Of a DNA stretch of 64,000 bases, positions 1 to 64,000 are shown piece after piece (position 1 is the stretch's first letter; every line of letters begins with the position of its first letter). The position numbers and the translations under genes are program-made. Source of the stretch: Ethanoligenens harbinense YUAN-3 (GTDB lineage: Bacteria; Bacillota; Clostridia; Oscillospirales; Ethanoligenentaceae); contig NC_014828.1 of assembly GCF_000178115.2 (NCBI RefSeq), positions 1,767,310 through 1,831,309 on the forward strand, written 5' to 3'. Below the pieces are notes generated by a model, which ran no database searches, was not told where the DNA came from, and worked only from the letters and a program-made list of their open reading frames with translations.

Positions 1-97
1 ATCACCACTCACACTGTATTGCAGTTCACGGCGCGAAGCGGCCGCCTGAGCTGCATGGGTTCGATGCGTTCGCTGCCGTTCTGCGGACCGATACGGT

Positions 98-126
98 TGC
101 AGGAGAGAGCCGCACCCTCCCCTGCA
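98..126 (-). other. hairpin downstream of dnaK
   Basis: TGCAGGGGAG and CTCTCCTGCA pair with one G-U wobble and a 9-nt loop, 16 nt past the dnaK stop codon. No T-run follows, so it reads as an mRNA processing or stability hairpin rather than a terminator. The rest of 1-141 has no gene I can support. dnaJ usually follows dnaK, but its start would lie left of the window. Confidence 0.45.
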
Positions 127-141
127 AACCGCATTGATCGT

Positions 142-2025
<1,884 letters not shown>

Positions 2026-2095
2026 TTACCTCCTGTATACATGCCTGCCGGCATGGATCATTTCATATATTTCCAACTTCCCCAAAAAGGAATGC

Positions 2096-2752
2096 TCAGT
2101 TGGCGACTTTGACGACCGAGTGGCGAATAACCTTGTCCCCGATGGCATAACCTTTCTGGAACACTTCGGCCACCACCGACTCGCCCAGACTGTCGTCATC
2201 CACATGGGCGACGGCGTTGTGGCGGTCGGGGTCGAACGCCTGCCCGGCCTCGGCCTCGATCTCAACGACGCCCAGAGCGGAAAACCCGGCTTCCATCTGC
2301 TTGAGCGTCATCTCCACGCCCTGCTGGAAACTCGCAGGGTCGGCTTCGGCAAAGTCGATGGCGCGCGCCAGACTGTCCAGTGCGGGCAACAGCGCCTTGA
2401 CCGCTTTGGCCGAGGCATCGGCGCTCAGCGCTTCTTTTTCGGAAGCCGTGCGCCGCCGATAATTCTCATACTCGGAGAGGGTGTTCGCCAGACGCTGGTT
2501 GAGCGTGTCGGTCTGCGACTTGCAGGTCTGCGCGTCGGCTTTGGCAGCGTCAAGCTCTTTTTGCAGGCGTTCGATCTCCGCTTTCTGGCTCTGGAGCAGC
2601 AGCTTGATCATTTCCGCTTCGGAAAGCTCTTTTTTGTTCCCAGCGTTCTCCTTTGCGGATTCCGCCGCCTGCGTGTCCGGCTCTCCGGGCGTTTCCGCCT
2701 CGATCTCCAGCTCCGGCTCTTTGGGTGTCTCCGCGTCTTTGCTGTTCTTCAA
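2096..2752 (-). CDS. grpE: nucleotide exchange factor GrpE
   Basis: GrpE dimer subunit that releases ADP from DnaK. An acidic, probably disordered N-terminus (residues 1-45) leads into a long coiled coil (about 50-110, with ENYRRRTASEKE), then the C-terminal beta domain with EVFQKGYAIGDKVIRHSVVKV. The start is TTG 2752, with GGAGG 8 nt upstream and no better ATG. It lies 76 nt before dnaK and after hrcA in one operon. The length of 218 residues is slightly above average because of the acidic head. Confidence 0.96.
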   Translation of the reverse strand: MKNSKDAETPKEPELEIEAETPGEPDTQAAESAKENAGNKKELSEAEMIKLLLQSQKAEIERLQKELDAAKADAQTCKSQTDTLNQRLANTLSEYENYRRRTASEKEALSADASAKAVKALLPALDSLARAIDFAEADPASFQQGVEMTLKQMEAGFSALGVVEIEAEAGQAFDPDRHNAVAHVDDDSLGESVVAEVFQKGYAIGDKVIRHSVVKVAN

Positions 2753-2838
2753 GGAAAATGCCTCCTTCGTACGGCTTTTCTATACGACGTCCATTTTTAC
2801 TCCGCAATCCGGCTTGTCTTTTTCGAATCGGCGGAGCA

Positions 2839-3867
2839 CTACTCATCGGGAAAGGTGTCATTGATGAGTTTGCTTAACACGGACGAGAAATATTCGATAT
2901 GCGAAACCAGCTTGGCATAAGGCATCCGGATGGGACCGATGATACCCACGGCACCCTGTGTTTTGCCGCCCACCCTGTACGGTGCGGCGATCAGGCTGGA
3001 AGATCGCATGAGGTCGGCACCGTTCTCCGTGCCGATGCGCACCTTCACCTGCCCGCGCACGCCGTCCACCAGCTTGGAAAGCTGCTCCCGCTGCTCCAAG
3101 AAGCGGATAATCTCCAGCGCGGAGCCGTCGTGAAATTCGGGGTAACAGAACAGGTTCGTTTCGCCGCCGAGGAATACTTCGGCGTCGCCCAGCACGCCGA
3201 TCTCATCGAACACGGCTTCCAGAACCGGTTTCAGCGCTTTGGCGTACTGCATCAGCGCCTTGTTCATTCTTTCTTTCAGTTCCGGGGTAGCCGCCTCGGG
3301 CGGCAGGCCCGCGAGCTTCTCACGCAGCATATTGGAAAAATAAGCCAGCATATCGGCGTCCACATCCTCGCCCGCCTTGCAGAGGCGGCTGCGCAGCACA
3401 CCCGGCGAAGCAACCAGCACGATGAGCATCGAGCGCCTGCCCGCGGGCATGACTTCCACGCTGCGGATGCGGATGTTGGCGCGCTGCGCGGCGGAAACCG
3501 CCACGCAGCCGGTAATGGCCGCCAGCACATCCCCCGCCTTGGCGAGCACGCCGTCCAGATCGCTGCCGTCGATGCGCAGCACGACGTTAATGCGCGCCTG
3601 CTCCGACTTGGTGAGCGGGTAGGCGTTCATCAGCGAATCGACATAATACCGGTAGCCCGCCTGCGTGGGGATGCGACCTGCCGAGGTATGCGGCTGCTCA
3701 AGCAGGCCCATCTCCGCGAGTTCGGACATTTCGTTGCGGATGGTGGCTGAAGAAAGGTGCATTTCCAGCATGCCGGCCAGCAGTTTGGAGCCCACCGGTT
3801 CCCCGGTCGCCACATAGCAATCCACCAGCGCGCCCAAAATGTGCTTCTTTCGATCATCAAGCTGCAT
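2839..3867 (-). CDS. hrcA: heat-inducible transcription repressor HrcA
   Basis: Repressor of class I heat-shock genes that binds CIRCE and needs GroE for activity. The N-terminal winged helix (residues 1-80) has the typical SSATIRNEMSELAEMGLLEQPHTSAGRIPT segment (abridged: SSATIRNEM, HTSAGRIPT); the C-terminal dimerisation/GAF-like part ends in YFSSVLSKLI. I prefer ATG 3867 over an in-frame GTG at 3876, because GGGGGTGAT, a good match to the anti-Shine-Dalgarno, overlaps that GTG and is well spaced for the ATG. It is first in hrcA-grpE-dnaK, with a CIRCE 79 nt upstream, so it represses itself. Confidence 0.97.
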   Translation of the reverse strand: MQLDDRKKHILGALVDCYVATGEPVGSKLLAGMLEMHLSSATIRNEMSELAEMGLLEQPHTSAGRIPTQAGYRYYVDSLMNAYPLTKSEQARINVVLRIDGSDLDGVLAKAGDVLAAITGCVAVSAAQRANIRIRSVEVMPAGRRSMLIVLVASPGVLRSRLCKAGEDVDADMLAYFSNMLREKLAGLPPEAATPELKERMNKALMQYAKALKPVLEAVFDEIGVLGDAEVFLGGETNLFCYPEFHDGSALEIIRFLEQREQLSKLVDGVRGQVKVRIGTENGADLMRSSSLIAAPYRVGGKTQGAVGIIGPIRMPYAKLVSHIEYFSSVLSKLINDTFPDE

Positions 3868-3945
3868 GAGAATCACCCCCGATCCCGGAAAAACGCCGCC
3901 TCGGCGCCGATACGCTCCTATCCCCGGCGAATGCCGGTGTGGAAT

Positions 3946-3972
3946 TTAGCACTCACAGCCTTCGAGTGCTAA
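3946..3972 (-). promoter_or_regulatory. CIRCE operator
   Basis: A perfect TTAGCACTC - 9 nt - GAGTGCTAA inverted repeat, the canonical HrcA-binding site. It lies just downstream of the -10 box, so bound HrcA would block transcription start, and the hairpin would also sit in the 5' leader. Confidence 0.97.
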
Positions 3973-3980
3973 CACTATGT

Positions 3981-4009
3981 ACTCTATCACCATTCGCGCA
4001 AAATGTCAA
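3981..4009 (-). promoter_or_regulatory. sigma-A promoter of hrcA-grpE-dnaK
   Basis: On the minus strand: TTGACA (4009-4004), 17-nt spacer, TAGAGT (3986-3981), followed directly by CIRCE. The -35 is perfect; the -10 matches four of six positions. Confidence 0.75.
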
Positions 4010-4052
4010 GGACTTTGCACAGGGAAAGCGGAAGGAATTTCCGTCCCCTTTC

Positions 4053-5159
4053 CTATGGAAAAAGCAGCGCGCCGATCACCGCATTGCTCACGAGAAATCC
4101 CTGCCGGGTGAGCGCGATGCGCCCCGCGCCGCGCCGCAGAAACCCGCCGTTTTCCAGCCGCTCGACCGTCTTTGCGTCGAAGGCGGAGAAATTCGCGCCG
4201 CACCGCGCACGCAGAGCGTTTTTCTCCACACCGTCCGCCAGGCGCAGGCGCAGCATGACATATTCCTCAAAGCCGCCGCCCGGGCCGTCGCCCTCCGGCG
4301 GCCTGCCCGTGAGAAAAGCGGCAAGGTCACGTGCATAATGGAAGCGACGCCCATCAAGGAAGCCGTGTGCGCCCGGCCCCAGCCCGAGGTATTCGCCGCA
4401 GTCCCAATACCGCAGGTTGTGTCGGGAAGCAAAGCCTGGTCTGGCAAAATTGGAGATCTCATACTGCGCGTAGCCGCGGGCTTCCAGCGCGTCACAGGCG
4501 GCAAGGTAACAGTCGGCCTGCAGGTCCGTGTCCGCTTCCTGCTGCCCGCGCATGGCGAACGCCGTGCCCGGCTCCACCTTCAGCAGATAGGCCGACACAT
4601 GCTCCACGCCCTGCGCCGCGGCAAATGCCACCGAGCGGCGAATGCTCTCCGGCGTCTGCCCCGGTGTGGCCAGCATCAGATCGAGTGAGAGGTTGGCAAA
4701 GCCCGCCTTCCGGGCAGCCTCCACCGCGCGCGCCACGTCCGCCGTCTTATGCCGGCGGCCCAGCGCGGCAAGTTCCGCGTCGCAGGCCGACTGCATACCC
4801 AAAGACAGCCGGTTGAAGCCCGCCGCCCGCAGCACCGGCAGCAACTCCGCCAGATCGGAGCCGGGATTGGCCTCTACCGTGATTTCCGCATCCGGCGCGA
4901 CGGGATAGATCTGTTTGAAATACGTAAGCAAAGCAGCCAGCGTGCCGCCAAGCAGCACGGGCGTGCCGCCGCCGAAATAGACGCTCTCCACCCGCCGCCC
5001 GGCCAGGCGCGGCACATAGGTGCGGGCGGCGGCACGCAGAACATCCGCATACTGCGTGGCCACTTCCGGTGCGAACGGCACCGAGTAGAAATCGCAGTAC
5101 GGACACTTGGCGGGCGCACAGAACGGCACGTGGACATACAGCCCCAGCGACGCGCTCAT
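4053..5159 (-). CDS. hemW: HemW-type radical SAM protein (coproporphyrinogen III oxidase-like)
   Basis: Member of the HemN/HemW radical SAM family; HemW proteins are thought to be heme chaperones rather than coproporphyrinogen dehydrogenases. The N-terminus (residues 8-24) reads [17 protein letters not shown], so the cluster motif is C-X4-C-X2-C with one residue more than the usual CX3CX2C. GGGTP and VEANPG for SAM binding, EISNFARPG and the C-terminal HemW winged-helix region are all present. The length of 368 is normal. The ATG overlaps the lepA stop (ATGA), implying translational coupling; lepA-hemW-hrcA order is common in Firmicutes. Confidence 0.92.
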
Positions 5160-6955
5160 TCGTCCAGCTTGAGCACGGACATGAACGCTTCCTGCGGCAC
5201 CTCTACCGAGCCGAGCTGGCGCATGCGTTTTTTGCCCTCTTTCTGCTTCTCAAGCAGTTTCTTTTTGCGGGTGATGTCGCCACCGTAACACTTAGCCAGC
5301 ACGTCCTTGCGCATGGCCTTGACCGTTTCGCGTGCGATGATACGCCCGCCCACCGCCGCCTGAATGGGCACCTCAAACAACTGGCGCGGGATGACGTCCT
5401 TGAGCTTTTCCGCGATGCGCCGCCCGCGTGCATAGGCCTTGTCGGCGTGCACGATGAACGACAGCGCATCCACCACCTCGCCGTTGAGCATGATGTCGAG
5501 CTTGACCAGCCTGGAGGGCGCGTAGCCTTTCACTTCATAGTCAAAGGAAGCAAAGCCGCGCGTGCGGGATTTGAGTGCGTCAAAGAAATCATAGACGATC
5601 TCATTGAGCGGCAGTTCGTAATGCAAATCGGCGCGGGTGGCGTCGAGGTATTTGGTGTCTTTATACACGCCGCGGCGCTCCTGACAGAGCTCCATGATGC
5701 TGCCGATATAATCGGTGGGGGTGAGGATGTGCGCCGTAATCATCGGCTCCTCCGCCTGCGCGATCACGTCCGGCGACGGAAAGTTGGTGGGGTTGTCGAT
5801 GAACACCGTTTCGCCGTTTGTCTTGATGATCTTGTAGACCACGCTGGGCGCGGTGGTGACCAGATCGAGATTATATTCGCGCTCCAGCCGCTCCTGAATG
5901 ACCTCCATGTGCAGCAGCCCCAGAAACCCGCAGCGGAAACCGAACCCCAGCGCGATGGACGTTTCCGGCTCGAACGAGAGCGAAGCATCGTTGAGCTGGA
6001 GTTTGGCCAGCGCGTCGCGCAGGTCGCCGTATTTCGCGCCGTCGGCAGGATAGACGCCGCAGTAGACCATTGGGTTGACCTTTTTGTATCCAGGCAGCGG
6101 CTCTTTCACACCGTTTTCCACGGTGGTAACGGTGTCGCCCACGCGGGTGTCCGCCACGTTTTTGATGCTGGCGGTGAGGTAGCCGACCTCGCCCGCGCAC
6201 AGGGCCTCGGCGGGCTGCAAACAGGTGGGTAGCATATAGCCCACCTCCACCACGTCGAACTCCGCGCCGGTGGCCATCATCCTGATGCGGCTGCCGGGCT
6301 TCACGGTGCCGTCCATCACCCGCATGTAAACGATGACGCCCTTGTAACTGTCGTAATAGGAATCGAAGATAAGCGCGGAGAGCGGCTTTTCCGGGTCGCC
6401 CTGCGGCGCAGGGACAGCGGCGATGATCTTGTCCAGTACGTCCTGAATGTTCAGGCCCGTCTTAGCGGAAATGCAGGGCGCGTCATCCGCCGGGATGCCG
6501 ATGACATCCTCGATCTCGGCTTTCACACGGTCGGGGTCGGCGGAGGGCAGATCGATCTTGTTGATGACCGGCACCACCTCAAGCCCGTGATCCACCGCCA
6601 GATAGGTATTGGCCAGCGTCTGCGCCTCGATGCCCTGCGACGCGTCCACCACCAGGATGGCGCCCTCGCAGGCCGCCAGAGAGCGGGACACCTCGTAGTT
6701 GAAGTCCACATGGCCGGGCGTGTCGATGAGATTGAGCTCATACGCCTGCCCGTCGGTATGCGTATAGCTGAGCTTGACGGCGCGCGCCTTGATGGTGATG
6801 CCCCGCTCGCGCTCAAGGTCCATGTTGTCGAGCAACTGGGCCTCCATGTCACGCGCGGAAACGGCGCTGGTCTTTTCCATCAGGCGGTCGGCCAACGTCG
6901 ATTTGCCGTGGTCGATATGGGCGATGATGCAGAAATTGCGGATATTCTCTTGCAA
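5156..6955 (-). CDS. lepA: elongation factor 4 (LepA)
   Basis: Ribosome-dependent translational GTPase. G motifs are clear: [18 protein letters not shown] and NKID; the C-terminal LepA-specific domain follows. I start at TTG 6955 (MQENIRNFC...), since GAGGTGA ends 5 nt upstream and the resulting 599 residues match the family. The longer ATG at 6994 has no ribosome binding site. It is the first gene of lepA-hemW, with hemW overlapping by 4 nt. Confidence 0.96.
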
Positions 6956-7062
6956 GCGGCTCACCTCAACTGCCGGTCGCCCGGCATGATTCATTCAGCT
7001 GGTTTGGTTTCTATTTACAGGGAAACATCTGTTCCCGGACCCTATCAACAACATCATACGAT

Positions 7063-7093
7063 ATTATAATAGCACAGAACGGGGTGCTTTCAA
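7063..7093 (-). promoter_or_regulatory. probable promoter of lepA-hemW
   Basis: On the minus strand: TTGAAA (7093-7088), then overlapping -10 candidates TATTAT (16-nt spacer) and TATAAT (19-nt spacer). A weak CGGGG/CCCCG hairpin around the -35 may also end rsmA transcription. Confidence 0.5.
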
Positions 7094-7105
7094 ACTCCCC
7101 GCTGT

Positions 7106-7960
7106 TCATTCTTCCGCCAGCGCGTCGGCCACGCGGGCAAAATCGGCCAGCGTCAGCCGTTCGCCGCGCAGGCTTTCGTCCACGCCCGCCTTGCGTAAAG
7201 CGGCGGCCACCCGCTCTCTGGGCAGCCCCAGCCCGGCAGGCAGCGCGCTGCGCAGCATCTTTCGGCGCTGGGCGAATGCCGCGCGCACCACGCGGAACAG
7301 CAGCGCTTCGTTCCGCACGGCCACGGGCGGCTCTTGGTGCAAATCAAGCCGGATCACACAACTGTCCACCTGCGGGCGGGGCAAAAAGCTGCCCGCCGAC
7401 ACGTCGAACAGCACACGCGGGCTGGCGTAATACCGCACCGCCAGACTGACGGCGCCCGTATCCCGGCTGCCGGGCGCGGCGCAGATGCGGGCGGCAGCCT
7501 CTTTCTGCACCATCACGGTCACGGCCGTGACGGGCAGGTGGGACTCCAGCAGGCGCATAAGCAGCGGAGAGGTGATGTAATACGGCAGATTGGCGCAGAC
7601 AGCCACCGGGCCGCCAAACTCCTCCCGGATAAGCGCGGCAAGGTCGGCTTCCATCGCGTCACCCTGCACGACCCTCACGTTGGAAAATTGATCCAGAGTT
7701 TCGGCCAGCACCGGCAGCAGGCGGGTATCCAGCTCAAGCGCTACCACCTTTTTGGCACGGCGCGCCAGTTCCGCCGTAAGCACCCCGATGCCGGGGCCGA
7801 TCTCCAGCACGCCGGCGGCTTCCTCCGCACCGCAGAGCGCGGCCATGCGCGGGCAGACCGACGGATTGATAAGGAAATTCTGTCCCAGCGCCTTGGAAAA
7901 ATGGAACCCATGGCGTGCCAACAGAGCCTTGATCTGCGCGGGGTTGGCAAGATCGGTCAT
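7106..7960 (-). CDS. rsmA: 16S rRNA dimethyladenosine transferase RsmA (KsgA)
   Basis: Dimethylates two adjacent adenines near the 3' end of 16S rRNA late in 30S assembly, using SAM. Seen: substrate-side motif KALGQNFL (residues 23-30), SAM motif LEIGPGIG, catalytic NLPYY, and the C-terminal helical domain with [13 protein letters not shown]. The length of 284 is typical. Its ATG overlaps the cdd stop by 4 nt (ATGA), so cdd and rsmA are one translationally coupled unit. Confidence 0.96.
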
Positions 7961-8370
7961 TCGGTTTCCTCCGCGCGGAACGAATCGAACGCCTGCGGCA
8001 GCAGCTCCGCCAGCGTGAAGGTGCGAACCTCTTCCGGCCCCGCACAGTAGATGGGCAGCGAACCGTCGCTGGAAAATTCAGCGAGCACCTGCCGGCAGAT
8101 GCCACAGGGGGTCACGTCTTCCCCCGCCGCGAGCGCAAGGGCGACAAAATCCCGCTCTCCGGCGGCCACAGCGGCAAAAACCGCCGCGCGCTCTGCGCAG
8201 ACAGTCGCTCCAAACGATACGTTTTCCACATTGCAGCCGGTATAGACATACCCGCTGCGCGTGAGCAGGGCCGCCCCCACGCGAAAATGCGAATACGGCG
8301 CGTAGGCGTTTTCACGCACTGCACGCGCCCGCGCCACCAGCGCGAGGATGACCCGTTCCTCTTCTGTCAT
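7957..8370 (-). CDS. cdd: cytidine deaminase
   Basis: Zinc enzyme of pyrimidine salvage that converts cytidine and deoxycytidine to the uridine forms. Zinc/catalytic motifs are [10 protein letters not shown] (Cys and the proton-shuttling Glu) and PCGICRQ (two Cys); the substrate loop has GCNVEN. The start ATG 8370 is 6 nt after GGGAGG and gives 137 residues, normal for the homotetrameric class. A longer reading frame to 8433 has no ribosome site. Coupled to rsmA downstream. Confidence 0.95.
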
Positions 8371-8489
8371 ACCGTTCCTCCCATACGTTGCGCATTTACG
8401 AAAAAAAGCCGCCCTGTCCAAAGCAGATGCCATGGAAGAACGGCCATTTTATACCGCAGGCGGCCAAAACCGTCCGCTCCCGGAAAGAC

Positions 8490-8756
8490 TCACTTACGCA
8501 GCGACAGTTTTTCGAGAATCGCGCGATAGCGGGTAACATCCTTTTTCATCAGGTAGTTGAGCAGGTTGCGGCGGTGGCCGACCATCTTGAGCAGACCGCG
8601 GCGGGAATGGTGGTCTTTTTTATGCTCTTTCAGATGCTCGGTGAGCTTGTTGATGCGGGCGGTGAGCACCGCGATCTGCACCTCGGGCGAACCGGTATCT
8701 TTCTCGTGGATGCGGTTGGATTCGATTACGGCTTGTTTTTCTTCATCTTTCAGCAT
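8490..8756 (-). CDS. rpsO: 30S ribosomal protein S15
   Basis: Primary-binding 30S protein. All 88 residues match the family, including [28 protein letters not shown] and the RR-LL-YL end. GAGGTG lies 8 nt before the ATG. It appears monocistronic, with its own promoter and a leader of roughly 120 nt. Confidence 0.98.
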
Positions 8757-8877
8757 TGCAGATACACCTCATAAAATAAGTTCATTCGCCAAGGCCGGGC
8801 GCGGGGTTCAGGTGAGGGCCCAAACGGGCCATCCCCCCGTGCTGAGCGCAAGGTAACGACAGACGGAAAAAACCGTA
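8757..8877 (-). promoter_or_regulatory. rpsO: rpsO 5' leader, possibly autoregulatory
   Basis: Between the predicted start of transcription and the rpsO ATG lies a leader of roughly 120 nt with an ACGG/CCGT and a GGCCC/GGGCC hairpin. Known S15 genes often use such leaders for feedback by S15 itself. I do not recognise a specific published fold here. Confidence 0.35.
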
Positions 8878-8883
8878 CGATAC

Positions 8884-8912
8884 AGTATACCAGCCCGCCG
8901 GGATTTTGTAAA
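8884..8912 (-). promoter_or_regulatory. promoter of rpsO
   Basis: On the minus strand: TTTACA (8912-8907), 17-nt spacer, TATACT (8889-8884). Both boxes miss consensus by one base. Confidence 0.7.
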
Positions 8913-8963
8913 GGATTTCTTTGCAAATATGCCCCGTTTTTTCATCACGCACCGCGCGGCAAC

Positions 8964-8998
8964 AAAAAGCGCCCCGCTTTCGCGGAGCGCTTTTTGTT
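8964..8998 (-). terminator. rho-independent terminator of the 48-residue gene
   Basis: Stem AGCGCTCCGC/GCGGGGCGCT with a 4-nt loop, flanked by T-runs on both strands. It lies 19 nt past the small gene's stop codon and could work in both directions. Confidence 0.85.
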
Positions 8999-9016
8999 TG
9001 ATCGTGCCAAAAAAAA

Positions 9017-9163
9017 TCAGCGGGCGCACTGATCCTGCTTGCAGTTATCGAATTTACCCTTGTTGTCCTGGTTCTGCGCGCCCTGCTGGCGCTTGTCCTG
9101 TGCATTTTTCTGGTTTTTGTCGAAGTTGTTCTGGTTTTTTGCTTCTCTATCCCTTTGTGCCAT
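9017..9163 (-). CDS. small Asn/Gln-rich protein, 48 residues, unknown
   Basis: Reading frame MAQRDREAKNQ ... NCKQDQCAR, rich in Asn, Gln, Lys and Asp, with no hydrophobic segment and two Cys near the C-terminus (CKQDQC). GGGGTGAT is well placed 5 nt before the ATG, and a strong terminator follows, so this is very likely a real single-gene unit. The composition recalls minor small acid-soluble spore proteins, but I cannot assign it to a family. Confidence 0.75.
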   Translation of the reverse strand: MAQRDREAKNQNNFDKNQKNAQDKRQQGAQNQDNKGKFDNCKQDQCAR

Positions 9164-9240
9164 TTTTTATCACCCCTTTTTTGGTTCCACCCGTAGTATG
9201 CTCCCACATCTGGAAAATATGCGGGTAAAAAGCGGGGCGC

Positions 9241-9275
9241 AAAAACACCCGCCTGTTTTCAGACGGGTGTTTTGC
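9241..9275 (-). terminator. terminator after sortase operon
   Basis: ACACCCG and CGGGTGT stems extended by CTG/CAG across one mismatch, TTTT loop, and T-runs on both sides. It lies 30 nt past the sortase stop on the minus strand. Confidence 0.8.
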
Positions 9276-9304
9276 AAAACGGTGGCGGCCGTGCCTATGT
9301 AAAC

Positions 9305-10096
9305 TCAGGTGCCGCTTTTCTTATTGGTCTTGTACCAGATCTGCGGCATCTGCGGATTGGGGTTCATGGTTGCGGTACCGGGAGACAGGTCTTCACCGTC
9401 GCGCGCCAGCCGGGCAAGCACGACCACACGCGCGTCGTTGAACACATAGGAGCAGGTGGACAGGGTAAGGATGTGGTCGGTGGGTTGCACATCCACCGTG
9501 GTATTGACCAGCGAACGTTTTTTGACCTCGCCGATGTAGTTCATAAACGCGTCGTTCGATGCAAAATCCGTATCGAGATAGTAGAACGTATCGCCCTGGC
9601 TGGGCACCGTGTTCACGATCATCACGGCGAAGATCTTCCAAGTCTGCTGTTTATAAACCGTGTTGAACTGGATAAGCGGCGCTTTGGCGTAGAAACCGTT
9701 GTCCTCGTAATTGACCAGTTCATGGAACATCTGGTCGTCTTTCATATTGTGCCCGTAGATAATAAGATTTTTGGAGGGTGAATCACCCAGCTTGTCGCGG
9801 TAATCCAGAAACGGTACGCCGTGCTGGTTGCTGTTCTTATAAAAATCGCGGCGCAGGTAGAAATCGTTGTCCGAAGCCTGCATCACGGGATAATTGATGT
9901 TGGTACCGGGCACGTTCACCCAGCCCTTCATGTCGCTGTTCTGTGCATAGAGCGACGCGTATTCCGGCAGGACCGGACCGGAAGACGCGGAAGCGGACGA
10001 AACCGCAGACGAGGACGCATGCACCTGGCCGGCAAGGTTGTCGTTCATCCGCTGGTTCTGATACGCTTCAATATAATACTGGATGATGGGCACCAT
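9305..10096 (-). CDS. srtB: class B sortase (start uncertain)
   Basis: Membrane cysteine transpeptidase that links sorting-signal proteins to peptidoglycan. Catalytic residues are visible: His in YGHNMKDD, Cys in LSTCSY and Arg in NDARVVVLAR; the pattern with an N-terminal helical extension fits class B. The first in-frame ATG is 10096, without a ribosome site. Upstream, in frame, the sequence encodes a membrane anchor (IFRKIVFLAALAVFIGC), but the AGGAGG-preceded ATG at 10161 is one base out of frame with it. Either there is a one-base sequence error or mutation, or a rare start is used. Last gene after iscS-thiI-cinA. Confidence 0.85.
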   Translation of the reverse strand: MVPIIQYYIEAYQNQRMNDNLAGQVHASSSAVSSASASSGPVLPEYASLYAQNSDMKGWVNVPGTNINYPVMQASDNDFYLRRDFYKNSNQHGVPFLDYRDKLGDSPSKNLIIYGHNMKDDQMFHELVNYEDNGFYAKAPLIQFNTVYKQQTWKIFAVMIVNTVPSQGDTFYYLDTDFASNDAFMNYIGEVKKRSLVNTTVDVQPTDHILTLSTCSYVFNDARVVVLARLARDGEDLSPGTATMNPNPQMPQIWYKTNKKSGT

Positions 10097-10176
10097 GCAC
10101 CCGATGAAAACGGCCAGCGCGGCCAGAAAAACGATCTTGCGGAAAATCTCGGCAGGTTCATCCCTCCTATGCGGAA

Positions 10177-11487
10177 TCAGTTGCCAAAAAAAGAGTTCGG
10201 CACCTGTAATTTCGGCGGCTCAACACGGACGGCGTCCTCCGGCTGCGGCAGGCCCAGGATGAGCCTGCGCGCCATATCCAACGCATTGGAGGACGAAAGA
10301 TAACGGATGTGCGCCCGCTCGCTGTTGCTGTGCCCCAACAGCAACCGGCGGACATAGCAGTCCTTCCCGTCGGACACGGCTACATAGACCAACCCGACCG
10401 GCTTTTCCTCCGTGCCGCCGCCCGGCCCGGCGATGCCGGTGATGCCCACGCCGAAATCGGCCTGTGCGCGCACCCGCACGCCCTCGGCCATCTGCACGGC
10501 GGTCTGTTCACTTACGGCGCCGTAGTCCTTGAGCGTTTTGGCCCGCACATCCAGCAGCGCCTGCTTGACACGGTTGGCATAGCTGACGATACCGCACTCG
10601 AACACGTCCGAACTGCCGGGGATCTCGGTGATACGGGCGGCGGTCAGCCCGCCGGTGCAGGATTCGGCCAGCGCGATCTTTTTCTGCCGCTCCCGCAGCG
10701 CCTGCACCACCACCTGCTGCATGCTGTCCACGTCTTCACCGTAATAGGCGTTGCCCAGCCGCTTTTTGGTCTCTTCGGCCACCGGGCGGCAGATGGCCAG
10801 CGCCTCGTCCTCGGTCGCGGCTTTGGCCGTGACGCGCAACTGCACCTCGCCCTCTTTCGCATAGGGGGAAAGGGTGGGATTCGCGCCCGCCATCAGATCA
10901 CCCAAAAGCTCCTGCACGGTGGATTCGGGCAGGCCGAACTCCCGCAGGTTGATGGACGCGATGACCCCGTCGGAAAACTTCGCCAGATATGGTTTGACGC
11001 GCTCCCGAAACAGCGGGGCCATCTCCCGCGGCGGGCCGGGCAGCATGATGACGGATTTGCCGTCCTGCTCCACCACGCAGCCCGGCGCGGTGCCCCAATC
11101 GTTTTGGAGCACGATGCAGCCCTCCGGCAGCATGGCCTGTTTCTCATTGCTGGGGCCCATCTTGCGGCCGGAGCGCGCGAAATAGTCACGGATGACCTCC
11201 ATGCTGTGCTCATCCCGCACCAGTTTGCGGCCAAGCACCTTGGCGATGGTCTCCCGCGTGATATCGTCGCCCGTCGGCCCGAGGCCGCCGGTGGTAATTA
11301 CGATGTCACTACGCGAGAGCGCCAGTTTGAGCGCCTCGACCAGACGGGCTTCGTTATCGCCCACCACCGACTGATGCAGCACATTGATGCCGAGCAGTGC
11401 CAGTTCGTTTGCGAGATATTGCGCGTTGGTGTTGACGATGTTGCCGAGCAGCAGTTCCGTGCCCACGGCTAGTATTTCCGCATCCAC
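10177..11487 (-). CDS. cinA: CinA-family nicotinamide mononucleotide deamidase / competence-damage protein
   Basis: Two domains: an N-terminal MoCF-like (COG1058) domain with GTELLLG, TTGGLGPT and PGPPREM, and a C-terminal PncC domain (from about residue 255) with LAESCTGGL and GIAGPGGG. CinA proteins deamidate NMN in NAD recycling and can hydrolyse ADP-ribose. The full length of 436 residues retains both domains. The start is GTG 11487 behind a weak AAAGGTAGGG. Third gene of the iscS-thiI-cinA-sortase run; its stop is 16 nt before the sortase ribosome site's ATG. Confidence 0.93.
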   Translation of the reverse strand: MDAEILAVGTELLLGNIVNTNAQYLANELALLGINVLHQSVVGDNEARLVEALKLALSRSDIVITTGGLGPTGDDITRETIAKVLGRKLVRDEHSMEVIRDYFARSGRKMGPSNEKQAMLPEGCIVLQNDWGTAPGCVVEQDGKSVIMLPGPPREMAPLFRERVKPYLAKFSDGVIASINLREFGLPESTVQELLGDLMAGANPTLSPYAKEGEVQLRVTAKAATEDEALAICRPVAEETKKRLGNAYYGEDVDSMQQVVVQALRERQKKIALAESCTGGLTAARITEIPGSSDVFECGIVSYANRVKQALLDVRAKTLKDYGAVSEQTAVQMAEGVRVRAQADFGVGITGIAGPGGGTEEKPVGLVYVAVSDGKDCYVRRLLLGHSNSERAHIRYLSSSNALDMARRLILGLPQPEDAVRVEPPKLQVPNSFFGN

Positions 11488-11569
11488 TATAATCCCTACC
11501 TTTCGTTTGCCAAACCGATGATTCTATGAAAAATCCGTAAACCACAACCGGGATTTACAGACCGGGCAG

Positions 11570-12745
11570 TCATTCCGGGCAGACAACGATCTTTTCGGCG
11601 GCTTCCACCGCCGCGTCGAGCAGCGGGGCAAAATCGAATTTTGCCTCTTCCTGCTCCACATCCCACATGCGGGGCTTGGTGCGCGGGTGGCGCGGCGTGA
11701 ACACCGTGCAGCAGTCCGCATAGGGCAAAATCGACGTTTCAAAAGTGTCGATCCGCCGGGCGACCCGGATGATCTCTTCTTTATCCATGCCGATGAGCGG
11801 GCGCAGAACGGGCAGCGTGGAGGCCGCCTGCGTGCAGGTGATGGCCTCGATGGTCTGGCTGGCCACCTGCCCGATGCTTTCGCCCGTGATGAGCGCCGCG
11901 CAGTCCTGCCCCTCGGCGATGCGCGCCGCCGCTCTCATCATAAACCTTCTTAATAAAATTGTAAAGAATTCCTCTTTGCAATGCGCGCGGATCTGCTCCT
12001 GCAGCGCGGTGAACGGCACCACAAAGCATGCGATAGGGCCGCTGTAGGCGCTGACGATTTTAAGCAGATCCAGCACCTTGGCCTTGGCGCGCGGGCTGGT
12101 GTAGGGTGGGCTGGCGAAATGCACCGCACAGACCGACATGCCGCGCCGAGCCATCATATAGGCGGCCACGGGGCTGTCGATGCCGCCGGAAATGAGCACG
12201 GCCGCGCGGCCGCAGCTACCCGACGGCATGCCGCCCGCGCCGGGCAGGCTGTCGGCGTGGATGTAGGCGGCGGTGTCCCGTATCTCCACGGTGATGGTCA
12301 GCTCAGGCGCGCGCATGTCCGCCTGCAAATCGGGAAAAGCGTCCCCCACCCGCTCCGCCACTCGTTTTGCGATCTCCGGCGAAGGCAGCGGAAAGCGCTT
12401 GTCCGCCCGCCTTGCGTTCACGCGAAACGTTTTCGCCTGCTCGATCTCATCCCGCAGGTAGGGCACAACGGCGGCTTCAATGGCCGCCATGTCTTTTTCC
12501 ACCACACACGCCCGGACAAGAGACACGATGCCGAACACCTTCTGCAGACGGCGGATCGCATCGTCGATGGAGGCATCCGCATCCTGCGGCTCCACATACA
12601 CGGTGGACTGCGCCTGCGTGACGGTGAACGTGCCGCAGCCCCGCAGCGTGCTTCGGATGCGTTTCAATAATTTATGTTCAAACTGCGGGCGGTTGAGCCC
12701 TTTGAGGATGAGTTCCCCATACTTTAAAAGGATGACTTCCTGCAC
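11570..12745 (-). CDS. thiI: tRNA 4-thiouridine synthase ThiI
   Basis: ATP-dependent sulfurtransferase for s4U8 in tRNA; also linked to thiazole synthesis. N-terminal ferredoxin-like and THUMP domains (about 1-165) precede the PP-loop domain with SGGIDSPVAAYM. There is no C-terminal rhodanese domain, as in most Firmicutes, so sulfur should come directly from the dedicated cysteine desulfurase encoded just upstream. Start GTG 12745; GGGGGAG lies about 10 nt upstream. Length 391. Confidence 0.95.
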   Translation of the reverse strand: MQEVILLKYGELILKGLNRPQFEHKLLKRIRSTLRGCGTFTVTQAQSTVYVEPQDADASIDDAIRRLQKVFGIVSLVRACVVEKDMAAIEAAVVPYLRDEIEQAKTFRVNARRADKRFPLPSPEIAKRVAERVGDAFPDLQADMRAPELTITVEIRDTAAYIHADSLPGAGGMPSGSCGRAAVLISGGIDSPVAAYMMARRGMSVCAVHFASPPYTSPRAKAKVLDLLKIVSAYSGPIACFVVPFTALQEQIRAHCKEEFFTILLRRFMMRAAARIAEGQDCAALITGESIGQVASQTIEAITCTQAASTLPVLRPLIGMDKEEIIRVARRIDTFETSILPYADCCTVFTPRHPRTKPRMWDVEQEEAKFDFAPLLDAAVEAAEKIVVCPE

Positions 12746-12813
12746 GACGATGATTCTCCCCCGGCGACCTGTGCCGCCTCCTTAATATTTTTCAAAACCG
12801 TGTTCCGCTCTGT

Positions 12814-13950
12814 TCAACGGCGCGCGAGCGTGCGTGCCCCTTCGGCCACGGCGTCCGCCAGCCGCCGCACGTCCTCCCCGGTGTTGTCCCGGCAGAAGCT
12901 GATGCGCAGCGCGCTGTCCACCCGTGCGCCCGGCAGTCCCATGGCAAGCAGCACGCGGCTTTTCGCGCCGCGCGCGCAGGCGGAACCGCTGGAAACATAG
13001 ATCTCCCTGGCCGCCAGAAAATGCAGCATGGTCTCGGAGCGTACCCCATCCACCGATACATTGAGGATATGCGGCGCGCCGTTTTCCGGCGAGTTGACCG
13101 TGATGAACGGCAGCGGCGCAAGCAGTTCGAGCGCCAGCGCGCGCAGTTCGGTGAAACGGGCGGCACTCTCCGCGAGCAGGGCGCGCGCCTTTTCCGCCGC
13201 CGCCCCCAGACCCGCGATGGCGGGCACCGGCTCGGTGCCCGGATGCAGGCCGCGCTCCTGCCCGCCGCCGGAAAGCACCGGCAGAACGCGGGCGCCGCGC
13301 GCCACAAACAGCGCCCCCGCACCTTTTGGCCCGTGAATCTTGTGCCCGCTGACGCTGAGCAGATCCGCGCCCAGCGCGGAGGGGCTGAAGCGCATTTTGC
13401 CGAATGCCTGCACGGCGTCCACATGCACCAACGCGGGCGCGCCCACCCGTCGCACCGCGCGTTTTGCGGCTTCCACCGGCTGGAGCGCGCCGGTCTCGTT
13501 GTTGACGAGCATCATGCTCACCAGAACGGTATCGGGCGTGACGGCTTCGGCCAGTGCCTGTGCAGGCACCACGCCGTCCGTACCCGGGCGCAGGCGCACC
13601 ACTTCGAACCCCTCTTTTTCCAGCGCCGCCGCGGGGCCTTCCACCGAGCTGTGCTCGATGGCGGTGCTGACGATACGCCTGCCCCTGCGGGACAGCGCCC
13701 GCGCGGCGCCGAAAACAGCCAGATTGTTCGCCTCGGTGCCGCCGGAGGTGAACACAACCTCTCTGGCCTCACAGCCAAGGGCGGAGGCCACCTGCGCGCG
13801 CGCTTTTCCCACCAGTTCCTCAGCGGCCACTCCCATGCCGTGCAGCGAAGACGGGTTGCCAAAACAAGTGGTCATGGCATAGAGCGCGGCGTCCGCCGCC
13901 TCTCGGCAAACGCGCGTGGTCGCGCTGTTATCCAGATAAACAAATGACAT
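12814..13950 (-). CDS. cysteine desulfurase (IscS/NifS-like), partner of ThiI
   Basis: PLP enzyme that takes sulfur from cysteine as a persulfide. Seen: YLDNSATT start, TSGGTEANN, HVDAVQAFG, PLP lysine in SGHKIHGPKG, and the active Cys in SSGSACARG near residue 325. The length of 378 fits the family. The immediate neighbour thiI strongly suggests a role as the tRNA-thiolation desulfurase (the role NifZ plays in Bacillus). Start ATG 13950, with GGAGG 12 nt upstream, a long spacing. It is the first gene of the operon, with a promoter, an operator-like palindrome and a 5' hairpin in front. Confidence 0.94.
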   Translation of the reverse strand: MSFVYLDNSATTRVCREAADAALYAMTTCFGNPSSLHGMGVAAEELVGKARAQVASALGCEAREVVFTSGGTEANNLAVFGAARALSRRGRRIVSTAIEHSSVEGPAAALEKEGFEVVRLRPGTDGVVPAQALAEAVTPDTVLVSMMLVNNETGALQPVEAAKRAVRRVGAPALVHVDAVQAFGKMRFSPSALGADLLSVSGHKIHGPKGAGALFVARGARVLPVLSGGGQERGLHPGTEPVPAIAGLGAAAEKARALLAESAARFTELRALALELLAPLPFITVNSPENGAPHILNVSVDGVRSETMLHFLAAREIYVSSGSACARGAKSRVLLAMGLPGARVDSALRISFCRDNTGEDVRRLADAVAEGARTLARR

Positions 13951-13970
13951 CTCTGTTCGATTCCTCCAAA

Positions 13971-13990
13971 GTGCCCGCCTGGGCGGGCAC
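13971..13990 (-). other. 5'-terminal mRNA hairpin of the iscS operon
   Basis: GTGCCCGC and GCGGGCAC form an 8-bp stem with a 4-nt loop. With the -10 box at 14003-13998 the transcript should begin almost at this stem, and the ribosome site follows 3 nt after it. It may protect the 5' end or modulate translation. Confidence 0.55.
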
Positions 13991-13997
13991 TCTTTTG

Positions 13998-14026
13998 ATT
14001 ATAGCCAAAAACGCGGCACGTTGCAA
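13998..14026 (-). promoter_or_regulatory. promoter of iscS-thiI-cinA-srtB
   Basis: Minus strand TTGCAA (14026-14021), 17-nt spacer, perfect TATAAT (14003-13998). The -35 lies inside a 16-bp palindrome. Confidence 0.75.
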
Positions 14027-14031
14027 CGTGC
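14016..14031. promoter_or_regulatory. operator-like palindrome over the iscS -35 box
   Basis: GCACGTTGCAACGTGC is a perfect 16-bp palindrome that covers the -35 hexamer of the iscS operon and lies 23 bp upstream of the divergent pyrG -35. The symmetry and placement suit a dimeric repressor. The regulator is unknown. Confidence 0.5.
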
Positions 14032-14053
14032 GGGACTGCCTTGCATTTTTTCC

Positions 14054-14082
14054 TTGACCACCGGACGCAAACGGGGTAAAAT
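14054..14082 (+). promoter_or_regulatory. promoter of pyrG
   Basis: TTGACC (14054-14059), 17-nt spacer, TAAAAT (14077-14082). A transcript would start near 14089, leaving a leader of about 80 nt before the TTG start. Confidence 0.8.
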
Positions 14083-14084
14083 AG

Positions 14085-15779
<1,695 letters not shown>

Positions 15780-15809
15780 GATTTCCGCAACAGACGGGAG
15801 GAATGACAG

Positions 15810-16568
15810 ATGATGCCGGTTCTTTTCATCGGGCACGGCTCGCCCACCAACATGATTAAGCCCAACCGCTACGCGGACGGCTGGAAACAAATTGCGCAGC
15901 GCCTGCCGAAACCCGATGCCATTCTGTCGATCTCGGCGCACTGGTATACCCGTGGCAGCTATGTTTCCGTTTCGGAGAAGCCGGAAACCATCTATGATTT
16001 TTATGGATTTTCCGAAGAACTATACCAGCTGGATTACCCCGCCCCCGGCGCACCCGGGCTGGCCCGCCGTGTGCTGGAACTGTGCGGCGACACCGTGCGG
16101 CCCGCCGCATATGGGCTGGACCACGGCAGTTGGAGCGTGCTGCGCTCGCTTTTCCCGAATGCGGACGTGCCGGTCGCGCAGCTGAGCGTGGACGGCATGG
16201 CGGATGCGGAAACGGCGTTTCGGCTCGGCCAAACGCTTGCGGCGCTCCGGAAGGAAAACATCCTCATCCTGGGCAGCGGCAACGTGGTGCATAACCTTGG
16301 GCGGGTCGATTTCGACAAATCGGACGGGTATGCATGGGCGGAGGAATTTGACCGGTATATCCAGAACGCCGTGCTGGATCGGCGCTTCGACGACGCGATC
16401 CACTACGGGCGCGCGGGCGAATGTGCCAAGCTGGCCTTCCCCACGCCCGACCATTTCCTGCCTTTGCTTTATGTACTGGGCGCGGAGAAGCCGGAAGATA
16501 CGCCGGACGTTTTTCTGAACGAATGCGTGATGGGTTCGCTGTCGATGACCTCCTATCTGTTTTCCTGA
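15810..16568 (+). CDS. class III extradiol dioxygenase, DODA/YgiD-like
   Basis: Matches the 4,5-DOPA dioxygenase extradiol family (LigB superfamily): FIGHGSPTN near residue 8, SISAHWYT around 40, YGLDHGSWS around 101 and SGNVVHNLG around 154 supply the metal-binding His residues. The natural substrate is unknown; in an anaerobe an oxygen-dependent ring cleavage is surprising, so it may have another role. GGGAGG precedes the ATG. It sits 30 nt after pyrG, with a strong terminator behind, so the two are probably cotranscribed. Confidence 0.9.
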   Translation: MMPVLFIGHGSPTNMIKPNRYADGWKQIAQRLPKPDAILSISAHWYTRGSYVSVSEKPETIYDFYGFSEELYQLDYPAPGAPGLARRVLELCGDTVRPAAYGLDHGSWSVLRSLFPNADVPVAQLSVDGMADAETAFRLGQTLAALRKENILILGSGNVVHNLGRVDFDKSDGYAWAEEFDRYIQNAVLDRRFDDAIHYGRAGECAKLAFPTPDHFLPLLYVLGAEKPEDTPDVFLNECVMGSLSMTSYLFS

Positions 16569-16584
16569 ATCTCATAAAAACACA

Positions 16585-16617
16585 CGGCCGACGGAATTGC
16601 TCCGTCGGCCGTTTTCT
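16585..16617 (+). terminator. terminator of pyrG operon
   Basis: ACGGCCGACGGA and TCCGTCGGCCGT form a 12-bp stem with a 5-nt loop, followed by TTTC. It ends the plus-strand pair. Confidence 0.9.
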
Positions 16618-16619
16618 GT

Positions 16620-16660
16620 AAAAAATCCCGGAAAGCACGAACCGCTTTCCGAGATTTTAT
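16620..16660 (-). terminator. terminator of rplU-rpmA
   Basis: On the minus strand, AAAATCtCGGAAAG pairs with CTTTCCGgGATTTT around a 9-nt loop and runs into T residues. It faces the pyrG-operon terminator back to back. Confidence 0.85.
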
Positions 16661-16698
16661 AGCTGTTCCACTTACGGAACAGGCAACGCCTGTCGCTC

Positions 16699-16959
16699 TT
16701 ACTGCGCTTTGGCGTACACGCTCACTTGTTTGCGGTCGCGCCCCACGCGCTCAAACTTCACGCGGCCTTCAATCAGCGCGAACAGCGTGTCGTCGTTGCC
16801 GCGACCGACGTTCTCGCCCGGATGAATGTGTGTGCCGCGCTGACGAACGATGATGTTGCCCGCGAGAACGGCCTGACCGTCGGCGCGTTTTACGCCGAGG
16901 CGCTTGGACTCGGAATCGCGTCCGTTTTTAGTAGAACCTACACCTTTTTTATGTGCCAT
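16699..16959 (-). CDS. rpmA: 50S ribosomal protein L27
   Basis: 86-residue L27: starts [22 protein letters not shown] and has the conserved [21 protein letters not shown] core. ATG 16959 follows GGGAGG by 8 nt. The cleavable N-terminal extension found in many Firmicutes L27 proteins (ending in ..LQLFAHKKG) is absent; sequence upstream in frame does not resemble it. Its maturation protease gene (prp), often between rplU and rpmA, is also absent here. Confidence 0.97.
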
Positions 16960-17026
16960 CGAATTTACCTCCCTGCGCATCCAAAGCAAAAGCCGAACGG
17001 CGGCTTCGCTTTTCATTCTACCCGCA

Positions 17027-17338
17027 TCAGCCCTCGATTTTTTCGATCTGGACCTTCGTATAGGGCTGACGATGGCCCTTGCGTCTGCGGTAATTCTTCT
17101 TGGCCTTGAATTTGAAGACCAGAATCTTCTTCTCTTTACCGTTTTTAATCACTTTGGCGGACACCTTCGCGCCGTCCACATACGGCGCGCCGACGACCAG
17201 ACCATCGTCCTTGCCGAGCGCAGCCACTTTCTCAAACGTGACTTCCGCGCCCTCATCCAGGCCGAGCTTTTCGACGAAAACGGTGTCGCCCTCGGCAACT
17301 TTATACTGTTTTCCGCCGGTTTCAATTACTGCATACAT
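17027..17338 (-). CDS. rplU: 50S ribosomal protein L21
   Basis: 103 residues, [14 protein letters not shown] start and the [14 protein letters not shown] signature. I use ATG 17338; an in-frame GTG at 17350 falls in the ribosome site region. GCAGGTG, the ribosome site, is partly paired in a leader hairpin. It is followed by rpmA after 67 nt without an intervening prp gene. Confidence 0.97.
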
Positions 17339-17350
17339 TTCAATAGGCAC

Positions 17351-17392
17351 CTGCCCCTATAATCTCGCTGCACGGGGCAGAACTTGCGTTCT
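17351..17392 (-). ncRNA. L21 leader-like RNA structure
   Basis: Minus-strand leader: AGAAC-GCAA-GTTCT (GNRA-type tetraloop, 17392-17379) followed by CTGCCCC (17380-17374) pairing with GGGGCAG (17357-17351). The second stem contains the start of the rplU ribosome site. Leaders with autoregulatory hairpins upstream of rplU are known (Rfam L21 leader); membership is my inference. Confidence 0.55.
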
Positions 17393-17423
17393 TTTTACAG
17401 GCCCATAACAAGCGGCACTATAT

Positions 17424-17452
17424 AGTGTACCGCAACGGGAGCGGCCTGTCAA
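17424..17452 (-). promoter_or_regulatory. promoter of rplU-rpmA
   Basis: Minus strand TTGACA (17452-17447), 17-nt spacer, TACACT (17429-17424). It begins 18 nt past the folD stop codon. Confidence 0.8.
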
Positions 17453-17470
17453 GCTGTTTTTACGGCCTTT

Positions 17471-18328
17471 TCAGTCCTTTTTCTGTAAAAGCGCCGCGGC
17501 CCGCAGTGTGTTTTGCAGCAGCATGGCGCGGGTCATGGGGCCCACGCCACCCGGCACCGGGGTGATATAGGACGCTTTTTCGGCCACCGCCTCAAAATCG
17601 ACATCCCCGGCCAGCTTGCCGTTTTCCAACCGGTTCATGCCCACGTCGATGACCACCGCGCCGGGCTTGACCATATCGGCTGTGACGAAATGCGCACGCC
17701 CCACGGCGCACACGAGGATGTCCGCGCGGGCGGTCACCTCCGCCAGATTGGGCGTTTTGGAATGCGCGACGGTGACGGTGCCGTCGGCATGAAGCAACAG
17801 CATGGCCATCGGCTTGCCCACGATGTTGCTGCGCCCGATCACCACACAGGTCTTCCCCGCCGGAGAGATGCCCGCATCGGCCAACAGTTCCATCACACCC
17901 GCGGGCGTGCAGGGCAGAAACTCATACTCTCCCAGCATGATGCGCCCCACATTGGAAGGGTGAAACGCGTCCACGTCCTTGGCAGGGTCTATGGCCTCGA
18001 TGACGGCCCGCTCGTCGATCTGAGGAGGCAGCGGCAGCTGCACCAGAATACCATGCACCTGCGGGTCGCGGTTAAGCTCGTCCACCAGGGCCAACAGTTC
18101 CGCCTGTGTGGTTTCGGCGGGCAGCCGCCGCCCCACCGAGCGGATGCCGACCTCGGCGCAGTCTTTCTCCTTATTGCGCACATAGACCTGCGAGGCCGGG
18201 TTGTCCCCCACCAGCACCACGGCCAGCGCGGGCGTGATGCCGCTCTCCCGCAGACGCCGCACATCCTCTGCCACCCGCGCGCGCACGCTTGCCGCCACGG
18301 CCTTACCGTCCAGCAGTTTCGCCGGCAT
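17471..18328 (-). CDS. folD: methylenetetrahydrofolate dehydrogenase/cyclohydrolase FolD
   Basis: Bifunctional one-carbon enzyme that interconverts methylene-, methenyl- and formyl-tetrahydrofolate using NADP. Seen: catalytic YVRNKEKDC with the Lys, [24 protein letters not shown] loop [11 protein letters not shown], and C-terminal [15 protein letters not shown]. 285 residues. GGAGG precedes the ATG by 7 nt; lgt ends 2 nt before it, so the two are cotranscribed. There is a metabolic link to the ZTP riboswitch and pfl genes further right. Confidence 0.97.
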
Positions 18329-18330
18329 CC

Positions 18331-19314
18331 TTATTCCTCCTCTTTCTTCGGGCCGTCCGGCTCGGAAGCATCCGTTTTATCCGCATCGGCGGGCTGCGCA
18401 TCGTCTGATTCGTTTGCCAGCTTCCTGCGCTCGGCTTCCACCGCTTCGGCCGCTTCGGTGAACAGCGGCGTATAATCCGCTTCTTTTTCGGAGGCGACTT
18501 CACGCAGCTTCATCCGTTTATAAAGAATAATGCAGAGCGCGATGACGAACGAAAGCACCGCCACCAACTGCGACACGCGGATATTGCCGATCATCAGGCT
18601 GTCGGTACGCAGGCCCTCGATGAAAAACCGCCCAAAGCCGTACCACATCACATACAGCAGGAAAACTTCGCCGTTGAACTTGCGGCGCCCGGATTTGGAA
18701 TAGAAATGCAAAATCAAGAACCCGAGGATGCACCAGACGGATTCAAAGAAAAAGCAGGGCTGGTAGCCCGTATTCACATTGTTCGGGTCCACCCCGGCCA
18801 TGCGCCACCATGCGTTGGTCGCCGCACCGTAGGCTTCGCGGTTGAAAAAATTGCCCCAGCGGCCGATGGCCTGCCCGATGGGGAAACCAAGCCCCGCGAT
18901 GTCGAACACCGCGCCTACGCTGATCTTTTTCACTTTGCAGACGATGAACGCTGAAACGAGCGCGCCGATCACACCACCGTAGATGCCAAGCCCACCGTCG
19001 CGCAGCATCAAAATGGAGAGAGGGTTCTCAAAATACGGATTGACGCCATAGGGTGACGGATAGAAGATCACATAATACAGACGGGCGCCCACCACGCCGC
19101 AGATGAGGGAAATGATGATGATATCGACCAGGTCTTCCGCGCTGACGCCGAAGTCCTTGCAGCGCCGAAACGCATACCACATGGCGAGCAGCAGACCGAT
19201 GGCGATGAGGATACCGTACCATTTGATCTCAAGCCCGCCGATGCTAAACGCGGTCGAGTGGATCGGAAGGGAAAGGCCAAGCCCCGGAAATGTGACCGGA
19301 ATGTTTTCATTCAT
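18331..19314 (-). CDS. lgt: phosphatidylglycerol-prolipoprotein diacylglyceryl transferase
   Basis: Integral membrane enzyme that adds diacylglycerol to the lipobox Cys of prolipoproteins. Lgt signature [17 protein letters not shown] (near residue 145) and the [14 protein letters not shown] motif are clear; about seven membrane helices alternate with basic loops. I start at ATG 19314 ([11 protein letters not shown]) behind CAGGAG; the upstream frame to 19443 looks non-coding. An unusual charged tail of about 50 residues ([10 protein letters not shown] ... PDGPKKEEE) follows the last helix. Length 327. Confidence 0.95.
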
Positions 19315-19499
19315 GTGTTTGCAACTCCTGTTTAAATCGTTTGAACAGCGAATGCGGGGATGCTCCGGACAATGAGCCTGTCCATAAACCGGGAAAGAAG
19401 AAGGACGTGGGAAGATTCGGCGCATTCCTTCCTTTTCACTCATTTATAGCCAGGCTTTATGTAAAGCGGGCGCGCCGCGCCCGCCTGCCAGCCTGTTTC

Positions 19500-20786
19500 T
19501 CAGGATACCGGTTCGGCCTGCACCGGCAGAATGACCGACAGCGCCGCGTTTTCCCGCCGCAGGACGGTTTCCAGCCGGTTTTGGACGTCGTCCTCCGTCA
19601 CCTGCGCGACGGCTTCCACCATGTCGAACGGGCCCATGCCCAGGAAATGCAGGCCCGCCATGGCGTTGGCCACACCGTCCACCCGGTCGTAATGCGCCGC
19701 CAGACGGCCGTAGGTGTATTTTTTGGCGCGGGCGAACGCCGCCGGGTCGATTCCTTCCTGTTTGAGCTGGTCGATTTCCGCGAAGATTGCTTCGGCCACC
19801 GCGTCGGGGTCGCGCGATTCGCCGCCGAACAGTACCGTACCGAAGCTGCGCCCGGTGAAAGTCTCGGTGCCGAAGCTGGTGTTGATGAGTCCCTCATCAT
19901 ACAGCCTGCGGTAAAGCGGCGAAGCGCTGCCGGACAAAATTTCCAGCAGCACGGACGTGACAGCCTCACCTGCGGCAGCCTCTTTGCCCGCGGCCGGTTT
20001 ATCTTTGAACCCGAGGTTGAACAGCGGCACCGAAACCGACAGGCGCTGCTCCACACGGGGCTTCACCACGCTGTCCGGCTCCTCCTCGAACAGACTTTCC
20101 ACCCCGCTGGGCGGCGCGTCCTTGAGCAGCTTATCGGCCAGCTCGGCCACAAGCGCGGGGTCCACGTCCCCCGCCACGCAAAGCGCCATGTTGTGCAGGT
20201 TGTAAAACGCATGGTAGCACTCGTAGAGCAGGTCGGCGGTGATGTGCGAAATGGATTCGGTGGTGCCGGCGATGTCGATCTTCACCGGGTGCGTGTGATA
20301 AAGCGCCCCCAGAAGGTTGAACATCACCCGCCAGCCGGGATCATCCTCATACATTTTGATCTCCTGCCCGATGATGCCCTGCTCTTTCTGCACGGTCTGC
20401 TCGGTGAAATACGGCTTCTGCACGAAATCCAGCAAAATCTCAAGGGATTCCCTGAACCGCTCGGTGCTGGAAAACAGGTAGCAGGTACGGTCGAACGAGG
20501 TATAGGCGTTGGCGCTCGCGCCCGTACGGGCGTAGCGCGAAAACGCGTCGCCATCCTCGCTCTCAAACAGCTTGTGCTCAAGGAAATGCGCGATGCCCTC
20601 CGGCACCGTCACATCTTTATCGCCCACGCGGAAATGGTTGTCGATGGAGCCGTAGCGCGTGCCGAAGATGGCATATTGGGACGCATAGCCCTTTTTGGGC
20701 GCGATGAAGATATCCAGGCCGGTGGGATGTTTGGCATACAGCACCGTTTCGCCCAGCCGCTCGTTTGTAATGGTGGTGAATTCCAT
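19500..20786 (-). CDS. M16 family zinc peptidase (YmfH-like, active subunit)
   Basis: 428-residue M16 peptidase. The inverted zinc motif HXXEH is present as HFLEH (about residue 49 onward), with the downstream Glu region (about 125), so this half should be catalytic. ATG 20786 has AAGGAGG 9 nt upstream, inside the end of the preceding gene; the stop of that gene is 1 nt away. The frame upstream of 20786 is a shadow of the partner gene. Paired M16 genes with one active and one inactive member are typical of ymfF-ymfH in Bacillus. Confidence 0.9.
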   Translation of the reverse strand: MEFTTITNERLGETVLYAKHPTGLDIFIAPKKGYASQYAIFGTRYGSIDNHFRVGDKDVTVPEGIAHFLEHKLFESEDGDAFSRYARTGASANAYTSFDRTCYLFSSTERFRESLEILLDFVQKPYFTEQTVQKEQGIIGQEIKMYEDDPGWRVMFNLLGALYHTHPVKIDIAGTTESISHITADLLYECYHAFYNLHNMALCVAGDVDPALVAELADKLLKDAPPSGVESLFEEEPDSVVKPRVEQRLSVSVPLFNLGFKDKPAAGKEAAAGEAVTSVLLEILSGSASPLYRRLYDEGLINTSFGTETFTGRSFGTVLFGGESRDPDAVAEAIFAEIDQLKQEGIDPAAFARAKKYTYGRLAAHYDRVDGVANAMAGLHFLGMGPFDMVEAVAQVTEDDVQNRLETVLRRENAALSVILPVQAEPVS

Positions 20787-20787
20787 C

Positions 20788-22077
20788 TCACTCCGCCTCC
20801 TTCTCGCCCGCAAGCAGGTAGACCGTGTCCAGCGCAATGCCGGACGCAGCGCGCACCACATCCTCTTTGGAAAGCGCGGCGATAGCCGCGGCCACCTGCT
20901 CCGGCGTGCGGACACGGCCCGCCAGCGCCTGCGCCAGGTACCACATGGCAACACCTTCCAAAGAATCGTTGACTTCTTTATAGGAATTCTGCAGACTGAG
21001 CACCGCAAAACGCAGATCGTCATCCGAAAACGCGCCGGCTTTGAGCGCGTCGAGCTGCTTAAGAATCTCCACGCGCGCTTTTTCGGCGTTCTGCTCCTCC
21101 ACGCCGGATTCGACGAACACCAGACCCTTGTGCCGCTCATACCGCGCGTAGCAGTAATAACACAGGCTCAGTTTTTCTCGCACGTTCAAAAACAGCAGCG
21201 CGTGGGGCGAGCCGCCCAGCACCGTGCAGGCAAGCTGCGCGGCGTCGGTGTCGGCGTCCGGCAGGGCCACGCCCGCGCGGAAGCCCAACCCCAACTTGGC
21301 CTGCGTGACCGGAAGGCGCTCCACCGTTTCGTGCACCGGGCCGTGCGGCATGCGCAGCACCCGTGTTTCGCAGACAAGCGGCTGATCGCGCAGCACCTTG
21401 CGGAACGCTTCGGTGAACCGTTCGCACACGCCCTCCGCATTGCCCGCGCCCACAAAAACCACTTCAGCCCGGGCGCGGGTGAGCATTGACCGCCACGCGC
21501 ACACCAACGCCTCGGGCGTAATGGCTTCCACCGCTTCCACGCTGCCGTATTCGTTCACACCGAACGCCTCGCCGCGGCACATCTCCTCACGCAGGCGGTA
21601 GCCGGCGTATGCGCGCTTGTCGTTGAGCTTGGAGCGGATGATGTCGATCAGGTTGTGCTTTTCGATCTCCACATCCGTTGCGCGGAACGCCGCGTTTTCA
21701 AACACGGGGTCGAACACCACGCTGCGCAGCAACGCCGCCCCCTCCCGGAGCAACGCCTCCTGCCCGAGCGCATAGCGGTCGCCCAGCACCTCGATATACA
21801 GCGTGACGATCTGCATCTCGCCACGCTTGGAGATATCCCAGTCCATCTGGGCGCCGTAAAGTTCCGCCAGCCTCTCGTTGAGCGCCGTCATGTCCGGATG
21901 ATCGCGACAGCCCCGCCGCAGCACCATCGGCAACAGCGCATGGAGCGAAGCCGTTTCCACCCGCAACGGCAGGATGAAACTCAAGGAGATATGGTTGTAT
22001 TTGAATTTGTCCTCATGCACCGAGGTGAAATAGACGCCCTCTTTCAGTGGCTTTCGATGAACCTTTTCCGTAGACAC
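20788..22077 (-). CDS. M16 family peptidase homologue lacking the zinc motif (YmfF-like)
   Basis: 429 residues with the two-lobed M16 fold pattern (PMVLRRGCRDHPD, FDPVFENAAF, VFVGAGNAEGV, GGSPHALLFLNVREKLSLCYYC). At the place of HXXEH there is no such motif, so it should be the non-catalytic partner of the next gene, forming a chamber. Start GTG 22077 is unusually close to GGAGGTG. A 24-bp palindrome sits just upstream in the leader. Confidence 0.87.
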   Translation of the reverse strand: MSTEKVHRKPLKEGVYFTSVHEDKFKYNHISLSFILPLRVETASLHALLPMVLRRGCRDHPDMTALNERLAELYGAQMDWDISKRGEMQIVTLYIEVLGDRYALGQEALLREGAALLRSVVFDPVFENAAFRATDVEIEKHNLIDIIRSKLNDKRAYAGYRLREEMCRGEAFGVNEYGSVEAVEAITPEALVCAWRSMLTRARAEVVFVGAGNAEGVCERFTEAFRKVLRDQPLVCETRVLRMPHGPVHETVERLPVTQAKLGLGFRAGVALPDADTDAAQLACTVLGGSPHALLFLNVREKLSLCYYCYARYERHKGLVFVESGVEEQNAEKARVEILKQLDALKAGAFSDDDLRFAVLSLQNSYKEVNDSLEGVAMWYLAQALAGRVRTPEQVAAAIAALSKEDVVRAASGIALDTVYLLAGEKEAE

Positions 22078-22093
22078 GCACCTCCGTCATTTG

Positions 22094-22117
22094 CAGGCAG
22101 GCCGCGCGGCCTGCCTG
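22094..22117 (-). other. 24-bp perfect palindrome in the ymfF-like leader
   Basis: CAGGCAGGCCGC and its exact complement form a 12-bp arm hairpin, preceded by A6 and followed 8 nt later by the ribosome site on the minus strand. On the plus strand it is followed by T6 and would be a terminator, but nothing obvious is transcribed into it that way. A TATAAT at 22144-22139 is the likely -10 for the minus-strand operon; its -35 is poor. Confidence 0.6.
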
Positions 22118-22306
22118 TTTTTTCCGATAAACATCTTTATTATAACACACGGAGGGTAAAATAACTACATCCGTACCCGCCCGAACGGAAAAGCAAGCCG
22201 CACACCGCCCGCATCCGGCACTCCCGCCTGAACAGAAAAGCGGAACGCGCCCACTTCTGGCTGCGCGCCCGCGATTTCGGTGCATTTTTCTGAACAAAGC
22301 GCGCCG

Positions 22307-22335
22307 TTGACAAGCGCAAGCAAAACCGATATGAT
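22307..22335 (+). promoter_or_regulatory. promoter of obg-mrnC-yitT
   Basis: TTGACA (22307-22312), 17-nt spacer, TATGAT (22330-22335), about 75 nt before the obg ribosome site. Confidence 0.85.
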
Positions 22336-22415
22336 GAAAGGTGTCAAATTTTGCATGGAATCCGTAAAGGATATCGGATAGAAACACCCGCTTTGCGCGG
22401 GAAAACGGAGGCATT

Positions 22416-23684
22416 ATGTTCGTCGATACAGCAAAAATCCTGCTCAAAGCAGGCAACGGCGGAAACGGCTGCGTGTCGTTCCGGCGGGAAAAATACGTGG
22501 CGGCCGGCGGACCGGACGGCGGCGACGGCGGCAAGGGCGGCGACATCCTTTTTGAGGTAGACGACAACCTCTCCACCCTGTCGGATTTCCGCTATCGGCG
22601 CAAATACGCGGCCGAAAACGGCGAAAGCGGCAAGCCGAAAAAGAGCTTCGGGCGGCGCGGCAAGCCGCTTGTCATCAAAGTGCCGCGCGGAACGCTCATC
22701 AAAGACGAGGCCACCGGCAAGCTGCTGCATGATATGTCGGATGACAAACCGTATGTCGCCGTGCAGGGCGGCAAGGGCGGCTGGGGCAACTGCCACTTTG
22801 CCACGCCCACCCGCCAGGTGCCGCGTTTTGCCAAAAGCGGCGTGCCTGGTGAAGAACGCGAGGTGCGTCTGGAACTCAAGCTGCTGGCGGACGTCGGTCT
22901 GCTCGGTTTTCCCAACGTCGGCAAATCCACGCTGCTCTCAACGGTGAGCGAAGCGAAGCCCGTCATCGGCAACTACCCGTTCACCACACTCTCTCCGGTG
23001 CTGGGCGTGGTGCGCATGGGCGAAAGCTCGTTCGTGATGGCGGACATTCCCGGCCTGATTGAGGGTGCGAGCGCAGGCGTGGGGCTGGGGCACGATTTCC
23101 TGCGCCATGTGGAGCGCTGCCGCCTGCTGGTGCATGTGGTGGACGTTTCCGGCAGCGAGGGGCGCGACCCCGTGCAGGATTTTGAAACCATCAACGCCGA
23201 GCTGGCGGGCTACAGCCCTGAGTTGGCCGAGCGCCCACAAATCGTGGCGGCCAATAAATGCGACATTGCCGACGAAGAAGCCGTGGCGCATTTCCGCCGC
23301 TACATTGAGCAAAAAGGGCTGGTGTTCTTCCCCATCTCGGCCGCCACCAAAGACGGAGTGGCCCCTCTGCTGCAGGCCGTGGCCGCCAAACTGGCCGCGC
23401 TGCCGCCCATCAAAACGTTCGCGGCCGAAGAGCTGCCGAAAGAAGATTACGAGCAGAAGGCCGACCGGGAGATCACCGTCACCGAGCACGACGGCGTTTA
23501 TTTCGTGGAGGGCAAATGGCTGCTTAACGTCATTGGCTCGGTCAATTTCGACGATTATGAATCGCTCCAGTATTTCCAGCGCGTGCTGCGCAACAGCGGC
23601 GTGATCGACAAATTGGTGGAAGCGGGCATTGAAGAAGGCGACACCGTGAGCATCTACGACGTGGAGTTCGATTATGTTGGCTGA
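22416..23684 (+). CDS. obg: GTPase Obg/CgtA
   Basis: Essential ribosome-assembly and stress GTPase. The Gly-rich Obg fold (1-157, FRREKYVAAGGPDGGDGG), the G domain with GFPNVGKST, the FTT switch, DIPGLIEGA, NKCD and ISA, and the C-terminal OCT domain (about 345-422, YFVEGKWL) are all present, as in Gram-positive Obg. CGGAGG lies 5 nt before the ATG. The 3' end overlaps mrnC by 11 nt. Confidence 0.97.
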   Translation: MFVDTAKILLKAGNGGNGCVSFRREKYVAAGGPDGGDGGKGGDILFEVDDNLSTLSDFRYRRKYAAENGESGKPKKSFGRRGKPLVIKVPRGTLIKDEATGKLLHDMSDDKPYVAVQGGKGGWGNCHFATPTRQVPRFAKSGVPGEEREVRLELKLLADVGLLGFPNVGKSTLLSTVSEAKPVIGNYPFTTLSPVLGVVRMGESSFVMADIPGLIEGASAGVGLGHDFLRHVERCRLLVHVVDVSGSEGRDPVQDFETINAELAGYSPELAERPQIVAANKCDIADEEAVAHFRRYIEQKGLVFFPISAATKDGVAPLLQAVAAKLAALPPIKTFAAEELPKEDYEQKADREITVTEHDGVYFVEGKWLLNVIGSVNFDDYESLQYFQRVLRNSGVIDKLVEAGIEEGDTVSIYDVEFDYVG

Positions 23685-24102
23685 CCTGTTTGACACGCCG
23701 CTCTCCCCCACCCATGCGGCGCAGTTCAGCCCGCTCGCCCTTGCCTTCATCGGCGACGCGGTCTATGAACTGCTGGCCAGAGGGCAGGTGCTTGCCGGCG
23801 GCAGCGCGCCGGTGGGCAAGCTTCACCACCGCACGGTGGGCTTCGTGCGTGCGGACGCACAGGCACAGGCGGCGCACGTTTTGCTGCCGCTGCTGGATGA
23901 AGCGGAAATCGCCGTGCTGCGGCGGGGGCGCAACGCCAACACCGCCCATGTGGCCAAGCACGCCGACCCCATCGACTACCGCTACGCCACGGGGCTGGAA
24001 GCATTGTTCGGCTACCTCTATCTCACCGGCCGCACCGACAGGCTGCGGCAGTTGTTTGCGCTTATTATAAAGGAAAAAGAAGCGGCTGCCGGGACAACCT
24101 GA
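23674..24102 (+). CDS. mrnC: Mini-ribonuclease III MrnC
   Basis: 142 residues; RNase III catalytic-type domain without a dsRNA-binding domain. Matures 23S rRNA in Gram-positive bacteria. Seen: LALAFIGDAVYELLAR (with the Asp), KLHHRTVGFVRADAQA, RRGRNANTAHVAKHAD, and YRYATGLEALFGYLYL with the second acidic site. It overlaps obg by 11 nt. Confidence 0.93.
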   Translation: MLADLFDTPLSPTHAAQFSPLALAFIGDAVYELLARGQVLAGGSAPVGKLHHRTVGFVRADAQAQAAHVLLPLLDEAEIAVLRRGRNANTAHVAKHADPIDYRYATGLEALFGYLYLTGRTDRLRQLFALIIKEKEAAAGTT

Positions 24103-24151
24103 ACCCCGCACGGAACAGCCGCGCCTCATTTTGCGGTTTTGGAGGGGTATT

Positions 24152-25048
24152 ATGAACAGCGGAAAATCCATGAACGTGGCGGGCAGGTTCCCGCTGCGCG
24201 AACTGGTCAAGGACGGGGTGTTTTTCACCGTTGGCACGTTTCTTTACTCCATCGGCGTATCGGTCTTCACCGTGCCCAACCGCATCGCGCCCGGCGGTGT
24301 GACGGGCCTGTCCACCATCCTGCATTATCTCATCCATACGTCCGTCGGTACGATGATCCTGGTGCTGAACATCCCCCTGTTCATCCTGGCGTTCCGTTTC
24401 CTTGGCAAACGGTTCGTAATGAAGACCGTGTTCTGCACCGTACTGGTATCGGTCTTCACCGACATCCTCAGCCTGCCGTTCGTACCCAAATATACGGACA
24501 ACCCCATTCTCGCTGCGCTGTATGGCGGCGTGCTTTCGGGCGCAGGGTTGGGCATGGTCTTCCTGCGCGGCGGCACCAGCGGCGGCTCCGATGTGCTCAG
24601 CCGCCTGCTGCGCCTGAAATGGCCGTATGTGCCGATGGGCCGGATGCTGCTCACCATTGATTTCTGCGTGATCTCGCTTTCCGCCTTGGTATTCTGGAAC
24701 GTGAATGTTGCGTTGTATGCCATCGTGGTGGAATTTACCTCCTCACGCGTGATCGACAGCCTCCTCTACGGAGCGGACAACGGCCGTATGGCTCTCATCA
24801 TCTCCGACCAGTATCGGGAGATCGCGGCGGCGATACGCACCGACCTCAACCGGGGCGTCACCTTGTTCAAAGGGCAGGGCTCCTACACCGGCAGGGAACA
24901 CGAGATCATCCTGTGCGCCGTGCGGAGAACACAGGCGGCCAAACTGCGTGTGCTGGTGCGCCGCATCGATCCCAAAGCGTTCGTCATCCTGTGCAGCGCC
25001 GACGAAGTATTGGGGCAGGGTTTCAAGCCGCTCAGGCAGGCAGACTAG
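24152..25048 (+). CDS. YitT family membrane protein with DUF2179 domain
   Basis: 298 residues: five or so membrane helices (about 18-185, including FTVGTFLYSIGVSVFTVPN and a GGTSGGSDVLSR loop) followed by a soluble C-terminal DUF2179 domain (about 200-290). Function is unknown for the family; it is widespread in Firmicutes. Start ATG 24152 follows GGAGGGG by 4 nt. Last gene of the obg unit before a strong terminator. Confidence 0.88.
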   Translation: MNSGKSMNVAGRFPLRELVKDGVFFTVGTFLYSIGVSVFTVPNRIAPGGVTGLSTILHYLIHTSVGTMILVLNIPLFILAFRFLGKRFVMKTVFCTVLVSVFTDILSLPFVPKYTDNPILAALYGGVLSGAGLGMVFLRGGTSGGSDVLSRLLRLKWPYVPMGRMLLTIDFCVISLSALVFWNVNVALYAIVVEFTSSRVIDSLLYGADNGRMALIISDQYREIAAAIRTDLNRGVTLFKGQGSYTGREHEIILCAVRRTQAAKLRVLVRRIDPKAFVILCSADEVLGQGFKPLRQAD

Positions 25049-25071
25049 CGCCCCCGCAGACCGTAAACAAA

Positions 25072-25114
25072 AGAAGCCCGCGTCATCCGGTTTTTCCGGA
25101 TGACGCGGGCTTCT
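25072..25114. terminator. bidirectional terminator between yitT and pflA
   Basis: A 19-bp perfect stem (AGAAGCCCGCG... paired with its complement) with a T5 loop separates convergent genes. No long T-run follows on either strand, but the stem is very stable. Confidence 0.75.
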
Positions 25115-25170
25115 GCTTTATCCGCCAGGTGCAGAAACGCACGGCGGCCTATCCTGCATATGGGATAGGG

Positions 25171-25947
25171 TCAATGCGCGCCCGTAGGGATGTGTTCTTC
25201 CTCAAGCACGCGATACAGCGCCCGGATGGTCTGCTCCGGGCAGGGCGGATATCCCTGCAACGGGAACGGGATGCCCAGCGCGTCGTATTTGGTCTGGCAA
25301 AGTATCTGGAACGGCAGCAACTCAAGCCTTTCCAGATTGGGGAACTGCCGCGCAAGCGCGGCCAGCGCGCGGATATGCGTTTCCCCATCGGTGAGGCCCG
25401 GCACCACCACATGCCGGAGCCACAGCGGCACGCCCAGCTCCGCGGTCTGCCGCAGAAACGCGAGGACCGCCCGCAGGCTGCCGCCGCAATAACGCGCATA
25501 CGCCTCTTCGGTGGTGAATTTCAGATCGCAGAGTACCAAAGAGGTGTGGGCGAGTACGGCGCGCGCGCCGGCCGGGTCGCCGACACCGGAGGTATCAAGC
25601 GCCGTGTGGACACCCGCTTCCCGCAGGAGGCTGAACAGCCCCGCCACAAAACGCCACTGCAGCAGCGGCTCGCCGCCCGATACGGTGACGCCGCCGGTTT
25701 TGCCGAAATAGGGGCGGTAACGCAGAATCTTTTCAAAGAGCGCCTGCGCCGTCGTTTCCTCGCCGCCGTCCGCAAGCCAGGTGTCCGGGTTATGGCAATA
25801 GGCGCAGCGCAGCGGACAGCCCTGCATGAAGACCACCGCGCGCAGGCCGGGGCCGTCTACCGCGCCGAGGCTCTGGAACGAGTGGACGCGCCCGGTGATG
25901 CCCGTTCCCCGCCCTGCTTCCGCCGTATTGATCGGTGTGCCGTCCAT
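25171..25947 (-). CDS. pflA: pyruvate formate-lyase activating enzyme
   Basis: Radical SAM enzyme that makes the glycyl radical on PflB. CPLRCAYCHNPDTW supplies CX3CX2C; GGVTVSGGEP and LDTSG follow. I start at ATG 25947 (MDGTPINTAEAG), with AAAGGGG 8 nt upstream; the longer frame to 26010 runs into pflB. 258 residues. It follows pflB by 31 nt and shares its riboswitch-controlled promoter. Confidence 0.95.
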   Translation of the reverse strand: MDGTPINTAEAGRGTGITGRVHSFQSLGAVDGPGLRAVVFMQGCPLRCAYCHNPDTWLADGGEETTAQALFEKILRYRPYFGKTGGVTVSGGEPLLQWRFVAGLFSLLREAGVHTALDTSGVGDPAGARAVLAHTSLVLCDLKFTTEEAYARYCGGSLRAVLAFLRQTAELGVPLWLRHVVVPGLTDGETHIRALAALARQFPNLERLELLPFQILCQTKYDALGIPFPLQGYPPCPEQTIRALYRVLEEEHIPTGAH

Positions 25948-25978
25948 ATCCAACGCCCCTTTCTGCCGCGCGTCGGGT

Positions 25979-28228
25979 TTACGCGTGTACCGGCACCGCC
26001 AGCGCTTCATGGAACGTGCGGGAAATCACTTCGCGCTGCTGCTCTTTGGAAAGCTTGTGAAAATGCACGGCATACCCCGAAACGCGGATGGTCAGGTTGG
26101 GATATTTTTCGGGGTGCTCATACGCGTCCACCAGCATCTCACGGTTGAGCACGTTCACGTTGAGATGGTGCGCTTTCTGGACAAAATACCCGTCGAGGAG
26201 CGCCACCAGATTGCTGTAGCGTTCTTCCGGCTCATGCCCCAGCGCCTGCGGCACGATGGAGAACGTGTTGGAAATGCCGTCCTTGCAGACGTCGTAGGAA
26301 AGCTTAGCTACCGAGTTGAGCGAAGCGAGCGCGCCGTTTTTGTCGCGGTTGTGCATGGGGTTGGCGCCGGGCGCGAACGGTTCGCCGGCTTTGCGTCCGT
26401 CCGGCGTGGAGCCGGTCTTTTTGCCGTACATCACGTTGGAGGTGATGGTGAGGATGGAAAGCGTGTGCTCCGCACCGCGGTAGGCCGGCGTCTGTTTGAG
26501 CGCATCAAAGAACAGGCGCACCTGCTCCTGCGCGATACTGTCCACGCGGTCGTCGTCGTTGCCGTAGGCCGGATATGCGCCCTCGGTCTCGAAATCCTTG
26601 ATGAGCCCGCTTTCGTCGCGGATGCAGCGCACGCGCGCATATTTGATGGCCGAAAGCGAATCCGTCAGCACCGAGAGCCCCGCGATGCCGAACGCCATAA
26701 AACGGTGGACATCCGTGTCGTGCATCGCCATCTGTACGGCTTCGTAGGCGTACTTATCATGCATATAGTGGATGATGTTCATGGCGCTGACATAGGTGTG
26801 CGCAAGCCACGGACGGTAGAAATCCATCAATTCCAACACCTTGTCGTAGTCGAGGTAGTCCCCCTGATACGGCGCGTGCACGGGCCCGGCCTGGATGCCG
26901 TAGCGCTCGTCCCGCCCGCCGTTGAGACTCATCAGCAGCAGCTTGGCCAGGTTGGCGCGCGCACCGAAGAACTGCATGTCCTTCCCCACCCGCATGGCCG
27001 ACACGCAGCACGCGATGGCGTAGTCATCGCCGAATTTGGGGCGCATCACATCGTCGTTCTCATACTGGATGGCGTCGGTGTCGCAGGACACCTTGGCCGT
27101 GTAGCGCTTGAACGCCGCCGGCAGGTTCTCCGACCACAGCACTGTGAGATTCGGCTCGGGCGAGGAACCGAGGTTATACAGCGTGTGCAGCATGCGGTAC
27201 GAGCTTTTGGTGACGAGCGTACGGCCGTCTTCTCCCATGCCGCCCACCGACTCAGTGATCCACATCGGGTCGCCGCCGAACAGCTCATTGTATTCCGGCG
27301 TGCGGAGGTGCCGGGCCAACCGCAGCTTCACCACAAAGTCGTCCATGATTTCCTGCGCCTGTTCCTCGGTGAGCACGCCGTCGCGCAGGTCACGTTCAAA
27401 ATAGATGTCCAAAAACGTGCTGGTGCGCCCCAGGCTCATGGCCGCGCCGTTCTGCTCCTTGATGGACGCGAGATAGCCGAAATACAGCCACTGCACAGCT
27501 TCTTTGGCGTTTTGCGCCGGGCCGGAAATATTGCAGCCGTACTGGGCGGCCATCTCCTTGAGCGCGCCCAGCGCCGCGATCTGTTTGGCCAGTTCCTCAA
27601 GATCGCGGATGTTGTCTTCGCCCATGCCGCGCTCGCCCATCTGCTTTTTGTCCGCCTTTTTGACTTCGATGAGGCGGTCCACGCCGTAGAGCGCCACCCG
27701 GCGGTAATCCCCGATGATACGCCCGCGGCCGTAGGCATCCGGCAGGCCGGTGATGATGCCGCAGTGCCGGGCCGTGCGGATTTCGTCGGTGTAGGCGTGG
27801 AACACACCGTCGTTATGAGTAGTACGGTAGCGGAATTCCTCCTCCACCTTCTGCGAAAGCTGGTAGCCGTACGCCTTGCAGGCTTCGCGCGTCATGCGCA
27901 AGCCGCCGAACGGGTTGACACCGCGGCGCAGCGGTTTGTCCGTTTGCAGGCCCACGATAATGTCCTTCTCTTTGTCCAGATAGCCGGGCGCATAGGCCGT
28001 CGGCGTGGTGACGGTCTCGGTATCCACGTCCAGCACGCCGCCCGCGGCCTGCTCTTTTGCCAGCAAGTCGTTGAGCTGGCGCACCACTTCCTGCGTGCGG
28101 GCCGTCGGCCCGGCCAAAAAAGACTCGTCCCCGGTATACGGGGTGTAGTTCTGCTGGATGAAATCGCGCACGTCCACGGCGTCCTGCCAGTTTCCGCCGC
28201 AAAACCCTTCCCATGCCTGTCTGCTCAT
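25979..28228 (-). CDS. pflB: formate C-acetyltransferase (pyruvate formate-lyase)
   Basis: Glycyl radical enzyme converting pyruvate and CoA to acetyl-CoA and formate under anaerobic conditions. The adjacent active-site Cys pair is in [10 protein letters not shown] (about residue 415), and the radical Gly is in RVSGYAVHF near the C-terminus. I prefer ATG 28228 (MSRQAWEGF), 8 nt after GGAGG, over ATG 28243, which contains that site inside its own codons; this gives 749 residues. It is first of pflBA. Formate links it to purine and folate metabolism, in keeping with the ZTP riboswitch in its leader. Confidence 0.97.
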
Positions 28229-28270
28229 CTGCATTTCCTCCATAGCGGCCTTTCACCGGCCTGCAAAGAC

Positions 28271-28306
28271 AAAAGGGCAGCATTCGGTCATAACCAAATG
28301 CTGCCC
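28271..28306 (-). terminator. riboswitch-controlled terminator before pflB
   Basis: GGGCAGCATTTGG pairs with CCGAATGCTGCCC (one internal mismatch allowed by G-U) and runs into TTTTGTCTTT. Its 5' arm GGGC overlaps the conserved 3' end of the aptamer, so ligand binding should prevent it from forming. Confidence 0.85.
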
Positions 28307-28380
28307 AGACGGTCGGCAATTTCAGCAGGCTTTTACTCCCTTGTGGTGTGCTCCACAATTCCGTCAGTCATAAGAGCCTG
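28303..28380 (-). ncRNA. ZTP (pfl motif) riboswitch
   Basis: Minus-strand leader with the pfl-motif hallmarks: P1 stem CAGGC/GCCTG (28380-28376 with 28330-28326), ATGACTGACGG, an internal GTGG/CCAC hairpin followed by GGGAG, and the 3' element CCGTCTGGGC. GACGG and CCGTC keep the expected pairing with a changed base pair relative to the common GGCG/CGCC. The class senses ZTP/ZMP, a sign of 10-formyl-tetrahydrofolate shortage, and turns on genes for one-carbon supply; pfl genes are classic targets. Confidence 0.88.
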
Positions 28381-28397
28381 ATTCAATTTCTGTCCCT

Positions 28398-28427
28398 ATT
28401 GTACTATACCTTTTTGGGGGTTGTCAA
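28398..28427 (-). promoter_or_regulatory. promoter of pflBA
   Basis: Minus strand TTGACA (28427-28422), 18-nt spacer, TACAAT (28403-28398), leading directly into the ZTP aptamer. Confidence 0.8.
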
Positions 28428-28471
28428 GCCAAAATATTTAAAATGAATACAATTTTTGAGCGTGCGGGACT

Positions 28472-29605
28472 TCAGCCGATCTTGTCTTCCATCAACTGCG
28501 CGTAGCGGTCAAAGAGCTGCTCAAACACACACTCCCACGAGCGGCTCTTGGCGGTTTGCAGCGCGCGGTCGCGCATGGCCAGGCGCAGGTGGGGAGAATT
28601 CAAAAACTGCTTCATGGCGTCTGTAAAAGCGGCGCTGTCGCGCGGCGGCACGATCAGGCCATCCTGTCCGTGCGTGACAATCTCCACCACACCGCCCGCA
28701 TTCGGCACAATAGCGGGCAGCCCGGAGCACATGCCCTCAAGCACCACATTGCCGAATGTCTCGGTCGTGGAAGGAAAAACAAACACATCGGAGGACGCAT
28801 AGGCCACCGAAAGGTCTTCCCCTTTCAGGAAACCGGTGAAATGCGCCAGCTTGCCGAGCTTCTGCTTTACCTCTTGCAGAGAAGGCCCGTCGCCCACGAT
28901 GGCGAACGCCGCGTGGTCGCCGTAGGCGGCCTTGATCGCACGGATGCTCTCCATCAGGATATCGAGGTCTTTTTCGGGCGAGATACGGCCCACATATGTA
29001 AAGAGCAGGGCGCCATCCTTCGCGCCCGCTTTTTTGCGAAACGATTCGCTGCGGAAACCGGGGTTAAAGCGGTTGCCGTCCACGCCGCGGCGCATAATGT
29101 CCACCCGGCGGATGTCTTTCTGGAACAGGTATTCCTTCGTGCGCTCGGAGGGGCAGAACGTCAGCTCGCAGCTGTTATGGAACCAGTTGAGGTAAGTCTC
29201 CAGAATAGGGCTGACGATGTCCATGTTGTAGTAATGCAGATAGGAATTGAAGTTGCTGGTATAGGAAGAAACGATGGGAATGTTTTTCTTTTTCGCATAG
29301 CGCATGGCCGCCAGCGAAATGCCGAACTCACTGTAGGCGTGAATGACATCGGGCTTGAATTCGTCCAGGATCTTCTCCGCCTTGAAGACCGGTGGGATGA
29401 CGATGCGGCACTCTTTATAGAAAAGCAGCGGAAACGATAAAAACCGGTACACATTTTTATCCTGTTTCTGCGGGCCGGGATATTCCGGCACCAGAAAAAC
29501 AGTTTCAATGTTGTTTTTCATCGCGTAGAGCTGCAGTTTTTCCAGCGTGGTGGATACGCCGTTGATCTGGGGGGCAAACGTATCACAAAAGTAAGCGACT
29601 TTCAT
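28472..29605 (-). CDS. GT4 family glycosyltransferase
   Basis: 377-residue GT-B fold enzyme: N-terminal VAYFCDTFAPQINGVSTT and HAYSEFGISL, C-terminal donor site with YVGRISPEKDLDIL, FVFPSTTETFGNVVLEGMCSGLP and GLIVPP. The pattern resembles glycolipid mannosyl/glucosyl transferases (MgtA and PimB-like), but the sugar is unknown. ATG 29605 follows GGAGGAG; the upstream gene's 3' end overlaps by 23 nt, suggesting coupling. Confidence 0.88.
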   Translation of the reverse strand: MKVAYFCDTFAPQINGVSTTLEKLQLYAMKNNIETVFLVPEYPGPQKQDKNVYRFLSFPLLFYKECRIVIPPVFKAEKILDEFKPDVIHAYSEFGISLAAMRYAKKKNIPIVSSYTSNFNSYLHYYNMDIVSPILETYLNWFHNSCELTFCPSERTKEYLFQKDIRRVDIMRRGVDGNRFNPGFRSESFRKKAGAKDGALLFTYVGRISPEKDLDILMESIRAIKAAYGDHAAFAIVGDGPSLQEVKQKLGKLAHFTGFLKGEDLSVAYASSDVFVFPSTTETFGNVVLEGMCSGLPAIVPNAGGVVEIVTHGQDGLIVPPRDSAAFTDAMKQFLNSPHLRLAMRDRALQTAKSRSWECVFEQLFDRYAQLMEDKIG

Positions 29606-30218
29606 TCCAATTCTCCTCCAGTCTGTGGAAAACATACAGGTTCTTCGCATGATAAAGCCGTGCCGCCTCCGTGCAGATGGCCTTGCGCAGCAGCAGCATG
29701 GTCATGGCCGTGGAGACCCGCAGCGCATAAAAAACATCCGCGCAGCCGCCCGGAGGGGTCTTCTGCTGCTCCCGCAGGCTGCGTTTCAAAAACAGACGGA
29801 AGGTATCCGGCGTATCCGCCATCTCCGGCATCTCTTCGCCGAACCGCGCGGCGCCCTTGCCAAACGCGAAGAGCATCTGCCACTCGTACCAGTGATGCTG
29901 CTTCATGTCGCCGCAAAACCGCTTGGTGTGCACATAGCAGCAAAAATCGGACAGATAGTGCGTGACGACGCCGATGTCTTTTGCAAACGCAAACGAATCC
30001 AGAGACTTTTCTTCCTCTCTGTCGTACAACGCCGTGGCGCGTCCAAGCACAAAGTCCATTGATACATCCGAAAAATGCGGATGGACGTTATACTTTGCAG
30101 ACAGATCCGGCAGGATATTTCCGAGCAAAAAGCCGCTCCAGCTCAGCCTGACCCCGATCTGCTCGCGGACGGCCGCATGGATACGCCGCGCAAACAGCAG
30201 GTGCACCAAAACATTCAT
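29583..30218 (-). CDS. zinc-dependent phospholipase C-like protein
   Basis: 211 residues starting MNVLVHLLFARRI. GNILPDLSAKYNVHPHF and IGVVTHYLSDFCCYVHTKRF give the His/Asp pattern of the zinc-dependent phospholipase C/S1-P1 nuclease-like family common in Clostridia. No signal peptide is visible, so it is probably cytoplasmic and its substrate is unknown. I choose ATG 30218, close to GGTGG; the frame continues to 30269 without support. It is cotranscribed with the glycosyltransferase. Confidence 0.7.
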   Translation of the reverse strand: MNVLVHLLFARRIHAAVREQIGVRLSWSGFLLGNILPDLSAKYNVHPHFSDVSMDFVLGRATALYDREEEKSLDSFAFAKDIGVVTHYLSDFCCYVHTKRFCGDMKQHHWYEWQMLFAFGKGAARFGEEMPEMADTPDTFRLFLKRSLREQQKTPPGGCADVFYALRVSTAMTMLLLRKAICTEAARLYHAKNLYVFHRLEENWNESRLLL

Positions 30219-30429
30219 GAAACCACCCCACCGTTTATTATACGAAAGAACATTTTTTGCGAACATCAAAAATGTGTCAAGTTTGTGTAAGCGCGTGTCA
30301 ATTTTCTGTAATATCCGTGTAGAGACCGGCCGAACCCGGGCAAAACGGCAGAAAAGGAGCCGGGTGACCGGACAGGCCCTTCCGCGGCCATGCGCTCTTC
30401 ACATCGATCCGCCGTATTCGGCCACACGG

Positions 30430-30472
30430 AAAAAAAGACCCCCGGCAAGCCATATCCGCAATGCCGGAGGTC
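30430..30472 (-). terminator. terminator of the DUF3794 gene
   Basis: Minus strand GACC-TCCGGCA pairs with TGCCGG-GGGTC around a loop of about 14 nt, followed by T7. It lies 43 nt past the stop. Confidence 0.8.
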
Positions 30473-30514
30473 CTTTACCTATTCAGTTATGCAACCAAGA
30501 ACTGCCGGTGAAAA

Positions 30515-31111
30515 TTACTCGTCATCCTCATCGGGCTCCGAAAAATCCTCCGTGTCACCGCAGCTTTTCTCTTTCGAGATCGGCATTTGGTCATCGCAGG
30601 AATACGGGGGCTTGGGAAGGGTCGCCACCGTGACATGCTGGATCGTGGTTGCCTTGAATTTCAGGCGCACCACGGTCTTCTCCAGCAATTTGTTGAATAC
30701 CTTGATTCCTTCGACACAGTCTTCATCGTGCCAGATATCCTTGCTGCCTTCGATATCCGCATCCAGCAGTTCGGCCTTGGCACCCTCTTCGACTTTTTCA
30801 CCCGGGAACGGGCAGAGCTCCACAAAGCCACCGAACGGAATCTTGAACGTGCTGTGGTAGACCGCGCCGTTCACCGTGCCGTCATGCACGTGCTCCACCG
30901 TCGTATAAACCACGGTTTTCCAAAGAAAAGCATTGAAAATCACCTTGCCCTTGATGACCTTCGCGGTGTAAACCTCCACCCACTTTTTGATGTCTTTGAC
31001 GGTAAAAACCGGCGGGCTGGGCGGAGAGATGCGCGTATCCTTTTCGATAAAGAACTGTGCTTCTCCTTCGCCTACGATCACGGGCACCTGAAGCGTTTTG
31101 ATCATGCTCAT
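30515..31111 (-). CDS. DUF3794 (SPOCS) domain protein
   Basis: 198 residues. The core (about residues 5-165, with VPVIVGEGEAQFFIEKD, KVIKGKVIFNAFLWKTVVYT and FKIPFGGFVELCPFPG) fits the DUF3794/SPOCS domain seen in clostridial spore proteins such as SipL, but this protein has no LysM. The tail is acidic and ends in EPDEDDE. Start ATG 31111, with AAGGAG 9 nt upstream. It is divergent from the unknown gene at 31292. A role in the spore surface is inferred from the family only. Confidence 0.72.
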   Translation of the reverse strand: MSMIKTLQVPVIVGEGEAQFFIEKDTRISPPSPPVFTVKDIKKWVEVYTAKVIKGKVIFNAFLWKTVVYTTVEHVHDGTVNGAVYHSTFKIPFGGFVELCPFPGEKVEEGAKAELLDADIEGSKDIWHDEDCVEGIKVFNKLLEKTVVRLKFKATTIQHVTVATLPKPPYSCDDQMPISKEKSCGDTEDFSEPDEDDE

Positions 31112-31291
31112 CGCAGTATACTCCTTTTCCTCTTGTCCAGTTGTCGCATGGACAATACCAGTATATTCCAAACAAAGGACGAGCGACATTCCCCGTGTAC
31201 CGTGGGAACCCCGCCGTATTCTGCGCATATACTGGGAACATCATGGCGCCCGCCGTGCGGGCATACCCTTTGCGGAAAGGAGATCGCCGAG

Positions 31292-31987
31292 ATGTCGAGA
31301 ACTTTGGTCGGATCGTGCGAAACGCCCTACCGGAAAACCATCCTCCTGCCCGCCTCCCATTATGAAAGCGAACTGGCGGATGCGCAAACCTGTGTCGAGC
31401 ATATATTCTGTAAGGACCTGGGCGGCGGCGTGATCGCCGCATACGGTTCCTATGCGGTGTTCCTGCTGTTTACATACAAGGATTTCAGCGGAAAGCCCGC
31501 CTGCTTCCACCAGATGATCCGGCAGACGTTTTCCCTGCTGTTTGAAGACGGCGTGCCGGATGCGGACGCATTTGAGATCCAGTTTACCCCACAGGCCGCC
31601 GCCCGGCCCAAAGGCGCGCACGCGATCGAATGGGCGGTGGAAATCACCGCGGCCGCAGGCGTCTCCTTTTATAAGGAAACCATGCCCGCAGAAACGCTTA
31701 TCCCCGCGGCCGCAGAAAAACCGGAGCAGGATGCGCCGCCCCCGCCCGACGGGGAAACAAAGGCCACCCCGGCCGCTTCCCTGCCCGCGCATGCACCCGA
31801 GAAAAACTCGCCGAAACCCACGGAAGACCACGCGCCCGAAACGCCTCCGGACAAAGACGCCGAACCCAAAAAGCCGGAAACCGGCGGGCGGTTCTGGCGT
31901 ATCCGCCCCGATGCGTCTGTTTCTCCGGAGAAACTATTGGAAATGGAAGAAGCACACCGCAGCACATTCATGGAAGAATCGACCTGA
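31292..31987 (+). CDS. unknown protein with Pro-rich tail
   Basis: 231 residues; I recognise no family. The N-terminal part (1-130) looks folded, with VEHIFCKDLGGGVIAAYGSYAVFLLFTY and AIEWAVEITAAAGVSFYKE; the remainder (130-210) is Pro/Glu/Lys-rich and probably disordered. No signal peptide. AAAGGAG lies 9 nt before the ATG. Divergent from the DUF3794 gene across 180 nt, so they may share regulation. The much longer open frame upstream (from 30587) is a shadow of that gene. Confidence 0.75.
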   Translation: MSRTLVGSCETPYRKTILLPASHYESELADAQTCVEHIFCKDLGGGVIAAYGSYAVFLLFTYKDFSGKPACFHQMIRQTFSLLFEDGVPDADAFEIQFTPQAAARPKGAHAIEWAVEITAAAGVSFYKETMPAETLIPAAAEKPEQDAPPPPDGETKATPAASLPAHAPEKNSPKPTEDHAPETPPDKDAEPKKPETGGRFWRIRPDASVSPEKLLEMEEAHRSTFMEEST

Positions 31988-32007
31988 CCATGCCCTGGTA
32001 TCACACA

Positions 32008-32038
32008 AAGAGCCGCGGTCTAAAAGACCGCGGCTCTT
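32008..32038 (+). terminator. terminator after the 231-residue gene
   Basis: AAGAGCCGCGGTCT and its complement AGACCGCGGCTCTT form a 14-bp stem with an A3 loop. It stands between convergent genes and may serve deoC as well. Confidence 0.85.
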
Positions 32039-32073
32039 CCATTCGCAGATATGACCGATACCGGCACGGCCGG

Positions 32074-32775
32074 TTATGCTTCATGCTGCCGTTGCCTGTA
32101 TTCCTCAACGAGAGCGACGCCCGAACTGGTACCCAGCCGTTCCGCGCCCGCTTCGATCATAGCCAGCGCGGTCTCCAAGTCCCGGATGCCGCCGGCGGCC
32201 TTCACCTTCACGCGGTCGCCCGCCAGGCTCTTCATCAACCGGACATCCTCAACCATGGCGCCGGACGGCCCGAACCCGGTGGAGGTTTTGATAAAATCGG
32301 GCCCGACGTTGCGCGCGATCGCACACAGCTGCTTTTTTTCTTCGCCGGTGAGGTAGCAATTTTCAAAAATCACTTTGGAGATCACGTCGTGTGCCCGACA
32401 AACCCCCACGATTTCCCGCATTTCCCGCTCGACATAATCCGGATGCCTGCTTTTCAGCTCCACCAGATTGACCACATAGTCGATCTCGTCCGCGCCGTTT
32501 TCAATCGCTTCCACAGCTTCAAACCGTTTGGCCGCGATGGTAGTCTGCCCCAAAGGGAACCCGACAGCCGCCCCAACATGCACCGAGCTGCCATGCAGCA
32601 GTTCCTTGCAACGCTTTGTCATGGTACTGTTGATCGCCACCATTTTGAACGAATACTGCGCGCTCACCGCACAGAATTGCTGGAAATCTGCATCACACAC
32701 CGCTGGCTTGAGCAGCGTCTGGTCGATCATTGCGGCAAATTGCTGCACGGTCAATGAAATCTGTCCGTTTTGCAA
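32074..32775 (-). CDS. deoC: deoxyribose-phosphate aldolase
   Basis: Cleaves deoxyribose 5-phosphate to glyceraldehyde 3-phosphate and acetaldehyde. Schiff-base Lys lies in VKVKAAGGIRD, with DQTLLKP, GFPLG, KVIFE and TSTGFGPSGA also present. 233 residues. Start TTG 32775, GGGAG 8 nt upstream. It is alone here, separate from the deo operon partners (phosphopentomutase, phosphorylases) that are often adjacent. Confidence 0.95.
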   Translation of the reverse strand: MQNGQISLTVQQFAAMIDQTLLKPAVCDADFQQFCAVSAQYSFKMVAINSTMTKRCKELLHGSSVHVGAAVGFPLGQTTIAAKRFEAVEAIENGADEIDYVVNLVELKSRHPDYVEREMREIVGVCRAHDVISKVIFENCYLTGEEKKQLCAIARNVGPDFIKTSTGFGPSGAMVEDVRLMKSLAGDRVKVKAAGGIRDLETALAMIEAGAERLGTSSGVALVEEYRQRQHEA

Positions 32776-32957
32776 AAAAACATCTCCCTATGTCGTCATT
32801 CCGGAAGCCGGCATATCACCAGACGTTCCATATCTCCAGTCAGACCAATCGTATATATTGTATCATATGCACAAATTTATGCAAGATTTTCTCAAATTTT
32901 ACGGATTATCACCAACGATATCCTTTTAAAGCACTCCGCGGTGAAATGAACGCGCAG

Positions 32958-32985
32958 AAAAAGCGCCCGCGAAACCGCAAGCGCT
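32958..32985 (-). terminator. terminator of the NlpC/P60 gene
   Basis: AGCGCttGCG and CGCgGGCGCT around GTTT on the minus strand, then T5. It lies 37 nt past the stop. Confidence 0.75.
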
Positions 32986-33021
32986 TCCATTGCAGACCGT
33001 ATCCGATATGGGTAAGCAAAG

Positions 33022-34344
33022 TCAATTTAAAAACCGCCGCGCACAGGCAAAGCGGGACGACCAGTAACTCGATGTGACCGAATCATACGTCACGCCCACG
33101 CTGGAATTCTCCGCGTTGACCATCCTGCCGCCGCCGATGTAAATGCCTACATGGTCGATGCCGCTGCCATCCACATTGAAAAACACCAGATCGCCCGGCT
33201 GCAGGTCGTTTCTGCTGACCGACGTGCCCAGAGAAGACTGGGACTGCTCCGCAGCCGAATGTGTCAGACCGATACCGGCAGCTTTTGCAAAGACCCATTG
33301 CACATAACCGGAGCAGTCAAATGTATCCGGCCCGGCGGTTCCAAACACATAGGGGTAACCGACAAACGTTTCCGCATAGTTGATCACATAGGCAGCCGTT
33401 CCGAATCCACCCGGAGGCGCCGTTGCAACGGGGCCAGACGCCGTGCCGGAGCCGCTCTGGGATGCGGACGACGTGCTCCCCGTGCCGGCCTGTGTGGAAC
33501 CGGAAGACCCGCCCGAGTGGGAAGGAACCGAGGCAGCAGACTGCGCGGCCGTCTGTTGTGCTGCTTTCTGCGCGGCGGCTTTTTTTGCAGCGGCGGCTTC
33601 CGCCGCGATCTCCGTATTGATCTGTGCGTCGGTCTTGGCTGCCTGCTGCGTTACGGCACTGATACTCTGCTGCGTGTTGCTGGCATTGGCCTGTACCTGC
33701 GCCACCGTTTGCGTCTGCTGCGCAAGCTGGGCGTTCAGGATGTCCTGCTTGGCAGCCATTGTCCCCTGCTCCTGCAGCAGTTCCTGTTGAGCCTGATCGA
33801 GCACTTTCTTGTCGGCATCCAGTTGAGCCTGTTCCGCCCGAAGCTCATCAATGATGCGATTATCGTGGTCGGAAACGGCTTTCACTATCTCTACCCGGTT
33901 CAAAAAGTCGCTCACACCGTTTGAATTGAGCAGTACAATCAAAAACGAATCGTCACCGGAAACATACATGGCACGAAGGCGCTGTTTTAATAATGTATAA
34001 TCCTGATCAATCTGCTGCTGCGCTGCGGCAATTTCTTTTTCTTTATTGCTGATCTGTGTATTGGTTGAATCAACTTGACTTTGCAGGACTGCCAGCTGTT
34101 TCTGGGTCAGAGCTACTTCGGAACCGATCGCATTCTGTCTGGCCTGCTCAGTTTGAACCTGACTGTTCTGATCCTGAAGCTGTGTCTGCAATTGCTGTTG
34201 CTGCTGCTGTAACGCAGCGTACTGCTGTTTTAAGCTTGTCAGGTCTGCCGCAGTTGCCTGAAACGGCATCCATAACAGCCCTATAGACAGCAAGGCTGTG
34301 CCGGCAACCAAACGGATACTGCACCGATGCTTTTTCAACCGCAT
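33022..34344 (-). CDS. secreted NlpC/P60 peptidoglycan endopeptidase with coiled coil
   Basis: 440 residues. Signal peptide with LVAGTALLSIGLLWMPFQATAA; a long Gln-rich coiled coil (about 35-255, PcsB/CwlO-like); a Ser/Gly-rich linker (about 265-315); and a C-terminal NlpC/P60 domain (320-440) with the catalytic Cys in DTFDCSGYVQW and His in IDHVGIYIGGGRM. It should cut peptide stems of the wall during growth or division, and the coiled coil suggests FtsEX-type control. GGGAGG is 9 nt before ATG 34344. Confidence 0.92.
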   Translation of the reverse strand: MRLKKHRCSIRLVAGTALLSIGLLWMPFQATAADLTSLKQQYAALQQQQQQLQTQLQDQNSQVQTEQARQNAIGSEVALTQKQLAVLQSQVDSTNTQISNKEKEIAAAQQQIDQDYTLLKQRLRAMYVSGDDSFLIVLLNSNGVSDFLNRVEIVKAVSDHDNRIIDELRAEQAQLDADKKVLDQAQQELLQEQGTMAAKQDILNAQLAQQTQTVAQVQANASNTQQSISAVTQQAAKTDAQINTEIAAEAAAAKKAAAQKAAQQTAAQSAASVPSHSGGSSGSTQAGTGSTSSASQSGSGTASGPVATAPPGGFGTAAYVINYAETFVGYPYVFGTAGPDTFDCSGYVQWVFAKAAGIGLTHSAAEQSQSSLGTSVSRNDLQPGDLVFFNVDGSGIDHVGIYIGGGRMVNAENSSVGVTYDSVTSSYWSSRFACARRFLN

Positions 34345-34409
34345 GTGTCCCTGCCTCCCATATCGCCTTACCGGAAAGTAACCAAACTGTAAGTTTTTTT
34401 ACATTTTTC

Positions 34410-34438
34410 ATTTTATCACATATTACACAGATTTTCAA
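34410..34438 (-). promoter_or_regulatory. promoter of the NlpC/P60 gene
   Basis: Minus strand TTGAAA (34438-34433), 17-nt spacer, TAAAAT (34415-34410). Confidence 0.75.
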
Positions 34439-34598
34439 AAGGATTTCCATAAAATCGATAAATATCGGCATTAAATTTCTGGGAACGGTATGAGCATTCA
34501 AAAGCGGTATGTATAGATCCATGTGCCCGGCCTCTGCGATTCGATACCAGCCGGACAGTGGGCCTGTGTATAAAATCCTTGAAACATCACAAAAGCAC

Positions 34599-34627
34599 TT
34601 GCTTTTTTTGCATCGGTTCTTTATAAT
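34599..34627 (+). promoter_or_regulatory. promoter of tRNA-Leu
   Basis: TTGCTT (34599-34604), 17-nt spacer, perfect TATAAT (34622-34627). Confidence 0.8.
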
Positions 34628-34631
34628 AAAA

Positions 34632-34656
34632 AAGCGCTGTTTGTAAAACAGCGCTT
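34632..34656 (-). terminator. hairpin between tRNA promoter and tRNA
   Basis: AAGCGCTGTTT and AAACAGCGCTT, 11-bp stem and 3-nt loop. On the minus strand it runs into T6 and is a good terminator, perhaps stopping read-in from the accessory region; on the plus strand it would be the 5' end of the tRNA precursor. Confidence 0.6.
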
Positions 34657-34674
34657 ATATCATCTCTCATTTGA

Positions 34675-34760
34675 GCCGGTGTGATGGAATGGTAGACGTA
34701 GTGGACTCAAAATCCACCGCTGGCAACAGCGTGCCGGTTCGAGTCCGGCCACCGGCACCA
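34675..34760 (+). tRNA. tRNA-Leu (anticodon CAA)
   Basis: 86 nt with encoded CCA. Acceptor stem GCCGGTG/CACCGGC, anticodon stem GTGGA/TCCAC with loop CTCAAAA (anticodon CAA at positions 3-5), a long variable arm CGCTGGCAACAGCG as expected for class II tRNA-Leu, and TTCGAGTCC T-loop. It marks the left border of the accessory region. Confidence 0.96.
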
Positions 34761-34763
34761 AGT

Positions 34764-34810
34764 TAAAAGCTACATTTATTGTGTTTTTGTACAATGAATG
34801 TAGCTTTTTT
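34764..34810 (+). terminator. terminator of tRNA-Leu
   Basis: AAAAGCTACATT pairs with AATGTAGCTTTT, extended by ATTGT/ACAAT, followed by T-rich sequence. Confidence 0.85.
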
Positions 34811-34874
34811 ATGTATGAAAATAGACTGATACAGATGCCGTTTCTTACCTTATATGACAGAAAGGATGTTCACA

Positions 34875-35774
34875 ATGAGATATGAAGTATTTGAAATTCC
34901 GGCTAAAGCAAAGGCGCCCTTGAGGGTGGCAGCTTATTGCCGGGTTAGTACACCGTCCGAAGAACAGCAGAACAGTCTGGAAACGCAGGTACAATATTAC
35001 GCCGAGACCATCTCAGGCCATATCGGTTGGACTCTCGCCGGTATCTACGCTGAACAAACCTCAGGCACACGATTCGATACCAGAGAAGCGTTCAATCGCA
35101 TGATAATGGATTGCCGCAAGGGCAAAATCGACTACATCATTACGAAATCAGTCAGCCGCTTCGGTCGAAATACGCTACCGTTCATGCAGGGAATCGAAGA
35201 GTTGCTTCAGCGGGGCATCCCTGTCCACTTTGAGTTGGAGGGGTTGAACTCATCCGACTGGCGCATGAAAAAAATCATCACGGCTGCGGCCGCCGTTGCT
35301 CAGAGAGAAAGCGAGTCAAAAAGCGCGGACATCAAATGGGGTATCCGGCACAGTTTTCAAGAAGGGCATGTTAAGCTCAACTACAGTCAGTTTCTCGGTT
35401 ACACAAAGGATGCAAATGGGAAGCTGGTCGTAGTGGAGGGTGAGGCAGAGGTTGTCCGGCTAATCTATGACCTATATTTGAAAGGATATGGCTGCCGTAA
35501 AATCAAGACGCACCTCGAGACAAACGGTATCAAAACGGCAACAGGCAAAATCGTTTGGAGCACCTCAACAATAGACCGCATCCTCTCCAATGAAAAATAT
35601 ATTGGGACCGTATTGTCGCAGAAAACTTTTGTGGAAAACTGCCTGACGCATAAGCAAATGCAAAACACGGGGCAATTTTCTAAATATGTGATCGAAGGTA
35701 ACCACGAGGCGATCATCAGTAAAGAAGTTTTTGAGGAGGTGCAACAAAGAAAACAGGGCGTTCCAGTCAGATAA
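34875..35774 (+). pseudogene. large serine recombinase, C-terminally truncated
   Basis: 299 residues from ATG 34875 (AAAGG 9 nt upstream). Resolvase domain with the catalytic Ser in AAYCRVSTPSEEQQNS (near residue 24) and Arg residues in SVSRFGRNT; then the recombinase domain (SQFLGYTKDANGKLVV, NEKYIGT) and part of the zinc-ribbon region. Members are usually about 500-550 residues; the coiled-coil and C-terminal DNA-binding part are missing and an IS3 remnant lies just beyond. It is probably the decayed integrase of an element next to the tRNA. Confidence 0.8.
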
Positions 35775-35845
35775 CGGTTGGGAGACCGTCCCGGATTTTG
35801 TGTAAACCTCAAAGTGATGTAAAATGGATGTACTACCACGGCGGT

Positions 35846-36390
35846 TTATGAAAAATGGCCAAACGGAAAATCACACCAGAGAGACGCGCGCAACGGAAGC
35901 AAACCAGTGCGGCCCTTGTTTCGCTCATAGCTGGCTTTCAGCACATCATAAATTTTCCGATTTTCCCATTTGGTTGCGCTTTCCGGGCAGGCCAACCACC
36001 GGTAATATCCGCTTGTGGAGACTTTCAATACCTGCGCATCTTCTCCACAGAATGCTCCCCGCTGCGTTCACGGATTACTTCATATTTTTTCTCTGGCTTT
36101 GACTGAAGACGGACGCCGCTTTTTTTAGGATCTCTAACGTGTCCTCCAGATCCGCTTTTCCCTTGCGGAACTGGCGGTTCTCTTCCTCCAGCTGCCGCAG
36201 GCGGACTTTTTCGGCATCGTGGCTGCCCGCCTAGGCGGCGAGCCAATGCTCCATGGTCCCTCTGAGCACACCCAGATTCCGGCATGCCTCCGCAATGCTC
36301 TGCTTGTTTTTCAATACCAACTTGACAGCCTCTCGCCTTAACTCTTCGCTGTGCCAGCTCCCATTGCTTTTCCCCGTGATGGAACACCCC
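35846..36390 (-). pseudogene. IS3-family transposase remnant (orfA with stop, orfB start)
   Basis: Minus strand. The orfA part reads SEELRREAVKLVLKNKQSIA, CRNLGVLRGTMEHWLAA, then an in-frame TAG, then VRLRQLEEENRQFRKGKADL and ILKKAASVF, typical of IS3 OrfA with its leucine zipper. The orfB start MKVSTSGYYRW follows in another frame and breaks off after KASYERNKGRTG. No orfB catalytic core remains, so the element is dead. Confidence 0.8.
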
Positions 36391-36467
36391 TCCGTAGTGC
36401 CTTTATTTTACACTACTCCTGACCGTCCATCAAATCGGGTATGGCTCAGGTCGTATATAGCAATTTC

Positions 36468-36496
36468 TTGAGATTTTCTGTACAATGTTCTATAAT
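36468..36496 (+). promoter_or_regulatory. promoter of RexAB-like pair
   Basis: TTGAGA (36468-36473), 17-nt spacer, perfect TATAAT (36491-36496), 27 nt before the ATG. Confidence 0.8.
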
Positions 36497-36523
36497 AAAG
36501 TAAATATAGGGGGAGGGTATGAT

Positions 36524-37470
36524 ATGTCAACAAAAAATGTATATTTTTACAAGGTATCCCTTTTTGAAAGCAATCCAAACGTAGAGCATCCTATCGACCA
36601 ATTAAAGGCTCTCTTTGATGAAATTTTCAATGCGAATGTACGTAACAGCGCCATTGCTCTGTCCCACGACGACATAGAGCCAATAATAATGGACATAATA
36701 AACATAATAGTGAGTATTTATTTGCTAGACTTTCAAAAAAACGCCCTAACAATACATTACAAAAAAGAGATTATGGTACCCTTGCAATAGATGACGTCCT
36801 CGCAGCGGATGAAGTCAGTAAAAAGGGAATCGAATTGTTTACTTATTGCATTTTGGGATATAAACATGGGGTATTATCCATTGCCAACTCAAAGGGCGCA
36901 CCTAAAGAAACCTCATTAAATAGACTGTTTCAGCTATACAACAACCATTATTATTTGAACGCAGATCCAGTACCTAACAGTGACTTAATTAAAGAACTCT
37001 ATGAGTCTGATTCGTCTATACTAAATCGAATATGTGTTGAAATACCTACACCCGACGCAACTGTATTAGAGCAAGCCCTTAAAATGACAGATTCTGAACT
37101 AATCGATGCCGTAAGCAAAAACACACAATCAGTTATATTTGAGGTAAAACCGCAATATCGCAGTGATTTGACTAAAGATCCAGATCTTGTAAAGCGTTTA
37201 ATTGATGCCTTCCGGAAAAGTAAAGACAGTTTTTCGAAAGTCATACTTCATGGGAAAACCGAACATCGTGGGAAGCAAGTTGGATATGATTTGTTCGAAG
37301 AATATTTTAAATATCCAATTGAAATAACAGAATACCATCAAGAATACAACCGGAAAGTCGAATATCCAAAAGAAAAAATCCAAGCGGACTATAGAGGAAA
37401 TATGATGGATATATATAATGAATTTAAGAATATCATTTTGGCATTTTGTGATAGAGCGCCAACAGAATAA
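36524..37470 (+). pseudogene. RexA-like cytoplasmic protein, interrupted by a frameshift
   Basis: Starts MSTKNVYFYKVSLFES behind GGGGGAGGG. The first frame ends at 36790, but another frame carries on the protein from around 36700 (NSEYLFARLSKKRPNNT ... YCILGYKHGVLSIANSKGAP) to 37470, giving about 315 residues once one base is added or removed near 36690-36715. I recognise no named family with certainty. The order of motifs (a FxFxxxGxxxGxA-like strand, an LxxA..M..ExI..V.KNTQSVIFEVKP segment, a polar C-terminus) and the following 4-helix membrane gene recall lambda RexA/RexB. Function as phage exclusion is inference. Confidence 0.6.
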
Positions 37471-37502
37471 TTCATACATAAAAATGAAAAGGAGGGGTGG
37501 CA

Positions 37503-38042
37503 ATGAAAAAGCGATTGATAATCCCACCGGTAATTATCTCCATGATCGTAACTTGTTTTTTTTATTTGGTAAACCCCCCCTTCCTTTCTTGTGCAAACCA
37601 ATCCGGATTTCACTTTAATATGGTAACCATTAATTCTATATTTGCTGGATTTTTATACACCAATTACTCTTTGCTGCTGGGTTTATTAGATAATGACACT
37701 GTTCAAAAATTGTTGGGAACCTCTGTTATTCGGCGAAGAAACGATCGCATATTTGCAGGCATTGTATGTGCAGTTATCTCAATAATCACTGGAGTAATTC
37801 TTGCAATTGTTACTGCTGGGAACACAACAAATAGCGTTTCTAAAGCTGTAAATATTTCTGGAAATTGGATTTTGACCTTTCTTTGGGCAGCAGAGTGTGT
37901 ATTTATGGTTTTTGGGATATTTTATTTTACAATATCAATCAGGGAAATGCATATGCTTGTTAATGCTGCTGGACAGCCCAAGAAGAAAGTGAAGCAAGAT
38001 GTAATCGACGACGTAAAGAAAGTAGTAAAAAGAGAAAAATAG
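37503..38042 (+). CDS. four-helix membrane protein, RexB-like in layout
   Basis: 179 residues. ATG 37503 follows AAAGGAGGGG. Helices at about 6-24 (IIPPVIISMIVTCFFYLV), 44-62, 80-103 (FAGIVCAVISIITGVILAIV) and 116-136, with a Lys-rich cytoplasmic tail (KKKVKQDVIDDVKKVVKREK). Size and topology match lambda RexB, an ion-channel-like exclusion protein, though I see no certain sequence identity. It lies 32 nt after the RexA-like gene and shares its promoter. Confidence 0.6.
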   Translation: MKKRLIIPPVIISMIVTCFFYLVNPPFLSCANQSGFHFNMVTINSIFAGFLYTNYSLLLGLLDNDTVQKLLGTSVIRRRNDRIFAGIVCAVISIITGVILAIVTAGNTTNSVSKAVNISGNWILTFLWAAECVFMVFGIFYFTISIREMHMLVNAAGQPKKKVKQDVIDDVKKVVKREK

Positions 38043-38057
38043 CGAGCGGTTTTCATT

Positions 38058-39047
38058 TTATAGCAGTACATTTTTTACAAGAAGGGATATCGTTCCATCA
38101 GGATTATTAATAAACTCTATAGCATCACCATCTTGATATAACGCTACAGGAATTTTGATTTCAATTCCATCGGAAGTTTTTACCGACTGCTTTTCAAGTC
38201 GTTTAATTGTAGCTTTTGATACTTTTATAGTATCTGTATTTTTAATGCTTTTATCTTTAAGAGTGTCTTCTAACGACTGCGCTATTTGGGGATATTGATA
38301 GTATATTTCCTGACACAATTCATTTATATCCACTTCATTATTATTAATAATTTGCTTATTTATTTTTGATGTAATTTCACGTTCCATATTGCCCTTATCA
38401 TTTGGAATTTCTTTACTGATTTTTATCACTGCTTTTTTTAGTGCAGTGAATTTTTCTCTTTCAGATACATTGGACTGACAATCTAGTATATATGTGGATA
38501 AATAAAAATCTTTGACTCCATCTATTTCATATTTTTTTTCAGATAGCAATATTTCATGCGTGGAACAATTAACAGTAAATGCTTCTTCTATCCTACTTGC
38601 AGGGCTGGGTAGAAGGGTCTGCTGTGGAATTATGGACAAAGCTTGCTGAGAATTGACTTTTTGATAATGATGTATATAACCATCACGATAATTCATTTTC
38701 AATACGGAAAAATATGTGTCATTTGTTTGATCATTCCATAATATACAAACTAAATCTGCATGAGGTATCAATGGGTTACGGAGCATAATCTTAAAATACT
38801 CCGTAGCAATATACTGGGTCTTTGCAACGAATTGATCTGACAAACCGTCTAACACTTTCAAGAATTGTGAATGTTCCCTAAAAATGCATTTCTTGGAAGC
38901 ATCATCGTCTATGCACTTTTGGATGTGATTTTTTAGATAATCACATATATTATAATTCTCAATGGCCAAGCAGTTATCCGATAAAACAGGCATAGTAATG
39001 TTTGTATCTAATACGTGCAAAATAGCCGAGCTGATAGTTATATCCAT
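38058..39047 (-). CDS. nucleoid-associated protein, NdpA/YejK-like
   Basis: 329 residues, convergent with the RexB-like gene (15 nt apart). The N-terminus SSAILHVLDTNITMPVLSDN, the internal LIPHADLVCILWND and YFSVLKMNYRDGYIHHYQ match the 37-kDa nucleoid-associated protein family (PF04245). The C-terminal region (about 205-329) is predicted helical and basic. Such genes are frequent on mobile elements. AT-rich codons differ from the core genes. The cellular role is not established. Confidence 0.65.
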   Translation of the reverse strand: MDITISSAILHVLDTNITMPVLSDNCLAIENYNICDYLKNHIQKCIDDDASKKCIFREHSQFLKVLDGLSDQFVAKTQYIATEYFKIMLRNPLIPHADLVCILWNDQTNDTYFSVLKMNYRDGYIHHYQKVNSQQALSIIPQQTLLPSPASRIEEAFTVNCSTHEILLSEKKYEIDGVKDFYLSTYILDCQSNVSEREKFTALKKAVIKISKEIPNDKGNMEREITSKINKQIINNNEVDINELCQEIYYQYPQIAQSLEDTLKDKSIKNTDTIKVSKATIKRLEKQSVKTSDGIEIKIPVALYQDGDAIEFINNPDGTISLLVKNVLL

Positions 39048-39538
39048 TTTTTACCTCGCGTCATGTTTCATATATTGATTTCAAAAAATGCAATCCTATA
39101 TTAATTTAACTTTTTAAAGCAGCAGTGTCAAGAAGTATGCACAAAAATGCCTACAAATTTTAGCTAAAAAAATCAACCAGCGATGGAGGAATCTTGGAAA
39201 GCGCCCTTCAGATACTTCAACAATTTTTGGGCATAGTTTACTGTCCCCCTCCCAAGCGAATGTCTCACGACGCCGCTCAATCAGAGACCCGCAGCCATTT
39301 TCCCTTTTGCGTGACCCATTCTATCTTATCGGATCTCATGCCGATTCGTTATTGTTCTTCTTTCCTACAATGTTTTGCGACCTTGCGGGGGATTCCGCCC
39401 TCTCGCAAACCATCTATATTTTTTATGACCACACTTTCCATCATATCCACGAAAAAGGATAAAACAGGAAACCCGATTCGCCTTGTGCGGACTGGGTTTC
39501 TTCGTTTTTTTGCATATTTTTCAGAATGGATGCGCACA
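39048..39538. other. gene-poor stretch
   Basis: I see no convincing gene. Short frames exist on both strands (for example a 62-codon minus-strand frame at 39349-39537) without ribosome sites. AAACCC and GGGTTT with a following T-rich run at about 39468-39515 may be a weak terminator. The sequence may be debris of an older element, interrupted at its right end by IS66. Confidence 0.4.
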
Positions 39539-39546
39539 CCTGAAAA
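39539..39546. repeat. left target-site duplication of IS66
   Basis: CCTGAAAA, identical to 41976-41983, directly abuts the left inverted repeat. Eight bp is the expected IS66 duplication length. Confidence 0.92.
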
Positions 39547-39553
39547 GTAACCG

Positions 39554-41086
39554 TCAAATCAACGGGCACGCCCCCCAAGGCATGAGGTTTTCAACATCCG
39601 CGCCATTGGGCGCTTCGGTGAAAATCTTTGTGAGGTACTCAAAAGGCACAAGACCATTCTCCCTGGCAGAGACGATCAAGCTGTAATAGATTGCGCTGGC
39701 TTTTGCACCGTTTGGCGTGTTGGAAAACAGCCAGTTCTTCCGTCCCATTACAAAAGGTCGAATGGCGTTTTCCGCGCGATTGTTACTGATTTCCAGCCGT
39801 CCGTCCAACAGATACCGCACAAGATACATGCGCTGTGACTGTGCATAATGGATTGCTTTACCCATCAGGGTTTTAGGCAGTTCCCGGAGCGATCCGACCC
39901 AGGCGTAGAACGCCTCAACCACCGGTTTACTTTGCTGTTCGCGTTCCTTCAAACGATCTTCCGGGGTCAGCAAAGTGAACTGTTTCTCCAAATGAAACAG
40001 CCTGTCACAGTAAGCAATCCCCTTTGCGGCGTCAGACGATTTCCGTTTATCCTTCGGCAGTGTTTGCAGCGCTTCGTCAAATTTCCGACGCAGATGCGCC
40101 CAACAGCCCACCACGGTGATTCGGTCAGGCAGCTTGTGGTATCCGTCATAACCATCTGCATGGAGAAAACCTGAAAAATCCTCTAAGAAGTCTTTCGGAC
40201 GGATATGCTTTCGATCCCGCTGGTAGTCATACAGCACAATCTGGCGCTTAGCCTCGCCGCTTGTACGATAAAGCCACATGTAACTTTTACTCTGGGCGGG
40301 CTTGCCGTCCTCATGCAGCACCTGAAGGGTGGTTTCGTCTGCGTGAAGGACTTGATGATTGCATAGCTGTCGCTTCATTTCCTGATAAATTGGCTCCAGC
40401 CAATCTTCACAGGCTCTGATGAGCCAGTTGGACATGGTTTGACGTGAGAGCAGAATGCCGCTTTGCGCCCACTCCTGCTCTTGCCGATAAAGCGGGCTGC
40501 CCATCACAAATTTTTGCACGGCGATATGGGCGACGGATTCGGGTGATGCGAACCCTCCCTTGATGACGGGTTTTGGCATCTCCGCCTTGACAATCGGCAC
40601 ACGATCAGAGGACTCCTCGCAGTGGCGGCAGGCATAGACGTGCCGTACATGGCGTACAATCACGGCTTTTGCCGGGATGATTTTCAGTTCCTCACGGATG
40701 TCTTCCCCCATTTTGTGCAGAGGACAACCGCAGTCCGGACAGATACGCGCCTCGATCGGCAGCTCGTGTTCAATGGTCTCAACAGGTAAATCTTCCGGCA
40801 ACTTGTCGGTGGTCAGGCGCGTCTTTCTGCGGTAATGCGCCTTGACCTCGGTGGTTTCCGGCTCTGGCACGGTCAAATCGGCGGTTTGCTCTGCTTCGTT
40901 AAACAGACATAATTGTTCGTTGTCCGTCTGTTCACTGGACGCGCCGAATTGCTTACGTTTGGCCAGGCGGAATTGCTCCATCAGCCACTGAATCTGCTGT
41001 TTTAGCTCGGCAATCTGCTCCGCCTGTTTGAGAAAATTCTCGTAAACAGAAAGCGGTATTTCAATTGTTTTTTCTTGTTTTTCCAT
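39554..41086 (-). CDS. tnpC: IS66 transposase TnpC
   Basis: 510 residues, DDE transposase of IS66. A Leu/Gln-rich N-terminal helix (10-45) and KRKQFGASSE, a zinc-finger region (CPDCGCPL, YACRHCEE), then the DDE core (HADETTLQVL, FLHADGYDGYHKL, and NNRAENAIRPFVMGRKNWLF with the Glu). The stop codon lies inside the left inverted repeat. It carries out strand transfer with TnpA and TnpB as accessory proteins. Confidence 0.96.
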   Translation of the reverse strand: MEKQEKTIEIPLSVYENFLKQAEQIAELKQQIQWLMEQFRLAKRKQFGASSEQTDNEQLCLFNEAEQTADLTVPEPETTEVKAHYRRKTRLTTDKLPEDLPVETIEHELPIEARICPDCGCPLHKMGEDIREELKIIPAKAVIVRHVRHVYACRHCEESSDRVPIVKAEMPKPVIKGGFASPESVAHIAVQKFVMGSPLYRQEQEWAQSGILLSRQTMSNWLIRACEDWLEPIYQEMKRQLCNHQVLHADETTLQVLHEDGKPAQSKSYMWLYRTSGEAKRQIVLYDYQRDRKHIRPKDFLEDFSGFLHADGYDGYHKLPDRITVVGCWAHLRRKFDEALQTLPKDKRKSSDAAKGIAYCDRLFHLEKQFTLLTPEDRLKEREQQSKPVVEAFYAWVGSLRELPKTLMGKAIHYAQSQRMYLVRYLLDGRLEISNNRAENAIRPFVMGRKNWLFSNTPNGAKASAIYYSLIVSARENGLVPFEYLTKIFTEAPNGADVENLMPWGACPLI

Positions 41087-41117
41087 TCTCTAATTATACC
41101 GGAAAAACCGCATAGAA

Positions 41118-41504
41118 TCAAGAAAAAACGGCATTTTCGTATCCCGATGTGTTACGAAATATTGTGTTCAAGAACTTCGCTGCGGCGAAGCTTTTCTCCA
41201 GCCTTGCGCCATCGATCAGACAAGACAGTTCCTCACTGTTCAGCGTCATTGTGGTTTCCTCGTCTGACGACGGCCAGCGGAAATGTCCGCGTTCCAGCCG
41301 TTTGAAATACAGCCAAAAGCCATCGCCGTCCCACTCCAGTATTTTCAGGCGGTCACGGCTTCGGTTGCAGAACACGAACAGCGCGTCGACAAAAGGGTCG
41401 AGAGAAAAACTGTGCTGCACAAGCGTCATTAGCCCGTTGATCGATTTCCTCATATCCGTGCACCCACAGCAAAGATACACAGGTTTTTCTCCGAACTGCA
41501 TCAC
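41118..41504 (-). CDS. tnpB: IS66 accessory protein TnpB
   Basis: 128 residues with the family pattern: PVYLCCGCTDMRKSINGL, DALFVFCNRSRDRLKIL and FWLYFKRLERG. Its ATG overlaps the tnpA stop (ATGA), the coupling usual for IS66. Required for transposition; the exact role is unknown. Confidence 0.95.
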   Translation of the reverse strand: MMQFGEKPVYLCCGCTDMRKSINGLMTLVQHSFSLDPFVDALFVFCNRSRDRLKILEWDGDGFWLYFKRLERGHFRWPSSDEETTMTLNSEELSCLIDGARLEKSFAAAKFLNTIFRNTSGYENAVFS

Positions 41505-41860
41505 AGCGATCTCAGGATGCGGCAGACTCTCGCCAGCAATTCCAGGTCGGTTTGGGCATTTGCAAGGATATGGCAGCCGGCGATTTCAATGTCTAGGGTG
41601 CCTTCGCCGGCAGTAACAGATTTTGCTTCCGTAAGCTGCGTCCAGCCGTCCGGCACAAGCCCGGTTCCGCGCTTTTGTTTCTCCATAAGCTCCATGCAGG
41701 CAGCTTCCCGTACTTTTTTCTGCCTGTAGTAATAGGTGGCCTTGCTGATGTTTTTTTCTTCGCAAAATGCGTCCACGCTCTGCCCGCCAGCTATTCGCTC
41801 CTTTACCGCCTCGCCCCACTCTGATAGCCGGAACTCCCTCGCGATTTTTTGCGTATCCAT
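41501..41860 (-). CDS. tnpA: IS66 accessory protein TnpA
   Basis: 119 residues from ATG 41860 (TTGGAGTG 4-9 nt upstream). Helix-turn-helix region EWGEAVKERIAGGQSVDAFC and ISKATYYYRQKK, then a short C-terminal beta part (LDIEIAGCHILA). A possible TTG start at 41884 lacks a ribosome site. Confidence 0.9.
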   Translation of the reverse strand: MDTQKIAREFRLSEWGEAVKERIAGGQSVDAFCEEKNISKATYYYRQKKVREAACMELMEKQKRGTGLVPDGWTQLTEAKSVTAGEGTLDIEIAGCHILANAQTDLELLARVCRILRSL

Positions 41861-41975
41861 TTTATTCACTCCAATTTGGTCCAAAACACTCCATTACATG
41901 TTTTGAACCCTTTTGAAGTTCATTGTACCTTCCCCGACACCATGCTTACAAGGTGCGCGCGGTCTTGACGGTTAC

Positions 41976-41983
41976 CCTGAAAA
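41976..41983. repeat. right target-site duplication of IS66
   Basis: CCTGAAAA, matching 39539-39546. It ends 2 bp before the first base of the IS21 terminal repeat. Confidence 0.92.
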
Positions 41984-42062
41984 AGTGTCAACGCCGATTT
42001 GAATTTGCAGGTTTTCGCCAGTTAAAAAATGCATGAAAACAGCGGTAAGGAAATGTTGAAAA

Positions 42063-42860
42063 ATTAGTTTTGGCCCTGCTCGAAAAGGGTGTTGACGATG
42101 TGCTGCTTCTGCTTCATGTACTCCTTTCGCTCTTTAAGGCGATAGCTCTCACCCTTGATATTGACAACGGTGCAGTGGTGCAAAACACGGTCTAGGATTG
42201 CAAAGGCGATAGTGACGTCGGCGAAGATCTCATTCCATTGGGAAAAGGTCTTATTGGAGGTAAAGATCGTGGAGACTCTCTCATAACGTCTCGCAATCAG
42301 TTGAAAAACAGATTCGCCCCCTGAATATCCATCGGGAGATAGCCAATTTCGTCAATGATGAGCATTTTGTACTTGCCCAGAGTTTTGAGCTTGTCCGGTA
42401 GTCTATTCTCAAAATGAGCCTTTTTGAGCTGCTCAATTAGGGTGTGGCAGTTGATGTAATAGGTGGAGAATCGATGCTTGGCGGCAACCAGCCCCAGTGC
42501 TGAGGCCAGATGGGTCTTGCCCACACCGGGCGGGCCGAGGAAGACGATATTCTCTCCGTTTTCAAGGAAACGCATGGTAGCCAGTTCTTCAATCTGGCGC
42601 TTGTCAATGGAGGGCTGGAAACTGAAATCAAAATCCTCCAACGTTTTTTTGATGGGAAATCCGGACATTTGCACCTGCTTTTCATAGGCGCGTCGCCGTT
42701 TTGACAATGCTTCCTCGGCAAAGATATGGTCGAGCACATCTACAACGTTAAGTTCGTCCTTTACAGCTCTTTCAAGATAATTGTCCAATATCTCCAGCGT
42801 GTTTTTCATCTTAAGGCTTTCGAGGTTTTCCCTGAGACGTTCCATCGTCAGTTCCGTCAT
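42063..42860 (-). pseudogene. istB: istB (AAA+ helper ATPase), frameshifted
   Basis: The intact part (42297-42860) shows the IstB start TMERLRENLESLKM, Walker A GPPGVGKTHLASALG and Walker B LIIDEIGYLPM. At 42300 one C is missing: the frame closes after GANLFFN, while the next frame reads QLIARRYERVSTIFTSNKTF and continues to a stop at 42063. A normal 265-residue protein would result if restored. Its stop overlaps nothing; istA ends 4 nt into its start. Confidence 0.88.
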
Positions 42861-44079
42861 AGCAGCACCTCGTCATACCGGTTCAAATCGTGTTGTTGGA
42901 TAGGAAGGTCGATGACACTGTCGCCGTCCAGCAGGGTGTTTTCTGTATCAAAGGATTGCTTGACGGTCAGCCTGCGATAATGATGGGCATTGACGACCAT
43001 GTCTTTTTTTCTGGTAGGATATTCGGTGCAGGGCAATTTGCTTTCCTTCATAGTAGACAGCAAGCACGTTGTCCAATGCTACGACTGCCACATCTTCGCC
43101 GGCGTATTCCGATGGCACGGAATACTGATTACCGCCGTACGAGATGAGGCAGTCTTTTTGTACCCGGCGCAGATTGATTTTGTCGATGATATATTCACGT
43201 TTAAGAGGGTTAAGGCCCTCTTTTTTTAGTCTCTCGAAGGGAATTTCATTTGTTGTGGCGTGGACTTTCCCATTGACCTTATTACACCATGCGAGGGCCT
43301 GGCCATTGAGGTCGTCAAGTGAAGAGTACTTGATGCCAATCATGAAATTATCCCGTACGAACTGTACCGTGCGCTCTATTTTACCCTTTGTCTGGCCTCG
43401 GTATGGCCGGCACAGCACATGGCTTGAACCCATAGAATCCGGCGAAATCCTCAAACTGCCGGTTGAGGGTACTGTCTTCCTGCTTCAGCAGCCGTTTGAT
43501 GACGACCTGCTTCATGTTGTCATACAGAATTTCCTCCGGGTAACCGCCTAAATACCGGAACGCGTTGGCATGGCAGCGGATCAGAGTGTTGGTACTCATG
43601 TTGGTCACAAACTCTATGTACCGTGTCCGCGAGTACCCCAAAATGAACAGAAAACAGTACAGCTTTTTCAGCTTCCCATCCTCCGGCACGGTGTGATCCT
43701 CAAAAAACGCCCAGTCCATCTGCCCTTGAAGTCCCGGCATCGTTTCAAACCGCACCGTTGCTTTCTCGTCCAACTGTTCCTTCTTGTTTCGCACGTATTC
43801 CCGCACGATGCTGTGCCCACCCTCGAAGCCCTGCTCCTGAATTTTCTCCAGTATCCGCTCCGCTGAGTACGGCGCTTCCTCCAGCCATACCGTTATCTGC
43901 TCCTTGTAGGGGTCCAGCTTCGACGGCTTCGTTGCGCTCAGGCTGTATACCGGTCGCGCCTCGCTCTCGGCGTATTTCTTCGCCGTCCTCGGGTCAATGT
44001 TGTACTTGCGCGCTATCTCTGTGTAGCTCAGTCCTTTTTGCCGGTCGCTTCGGATATCCATCCGGTTTGCTCCTTCCAT
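42857..44079 (-). pseudogene. istA: istA (IS21 transposase), two frameshifts
   Basis: N-terminal HTH (RMDIRSDRQKGLSYTEIARKY), then the DDE core (LQGQMDWAFFEDHTV, ILYDNMKQVV). Near 43400 the frame changes: the protein resumes as CRPYRGQTKGKIERTVQFV. A second shift occurs in an A7 run near 43010: YQKK continues as DMVVNAHHYRRLTVKQSFD to the end at 42857. About 400 residues if repaired. The element cannot transpose without help. Confidence 0.88.
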
Positions 44080-44202
44080 TTTGACACCCTTTCCGCCTGC
44101 TGCTTAACAGACAGATTTGAGTGTACCATATTGCATCCCTTTCCGCTGCAAACCTACATTTTTTGACCGGCGTTTTTCTTCATTTTATCACTGGCGCTGA
44201 CA

Positions 44203-44604
44203 ACGGTGATATGGCGTACTGTAAACCATCGACACGGTCGACACGCTTTTGCCAAATCACTTCAAAACGCGCATCATTTTTCCCTTTACCGCTTCATTCT
44301 GAGCAATAAAAAGAAGATTAAGAGGTGGGAAGCGAAATGGAAGAACATTGATGCCGGAAATTCTCGCATTTTGCTTCTTAGCAAGCATAGCCAAACGTGA
44401 CCCCACTCCGTTGTGTCAGTTTGGCGCTTGTTAGTCATTTTCGGCAACGCCGTAAACTGGGGTTGCACCCCCTAATACCCCTGCCTAAATTGCCGACGGC
44501 GCGGCAAAAAAATACAACACTTTCCTCACGGTGAGGACGCCGCTTTTATCCGGATGCTTTTTTACAAAAAGTATTGAAAGAAAAGAAAATGTGGAGGGTA
44601 TATT
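44203..44604. other. gene-free stretch with GC-rich hairpins
   Basis: No gene I can support. Notable is a GGGGT-TGC-ACCCC hairpin near 44460 within a run that contrasts with its AT-rich surroundings, followed by GCCGACGGCGCGGC. Such short GC-rich inverted repeats occur near transfer origins and replication controls of mobile elements, but nothing here proves that. Confidence 0.3.
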
Positions 44605-44751
44605 ATGAAAACAAAAACTGAGTTTGAGATTCCTAAAGTGTTTTGGAAGTTTTATGATGAATACAGGCGAAATGTGATTTCTTTGAGCGAGTTTTCACGG
44701 TGTACCGGATTGAGCATTGGAAAAATCAAAGTTTATCTTGAAGCTCTGTAA
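44605..44751 (+). CDS. small protein, 48 residues, unknown
   Basis: Frame MKTKTEFEIPKVFWKFYDEY ... TGLSIGKIKVYLEAL with GGAGGGT 5 nt before the ATG. The C-terminal half (SLSEFSRCTGLSIGKIKVYL) looks like a helix-turn-helix, so a small DNA-binding protein is possible. It precedes the restriction-modification pair by 93 nt and may be its regulator or an unrelated mobile-element gene. Confidence 0.6.
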   Translation: MKTKTEFEIPKVFWKFYDEYRRNVISLSEFSRCTGLSIGKIKVYLEAL

Positions 44752-44844
44752 TCTTTTAGACGAAGAAAAGAAAAAATGCCGTGAAACCCGGCGAATCTTA
44801 TGTTATAATATTTTATTAGTATGGTGCGGTTTGGAGGCTGGCTT

Positions 44845-45570
44845 ATGAATATCAGAGATTACATCGACGCTGATTTGCTGGAACGATTTGAATTTTATAA
44901 CTACAACCATGCGCTGGAGATTATCACGCAGGCTTTTCCCAAAGAATGGAAAGAGATCGTTGAGTGCCTGCGTAAGCTTGATATTACAACGGACGATCTG
45001 CGCGAGTCCGGCGGCAATGAGACGAATATCCCAAAGAAATTTGATGACGTCCTTTACCCATATGGGTGGCGAGAAATTCGTATTTCAGGGGATTTGCATA
45101 TCAAGTTTTTTCCTCGGCAGGCCGATCAGCGCGGGCGCTTTTCAAAAGAGCCGTTTGAGGAAAAAGTGTTGGAAGGATATATCGACGGCCACAATATCGA
45201 CTTTTTAAAAAACAGAGTGGCCTTTGATTTAGAATGGAACAGTAAAGACCAGACTTTTGACCGTGATCTGCTAGCGATGCGCACCTACTACGATTGCGAT
45301 ATTGTAAGCGCTGGCATTATTATCACGCGGGCGGAGGAATTGAACGACGCTTTCAAAACTATTTACGATTTTGATAAGCGTGATCGTACATGGAAACCCA
45401 TTCTAAGGAAGTATGGCGCAAGCACCACATGGATTGGTAAACTACTGTACCGTCTGGATTCAAGGCGAAATGGCGGCTGTCCGATTTTGGCCGTAGGCAT
45501 GAAGAAACGGTGCATTTCGGATTGGGAGGAAGGATATATAGATGAGCACAGCAAAGGAAACAGCGAATAA
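44845..45570 (+). CDS. BglII-family type II restriction endonuclease (putative)
   Basis: 241 residues from ATG 44845 (GGAGG 7 nt upstream). N-terminal helices (YNYNHALEIITQAFPKEW) and the core HNIDFLKNRVAFDLEWNSKDQTFDRDL (positions about 116-142, with D128, E130 and N132) resemble the BglII/BstYI PD-(D/E)XK variant. It overlaps the methyltransferase by 29 nt, which supports a restriction role. The target site cannot be told from sequence. Confidence 0.75.
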   Translation: MNIRDYIDADLLERFEFYNYNHALEIITQAFPKEWKEIVECLRKLDITTDDLRESGGNETNIPKKFDDVLYPYGWREIRISGDLHIKFFPRQADQRGRFSKEPFEEKVLEGYIDGHNIDFLKNRVAFDLEWNSKDQTFDRDLLAMRTYYDCDIVSAGIIITRAEELNDAFKTIYDFDKRDRTWKPILRKYGASTTWIGKLLYRLDSRRNGGCPILAVGMKKRCISDWEEGYIDEHSKGNSE

Positions 45571-46210
45571 TCTCCTGCAGTTTTGCGGGGAAAAAAAATA
45601 CGCCACGGTTTACGCAGATCCCCCTTGGCGCTTTCAAAATCGCACCGGCAAGGTAGCCCCGGAAAACAAAAAGCTGAATCGTTATCCAACAATGGATTTG
45701 GAAGATATTAAGGCTCTGCCCGTTGGAAAAATTGCGGCAGAGAAAAGCCATCTTTATCTTTGGGTTCCAAACGCGCTTCTCCCTGATGGACTGGAAGTTA
45801 TGAAGGCATGGGGCTTTGAATATAAGGGGAACATTATCTGGGAGAAAGTGCGTAAAGACGGAGAGCCGGACGGACGAGGCGTAGGATTTTATTTTCGTAA
45901 TGTCACTGAAATATTGCTGTTCGGCATCCGTGGCGGCAACAATCGAACTTTGGCTCCGGCTCGTTCACAGGTAAACTTGATTCGCACCCAAAAACGTGAG
46001 CATTCGAGAAAGCCGGATGAAATCATTACGATTATTGAAAGTTGCTCTCCTGGCCCATATTTGGAACTGTTTGCGCGCGGAGATCGTGAGAATTGGGATA
46101 TGTGGGGCAATCAGGCAACCGCTGAATATGAGCCTACATGGAATACTTATAAAAACCATACCACTAAGGAAACTACATCGGGCGTATCTGGCTCTCAGTC
46201 GGAAACTTAA
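45542..46210 (+). CDS. MT-A70 family DNA adenine methyltransferase
   Basis: 222 residues. DPPWRF near residue 27 is the catalytic DPPW motif for N6-adenine methylation; LYLWVPNALLPDGLEVMKAWGFEYKGNI and ELFARGDRENWDMWGNQ complete the MT-A70 pattern. GGAAGG lies 9 nt before the ATG, inside the nuclease gene. It should protect host DNA at the nuclease's site; both are on AT-rich, horizontally acquired sequence. Confidence 0.88.
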   Translation: MSTAKETANNLLQFCGEKKYATVYADPPWRFQNRTGKVAPENKKLNRYPTMDLEDIKALPVGKIAAEKSHLYLWVPNALLPDGLEVMKAWGFEYKGNIIWEKVRKDGEPDGRGVGFYFRNVTEILLFGIRGGNNRTLAPARSQVNLIRTQKREHSRKPDEIITIIESCSPGPYLELFARGDRENWDMWGNQATAEYEPTWNTYKNHTTKETTSGVSGSQSET

Positions 46211-46310
46211 AAGCAAATGGTTGCCGCCCTCCGGCATTGGCGGCAGAAAAAAAGTCGGTGCAGATATACGGCTATGGCCGCCGCTGCTTAATATCGCCAA
46301 TTCAAATATG

Positions 46311-46348
46311 AAAAAGGCGGCTCTGCTTATCGGCGGAAGCCGCCTTTG
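46311..46348. terminator. bidirectional terminator
   Basis: AAAGGCGGCT and AGCCGCCTTT around a 15-nt loop, with A/T-runs on both sides. It separates the methyltransferase from the convergent small-gene cluster. Confidence 0.75.
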
Positions 46349-46368
46349 CTGTAATATGATGCTCAGTA

Positions 46369-46390
46369 CGCGTTAACCGTCGTTAACGCG
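46369..46390. repeat. 22-bp inverted repeat
   Basis: CGCGTTAAC, a 4-bp centre CGTC, and GTTAACGCG: perfect arms of 9 bp. Followed at 46393 by a second hairpin (GGGAGTAA/TTACTCCC). It could be a protein binding site or recombination scar. Confidence 0.5.
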
Positions 46391-46417
46391 CACGGGAGTA
46401 AAATCAGGGCTTACTCC

Positions 46418-46522
46418 CTGCTTCATCTGCAAGGTGGCATACAGAGCCGTTAAGAGCCTTATAGCCAGGCGACTTTATTATTGAGCATGTTAATTTTCCC
46501 TTCCAGCTTTTTGATCTGTGCC
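46418..46522. repeat. duplicated gene tail, copy 1
   Basis: About 105 bp closely resembling 46942-47050. On the minus strand it encodes AQIKKLEGKINMLNNKVAWL, a near copy of the C-terminus of the 285-residue membrane protein, but detached from any body. Confidence 0.75.
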
Positions 46523-46768
46523 GTAGACAGCAATTACATTGGGGTCATTTCTGTCCATGATATAGGTGTCTCTTTTCTCACTAAAAACAGACTGTATTGT
46601 ACTGCCTGATTTGCGTAAAACAAAACCGTCTTTTTCATCGGTAATAGGTTCAAACCAGAGCGTAGTTCCGTTATTATATTTTTTGATTATGCCATAGGAA
46701 AGCTCCTGCTTTTCCGGAGTAGTTTCTGTAACTTCTTTGCCTGTTATCAAATATTCAGTAACGTCCAT
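46490..46768 (-). CDS. small unknown protein, 92 residues
   Basis: Starts MDVTEYLITGKEVTETT behind GGAGGGATAAGG. Charged, no membrane segment; I recognise no family. Its last dozen codons read through the duplicated tail repeat in another frame, so the C-terminus may be a by-product of that rearrangement. Last of a five-gene minus-strand run. Confidence 0.6.
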   Translation of the reverse strand: MDVTEYLITGKEVTETTPEKQELSYGIIKKYNNGTTLWFEPITDEKDGFVLRKSGSTIQSVFSEKRDTYIMDRNDPNVIAVYGTDQKAGREN

Positions 46769-46791
46769 TTTTCCTTATCCCTCCATTCTCA

Positions 46792-46929
46792 TCATAGAAA
46801 TATTGTACCAAAAAACAATTGCAGCCACAACCGATCCTTAAAATCGTTATGTTCGGGAATTGCCAAGTGGACTATACAGTCCATAGCTTCCTCGTAAGAT
46901 AGCTTTCGCTCCCACTGCTTTTCAAGCAT
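46792..46929 (-). CDS. very small protein, 45 residues, unknown
   Basis: Frame MLEKQWERKLSYEEAMDCIV ... LQLFFGTIFL with AAGGAAG 9 nt before the ATG. Acidic/helical start and a hydrophobic end. It fits between the 285- and 92-residue genes in the same direction, 23 nt before the latter, which supports it as a gene. Confidence 0.5.
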   Translation of the reverse strand: MLEKQWERKLSYEEAMDCIVHLAIPEHNDFKDRLWLQLFFGTIFL

Positions 46930-46941
46930 ATAAGTATACTT

Positions 46942-47050
46942 CCTTGCCTCATCTGTAAAGTAGCATACAGAGCCGTTAAGAGCATCCTACAGCCAGCCAA
47001 CTTTATCATGAAGCGTGTTGATCTTTCCTTCCAGTTTCTTGATCTGTGCT
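46942..47050. repeat. duplicated gene tail, copy 2 (in situ)
   Basis: Contains the true 3' end of the 285-residue gene; copy 1 is at 46418-46522. Confidence 0.75.
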
Positions 47051-47844
47051 GTTTGATAGGAAAGTTCCCGCAGCATGATATTATGCGCCTTCAAAATGTC
47101 CTGCTGCCCCTGTTCCATAAGGCGCTTATGGGAAAAATCATCATACTGCAAAATGGCTTCCTGTAAAGTGGCGGCCTTGCCGTTGGCAAAGCTACGATAG
47201 AAGAACTCTATGGCCTCACTGAAACGGTAATCTGGCGGTACGAACGAGATCGGCGCCGAAAGTTCGTTGAGCCGAACGCTCAATTCCGCATCCAATGTTT
47301 CAACCTCCTGCTGCTTTGTCTGTATCACTATTTTGGCGCGGAGGACGGAAAAAACGGTTGTAACAATGCTTAACATCATCATGAGCGGCAGGAAAAATAG
47401 CACCACGGGTGCCAATACATTTTCTACAATGAGATAGCGCAAAAACGTAATGGGGATTCCAAACCACAAGGGAACTTTGCCCGGCGCAATGATTTCGCTG
47501 ATTTTGGCGGGCAGCCACAAATGTCCATACCATGCGTCATAAAGCGTCAGCCATTTTACTCCGTTTGCATCGTGCTTGACGTTGCAGACAATTAGAAAGA
47601 GAATGACCCACGGAACAGCAAACAGCAGCGTCCGAGAAATTGCCGATGTAAGCGGCAAAAGGAAAGCCGAGGAAACAGTGTGCTGTGCCTTATGTAGTTC
47701 ATCTTCTGCGACCTGCTTCCTTGCTGCTGTAGCCTCATACTGCCGGACAGGCTCTATCAAGTCCCGGTACAGGTTGAACAAATCTGCAAAGCTGCCGATT
47801 TTAGTCGCGACGCCTCCCGCAACTGGCGGATTCATTTCGCTCAT
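46987..47844 (-). CDS. membrane protein with coiled-coil tail, unknown
   Basis: 285 residues. Soluble start (1-65), membrane helices at about 68-88 (LLFAVPWVILFLIVCNV), 125-145 and 150-172 (VVLFFLPLMMMLSIVTTVFSVL), then a coiled coil (175-200) and a second helical stretch (240-280, QIKKLEGKINTLHDKVGWL). No family recognised. In an operon-like run with 47857 and 48077 genes (spacing 12 and 40 nt) whose promoter region contains a 36-bp inverted repeat shared with an Xre regulator. A defence or regulatory membrane complex is possible but unproven. Confidence 0.75.
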   Translation of the reverse strand: MSEMNPPVAGGVATKIGSFADLFNLYRDLIEPVRQYEATAARKQVAEDELHKAQHTVSSAFLLPLTSAISRTLLFAVPWVILFLIVCNVKHDANGVKWLTLYDAWYGHLWLPAKISEIIAPGKVPLWFGIPITFLRYLIVENVLAPVVLFFLPLMMMLSIVTTVFSVLRAKIVIQTKQQEVETLDAELSVRLNELSAPISFVPPDYRFSEAIEFFYRSFANGKAATLQEAILQYDDFSHKRLMEQGQQDILKAHNIMLRELSYQTAQIKKLEGKINTLHDKVGWL

Positions 47845-47856
47845 ACGATTTTCTCC

Positions 47857-48036
47857 TTATCCTTGGTGCAAAGCATTTTTTACTGCATGAGCATCCGTGA
47901 CAGAAAGCACGGTCATCGCCGCCTCTGGCGAGGATAAGTATTGCTCCTCTGCTTTCTGCTGTGCCTCCACCAAAATATTGATGGCCTTTTCGGTTGCACG
48001 GAACAGGTCTAAGTACAATTCTTTATAATCCAGCAT
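47857..48036 (-). CDS. small acidic protein, 59 residues, unknown
   Basis: From ATG 48036 with AGGAGAAAG upstream: MLDYKELYLDLFRATEKAI and a helical remainder. Probably a small helical partner of its neighbours. The frame upstream of 48036 lacks support. Confidence 0.6.
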   Translation of the reverse strand: MLDYKELYLDLFRATEKAINILVEAQQKAEEQYLSSPEAAMTVLSVTDAHAVKNALHQG

Positions 48037-48076
48037 TTTTCTTTCTCCTATTAGTGACTTCCTCATGTGTGAGGAA

Positions 48077-48484
48077 TCAGTCCTCGCCAGTCTCAAAATT
48101 GACAACTAAACTCTCGATTGCGCATCTTTCCTTTACCGCTTTTTCTTGTAAGGATTCTATGTAAGCGCGTTCTTCCTCGGTTTCTGACTCACATTCACCT
48201 TCATCCTCAGAATTTTTTTCCGGCGGCACTGTTTGGTTCCATAAAATCATGCCAGAATGTTCCATCCAAATCACGGCATCCAAAAAACCGATCATGTGAA
48301 AGTTTCGTTCATTGGCCGTCATATAAAAATCATGCTGTTCCTCATACGATTTCAAACGGTAACGACGCTCCATAAATGCCTTGAAATGCCGATCATTTGC
48401 CAGTGCAATTTTTAAACCCGCATAGCATTCCTCAAAGCTTTCTTTCGCAATGCTTTGCATGGTTTTGTATGTTTCTCTGTTCAA
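48077..48484 (-). CDS. unknown soluble protein, 135 residues
   Basis: I start at TTG 48484, 8 nt after GGAGG; ATG 48508 has no ribosome site. Helical N-terminal half (SIAKESFEECYAGLKIALAND), a central FHMIGFLDAVIWMEHSG and a strongly acidic stretch (EDEGECESETEEERAYIESL). No family recognised. First gene of the minus-strand run beside the Xre operator. Confidence 0.6.
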   Translation of the reverse strand: MNRETYKTMQSIAKESFEECYAGLKIALANDRHFKAFMERRYRLKSYEEQHDFYMTANERNFHMIGFLDAVIWMEHSGMILWNQTVPPEKNSEDEGECESETEEERAYIESLQEKAVKERCAIESLVVNFETGED

Positions 48485-48541
48485 AATGAGCACCTCCAAC
48501 AGTTTCATATATAAAGCATATCACACATGCGAGCAACTTTG

Positions 48542-48577
48542 CAACGTGTAATATAATATAAATTATATTACACGTTG
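48542..48577. promoter_or_regulatory. 36-bp perfect inverted repeat between divergent genes
   Basis: Arms CAACGTGTAATATAAT and its exact complement, separated by ATAA. Both arms hold TATAAT-like -10 boxes, so a protein bound here should control both the minus-strand run and the Xre regulator gene 53 bp to its right. The likeliest ligand is that regulator. Confidence 0.8.
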
Positions 48578-48629
48578 TCGATATGACACAAAAAATTCCA
48601 TAAGCTATATGTAAGAGGTGATATAGCCT

Positions 48630-48854
48630 ATGGAACGCCGCCATAATGAAAAATATAAAAAGCTGGGATTGAATATCGCATACTACCGCAAGGAACGCGG
48701 CCTATCTCAGATGCAGCTTGCTGATGCCATCGACATCAGCCGCACCCATATGTCTCGAATTGAAAACAACGACTGCGCTGTTTCGCTCGATGTGATTTTC
48801 AGCATTGCTGATGCGTTGAACATTGCAGTTGAAAAACTATTTGAATTTCGATGA
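48630..48854 (+). CDS. Xre-family HTH regulator
   Basis: 74 residues; a single Cro/CI-type helix-turn-helix: LGLNIAYYRKERGLSQMQLA then DISRTHMSRIENNDCAVSLD and IADALNIAVEKLFEF. GAGGTGAT lies 8 nt before the ATG. Probably autoregulated through the 36-bp repeat. There is no sensor domain, so another factor or stoichiometry must set its activity. Confidence 0.92.
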   Translation: MERRHNEKYKKLGLNIAYYRKERGLSQMQLADAIDISRTHMSRIENNDCAVSLDVIFSIADALNIAVEKLFEFR

Positions 48855-49031
48855 GGCGATAATAAGAAGTATTACTGTTCACTTTGCTATATGAGAATTA
48901 CAACTGAATTGGACATGGAAAATGTTACAGTTATGGCATTAAATCATATGAAAAAGTTCCATATTATACCCCATATGAGTATTTATCAACCTGCTATTCA
49001 CGGTAGAAAGGAGAAATATATAACGAATAAC

Positions 49032-49793
49032 ATGTATTGCATATTTAACATTTTTTTTCGTTTGTCAACAAAAGTACAAAGATGGTCAGTAAAGCATTCT
49101 GAAAACAGCATACTAAAACAATATAAAATAATTGTATTTTTTATTTGTTTGCTATTATTAGTTTTGTTTGCAGCAACTAACGCTATTTTTCTGGGATATT
49201 TATTTCTGGCAGCATTTTTGAGTTGGTATGTTATGAATTTGGTTACTGCCTCTTTTATAATGTTGTCGTCAATTAGAGGGTTTTTTAAGAACGCATTTTC
49301 TTTCTCAGTCGTACTTTTTGTGCTATTGTTACTTTTGTTGGTTCCTTTGGAAAATGTATTAAGTAATACAGTTGGAACATCAGTTGCGGGAATAATTATT
49401 CTTGTTTCATCATTATTAATTGCGTGCTTAATATGGTCTTTCATAAGCTGTTGTGCTGACACTTCAGTCTCAATCCTTGCAAACGCAATTCTTACTGGGC
49501 TAGTTGGAATTGTTTCACAGATATGCAATTATTTATTATTATTTTTACCATCAAATATAGCTGTTAATCTTCCCATATTTGAAACTTTTGTAAATGAAAT
49601 GGGCAATTATGGATATACAGTAACACAGGCATTACAACTTGCTGTTAATACATTGTTTTTTCCGATTGCTGTAATTTTAGGAGTAGCAACTATTATTTGT
49701 GCACTGAAAAAATATTGGATTACTAAATATAATGATGGTCAAGATTTAATAGCTTACAGCAAAAAAAGTGAAGCACATAAGCCTTCCACCTAA
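49032..49793 (+). CDS. polytopic membrane protein, unknown
   Basis: 253 residues from ATG 49032; the open frame goes up to 48891 and the true start is unclear (AAAGGAG lies 18 nt before this ATG). About six membrane helices (KIIVFFICLLLLVLFAATN, FLAAFLSWYVMNLVTASFIM, VVLFVLLLLLLVPL, GIIILVSSLLIACLIWSFI, and two further ones) and a short polar C-terminus. Family not recognised. It follows the Xre regulator by 177 nt on the same strand and may be in its regulon. Confidence 0.6.
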   Translation: MYCIFNIFFRLSTKVQRWSVKHSENSILKQYKIIVFFICLLLLVLFAATNAIFLGYLFLAAFLSWYVMNLVTASFIMLSSIRGFFKNAFSFSVVLFVLLLLLLVPLENVLSNTVGTSVAGIIILVSSLLIACLIWSFISCCADTSVSILANAILTGLVGIVSQICNYLLLFLPSNIAVNLPIFETFVNEMGNYGYTVTQALQLAVNTLFFPIAVILGVATIICALKKYWITKYNDGQDLIAYSKKSEAHKPST

Positions 49794-50144
49794 ACGGCAT
49801 ACGCTATCATGTCGAAACTCACAAATAGTTTTTCAAAGATCTGAGTGCATTTTGAGTACAATAATTTCCGCAGCCGCAAACAGGAGACACCAAACGGCAA
49901 ATTAACAATCTTAATTCACGGGAAAACACTAAGAATACCCGGTTATAAAGTCCTGTGAAAAGAGTGGAAATGATGATGAGTCCGCAAACACGCATGGATG
50001 CTGGGTTTGTCGGACATCAAGGCAGCCGTTGATACTGTTTTGATACTATAAATCATTCTCCACAACTTCATATAGAGATGAAAATGTCCGTCGAAACGCT
50101 AAGTTTCAACGGGCAATTTTTGTTGGAGCTTTTGCGCAATAAAT
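49794..50144. other. gene-poor stretch
   Basis: No supported gene. CCGTCGAAAC and GTTTCAACGG (50086-50112) form a hairpin followed by CAATTTTTG and could terminate plus-strand transcription. Confidence 0.4.
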
Positions 50145-50413
50145 CACCGGCTCTGCCGGTGGAATAAAAATCTTTAGATTCAAGGAAACCTCCTTTTGCT
50201 AAAATAGATGCAGGTTTGCCAACCGCATCATCAAGCAAAGAGAGGTTTGTCATGGATGACATACAAAGTTTATCACATTTGAAGTGGAGATGCCAATACC
50301 CTATTGTGTTTGCGCTGAAATACAGTAGGAGGGAGATATATGGAAAGCTAAAAGCTGACATTGGAAAATACTTAGAATGTTGTGTGAGCAAAAGGGTGTT
50401 ACAGGCACTTTGA
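50145..50413 (+). pseudogene. IS200/IS605-family tnpA remnant
   Basis: A CACCGGC-TCT-GCCGGTG hairpin (50145-50161) like those at IS200 left ends, then from ATG 50252 the TnpA start MDDIQSLSHLKWRCQYPIVF and YGKLKADIGKYL. The frame stops after 53 codons, before the catalytic tyrosine, and the right end is gone. Confidence 0.8.
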
Positions 50414-50464
50414 TATGTGTTTAAATTTCAAGTGTTCGTTGCGCTGATCGACATCAGTGAGTTC

Positions 50465-50493
50465 TTGACAAACGATCGACCGTTAGCTATACT
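50465..50493 (+). promoter_or_regulatory. promoter of tetR-hydrolase operon
   Basis: TTGACA (50465-50470), 17-nt spacer, TATACT (50488-50493). Confidence 0.85.
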
Positions 50494-50498
50494 GATAT

Positions 50499-50510
50499 TA
50501 ACGAACGTTA
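50499..50510. promoter_or_regulatory. candidate TetR operator
   Basis: TAACG-AA-CGTTA just downstream of the -10 box. A related pair of half-sites (AACG...CGTT) lies in the promoter spacer at 50471-50484. Autoregulation by the TetR protein is likely. Confidence 0.5.
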
Positions 50511-50525
50511 GTAAGGGTGAACGAA

Positions 50526-51125
50526 ATGTCAACAAAACAGGAGATTTTCAACAGTGCCTTGTCGCTGTTCGCACAAAAAGGTTATGACGGCGTTTCCATA
50601 CGGGATATTGCAAAAGCCGTAGGAATAAAAGAAAGTTCGATTTATAATCATTATTCCAGTAAGCGATCAATCCTTGACGAAATATGCAGGCGATTTCTTG
50701 AAACCCTTATGGTATCGCGTCCCCCACTTGCGGAAGTGGAACAGATGATTTGTGACATGCGGCCCACCGAGTTGTTCTTAGAACTGATTTCTTCTTATGG
50801 CAGCAAGATTGATCCGCAGATTACGCAGATGGCAAAAGTTGTATTTGGCGAGCAGTTTTATGACGAAGCGATCCACGAGATTTTTGAACGCGAATTTATC
50901 AGAAATAATGTCAACTACTATATAGAAGTTTTATCCATGATGGAAGACAAAAAGCAGATTCAGCGTTGTGACAAAACCGTGGTCGCCAATCTCTTTAACA
51001 ATGAACAAATGATGCTTTCTCTCCAGTTTTCAGGCTGCAAAACGGATGAAGAACGGCTGAAATTGGGAGAATTGATGCGATTGAGCGCCGAATATCTTTT
51101 TCATCCTTTGGAGGTGGTAACATGA
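50526..51125 (+). CDS. TetR/AcrR family regulator
   Basis: 199 residues. N-terminal HTH: EIFNSALSLFAQKGYDGVSI, RDIAKAVGIKESSIYNHYSSK; the ligand-binding half is family-typical but not assignable. ATG 50526 is preceded by AAGGGTGA; a GTG at 50517 overlaps that site. It overlaps the hydrolase gene by 4 nt (ATGA), so it probably controls it in response to an unknown small molecule. Confidence 0.92.
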   Translation: MSTKQEIFNSALSLFAQKGYDGVSIRDIAKAVGIKESSIYNHYSSKRSILDEICRRFLETLMVSRPPLAEVEQMICDMRPTELFLELISSYGSKIDPQITQMAKVVFGEQFYDEAIHEIFEREFIRNNVNYYIEVLSMMEDKKQIQRCDKTVVANLFNNEQMMLSLQFSGCKTDEERLKLGELMRLSAEYLFHPLEVVT

Positions 51126-52144
51126 CGGATTTATCGCAACAGGCCAGGTGCATATTGAATAAACGGCGTTCCCGCGGCGGCTCGGCATTCGGGAGCAGAA
51201 AGCCGTTTTATAGAAGACGTAAAGTCATGAGTATAATTCTGGCTGCTCTCTTCCTGTTTATTGTTTTTGTGGCCGTCGTATTCAATATTCAGTTGTCATG
51301 GGCCACCCACGCTCTGCATTCCATAAAGGTTCGAACGATTGCCACCACCTATGGGAAGCTTACTTATGCACAAAAAGGCAGCGGTATCCCTGTCTTAATC
51401 GCGCACGGAACGGATGGTGGCTATGACCAGGCCCTTATCAGCGGCGAAGTGTTCGACGGCAGTTACCGAGTGATTTGCCCTTCCCGTTTCGGCTATCCTG
51501 GTTCCGACATGCCAAAGGACGCCACACCGGAGGCGCAGGCGGATGCATATCGGCAGTTGCTAGACAAGCTTGGCATTGACAAAGCCTATGTGATGGGTAC
51601 ATCGGCAGGTGGACCCCCGGCGCTTCAATTTGCTCTGGAATATCCGGAAAGAACAGCGGGAGTCATTCTGCTTTCAACCGGAATGCCGGTTCGTGGAAAA
51701 ACGATCGGGAACGTGCCGACTTTTATTTTTAATGATTTTACCATGTGGTTGGGTGCGGATGTGTTCAAATCCATAGCGCTGCAGCAACTGGGCATCAGCC
51801 AAAATGATTACAGTCATGCTACCGCCGCCGAAAAGCAGAATATAGATGAATTTTTGAAAACTATGCTGCCAATGTCGGAAAGAAAACAGGGGTTTGTCAA
51901 CGACATGTCTTCCAACTATGACATGGGGCTTCACTATGACGATTATCCGTTGGAGAAAATCACCGTGCCGGTGCTTATGATACATGCCCAAGACGACACC
52001 ATTGCGAAATATTCCGATGTTGAAACAGCGCGGAACCGATTTCCGAACGCTACCTGGGTCATTTTCGACCACGGCGGCCACATGCTCTTCGGTCAGGACG
52101 TTTCCGGTGCAATTAATAAATTCATACGGTCAACGCCGATTTGA
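51122..52144 (+). CDS. membrane-anchored alpha/beta hydrolase
   Basis: 340 residues. A basic start, one membrane helix (about 37-57, SIILAALFLFIVFVAVVFN), then an alpha/beta hydrolase fold: oxyanion-side AHGTDGG, nucleophile Ser in MGTSAGGPP (about 162), Asp in IHAQDDTIA and His in FDHGGHML. Substrate unknown. The last codons (RSTPI and the stop) lie in sequence identical to the left end of the IS21 element, so the native C-terminus was probably replaced. Confidence 0.88.
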   Translation: MTDLSQQARCILNKRRSRGGSAFGSRKPFYRRRKVMSIILAALFLFIVFVAVVFNIQLSWATHALHSIKVRTIATTYGKLTYAQKGSGIPVLIAHGTDGGYDQALISGEVFDGSYRVICPSRFGYPGSDMPKDATPEAQADAYRQLLDKLGIDKAYVMGTSAGGPPALQFALEYPERTAGVILLSTGMPVRGKTIGNVPTFIFNDFTMWLGADVFKSIALQQLGISQNDYSHATAAEKQNIDEFLKTMLPMSERKQGFVNDMSSNYDMGLHYDDYPLEKITVPVLMIHAQDDTIAKYSDVETARNRFPNATWVIFDHGGHMLFGQDVSGAINKFIRSTPI

Positions 52145-52150
52145 ATTTGC
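52129..52150. repeat. copy of the IS21 left-end sequence
   Basis: 22 bp GTCAACGCCGATTTGAATTT plus GC, identical to the left terminus at 41987-42008. It forms the hydrolase's last codons and stop. Confidence 0.75.
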
Positions 52151-52187
52151 GGGTTTGGAAGTGCGGACATTTTCCTGGGCTTACTTA

Positions 52188-52267
52188 TGCTGCTAACCCC
52201 ATACTTTTTCTGTAATCTATCGGGCTCATGGCGCCGAGAGACATTTTGATCCGCATACCATTATAGC
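52188..52267 (-). pseudogene. IS3-family orfB C-terminal remnant
   Basis: Minus strand reads YNGMRIKMSLGAMSPIDYRK then SMGLAA and a stop, the usual C-terminus of IS3-family OrfB (..LGGMSPVEYR..). Nothing else of the element remains. Confidence 0.75.
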
Positions 52268-52319
52268 CCGCTTATGTGGGAAACGGGTCCAACCGCTGGC
52301 CCGCCGGCCGTTCGCCGGC

Positions 52320-52607
52320 TTGATGTGGCAAATCCGCCTCGCAATCGAAAAGGCTCCGGTTGGTTTACGGCTATTGGGTCGCACAGAGGATGGGGGTTCA
52401 TTCCGCGCCATTGCCGAAACCATTGGTAAACATCTGAATCTGCTGGTTTCCAGTATTTTACACGAAGAGGCAAAGGCCCATTTCGGTTTCCTTGGTGTCT
52501 TGGCGGCGCTCGATATTCCAAGCGTAATGCCGGGGTCTAGGATGCAGACAAAAGAACTTTTGGGATGGCGGCCTGTGCAATCTACGTTGATTGAGGATCT
52601 GGAGTAG
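52320..52607 (+). pseudogene. C-terminal fragment of an NAD(P)-binding oxidoreductase
   Basis: Plus-strand frame with FRAIAETIGKHLNL, EEAKAHFGFLGVLAALDIPS and TKELLGWRPVQSTLIEDLE, the C-terminal pattern of SDR-type NAD-dependent epimerase/reductases. The Rossmann part is absent and GC-rich sequence precedes it, so it is debris from another gene. Confidence 0.7.
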
Positions 52608-52699
52608 GGGGACTATTTCAAGAACTGAACGATTGGAATTATATACCAAATCATTGAAAAATTTTGTAACCCGCATGTTGATTTCGAGTGACCTGATAC

Positions 52700-52765
52700 G
52701 ATTTGCAGTCCGCTGACCCGCATAAATACAGCACTAATGAAAGACCGGCGATTCAAAACCGCCGG
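52700..52765 (+). repeat. dispersed repeat with terminator hairpin, copy 1
   Basis: Contains GCATAAATACAG and, 8 nt on, GAAAGACCGGCGATTCAAAA then CGCCGGTCTTTC, a strong hairpin. A diverged copy is at 55460-55530. The hairpin may terminate the coat-protein gene on the minus strand. Confidence 0.65.
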
Positions 52766-52900
52766 TCTTTCGCTGGTCGGAGTGGTCTTATAGGATTTAC
52801 AGCACAAGCCCGGTAAAATCAAGATTTCACAGGTAGTCGAATAACAATGTTTACGTTCAAAACTGAAGAAACCGGCAGTAATGGTGTTTTGTATATTATG

Positions 52901-53365
52901 CTATTGTACATTATACATGCCATGGCTATTCATATAATTAAAGAGCTGTTCGCCATGACGCTGCTCATCCTGCTGAATATGCTGCAGAGCCTGCCTGACG
53001 GTTGGACAAGCAGCCTCAAAAATACCGGTATCATAAGTTCCTGAAACATATTTTTCAGTTGACAGCAGATCGTTGCAAAGAATTTTGTCACCGGGATTGA
53101 CCATGCCGCCTTGAGGAGTCTGCTGCTGTGCTCCCTGCTGCTGAGCCTGTTGGGGATGGGTCATATTGGGTTGCTGACCCTGAAGCATTTGGTTGAGCAT
53201 ATCCAAATGATGTTGTTCTTCCGTAGACAGTGTATTGAAGAGTTGATTCAGTTGAGGATCCTGAGCCTGCTGGGCGTAATTTTTATATTTTATTACGCAT
53301 ACTTCTTCCTGATTTTTCTCGTCCTCCAGCAGCATTCTTTCTTTTTGGCTTAATTGTATCTGCAT
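52901..53365 (-). CDS. CotF-family spore coat-like protein
   Basis: 154 residues from ATG 53365 (AAAGGAG 5 nt upstream). Ferritin-like helices: KERMLLEDEKNQEEVCVIKY and EQHHLDMLNQML, then a Gln-rich linker (QQAQQQGAQQQ), then ILCNDLLSTEKYVSGTYDTG and a final AL-HIQQDEQRHGEQLFNYM helix. This layout fits clostridial CotF-like coat proteins. Divergent from the DUF421 genes. Confidence 0.82.
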   Translation of the reverse strand: MQIQLSQKERMLLEDEKNQEEVCVIKYKNYAQQAQDPQLNQLFNTLSTEEQHHLDMLNQMLQGQQPNMTHPQQAQQQGAQQQTPQGGMVNPGDKILCNDLLSTEKYVSGTYDTGIFEAACPTVRQALQHIQQDEQRHGEQLFNYMNSHGMYNVQ

Positions 53366-53533
53366 AAAAGCTCCTTTCGCCGCATTCCTTTTGTTCACAA
53401 GTCCGTAAACTTATCGGGAGTAATTCGATTTTTGTTCACATATAGCTTGGTGTCATCCTGTTTTTATGCCATACAGGGGAAATTGCAAAAATCTTTTCCC
53501 TTATGCAATATTCTTTACAGCAGAGGACAAAAT

Positions 53534-54274
53534 ATGTATTGTGATTTTAATGCTGAATTGAAAATTGGTGCAATTATGACATGGAATGGTTTCTTATTTG
53601 GAGCGAAAGAGTTGCCCCTTTGGGTTTTTCCCATAAGAGCGATCATTTTGTATGCATTTTTGATCCTGGCAACCAGGTTGATGCGACAACGGCAGATTGC
53701 CATACTGGCCGGACATAATTATCTGGTGGCGGCAGGAATCGTAAGCCTCGCGGCTGTCAGAATGGTTAATCCGGAAAGTTCGCTTGTATCCGGAATCGTC
53801 ATCATTCTTATTTATGCAGCCGTGAATGTGTTGTTATCTTATTTGGATGTAAAATTCCCGAGAAAAGTCGGTCGGCACTCCACCATCTTGATAGAAAACG
53901 GGCGACTTATTAAAAAAAATCTGCTGGATGCGCGTATAACCATCGACAATCTTCTGGGTCAGTTAAGAATTAAAAACATATTCAACTTTTCGGAGATTGA
54001 TACGGCGATTGTCGAGCCCACTGGAAAGATCAATGTGATAAAGAAACCCCAATTTCTTCCTATAACAAGAAAACAAATGAATCTTCCGTTTAAAAATACC
54101 GGTATTCCTGTGATCTTGATCTATGACGGAGAGATTCAGAATGATAGCCTTCAGACAATTGGTCAGGACTTTTCGTGGCTCGATAAGAAATTGAAAGAAA
54201 AAGGAGTTATCAAAGTAAATGACGTTTTCCTGGCGGCATACGAAAGCGACGGAACGGTATACATCAGCGTATAA
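53534..54274 (+). CDS. DUF421 (YetF-like) membrane protein, first copy
   Basis: 246 residues from ATG 53534, 7 nt after GAGG. Three membrane helices near the N-terminus (about 33-105: IRAIILYAFLILATRLM, LVAAGIVSLAAVRM, GIVIILIYAAVNVLLSYL) and the C-terminal DUF421 domain (ILIENGRLIKKNLLDARITI, DTAIVEPTGKINVIKK, LPVILIYDG-type segment). Family function is unknown; several members are sporulation- or germination-linked. Cotranscribed with the next three genes. Confidence 0.85.
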   Translation: MYCDFNAELKIGAIMTWNGFLFGAKELPLWVFPIRAIILYAFLILATRLMRQRQIAILAGHNYLVAAGIVSLAAVRMVNPESSLVSGIVIILIYAAVNVLLSYLDVKFPRKVGRHSTILIENGRLIKKNLLDARITIDNLLGQLRIKNIFNFSEIDTAIVEPTGKINVIKKPQFLPITRKQMNLPFKNTGIPVILIYDGEIQNDSLQTIGQDFSWLDKKLKEKGVIKVNDVFLAAYESDGTVYISV

Positions 54275-54288
54275 TGGAGATTGTATAA

Positions 54289-55008
54289 ATGGACGGTATC
54301 TGGAATTCCACGCAGGATTTAAACGTATGGGGCTTTGCTATAAGAACACTGATTGTCGGTGCTATGCTATATGTTGCAAGCCGTTTTTTACCACACAGGT
54401 CGGGCGGGCAATATGCCGGTTTTGACTTTACTTTTTTCTGGATGATGGGTGGGCTTATTGCCTCACCACTTTTTGACTCCAAAATAAGCTTCACAAATAC
54501 AATTATGACGGCGGCTACCATTTACCTTATGCATTATCTCATATCATTTATTGCGGTGAAATCAAGAACCTTTGCAAGAGTTGTGTTTGGAAAAGAAGAA
54601 ATTCTTATATCAAAGGGACAGATACAGCGAAAAAATATGATGAAGAGCCTGTTCCCGATTGAGCTTCTGCTGGCCGGGCTTCGTGAGGTGGATGCTCCCA
54701 ATATTGATGAAGTCGATACGGCGATGCTTGAGACAAGCGGCCGTGTGAGTGTGCTGAAAAAAACTGATCATATTCCCGTCACTCCCGCCGACTTGAATAT
54801 TCCCGTAACCGGAGGAGGGCTTCCAAAAGTTTTAATCAACGATGGGAAAATTATAGATCAAAACCTCGAAGAAATAGGACACGACAGAAATTGGCTGATT
54901 GGTGAACTGAACCAGCAAGGGGCTATGGATGCTGAGGACATTTACCTTGCGACTATAGATGAAACGGGGAAAGTATATTGTTCTCTGAGGAAAAAGAAAG
55001 GAAGATAA
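54289..55008 (+). CDS. DUF421 (YetF-like) membrane protein, second copy
   Basis: 239 residues, GGAGA 7 nt upstream of the ATG. Same layout as the first copy: helices (AIRTLIVGAMLYVASRFL, FFWMMGGLIASPLF, IMTAATIYLMHYLISFIAV), then VFGKEEILISKGQIQRKNMM and EVDTAMLETSGRVSVLKK. It begins 14 nt after the first copy, so the pair may form a heteromer. Confidence 0.87.
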   Translation: MDGIWNSTQDLNVWGFAIRTLIVGAMLYVASRFLPHRSGGQYAGFDFTFFWMMGGLIASPLFDSKISFTNTIMTAATIYLMHYLISFIAVKSRTFARVVFGKEEILISKGQIQRKNMMKSLFPIELLLAGLREVDAPNIDEVDTAMLETSGRVSVLKKTDHIPVTPADLNIPVTGGGLPKVLINDGKIIDQNLEEIGHDRNWLIGELNQQGAMDAEDIYLATIDETGKVYCSLRKKKGR

Positions 55009-55010
55009 CA

Positions 55011-55211
55011 TTGTTAACTGAACGGGAAATCATAAACAATGCTTTGAAAGAAATGTTGTTTATGGAAGATGTGGCCGCGCAAAAGATTGCACAGACCGCA
55101 CAACAAATCACAATTCCTAACCTGCAAGGTATTTTAAATGGCATGGAAGCAGCCTCAAGGAGCAACATGCAGTCTATTTCTCAGAAAATGTCTGAAATGT
55201 CGATCTTCTGA
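55011..55211 (+). CDS. small helical protein, 66 residues
   Basis: Start TTG 55011, GAAAGGAAG about 6 nt upstream, 2 nt after the DUF421 stop. MLTEREIINNALKEMLFMED and AQQITIPNLQGILNGMEAAS suggest a short helical coat-type protein (CotF-like half). No signal peptide. Confidence 0.7.
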   Translation: MLTEREIINNALKEMLFMEDVAAQKIAQTAQQITIPNLQGILNGMEAASRSNMQSISQKMSEMSIF

Positions 55212-55224
55212 AAGGAGGTGCCTT

Positions 55225-55413
55225 GTGAACAACAACTTGAATATGCTGCATGATTTACTGCAAACCGAGATAACAAACCAATCCATGTACAACAAGTACA
55301 TGATGGATATCCAGAATCCGGAAATCAGGCAGATGTTTATGCAGATGCGGGATGGGAAAATGCAGCAGGTAACGCAGCTGCAGCAGGAAATAAAAAATTT
55401 CATGCGATCCTGA
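55225..55413 (+). CDS. small CotF-like protein, 62 residues
   Basis: Start GTG 55225 behind AAAGGAGGTG. Reads NMLHDLLQTEITNQSMYNKY and MFMQMRDGKMQQVTQLQQEI, a Met/Gln-rich helical pair reminiscent of clostridial spore coat proteins. It ends the DUF421 operon, suggesting that the module acts together at the spore surface or membrane. Confidence 0.75.
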   Translation: MNNNLNMLHDLLQTEITNQSMYNKYMMDIQNPEIRQMFMQMRDGKMQQVTQLQQEIKNFMRS

Positions 55414-55459
55414 AAAATCCCTTTCTTGCATGGCGGATACAGTGTTCTTATAGAATTTG

Positions 55460-55530
55460 CAACCCGCAAATCCGCATAAATACAGGCAAAGTGAAAGACC
55501 GGCGATTCAAAATCGTCGGTCTTTTGCTGG
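55460..55530 (+). repeat. dispersed repeat with terminator hairpin, copy 2
   Basis: GCATAAATACAG, then GAAAGACCGGCGATTCAAAA then TCGTCGGTCTTTTGCTGG. It matches copy 1 at about 52700-52765 and flanks the coat/DUF421 module on its right. The hairpin with T4 would terminate the DUF421 operon. Confidence 0.7.
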
Positions 55531-55711
55531 CACCGGTGGCCCGTGACCCTGTGTATTCAAGAATCAATGGTAAATATATGAGGTAGATATCCAAATCATA
55601 GGGGAACGGTGTCGTGATAATAAGTAATTGCATCAAAAAGGCTGGGATACTTAATGAATGGAATATGGACAGTAAAAACATTGATTTTTCAGTCAAGTCT
55701 CTCAGTTTTGC

Positions 55712-56329
55712 TCATTTTGAAAAGGAGAGAATCGCCGAGCAAAATGATGCTTTTTTGAATTGCATAAAAGGAAATGCAGGCTTTAACATTTCCACGAAAA
55801 GGTATATCTCATCGGCATCCCAATGACTTCCGCTTTGTGCTTTACACTGCCTCATTTCCTTTGTTGTTTCAAAAGCAACATCTCCAATCAGTACTTTTCC
55901 ACCAACAGATAGATGGCTAATTGATTCTTTAATTAGCCGAATTTTTTGAAAATCATTCAAATGATGAATCGCATATGTACAAACGATAAAGTCAAATGAT
56001 TTATCAGAGAGAATGACAGGCAGCCCTTGCGTAAAATCATGCTGAACTAATACTGCATTCGGCATTTTCTGTTTTGCAATTTCAATCATCTTAGGTGAAA
56101 AGTCGATACCGCAAATCGAGCATTCCTCGTCATATGGTTTTTTTGACAAAATTCCCGTTCCAAAATCAATATCGAGAATATTTTTTCCATTCTCGCTTTT
56201 TACAATGTCATAGATTGTCCCTAATACTTTTCTATACCCAGCAAACGGGTATTCATTTGCTTCTTCGCTAAGGTTGACGCTTTTATCGTAGCCGTCTGCC
56301 CATAAATTAAACTCTTTACTATTCAGCAC
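55712..56329 (-). CDS. class I SAM-dependent methyltransferase
   Basis: 205 residues from GTG 56329 (AGGAGG 7 nt upstream). Motif I is ILDIDFGTGIL (Asp in the place of the usual Gly), then CGIDFSPKMIEIAKQKMPNA, FDFIVCTYAIHHLND and LSVGGKVLIGDV. Substrate unknown. AT-rich codon use. Possible longer ATG start at 56419 lacks a ribosome site. Confidence 0.85.
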   Translation of the reverse strand: MLNSKEFNLWADGYDKSVNLSEEANEYPFAGYRKVLGTIYDIVKSENGKNILDIDFGTGILSKKPYDEECSICGIDFSPKMIEIAKQKMPNAVLVQHDFTQGLPVILSDKSFDFIVCTYAIHHLNDFQKIRLIKESISHLSVGGKVLIGDVAFETTKEMRQCKAQSGSHWDADEIYLFVEMLKPAFPFMQFKKASFCSAILSFSK

Positions 56330-57314
56330 CAGCTTACCTCCTGTTCTATAAAATGCTTGCTGTTTGATATCTAACAATATATGGTATTTGGCAAACAAAC
56401 TGGGAAGTTCCATAGGCACTTGCAGCTGCCCTGTTTACTCATAACGTACTTCTAAATCGCTTCGCAACGATTTAATAAAATTCCCCAATATTGGGTTTTC
56501 AAATCTTTCGCAGAAACTTTGCCGTTTCTGATTTGTCCTTATTCAAGATGAAACATACATGGACATGCATCGGCCACGTTTTTATAGGGAATAACGTATC
56601 CCCCTGGAATCAAGTAGCCAATACAACCTCGCTTACATCAAGTGTACCATTTTGGAGCTGAAATGGTAGAATCACCCTCACAAGCAATAAATCATCCCGG
56701 TTTTCTGCAATAAGTCGGTGTTCAATAATACAAGCCTTAGGTTTAAAAGCAGATTCCGGGTGATAGGAAGCTACGAACCTATCCATAAATTAAGGAATCA
56801 TTGGTAGATATAGAAAAAGCTTCAATGGATTTAATCACTGCGACCGTGGCTCTTATTTATGTGCGGGTTTGCATCCCGCCAGCTACCAATTTTGAAAAAC
56901 AGGTTTATTATCTTATCATGGCAAGTCTGGTCAAAAAAGATATGCGGGAAAAGCGCGTACGCAAAACGAAACACACCCCACAAAGTGAGGTGCGCGCCAT
57001 GCCTGCGGTCAAAAAAGACAGCTACAGACCGCAACCGGTGAGAAGAACCTGCATTCCAAGCATAAGATCTATTCTTCTCATTTTACATCAGCAGCATCTT
57101 TCCGCAAACAATTTCGAGGATTTACACAAATGTGAATGGAAATTTACATGCCCATAACAATCATTACATAAAGTGGGTGGAACAACTTTTAAACTGGAAG
57201 GAAAATGATAAGGTGGCACGAAACAGCACCTTTCTTGTGCTTCTATTTTAATTTTACCCGGCAATGTCGGGTATACGAAAAACGCTGAATTAAAGAAAGA
57301 AGGCCAGTTCAGAC
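56330..57314. other. gene-poor border region
   Basis: Almost 1 kb without a gene I can support. A 118-codon plus-strand frame (56801-57157) has no ribosome site and unconvincing sequence. Hairpins AGGTG...CACCT (57214-57234) and ACCCG...CGGGT (57257-57274) precede the large wall-protein gene, whose promoter I cannot define. Confidence 0.45.
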
Positions 57315-60300
57315 ATGAAAAAGAGGACGAAGAAAAAGTGGGCAGCGGCGGCAGTCGCGGCAGGGCTATGCATTGCACAGTTGCTGTCGTCGGCTTCTGT
57401 GTACGCCTTAGGTGCGATCGATATTCAGTCATCCGTATTCAAATCCGTAATTGATGAAGCAAAAACGACTATTTCACCCGGAGTCGGCCAAAAAACATTT
57501 ACATACGTAGACAAAGGCGACGGCAACCGGGTCGCCTGCTATGAGACGGATGTGGATCTGTCTGGGAAAAACGCCTCTCTGGTCGTCGGCATGCCCAACG
57601 ACGGGACGACTTTTGCCATGCAGTCCGTGCGTGACCAGGCGTCCGCCGCGATCAAAAACGGTAAAAATGTGGTAGCCGCCGTCAACGGCGATTTTTATAA
57701 CATGGCCACTGGCGAACCGAACAGCCTCATTATCAAAGACGGTGTGGAACTGCACGCCACCAACAATTCCGGCGGTTTCTTCGGTATTAAAAAAGACGGC
57801 ACCGCCGTCATCGGCGATGTCGCTACCTATAATCAAATCAAGGACGACCTGCAAGAGGCCATGAGCAGCAACACCTTGCTGGTGCAAAACGGCAAAATTG
57901 TGGGCAGCAGCACGGATCTGGAACCGCGCACAGCCGTCGGCATCCGTGCAGACGGCAGTGTGTTTTTCATCGTGATCGACGGCCGTCAAAGCCCCTATTC
58001 GGAGGGCATTACGCTGACCAATCTCGCCAAACTGATGTTGGACGACGGTGCGGTGCAGGCCGCCAATCTGGATGGCGGCGGTTCCTCCACATTTGCGACC
58101 AAAACGCCCGGCGACGACAGTCTGACGGTGAAGAATTCACCGTCAGACAATGATGAACGCCCGGTGGCGAACTCCTGGTTCATCGTTTCCAATGTTCAGC
58201 CGGATCACCAGTTTGCAAGCGCATATATCACCCAGCGCGACATGACTTACACACCCGGCACGACGGTGAACTTTACCGCGAAGGGTGTCGATAAAGACGG
58301 CTATTCCGCCACTCTGCCAGCCAACGGATTGACTTGGAGCCTTACGGATGCGTCGTACGGCTCCATTGATGCGGCTACCGGCGTTTTTCAGTCAAACGGC
58401 AAGACCGGCCAGGTGGGCATACAGCTTTCTTATAACGGTACGGTGGCCGACACGGCATACATAGAACTTGAACTGCCGGATACGTTTTCGTCCCCGCAGA
58501 CCAGCGTGATTGTTCAGCCGGGCGACACCAACTCGCTTGGTCTTACGGCGACGTATCAGGGCCGCACCGTGCACTTTTCCGCGTCGGATGTGACGTGGAC
58601 CATTCCGAACAATCTGGGCACGGTTAACGGCGATAACGCGTTTGTTGCAGGTTCCGCCACAGGAAGTGGCGATGTTACCATCGCGTTTAACCACACGAAT
58701 CTTTCCGTTACTCTCCATGTCCAGGTTGGGCAAGACCCGGTCGTGGTCGAGGACTGCGAAGAGTTGACGGATGACGCTACCGCACAGTCGCTTTGGACCT
58801 CCACGCCCGGTAAACGCGGCGAAAAAATCAGCGTGGGTGCCAGCAGCTATCCTGATTCGCCTGTGCGGTTTGGCAACCACGCCGCGCGGGTGGATTTTGA
58901 TTTCACCGGTGCGCAGTCCCAGACGACCCTGATTGCTTATGCCGGACCAAAAACCGTAACGAAAAGTGCGTCGGGCTCGCCAACAAGCATCGGCGTTTGG
59001 GTTTACGGTACGCCGGAAACGCAGGGTATGTGTCTCTGGTTTGGCCTTGTGGACGGAAATGGAAAAAATTTCGGCGTTTATATGCCGCCAGAGGCCGGTG
59101 AGCCGAGCATCGCAAATCTGGGGCAAATCTATTGGGAAGGCTGGAAATATGTCAGTTGCCCCATTAACACAACGCTGCATCCCGGTCCCTACACGCAACA
59201 GGGCGGCGGATATGCCGCCGGTATTATCTCGTTGCATTCCGGCATGGCGGGTGGCGGCCCGATGACCAAGGGCAGCATCTACTTTGATAACTTCCGTTTT
59301 GTCTATGGAACAGCCAACGATGACTTGACCGCGCCGGTTATCGACTCAGTGAATGTGGACGGCAAAACATACAACACGTCCTCCGTCAGCATTACGACGG
59401 CCATTCACGACGTGGTCGAGGCAAATGAGAGCGGCATCAACTGGGATCGCAACCGCATCTGGGTGGACGGCGTGGAGTATACCAATGTCGCCGGCCATTA
59501 CTCGTACGACAAAGACGGCACGTTCACCCTTTCCGGCTACAAATGGGCGGATGGCGTGCACCATGTGCATCTGTCCATCCAGGACAATTTCGGCAACGAG
59601 ACGGACAAGGACGCCTACTTTACCGTAAACACCGGCAACGGCACCGGCGTCTCGCTGGCGCCGCTGGGCGCGAGCGCACCGCTGGGCGGCACCTACTCCT
59701 TAGCGCTGAACGCGGACGACCTGTCCAACGTCACGGGCGCAACGGCCACCGTCAACATCGGCACCGGTTTCCCGGTCACGGGCGTGGATTTTGCCGCCAG
59801 CGCCGCCGGCAGCACGTATCAGTATGACGCCTCCACCGGCAACGTGACGCTCAATCTCACAAACACCGGCGCGGCCAAAGGCGCGGGCACGCTGGCAACC
59901 ATCCATGTGTCGGTGCCGGCCGGCACCGCGCAGGGAACGTCGATTTCCTACGGCATCACCGGTGGCACCGCGACCTATGCCGCCGCGCAGGGCGACAGCT
60001 TCAACGGTACCTTTGCCAGCACGTCCGGTACCGTTCCGGTTTCCGCCGGGCTGACCGTCTCGGTCGGGCAGATGGTTGTGGGCGCGAACGGGCAGATTTC
60101 CGTCACGACGGCGGACGGTAAGCCCGCCACGGGCGCGGACGTGTCTTTCACGCCCGCCGGCGGCTCCGCAGAGGACCTCGGCGTTACCGACGCAAACGGC
60201 AATTTGTCCAACGCCGCACCCACTCAGCAAGCACAGAAATTCACGCTTTCCGCGCAGCTTGGCGCAGCGTACAGCTTCCAGACGGCGGGGCAGTCGTTCA

Positions 60301-62957
60301 ACCCGCAGAAGAGCGCCGCGCCCGCCAACCTGCTGGCCGGTTCCACACAGGACCCGACCACCGAAAAAACATTCACCTGGATGACCAACCCGCTGCAAGG
60401 CAACGATCAGGCAATCATGCAGGTGGCCAAACAGGATGATTACACCAAAAACGGAGATAGCGCCTTTACCAATTACACCGGTACCCGGCAGCTCATCACT
60501 TACTCCGCTGACAGCAGCGCCATCAAGCTCAGCTCGGTCACGGCAACCGGCCTGACCCCCGGTACGACCTATGCCTACCGCGTGGGCGACGGCGCCAACT
60601 GGTCCGATGTGCGCAGCTTCACCACGCTGACGCCGGACGACTCGAATCTCACCTTCAACGTATTCGGCGACACGCAGGTGACGGACGCCAGCGGCCTGAA
60701 CGATTACAGCCAGTTCCTCACCGATATTGAAACCGCGGCGACCAAATCCGACTTTGCCATCCATGTAGGCGATTTCACCGACGACCAGACCATTTTCAAT
60801 GAGATGGATATCACCGCCAATATGCTCAGCGCACACTCAATCTTTGATTCTATCGACACCATCCACGTAATGGGCAACCACGAGCTTCAGGGCGACGACG
60901 GCACGAAGTCCGCCGCCATCCTCGGCATGCCTAATACAAACGGACCGGCGTGCGATAAAGCGGGCACCTACTCGGTCGACTACGGCAACATGCACATCGC
61001 CGTGCTGGGCTGGACGGACAGCGTGGATGTGATGAACCAGAAACTGAACTGGCTGCGGCAGGACATGAAAGCTACCCAAAAGACCTGGAAAATCATCGCG
61101 CTGCACCAGCCTGCTTTCAACAAAAACCCGGCGGACAGCGCGACCTTAATCTACGACACGCTGCCGCAGGTATGCGACGAGCTGGGCGTGGACCTTGTGT
61201 TCAACGGCCATGATCACTCCTACGGCCGCACCTATCCCATCTATAACAAAACGCCTGTGACCACCAATCCCACCAACTGCAACAACGGCACCGTCTACAT
61301 CGCCGCCGGCCACACCGGAGACAAAACGTACGACATCGACCCGGTCTATCCCAACGCTTTCGTCACCTATCAACAGGAGGCCAACAAGGACGATAAGGTC
61401 TACCTCACCTGCACGGTGAACAACAACAAGATGCACATTGCCGTGAAGGATTCCGAAAACGGCCTGACGACCGACGACGTGACGCTGACCGCCCATCAGG
61501 CGGACAAGACCGCGCTGCAGTCGGCCATCACCGGTGCGCAGGCGCTGCACGACGCGGCCGTGGCCGGCAACCACGAGGGCAACTATCCGCAGAGCGCTAT
61601 TGGTGCGCTTCAAACCGCGCTGGATGCCGCGAACGCGGTGAACAGCGACGTCAACGCCACGCCGGAGGGCGTGGCCGCGGCTGTGACCGCGCTGAACACG
61701 GCAACGGCCGCATTCCAGAGCGCGGTCGTGACCGTAAACCGCACGCAGTTGAACGCGCTGGCGGCCAGCGCCGCAAAGCTCGACACCACGAAATACACGC
61801 CTGACAGTTGGAAACCGTTTGGCGCCGCGCTGAGCGCCGCGCAGACGTTGCTGGCCGGCCACCCCAGCCAGAGCGAGATCGACGACGCGTTCACCGCGCT
61901 GTTGACGGCCGAAAACGGGCTGGTGTTTGCGGCGGACAAATCCGCGCTGCAGCAGCTGGTCGACGCATCGAAGAACACGGATACGTCGGACGACAAGCCC
62001 GCGCGCGTGCAGGCCCTAACCGATGCGCTGACCGCCGCGCAAAAGGTGCTGGACGACCCAGACGCCACGCAGGCCGATGCGGACAGCGCGTTCACGACCC
62101 TGCTGCAGGCGCTGACCAACCTGCAGGAGATCGCGGACCGCACCGACCTTAATGCCCTGATTGCTACCGTGCAGGCGTTCGACGGCGGCAAATACACCAA
62201 AGCAAGCTGGCAGGCGCTTCAAACGGCGCTGACCGCCGCCCAGGCGGCCACCGCCAACTTGGACAACGATGCGTCTGATATCCAGACCGCCTACAACAAT
62301 CTGTCGGCCGCGGCGACCGCGCTGGTTCCTATCGCCAACAAGGCCTCGCTGAACAACTCCATCGCGCTGGCAAGCCAGATCCTTGCCGACGCGGACAGTT
62401 ACGCACCCGCCACGTTGAGCGGCCTTTCCGACCTCGTGGCGCAAGCCAAGGCCGTGCAGGCGCAGGATGACGCCACACAGGACGCGGTGAACAGCACGGA
62501 CAGCGCGCTGATTGGCGCACTCGCCAAGGTGCGTGTCAAAGCGAATAAGACCGAGTTGACCACGCTGGTAAACACGGCGTCAAATCTGACGCTGGCCCAA
62601 TATACCGCGGCGAGCGCAGAAAAGCTCCGGCAGGCGTTGACGGCGGCCGAAGCGGCGCTTGCGGATGAAAATGTCACGCAGGACGCGGTCAATACGCTGA
62701 CGGCCAATCTGCAAAGCGCGGTGAACGGCCTGGTGCTCACCGCGACCGGGTATGCGACGGCATCGTCTGCTGCCTCATCCGCTTCTGGCACAACTTCGGC
62801 CGCTTCTTCCGCCGCCTCATCCTCCGGCTCGAACGCGGCCAGCCCGAAAACGGGCGCCGCGCAGGCGGCTGCGCTGCCGGCCGTCGCGGCAGGTCTCGCG
62901 GGCGTATGCGGCATCGTCATCGTGCTGTTCCGCCGTCGGAAAAGGGGAAACCGGTAA
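57315..62957 (+). CDS. wall-anchored phosphodiester glycosidase / metallophosphatase with FIVAR repeats
   Basis: 1880 residues. Signal peptide (1-32); NAGPA-type phosphodiester glycosidase domain (about 60-295: VVAAVNGDFYN, QNGKIVGSS, ANLDGGGSST); two Ig/Big-like segments (300-475); a carbohydrate-binding-like jelly roll (480-670); an Ig-like and a cohesin/dockerin-neighbour-like beta region (675-995); an FN3-like lead (1000-1105); a calcineurin-type phosphatase (1113-1390: FGDTQ, GDFTDD, GNHE, LHQP, NGHDHSYGRT); about six FIVAR-type helical repeats (1395-1815); Ser/Ala linker; SPKTG (1843-1847), helix and RRRKR tail. Ribosome site is weak. It probably trims phosphorylated glycans outside the cell. 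Confidence 0.9.
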   Translation: MKKRTKKKWAAAAVAAGLCIAQLLSSASVYALGAIDIQSSVFKSVIDEAKTTISPGVGQKTFTYVDKGDGNRVACYETDVDLSGKNASLVVGMPNDGTTFAMQSVRDQASAAIKNGKNVVAAVNGDFYNMATGEPNSLIIKDGVELHATNNSGGFFGIKKDGTAVIGDVATYNQIKDDLQEAMSSNTLLVQNGKIVGSSTDLEPRTAVGIRADGSVFFIVIDGRQSPYSEGITLTNLAKLMLDDGAVQAANLDGGGSSTFATKTPGDDSLTVKNSPSDNDERPVANSWFIVSNVQPDHQFASAYITQRDMTYTPGTTVNFTAKGVDKDGYSATLPANGLTWSLTDASYGSIDAATGVFQSNGKTGQVGIQLSYNGTVADTAYIELELPDTFSSPQTSVIVQPGDTNSLGLTATYQGRTVHFSASDVTWTIPNNLGTVNGDNAFVAGSATGSGDVTIAFNHTNLSVTLHVQVGQDPVVVEDCEELTDDATAQSLWTSTPGKRGEKISVGASSYPDSPVRFGNHAARVDFDFTGAQSQTTLIAYAGPKTVTKSASGSPTSIGVWVYGTPETQGMCLWFGLVDGNGKNFGVYMPPEAGEPSIANLGQIYWEGWKYVSCPINTTLHPGPYTQQGGGYAAGIISLHSGMAGGGPMTKGSIYFDNFRFVYGTANDDLTAPVIDSVNVDGKTYNTSSVSITTAIHDVVEANESGINWDRNRIWVDGVEYTNVAGHYSYDKDGTFTLSGYKWADGVHHVHLSIQDNFGNETDKDAYFTVNTGNGTGVSLAPLGASAPLGGTYSLALNADDLSNVTGATATVNIGTGFPVTGVDFAASAAGSTYQYDASTGNVTLNLTNTGAAKGAGTLATIHVSVPAGTAQGTSISYGITGGTATYAAAQGDSFNGTFASTSGTVPVSAGLTVSVGQMVVGANGQISVTTADGKPATGADVSFTPAGGSAEDLGVTDANGNLSNAAPTQQAQKFTLSAQLGAAYSFQTAGQSFNPQKSAAPANLLAGSTQDPTTEKTFTWMTNPLQGNDQAIMQVAKQDDYTKNGDSAFTNYTGTRQLITYSADSSAIKLSSVTATGLTPGTTYAYRVGDGANWSDVRSFTTLTPDDSNLTFNVFGDTQVTDASGLNDYSQFLTDIETAATKSDFAIHVGDFTDDQTIFNEMDITANMLSAHSIFDSIDTIHVMGNHELQGDDGTKSAAILGMPNTNGPACDKAGTYSVDYGNMHIAVLGWTDSVDVMNQKLNWLRQDMKATQKTWKIIALHQPAFNKNPADSATLIYDTLPQVCDELGVDLVFNGHDHSYGRTYPIYNKTPVTTNPTNCNNGTVYIAAGHTGDKTYDIDPVYPNAFVTYQQEANKDDKVYLTCTVNNNKMHIAVKDSENGLTTDDVTLTAHQADKTALQSAITGAQALHDAAVAGNHEGNYPQSAIGALQTALDAANAVNSDVNATPEGVAAAVTALNTATAAFQSAVVTVNRTQLNALAASAAKLDTTKYTPDSWKPFGAALSAAQTLLAGHPSQSEIDDAFTALLTAENGLVFAADKSALQQLVDASKNTDTSDDKPARVQALTDALTAAQKVLDDPDATQADADSAFTTLLQALTNLQEIADRTDLNALIATVQAFDGGKYTKASWQALQTALTAAQAATANLDNDASDIQTAYNNLSAAATALVPIANKASLNNSIALASQILADADSYAPATLSGLSDLVAQAKAVQAQDDATQDAVNSTDSALIGALAKVRVKANKTELTTLVNTASNLTLAQYTAASAEKLRQALTAAEAALADENVTQDAVNTLTANLQSAVNGLVLTATGYATASSAASSASGTTSAASSAASSSGSNAASPKTGAAQAAALPAVAAGLAGVCGIVIVLFRRRKRGNR

Positions 62958-63002
62958 TCCAAAGAATTTGACCGCATAACGGGTCTCAAACTCGACATCC
63001 TG

Positions 63003-63317
63003 TCAAAAATCCCGCCGTCCACTCCTAAAGAGCGAACGGCGGGATTTTTTTGCAGTTTTTTGCAAAAGCGCCTCGAACCGACGCATGTAGTCATCAAGCG
63101 CAGCACGAGCCGCGTTAAAATCCGCAACAGTCGGGGGACAGGCATCGGTCTCGACGGCTCCGGATACTTTTAGGCGGACTGTTCGGTACTCGAAAAACTT
63201 CTCATGAAAATGTGGGTAATTGCGGCCTGAGGAGATAATTTCCCATCTCGTCGCGCTGGGCGGTGTAATCAAAGCCAGCAGTTCAACTGGTGGTTTTGAT
63301 TGCCTGTTCAACGACAA
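63003..63317 (-). CDS. doubtful small ORF
   Basis: 104 codons (MSLNRQSKPPVELLALITPP ... RRDF) on the minus strand. A stretch such as FNAARAALDDYMRRFEALLQ looks protein-like, but there is no ribosome site and its last 15 codons run through the terminator of the wall-protein gene. Possibly the fossil of a gene. I cannot assign a function. Confidence 0.25.
   Translation of the reverse strand: MSLNRQSKPPVELLALITPPSATRWEIISSGRNYPHFHEKFFEYRTVRLKVSGAVETDACPPTVADFNAARAALDDYMRRFEALLQKTAKKSRRSLFRSGRRDF
63005..63050 (+). terminator. terminator of the wall-protein gene
   Basis: AAATCCCGCCGT and ACGGCGGGATTT around a 16-nt loop, followed by T-rich sequence. Confidence 0.85.
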
Positions 63318-63422
63318 AAAAGATATAGCGTAATCGCGGGCACTGCCCGCTGGGAAGTGTGGTCATGAAAGATGAGAACAAGGCACGAACGGGAGCAAAG
63401 GAATGAACGCATCATCACTCGA

Positions 63423-64000
63423 TTAGTTATGCTTCGCTTTACTCTCCAAATGATCGTTGATCAAAAGCATACTCAGTAAAAGCGTGACTGCAAGTGCGAC
63501 TCCATAAACCAAGAACAATTTATCAATAGCCATAATTGGAATCATTTTTCCACCGATGGCAGTTCCGATGCCTCCACCGCCCATAAAACAAAAGGCTACC
63601 AGCGACATGGCGACTCCGCGCGCCTTTTGTGCAAATCCCGTGGCTCTCATGAGCAAAGTGGAGTGAGTGAAAATAAAACCAAGGCCAAGCAATGCGATTC
63701 CGATCACAAGAAGCACAAGCTGTTTTCCAAAGAGGTAGAGAATCATATCTGCGGCCGACGCCGACAGCAGGCCGATCATAACCAGCTTTTTAGCACCTGT
63801 TTTTTTTACGATCTTTCCGCTGAGCCTGCCGCCAATGACCGTCATAATGCCGAAAGCCGTCATAATCAGGCCAATATAAAAGTAGTTAAACCCATACGTC
63901 TTGGAAATAAACGCTCCGGCATAGGAGAAGCTGCCCACAATAAACATGCCTTCCAACAGAACAACGATATAAGTAAACAGGCTTTTCGATGTGCTCAGCA
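63423..64000 (-). CDS. MFS transporter, C-terminal part (runs off the edge)
   Basis: Frame continues past 64000; the visible part is the second half of a major facilitator transporter. Helices GFNYFYIGLIMTAFGIMTV, VMIGLLSASAADMILYLF, LVLLVIGIALLGLGFIF, GVAMSLVAFCFMGGGGIG and YGVALAVTLLLSMLLI, with the RLSGKIVKKTGAKKL loop between, typical of motif A in the second half. Substrate unknown, likely drug or sugar efflux. Confidence 0.82.
   Translation of the reverse strand, partial: LSTSKSLFTYIVVLLEGMFIVGSFSYAGAFISKTYGFNYFYIGLIMTAFGIMTVIGGRLSGKIVKKTGAKKLVMIGLLSASAADMILYLFGKQLVLLVIGIALLGLGFIFTHSTLLMRATGFAQKARGVAMSLVAFCFMGGGGIGTAIGGKMIPIMAIDKLFLVYGVALAVTLLLSMLLINDHLESKAKHN

What the first reader, a model, noticed from the sequence alone, without database searches (positions are those of the whole stretch)
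36524..38042. RexA/RexB-like two-gene unit in a Clostridia island, with a frameshifted first gene
A cytoplasmic protein of about 315 residues followed by a 179-residue, four-helix membrane protein under one strong promoter repeats the layout of the lambda rexAB exclusion module. Sequence similarity is only suggestive. The first gene's two frames join near 36700; everything else (promoter, ribosome sites, second gene) is intact, so the shift may be recent, programmed or a sequencing error.
Basis: partly seen in the sequence, partly recalled or inferred. Interest (0 to 1): 0.62.

Follow-up and report, generated by a model that had tools for sequence, protein, structure and literature searches.

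The report
RexAB-like phage exclusion pair, broken sensor
This is a two-gene phage-defence unit related to the classic Rex exclusion system of phage lambda, from a branch found in prophages of Gram-positive bacteria that existing Rex models miss; in this genome the sensor gene is broken by a frameshift.

Summary
Gene A (36524-37470) is one ~315-residue protein split over two frames: its halves hit a window-free family profile at positions 1-68 and 68-314. Gene B (37503-38042) is an intact 179-residue membrane protein.

A-B is a conserved unit. Distant relatives (roughly 20-30% identity) occur in prophages and genomes of Clostridia and Bacilli, with A just upstream of B in 30 of 30 loci. No Pfam model recognises either protein.

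The predicted structure of an intact A relative (pLDDT 84) has lambda RexA as its top solved match (Foldseek E 1e-8, VIA Z 11.3), then RdgC. Profile comparison agrees (E 1.4e-5; 60 shuffled controls far lower). B has RexB's four-helix layout, but homology to RexB is unproven.

Best reading: a RexAB-type abortive-infection pair of a new Bacillota branch, probably inactive here because the sensor is frameshifted. A programmed shift is unlikely. One other A (Clostridium cadaveris) is also frameshifted near its start, in the other direction (2 of 25 distinct A sequences). DefenseFinder reported RexAB only in Proteobacteria and suspected limited detection; this branch fits that suspicion.

The parts
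36468..36496 (+). promoter-like site TTGAGA-17-TATAAT
   Evidence: 11 of 12 consensus positions; consensus match only
36509..36517 (+). ribosome-binding site of gene A
   Evidence: read
36524..36790 (+). gene A (RexA-like sensor), first frame; homologous to the family up to about 36.70 kb
   Evidence: window-free profile positions 1-68, 6.6e-12
36646..37470 (+). gene A, second frame; homologous from about 36.70 kb to the stop
   Evidence: window-free profile positions 68-314, 5e-49
37490..37497 (+). ribosome-binding site of gene B
   Evidence: read
37503..38042 (+). gene B (RexB-like four-helix membrane protein), intact
   Evidence: family profile 5e-33; model with four long helices
38058..39047 (-). 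NA37 (37-kDa nucleoid-associated) gene, convergent with A-B; possible associate
   Evidence: PF04245 1.8e-32; a homologue (31% identity) heads the co-directional NA37-A-B order in L008/L015/L022

Best explanation
A-B is a RexAB-type superinfection-exclusion (abortive infection) pair of a branch carried by Bacillota prophages. A is a soluble protein with the RexA/RdgC fold that would detect an incoming phage through DNA or a phage protein; B is a four-helix inner-membrane protein that A would open as a channel or pore, stopping growth before phage release. Shown here: the pairing, the RexA fold and profile match of A, the four-helix build of B, the prophage and island settings. Inferred from lambda, CarolAnn, Sbash and P. 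putida: sensing, triggering and membrane leak. In this genome A is split by a frameshift, so the pair is most likely silent, with B intact but without its trigger.
For: A lies upstream of B by -20 to +80 bp in all 30 loci with a relative, including all 21 fetched by B alone. Structure of intact A (L026): top solved matches are lambda RexA 8twq (E 1e-8, prob 1.00; Z 11.3 over 240 residues) and RdgC (E 6.5e-4; Z 7.0), then CENP-N and Iml3-Chl4, kin of the relatives that the RexA paper lists. Profile-profile: A vs four RexA sequences, local score 44.1, E 1.4e-5; global E 2e-8 over 262 columns; best of 60 column-shuffled controls 21.0 local, 9.4 global. The column aligned with RexA K221, which with R219 is needed for DNA binding, is K or R in 16 of 21 rows, window included. 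B has four hydrophobic segments spaced like lambda RexB in 20 of 20 relatives. 14 of the 30 loci come from IMG/VR viral contigs, 13 contigs in all. L009 neighbours an ApeA gene and the window island carries a BglII-like restriction pair. Four of 21 B proteins match PADLOC candidate PDC-M67B.
Against: Neither protein matches Pfam RexA or RexB, which score lambda at 1e-97 and 8.5e-92. B vs RexB is not above chance: global profile score 8.7, best of 60 shuffles 9.15; lambda RexB only narrowly beats the real membrane controls. A is not detectably similar to actinophage RexA, though lambda RexA is not either. The global superposition is poor (TM 0.36-0.40, rmsd 17-18 A), which I attribute to the closed crystal form. 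The structure was predicted for a relative with 17% alignment identity to the window C half, not for the window protein. No exclusion phenotype is known to me for this branch, and the RexA paper argues that DNA binding is not the main determinant of exclusion.
Confidence: 0.74

Rival explanations
1. The pair is mainly a lysis-lysogeny regulator: A, like lambda RexA, biases the prophage switch by binding DNA, and B modulates this; exclusion is secondary or absent.
For: [quoted passage not shown] HTH repressor-type domains are the commonest families among neighbours (HTH_3 in 6 of 101 neighbour proteins).
Against: I saw no repressor gene beside the pair in the window; copies lie in an IS-rich island with a restriction pair or beside a defence gene. 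B is never absent in 30 loci, which a DNA-binding regulator alone would not need.
Confidence: 0.13
2. A is an RdgC-like recombination or replication protein and B a small holin-like or anchor protein; the unit serves phage DNA metabolism, not exclusion.
For: RdgC is the second structural match; some copies sit near packaging genes or, by my reading, a single-strand binding protein (L002).
Against: RexA scores clearly above RdgC in both programs; the strict order A-B with a four-helix protein is the RexAB layout.
Confidence: 0.09
3. The split in the window is a programmed -1 frameshift, so A is made as a fusion and the pair is active.
For: A slippery A AAA AAC lies in the overlap at 36736 in the right direction.
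Against: It lies some 35 bases past the point where homology changes frame, so the fusion would lack the conserved Y-L-F-x-R strand. The following RNA folds ordinarily (z -1.28). In 23 of 24 distinct relatives A is one open frame, and the exception, L033, is shifted the other way. About 0.4 such heptamers are expected by chance in this stretch (my estimate).
Confidence: 0.03
4. The frameshift is a sequencing or assembly error and the resident gene is intact.
For: A single change, everything else open; promoter, ribosome sites and B intact.
Against: The genome is one contig, 100% complete; the join is not at the A7 or A6 runs in the overlap; the island looks decayed, with transposase remnants and a 306-aa recombinase.
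Confidence: 0.25

Closest known systems
Phage lambda RexA-RexB (8TWQ; PF15969, PF15968)
   Same: Gene order and sizes; RexA/RdgC fold; significant profile match of A; four-helix membrane partner with similar spacing
   Different: Not matched by the Pfam models; A longer (about 300-348 aa vs 279); Bacillota; not beside a cI gene in the window; B-RexB homology unproven
RexABpp (PP_5643-5644) of Pseudomonas putida
   Same: Prophage pair, cytoplasmic A and four-TM B, A found through RexA homology and fold, B without detectable RexB homology (PMC12894663, passages read)
   Different: Not compared by sequence here; function shown there, only inferred here
CarolAnn gp44/gp43 and Sbash gp30/gp31
   Same: Layout and sizes; a Sbash 165-aa protein is rank 12 among BFVD fold matches of window B (prob 0.41, E 0.9)
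   Different: No detectable profile similarity to A or B
PADLOC candidate PDC-M67 (PDC-M67A, PDC-M67B)
   Same: Two-gene candidate with a 328-position A model; 4 of 21 B proteins match PDC-M67B, best 1.5e-8
   Different: 0 of 21 A proteins match any PADLOC model at E 0.01; window B does not match
E. coli RdgC
   Same: Second structural match of A
   Different: Single housekeeping gene without a membrane partner (recalled)

Membership tests
RexAB-type exclusion systems (broad sense, as used for lambda, CarolAnn, Sbash, P. putida) | Two adjacent genes, soluble protein then membrane protein | tested here: met
   30 of 30 loci
RexAB-type exclusion systems (broad sense, as used for lambda, CarolAnn, Sbash, P. 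putida) | Soluble partner has the RexA/RdgC fold | tested here: met
   8twq rank 1 in Foldseek and VIA, profile match; on relative L026, not the split window protein
RexAB-type exclusion systems (broad sense, as used for lambda, CarolAnn, Sbash, P. putida) | Membrane partner with four transmembrane helices | tested here: met
   Model of window B has four long helices; four hydropathy peaks in 20 of 21, three in the window copy
RexAB-type exclusion systems (broad sense, as used for lambda, CarolAnn, Sbash, P. putida) | Membrane partner homologous to RexB | tested here: inconclusive
   weak fold match to a Sbash protein
RexAB-type exclusion systems (broad sense, as used for lambda, CarolAnn, Sbash, P. 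putida) | Non-specific DNA binding by A; A-triggered membrane damage by B; exclusion of phages | not testable with these tools
   needs the bench
Pfam RexA (PF15969) and RexB (PF15968), lambda-type | Match to the Pfam model | tested here: not met
   No match for the window pair, 4 A and 4 B relatives or for L009 A, L009 B, L026 A, L020 B; CarolAnn gp44 and Sbash gp31 fail as well
PADLOC PDC-M67 | A matches PDC-M67A and B matches PDC-M67B | tested here: not met
   A 0 of 21; B 4 of 21
Kiwa (KwaA four-TM plus KwaB) | Match to Kiwa models or solved folds | tested here: inconclusive
   No PADLOC match to a Kiwa model; not among the fold rows shown, which excludes nothing

The most novel reading that the evidence does not exclude
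RexAB exclusion is an old system spread through Bacillota prophages, and its reported restriction to Proteobacteria is a detection artefact. In this branch the sensor gene is a recurrent target of frameshifts near its start, acting as a selected off-switch for a costly membrane effector that stays intact, and some loci add a nucleoid-associated protein (NA37) as a third component.
Probability: 0.15. Interest if true: 0.75.

Novelty: new variant of a known kind. Interest (0 to 1): 0.55.

Why it matters
RexAB was one of the first abortive-infection systems described, yet its trigger is still unknown and only five RexAB-like systems were described by January 2026 (PMC12894663, passages). A Bacillota branch with some two dozen distinct pairs, many at about 20-30% identity, gives alignments deep enough to model the A-B contact and to test the sensor-to-channel step in Bacillus. 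It also offers a ready explanation for DefenseFinder's finding of RexAB only in Proteobacteria, which its authors said might reflect limited detection (PMC9090908, passages).

Tried and rejected
Rejected: programmed frameshift. Rejected as relatives: L005 (88-aa match crossing six stops, E 1e-4) and L010 (E 6.5e-4), both in genes that read like penicillin-binding proteins; L010 had entered the iterated profile and was left out of the later alignments A9 and A10. An NA37-A-B three-gene system as a rule was rejected: NA37 adjoins only the window and the L008/L015/L022 sequence among the loci searched. No attachment-site repeat was found for the tRNA-Leu at 34675-34760. No match of A was found in 50,697 phage or 72,556 plasmid records, although relatives occur in viral contigs. 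PF15969 was absent from 381 class genomes and PDC-M67A from 378 phylum genomes, but the controls rang nowhere, so neither proves absence. Both families against the PDB by sequence gave nothing of use. A profile search of 46 genomes of the class of G396 with B gave only G396 itself. Rows dropped: L028 before the A-B distance comparison (near-identical to L030; r 0.91, 0 of 2000 permutations; shared ancestry alone can give this). Two of the 11 controls were not true controls (L040 is a B; L039 9465-10019 is CarolAnn gp43), leaving nine.

Full report
What is there. Gene A occupies 36524-37470 and gene B 37503-38042, both on the + strand. A changes frame at about 36.70 kb: the N half matches positions 1-68 and the C half positions 68-314 of a profile built from relatives only. 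B is intact. The genome (one contig, 3,008,576 bases; that this is Ethanoligenens harbinense is recalled from its length, not tested) holds one copy.

Relatives. Neither protein matches Pfam, NCBIfam or PHROGs at a useful level; the first 59 residues of A match PADLOC PD-Lambda-5_A at E 0.011 over 40 residues, which I regard as weak. Searching 391 class genomes with the C half gave five others besides its own genome, of which four are true A genes (L002, L003, L004, L006), each followed by a small membrane protein. A profile over 398 phylum genomes added L008 and the remote L009. Scans with B found 11 viral-contig loci of 44 candidate stretches and 10 genome loci of 60; scans with A added L022 (1 of 62) and L023-L024 (2 of 306). 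In all 30 loci A sits directly upstream of B. They hold 24 distinct A sequences. Named hosts include Oceanirhabdus, Paenisporosarcina, Oceanobacillus, Planomicrobium, Virgibacillus, Clostridium and Clostridioides.

What A is. An intact member (L026) modelled with 21 rows gave pLDDT 84.3 and pTM 0.75. Against solved structures Foldseek ranked lambda RexA first (E 1.0e-8 and 3.8e-7 for its two chains), then RdgC (6.5e-4); no other protein reached 0.001. VIA-align gave RexA Z 11.3 (240 residues, rmsd 17.1), RdgC 7.0, CENP-N 7.0 (118 residues), Iml3-Chl4 5.3, then unrelated rows from 4.7. The RexA paper names RdgC, IML3 and CHL4 as RexA's structural relatives, and says its crystal is closed while modelling suggests an open form (PMC11077077, passages), which would explain the large rmsd. 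The profile of A aligns with four RexA sequences end to end: local E 1.4e-5 (probability 80%), global E 2e-8 (94%), against best shuffled scores of 21.0 and 9.4 for observed 44.1 and 45.3. Single-sequence evidence is weaker: of four RexA proteins only the Salmonella one (E 0.0016) stood above 600 shuffled sequences.

What B is. The model of window B (pLDDT 77) has helices at 7-30 (one short break), 34-61, 74-106 and 120-157, with shorter ones at 64-71 and 165-178. Hydropathy shows four segments in 20 of 20 relatives at spacings like lambda RexB; in the window copy only three pass the threshold. Profile comparison with RexB is not above chance, and among nine real membrane-protein controls lambda RexB ranks first only by a hair. 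The BFVD search placed a 165-residue Sbash protein at rank 12; Sbash gp31, the RexB-like protein, has 165 residues. The P. putida study likewise found no RexB homology for its membrane partner by HHpred (PMC12894663, passages). Four of 21 B proteins match PADLOC PDC-M67B; its partner model PDC-M67A matches none of the 21 A proteins. A search of the paper library for PDC-M67 returned no paper.

Setting. The pair lies in a low-GC stretch (0.32-0.48 over 34-39 kb versus 0.53-0.59 over 30-34 kb) that follows a tRNA-Leu and a 306-aa recombinase, with transposase genes that I read as IS3, IS66 and IS21 types, and a BglII-type endonuclease with an MT-A70 methylase at 44821-46210. Two relatives stand out: L015, whose NA37 gene leads A and B, and L009, next to an ApeA gene. 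Among 101 neighbour proteins taken from 22 loci (up to two on one side and four on the other), HTH repressor domains, serine recombinases, IrrE-like peptidases, HNH, terminase and portal families recur, as expected for prophages.

The frameshift. The join is not at the A-runs in the overlap. A slippery heptamer at 36736 lies past the point where homology changes frame, and the RNA after it folds ordinarily. In L033 (Clostridium cadaveris) the first two dozen or so residues of A lie in a different frame from the rest, shifted the opposite way. So 2 of 25 distinct A sequences are broken near the start while B is open in both. In P. putida the pair could not be cloned together and RexA overexpression selected loss of the prophage or rexB mutants, so such pairs can be costly; whether these shifts are selected is open. 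Intact copies exist in the other loci.

How it most likely works. By analogy with lambda, CarolAnn, Sbash and P. putida, A senses an infecting phage and triggers B, which damages the membrane and halts growth. Pairing, fold, topology and location are shown; sensing, triggering and exclusion are inferred. In this genome, without intact A, B should stay mute.

Novelty. Searches for RexAB with Clostridium or Bacillus, with Bacillota, and with Gram-positive or abortive infection listed no paper that, by title or start of abstract, describes a RexAB-type system in Bacillota; most subscription papers are not held. DefenseFinder used Pfam or COG sources for a group of systems including RexAB and found RexAB only in Proteobacteria, noting limited detection as one possible cause (PMC9090908, passages). 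I therefore rate this a new variant of a known kind.

Noticed in passing
L033 5821-6180 (Clostridium cadaveris): Gene A is also frameshifted near its start, in the other direction from the window.
   Followed up: partly
window 38058-39047; L008 2412-3425; L015 2459-3472: An NA37 nucleoid-associated gene adjoins the pair in the window (convergent) and heads a co-directional NA37-A-B order in L008/L015.
   Followed up: partly
window 44821-46210: BglII-type restriction endonuclease (PF09195, 2.9e-41) overlapping an MT-A70 methyltransferase (PF05063, 5.4e-30) in the same island.
   Followed up: no
L009 1-2803: A-B lies between an ApeA-domain defence gene (PF18862, 5.3e-58) and a gene that reads like a YgjP-type peptidase (my reading).
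   Followed up: no
window 36736-36742: Slippery A AAA AAC heptamer in the frame overlap, just past the real join.
   Followed up: yes
window 34675-35774: tRNA-Leu followed by a 306-aa serine recombinase that looks C-terminally short; no attachment repeat found.
   Followed up: partly
window 57315-62957: 1,880-residue protein with NAGPA, purple acid phosphatase N-terminal, metallophosphatase and five FIVAR domains.
   Followed up: no

What the first reader, a model, noticed from the sequence alone, without database searches (positions are those of the whole stretch)
46490..49793. Xre-controlled divergent cluster of unknown membrane and small proteins
Five minus-strand genes (135, 59, 285, 45 and 92 residues, including a three-helix membrane protein with coiled coil) and, on the plus strand, an Xre regulator plus a six-helix membrane protein flank a 36-bp perfect inverted repeat. 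No member belongs to a family I recognise, and the cluster lies in an accessory region beside a restriction-modification system. It has the shape of an undescribed defence or bistable membrane system.
Basis: partly seen in the sequence, partly recalled or inferred. Interest (0 to 1): 0.68.

Follow-up and report, generated by a model that had tools for sequence, protein, structure and literature searches.

The report
Repressor with divergent small-protein operon
A bacterial gene switch in which a tiny DNA-binding repressor faces a small-protein operon across a palindrome; this locus is an odd local version, but its small protein belongs to an unnamed family of Clostridia that is almost always paired this way with interchangeable repressors.

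Summary
The genes and the inverted repeat exist, but not as one conserved system. The 135-, 285-, 92- and 300-residue proteins have no full-length relatives in the genomes sampled; only the distal half of the 285-residue protein has distant relatives, which occur singly. The 45- and 92-residue ORFs look like debris around a remnant of a second 285-type gene. Nothing points to defence except the adjacent BglII-like restriction-modification pair.

The 59-residue gene matters most. It belongs to an unnamed small-protein family ("DYKxMY"), mainly in Oscillospirales, with 8 copies in this genome. Of 100 members examined, about 89 face a divergent gene for a small DNA-binding protein (HTH_3, HTH_26 or several ribbon-helix-helix kinds; median gap 81 bp), and the partner has been swapped repeatedly. 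For four Xre recognition-helix classes the spacer carries a class-specific palindrome, usually over the small gene's promoter.

Best reading: the window holds an Xre-repressed divergent operon (135-59-285) with the repeat as operator; the 59-residue protein is a repressed effector of unknown target. Closest known: phage TF-smORF modules and XRE-DUF397 pairs; membership in either is not supported. Defence is unsupported; bistability is untested.

The parts
48630..48854 (+). Xre/HTH_3 regulator, 74 residues, DNA-binding domain only; the probable repressor
   Evidence: Pfam HTH_3 E 5.8e-12; relatives at up to 70% identity stand alone
48542..48577 (.). Inverted repeat, 16-nt arms and 4-nt centre; the probable Xre operator between the two divergent genes
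   Evidence: arm never reached in 1000 shuffles; overlies minus-strand promoter-like sites 48589-48562 and 48581-48553; relatives of this Xre with the same recognition helix carry dyads with a similar YAACNTG half-site
48077..48484 (-). 135-residue protein, first gene of the leftward operon (TTG start after GGAGGT); orphan
   Evidence: no relatives
47857..48036 (-). 59-residue member of the DYKxMY small-protein family
   Evidence: Family; coding test; AlphaFold single helix 4-35
46987..47844 (-). 285-residue protein with two or three hydrophobic helices and a distal helical domain shared with scattered clostridial membrane proteins
   Evidence: hydrophobicity; 12 nt behind the 59-residue gene
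46462..46530 (-). Remnant of the 3' end of a second 285-type gene
   Evidence: Repeats D1/D2; protein match residues 263-285 at 74%; sequence
46490..46768 (-). 92-residue ORF, probably truncated; membership doubtful
   Evidence: Ends out of frame in the remnant; no real relative
46792..46929 (-). 45-residue ORF, probably not an intact gene
   Evidence: No family; no clear RBS
48891..49793 (+). 300-residue hydrophobic protein downstream of Xre; membership uncertain, start uncertain
   Evidence: 30.5% GC; no relative in 146 other order genomes

Best explanation
A divergent, autorepressed gene switch. Xre binds the palindrome between the two transcription units and shuts off its own promoter and the leftward promoter of the 135-59-285 operon. 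When Xre is low (dilution, entry into a cell without it, or inactivation) the operon is expressed. The 59-residue protein is the conserved output: a small, mainly single-helix effector that acts on something common to many Clostridia rather than on the repressor beside it. Genes of this family recruit whichever small repressor is at hand. In this genome the module is rearranged: an Xre of another subfamily and an orphan 135-residue gene now stand upstream, and a membrane protein is appended downstream. Shown by sequence: the genes, the palindrome, the family, the conserved divergent pairing, and class-specific palindromes over the small-gene promoter in relatives. Inferred: repression (from operator position), one transcript, and binding of this palindrome by this Xre. 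Unknown: target, inducer and benefit.
For: About 89 of 100 family members face a small DNA-binding gene: 81 assigned by similarity, median gap 81 bp; six further HTH partners read by eye; two separated from their Xre by an inserted transposase gene. Xre-profile count 61 of 100 against 0.42 at random positions, maximum 3 of 500 draws. Palindromes follow the recognition helix: 21/21, 11/13, 6/8 and 4/4 in four classes, with almost no cross-class match, and overlap the small gene's -35 to -10 region in 32 of 45. Small-gene promoter pattern in 62 of 81 spacers against 8 of 81 shuffled. Protein-level constraint: pN/pS 0.20. Repeated partner swaps, including between different folds. Window palindrome and the similar half-site in relatives of this Xre.
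Against: In the window the Xre is of another subfamily and a 135-residue gene intervenes, so the conserved pairing is not intact here. Three of eight copies in this genome have no partner. No binding or expression data. The Xre could activate one side. Dyad patterns were chosen after inspection, and the loci are related, so p-values are nominal. Loci were picked by similarity to one subset of the family.
Confidence: 0.6

Rival explanations
1. Anti-repressor or toxin-antitoxin reading: the 59-residue protein works by binding the paired DNA-binding protein, either relieving repression (as SinI does to SinR) or as a toxin neutralised by it.
For: Two small genes side by side, HTH or RHH partner, several copies per genome, patchy distribution. 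Partner classes are not random on the tree: 39 changes against 50.8 shuffled.
Against: Near-identical small proteins face partners of unrelated folds and classes, hard to square with a specific complex. Unpartnered copies exist. The genes are divergent rather than in one operon. No toxin family is hit.
Confidence: 0.15
2. Local accretion: apart from an ordinary self-controlled Xre gene, the cluster is island debris without a joint function.
For: No conserved co-occurrence of the 135, 285, 92 and 300 genes; remnant of a 285-type gene and a truncated ORF; insertion-sequence genes close by; A+T-rich 300-residue ORF.
Against: A strong palindrome in the right place, tight spacing with ribosome-binding sites in 135-59-285, and an intact, conserved 59-residue ORF.
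Confidence: 0.2
3. Undescribed defence or abortive-infection system: the 285-residue membrane protein is the effector, the 135- and 59-residue proteins sense or adapt, and Xre keeps it silent.
For: Accessory region beside a BglII-like restriction-modification pair; membrane protein in an Xre-controlled operon.
Against: No PADLOC match; no conserved cluster; relatives of the 59-residue gene sit among unrelated chromosomal genes with no recurrent neighbour.
Confidence: 0.05

Closest known systems
Phage TF-smORF modules (Silpe et al. 2023, PMC10432266)
   Same: A transcription factor gene, Xre in some, facing a divergently transcribed small-protein gene without known domains; minimal two-gene logic.
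   Different: There the factor activates the small gene, the modules are phage-borne, the small proteins are unrelated to each other and inactivate the phage cI repressor. Here the palindrome position predicts repression, the genes are chromosomal and one small-protein family recurs with many different factors.
XRE-DUF397 pairs of Streptomyces (PMC2701414, PMC6262351, PMC10364602)
   Same: Xre regulator next to a small protein of unclear function, many copies per genome; fourteen tested pairs did not behave as toxin-antitoxin systems.
   Different: Co-directional genes, larger Xre protein with a C-terminal domain, DUF397 family. DYKxMY proteins match no Pfam family.
Type II toxin-antitoxin modules
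   Same: Two small genes, one for an HTH or RHH DNA-binding protein, patchy and multi-copy.
   Different: Divergent genes, no toxin family hit, partners of different folds exchanged, unpartnered copies.
SinR/SinI of Bacillus subtilis (from general knowledge)
   Same: Xre protein and a helical small protein of similar size.
   Different: sinI and sinR are co-directional and SinI binds SinR; here the genes are divergent and the DNA-binding partner is interchangeable.

Membership tests
Phage TF-smORF module | Small-protein gene divergent from a transcription factor gene | tested here: met
   for the family; in the window a 135-residue gene intervenes
Phage TF-smORF module | The factor activates the small gene | tested here: inconclusive
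   Dyads overlap the -35 to -10 region in 32 of 45 relatives, which suggests repression; no expression data
Phage TF-smORF module | Carried by a phage | tested here: not met
   No relatives in viral contigs; one weak hit in a faecal phage contig; chromosomal contexts
Phage TF-smORF module | Small protein inactivates a cI repressor | not testable with these tools
   Needs experiment
XRE-DUF397 pair | Small protein has DUF397 | tested here: not met
   No Pfam family in 54 members beyond isolated weak matches
XRE-DUF397 pair | Genes co-directional, Xre first | tested here: not met
   Divergent
Type II toxin-antitoxin | Known toxin family | tested here: not met
Type II toxin-antitoxin | Toxin and antitoxin in one operon | tested here: not met
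   Divergent genes
Type II toxin-antitoxin | Toxicity neutralised by the partner protein | not testable with these tools
   Needs experiment
Known anti-phage defence system | Match to a defence protein model | tested here: not met
   Only generic HTH matches of the Xre; none of note for the 59-residue family

The most novel reading that the evidence does not exclude
DYKxMY proteins are a new clade-specific class of small effector in Clostridia that spreads as minimal modules with exchangeable repressors of different folds, each with its own operator, stacked into arrays in some genomes; they may be selfish or immunity-like switches expressed in a burst on entering a cell that lacks the matching repressor.
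Probability: 0.3. Interest if true: 0.75.

Novelty: new variant of a known kind. Interest (0 to 1): 0.5.

Why it matters
A family of small proteins present in several copies in some clostridial genomes, many of them gut species, has no annotation, yet is so tightly tied to a divergent repressor that the pairing and the likely operator can be read from sequence. One conserved output with interchangeable repressors, of two unrelated folds, is a clean natural test of how regulators are replaced while a target is kept. It would extend the phage TF-smORF logic to bacterial chromosomes. The window's own cluster is a lesser, rearranged example.

Tried and rejected
Family searches of all cluster proteins: nothing but Xre. 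Homologues of the 285-, 135-, 92- and 300-residue proteins: none full-length. A 93-residue gene divergent from a related Xre (L183) as a 135-residue homologue: no similarity. The idea that the '59-residue' signal is a DNA element and not a protein: rejected by codon-position variation and pN/pS 0.20. The idea that the RIRDLRED-type Xre family is dedicated to the small gene: rejected, 3 of 30 sampled loci. A 285-type domain near other family members: none, nor in the genes facing other Xre. Fold search with the 59-residue model: nothing; single-sequence model of the 285-residue protein too poor to search (pLDDT 60). Full-text search for family strings: none.

Full report
WHAT IS THERE. The window lies in a 3,008,576-bp single-contig clostridial genome; the size matches Ethanoligenens harbinense YUAN-3 from memory, not checked. 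On the minus strand are ORFs of 135, 59, 285, 45 and 92 residues; on the plus strand a 74-residue Xre and a hydrophobic 300-residue ORF. The repeat between them has 16-nt perfect arms around a 4-nt centre; an arm of 16 is never reached in 1000 shuffles of the spacer, maximum 11. Short gaps (40 nt from 135 to 59, 12 nt from 59 to 285) with ribosome-binding sites suggest one transcript. The 92-residue ORF ends out of frame in a remnant of a second 285-type gene, so the region downstream of 285 looks like debris of a duplication rather than two further members of a system.

THE CLUSTER IS NOT CONSERVED AS A UNIT. The 135-, 92- and 300-residue proteins have no convincing relatives in the order. 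The 285-residue protein has no full-length relative in 295 order genomes, phages, plasmids, viral contigs or the GTDB contig scan; contig scans reach only close relatives. Its distal part aligns with a few single membrane proteins of other Clostridia, one with a zinc ribbon. The nearest relatives of this Xre stand alone. No defence family is hit.

THE 59-RESIDUE PROTEIN IS A FAMILY. It has 8 copies in this genome and hits in 22 of 294 other genomes of the order. A profile found hits in 20 of 290 other genomes of the class, several of them weak or partial, and in 1 of 148 others across a phylum sample. A GTDB contig scan gave 149 relatives, 80 kept, nearly all Oscillospirales. The core is MPDYKEMYLxLFRATExAINxLIxAQRxCEELY. 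It is a protein: codon-position entropies 0.82/0.52/1.47 and pN/pS 0.20. AlphaFold gives one confident helix, 4-35, and a short second one. No Pfam, NCBIfam, PHROG or PDB family covers it.

IT IS ALMOST ALWAYS FACED BY A SMALL DNA-BINDING GENE. Among 100 members, similarity searches placed a small divergent DNA-binding gene upstream of 81: HTH_3 type 58, HTH_26 type 8, four kinds of ribbon-helix-helix 15; median gap 81 bp (Pfam HTH_3, HTH_26 and Arc for a sample). Reading the rest by eye adds six further HTH partners (L056, L095, L101, L117, L159, L167) and two cases, L112 and L114, where a transposase gene that I read as IS30 separates the small gene from its Xre. That makes 89; two of the remaining members lie at contig edges. 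A count with the Xre profile alone gives 61 of 100 against 0.42 at random positions. Nothing else recurs in the neighbourhood. The linkage is one-sided: of 30 sampled loci of the large RIRDLRED Xre family only 3 have the small gene within 300 bp, and others face zinc-ribbon, membrane or other small proteins.

OPERATORS. The spacers hold palindromes that follow the recognition helix of the partner: GGAC..GTCC in 21/21 of the LYSKYE class and in none of 60 others; GAAC..GTTC in 11/13 of RTYAYYE; AACCT..AGGTT in 6/8 of TGYSKYE; ATGC..GCAT in 4/4 of TYSRYE. In 32 of 45 they overlap the -35 to -10 region of the small gene, where a repressor is expected to bind. In the window the repeat lies over leftward promoter-like sites, and relatives of this Xre with the same recognition helix carry dyads with a similar half-site, YAACNTG, at another spacing.

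SWAPPING. On a tree of the small proteins (38 columns, poorly resolved) partner classes need 39 changes against 50.8 when shuffled: labels are inherited to a degree yet replaced often. Near-identical small proteins face TGYSKYE, LYSKYE and RTYAYYE repressors. L122 holds three units in a row (HTH, HTH, RHH), the first two with truncated small genes. This argues that the small protein does not act by binding its paired repressor.

THE WINDOW'S VERSION. Its 59-residue protein is closest to members faced by LYSKYE-type Xre, yet here it is the second gene behind a 135-residue orphan and faces a different Xre. The window therefore carries a rearranged module with a membrane protein appended.

MECHANISM. 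Most likely Xre represses itself and the 135-59-285 operon from the palindrome; loss of Xre releases the operon; the 59-residue helix acts on a target common to many Clostridia. Shown by sequence: pairing, palindromes, conservation. Inferred: repression, operon, effector role. Unknown: target, inducer, benefit.

KNOWN RELATIVES. Phage TF-smORF modules (PMC10432266) share the layout, but the factor activates and the small proteins are phage-specific. XRE-DUF397 pairs (PMC2701414, PMC10364602) are co-directional and contain DUF397; fourteen tested pairs did not behave as toxin-antitoxin systems. Membership in either is not supported.

CAVEATS. Most loci were chosen by similarity to one subset of the family, so 89% may not hold for distant members. 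Three of eight copies in this genome lack a partner, one of them next to conjugation-type genes. Dyad patterns were defined after inspection and the sequences are related, so p-values are nominal. Bistability cannot be judged from sequence.

Noticed in passing
window 50142-50413 (+): Sub-threshold Rfam match to STnc490 (35.6 bits, cut-off 56) followed by a short ORF that resembles the start of an IS200-type transposase: probably a truncated insertion sequence.
   Followed up: partly
window 34675-35774 (+): tRNA-Leu directly followed by a serine-recombinase-like gene: a likely boundary of the accessory region that holds the cluster.
   Followed up: no
window 39554-44079 (-): Transposase genes that look like IS66 (39554-41884) and an IS21-type pair (42297-44079), the latter with a broken first gene.
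   Followed up: no
window 44605-44751 (+): A 48-residue ORF just upstream of the BglII-like endonuclease, perhaps a small regulator of the restriction-modification pair.
   Followed up: no
L042:4343-4828 (G000:C1:64342-64827): A copy of the 59-residue family broken by a stop codon and still faced by an intact Xre gene with TAGCGGAT-type palindromes in the spacer.
   Followed up: partly
L044:3591-6485 (G000:C1, about 2022090-2024984): An unpartnered member of the family lies between a DUF4406-like gene and a gene that I read as a VirD4-type coupling protein: a conjugation-type operon.
   Followed up: partly
L122:2800-4132: Array of three repressor/small-gene units (HTH, HTH, ribbon-helix-helix); the first two small genes are truncated with the same sequence after the break, as if units had been inserted one after another.
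   Followed up: partly
L223-L252: Many RIRDLRED-type small Xre genes of the order face zinc-ribbon, TM2-like or other membrane proteins, or a second small-protein type (L243, L246), through promoters with dyads: a wider class of minimal divergent switches.
   Followed up: partly
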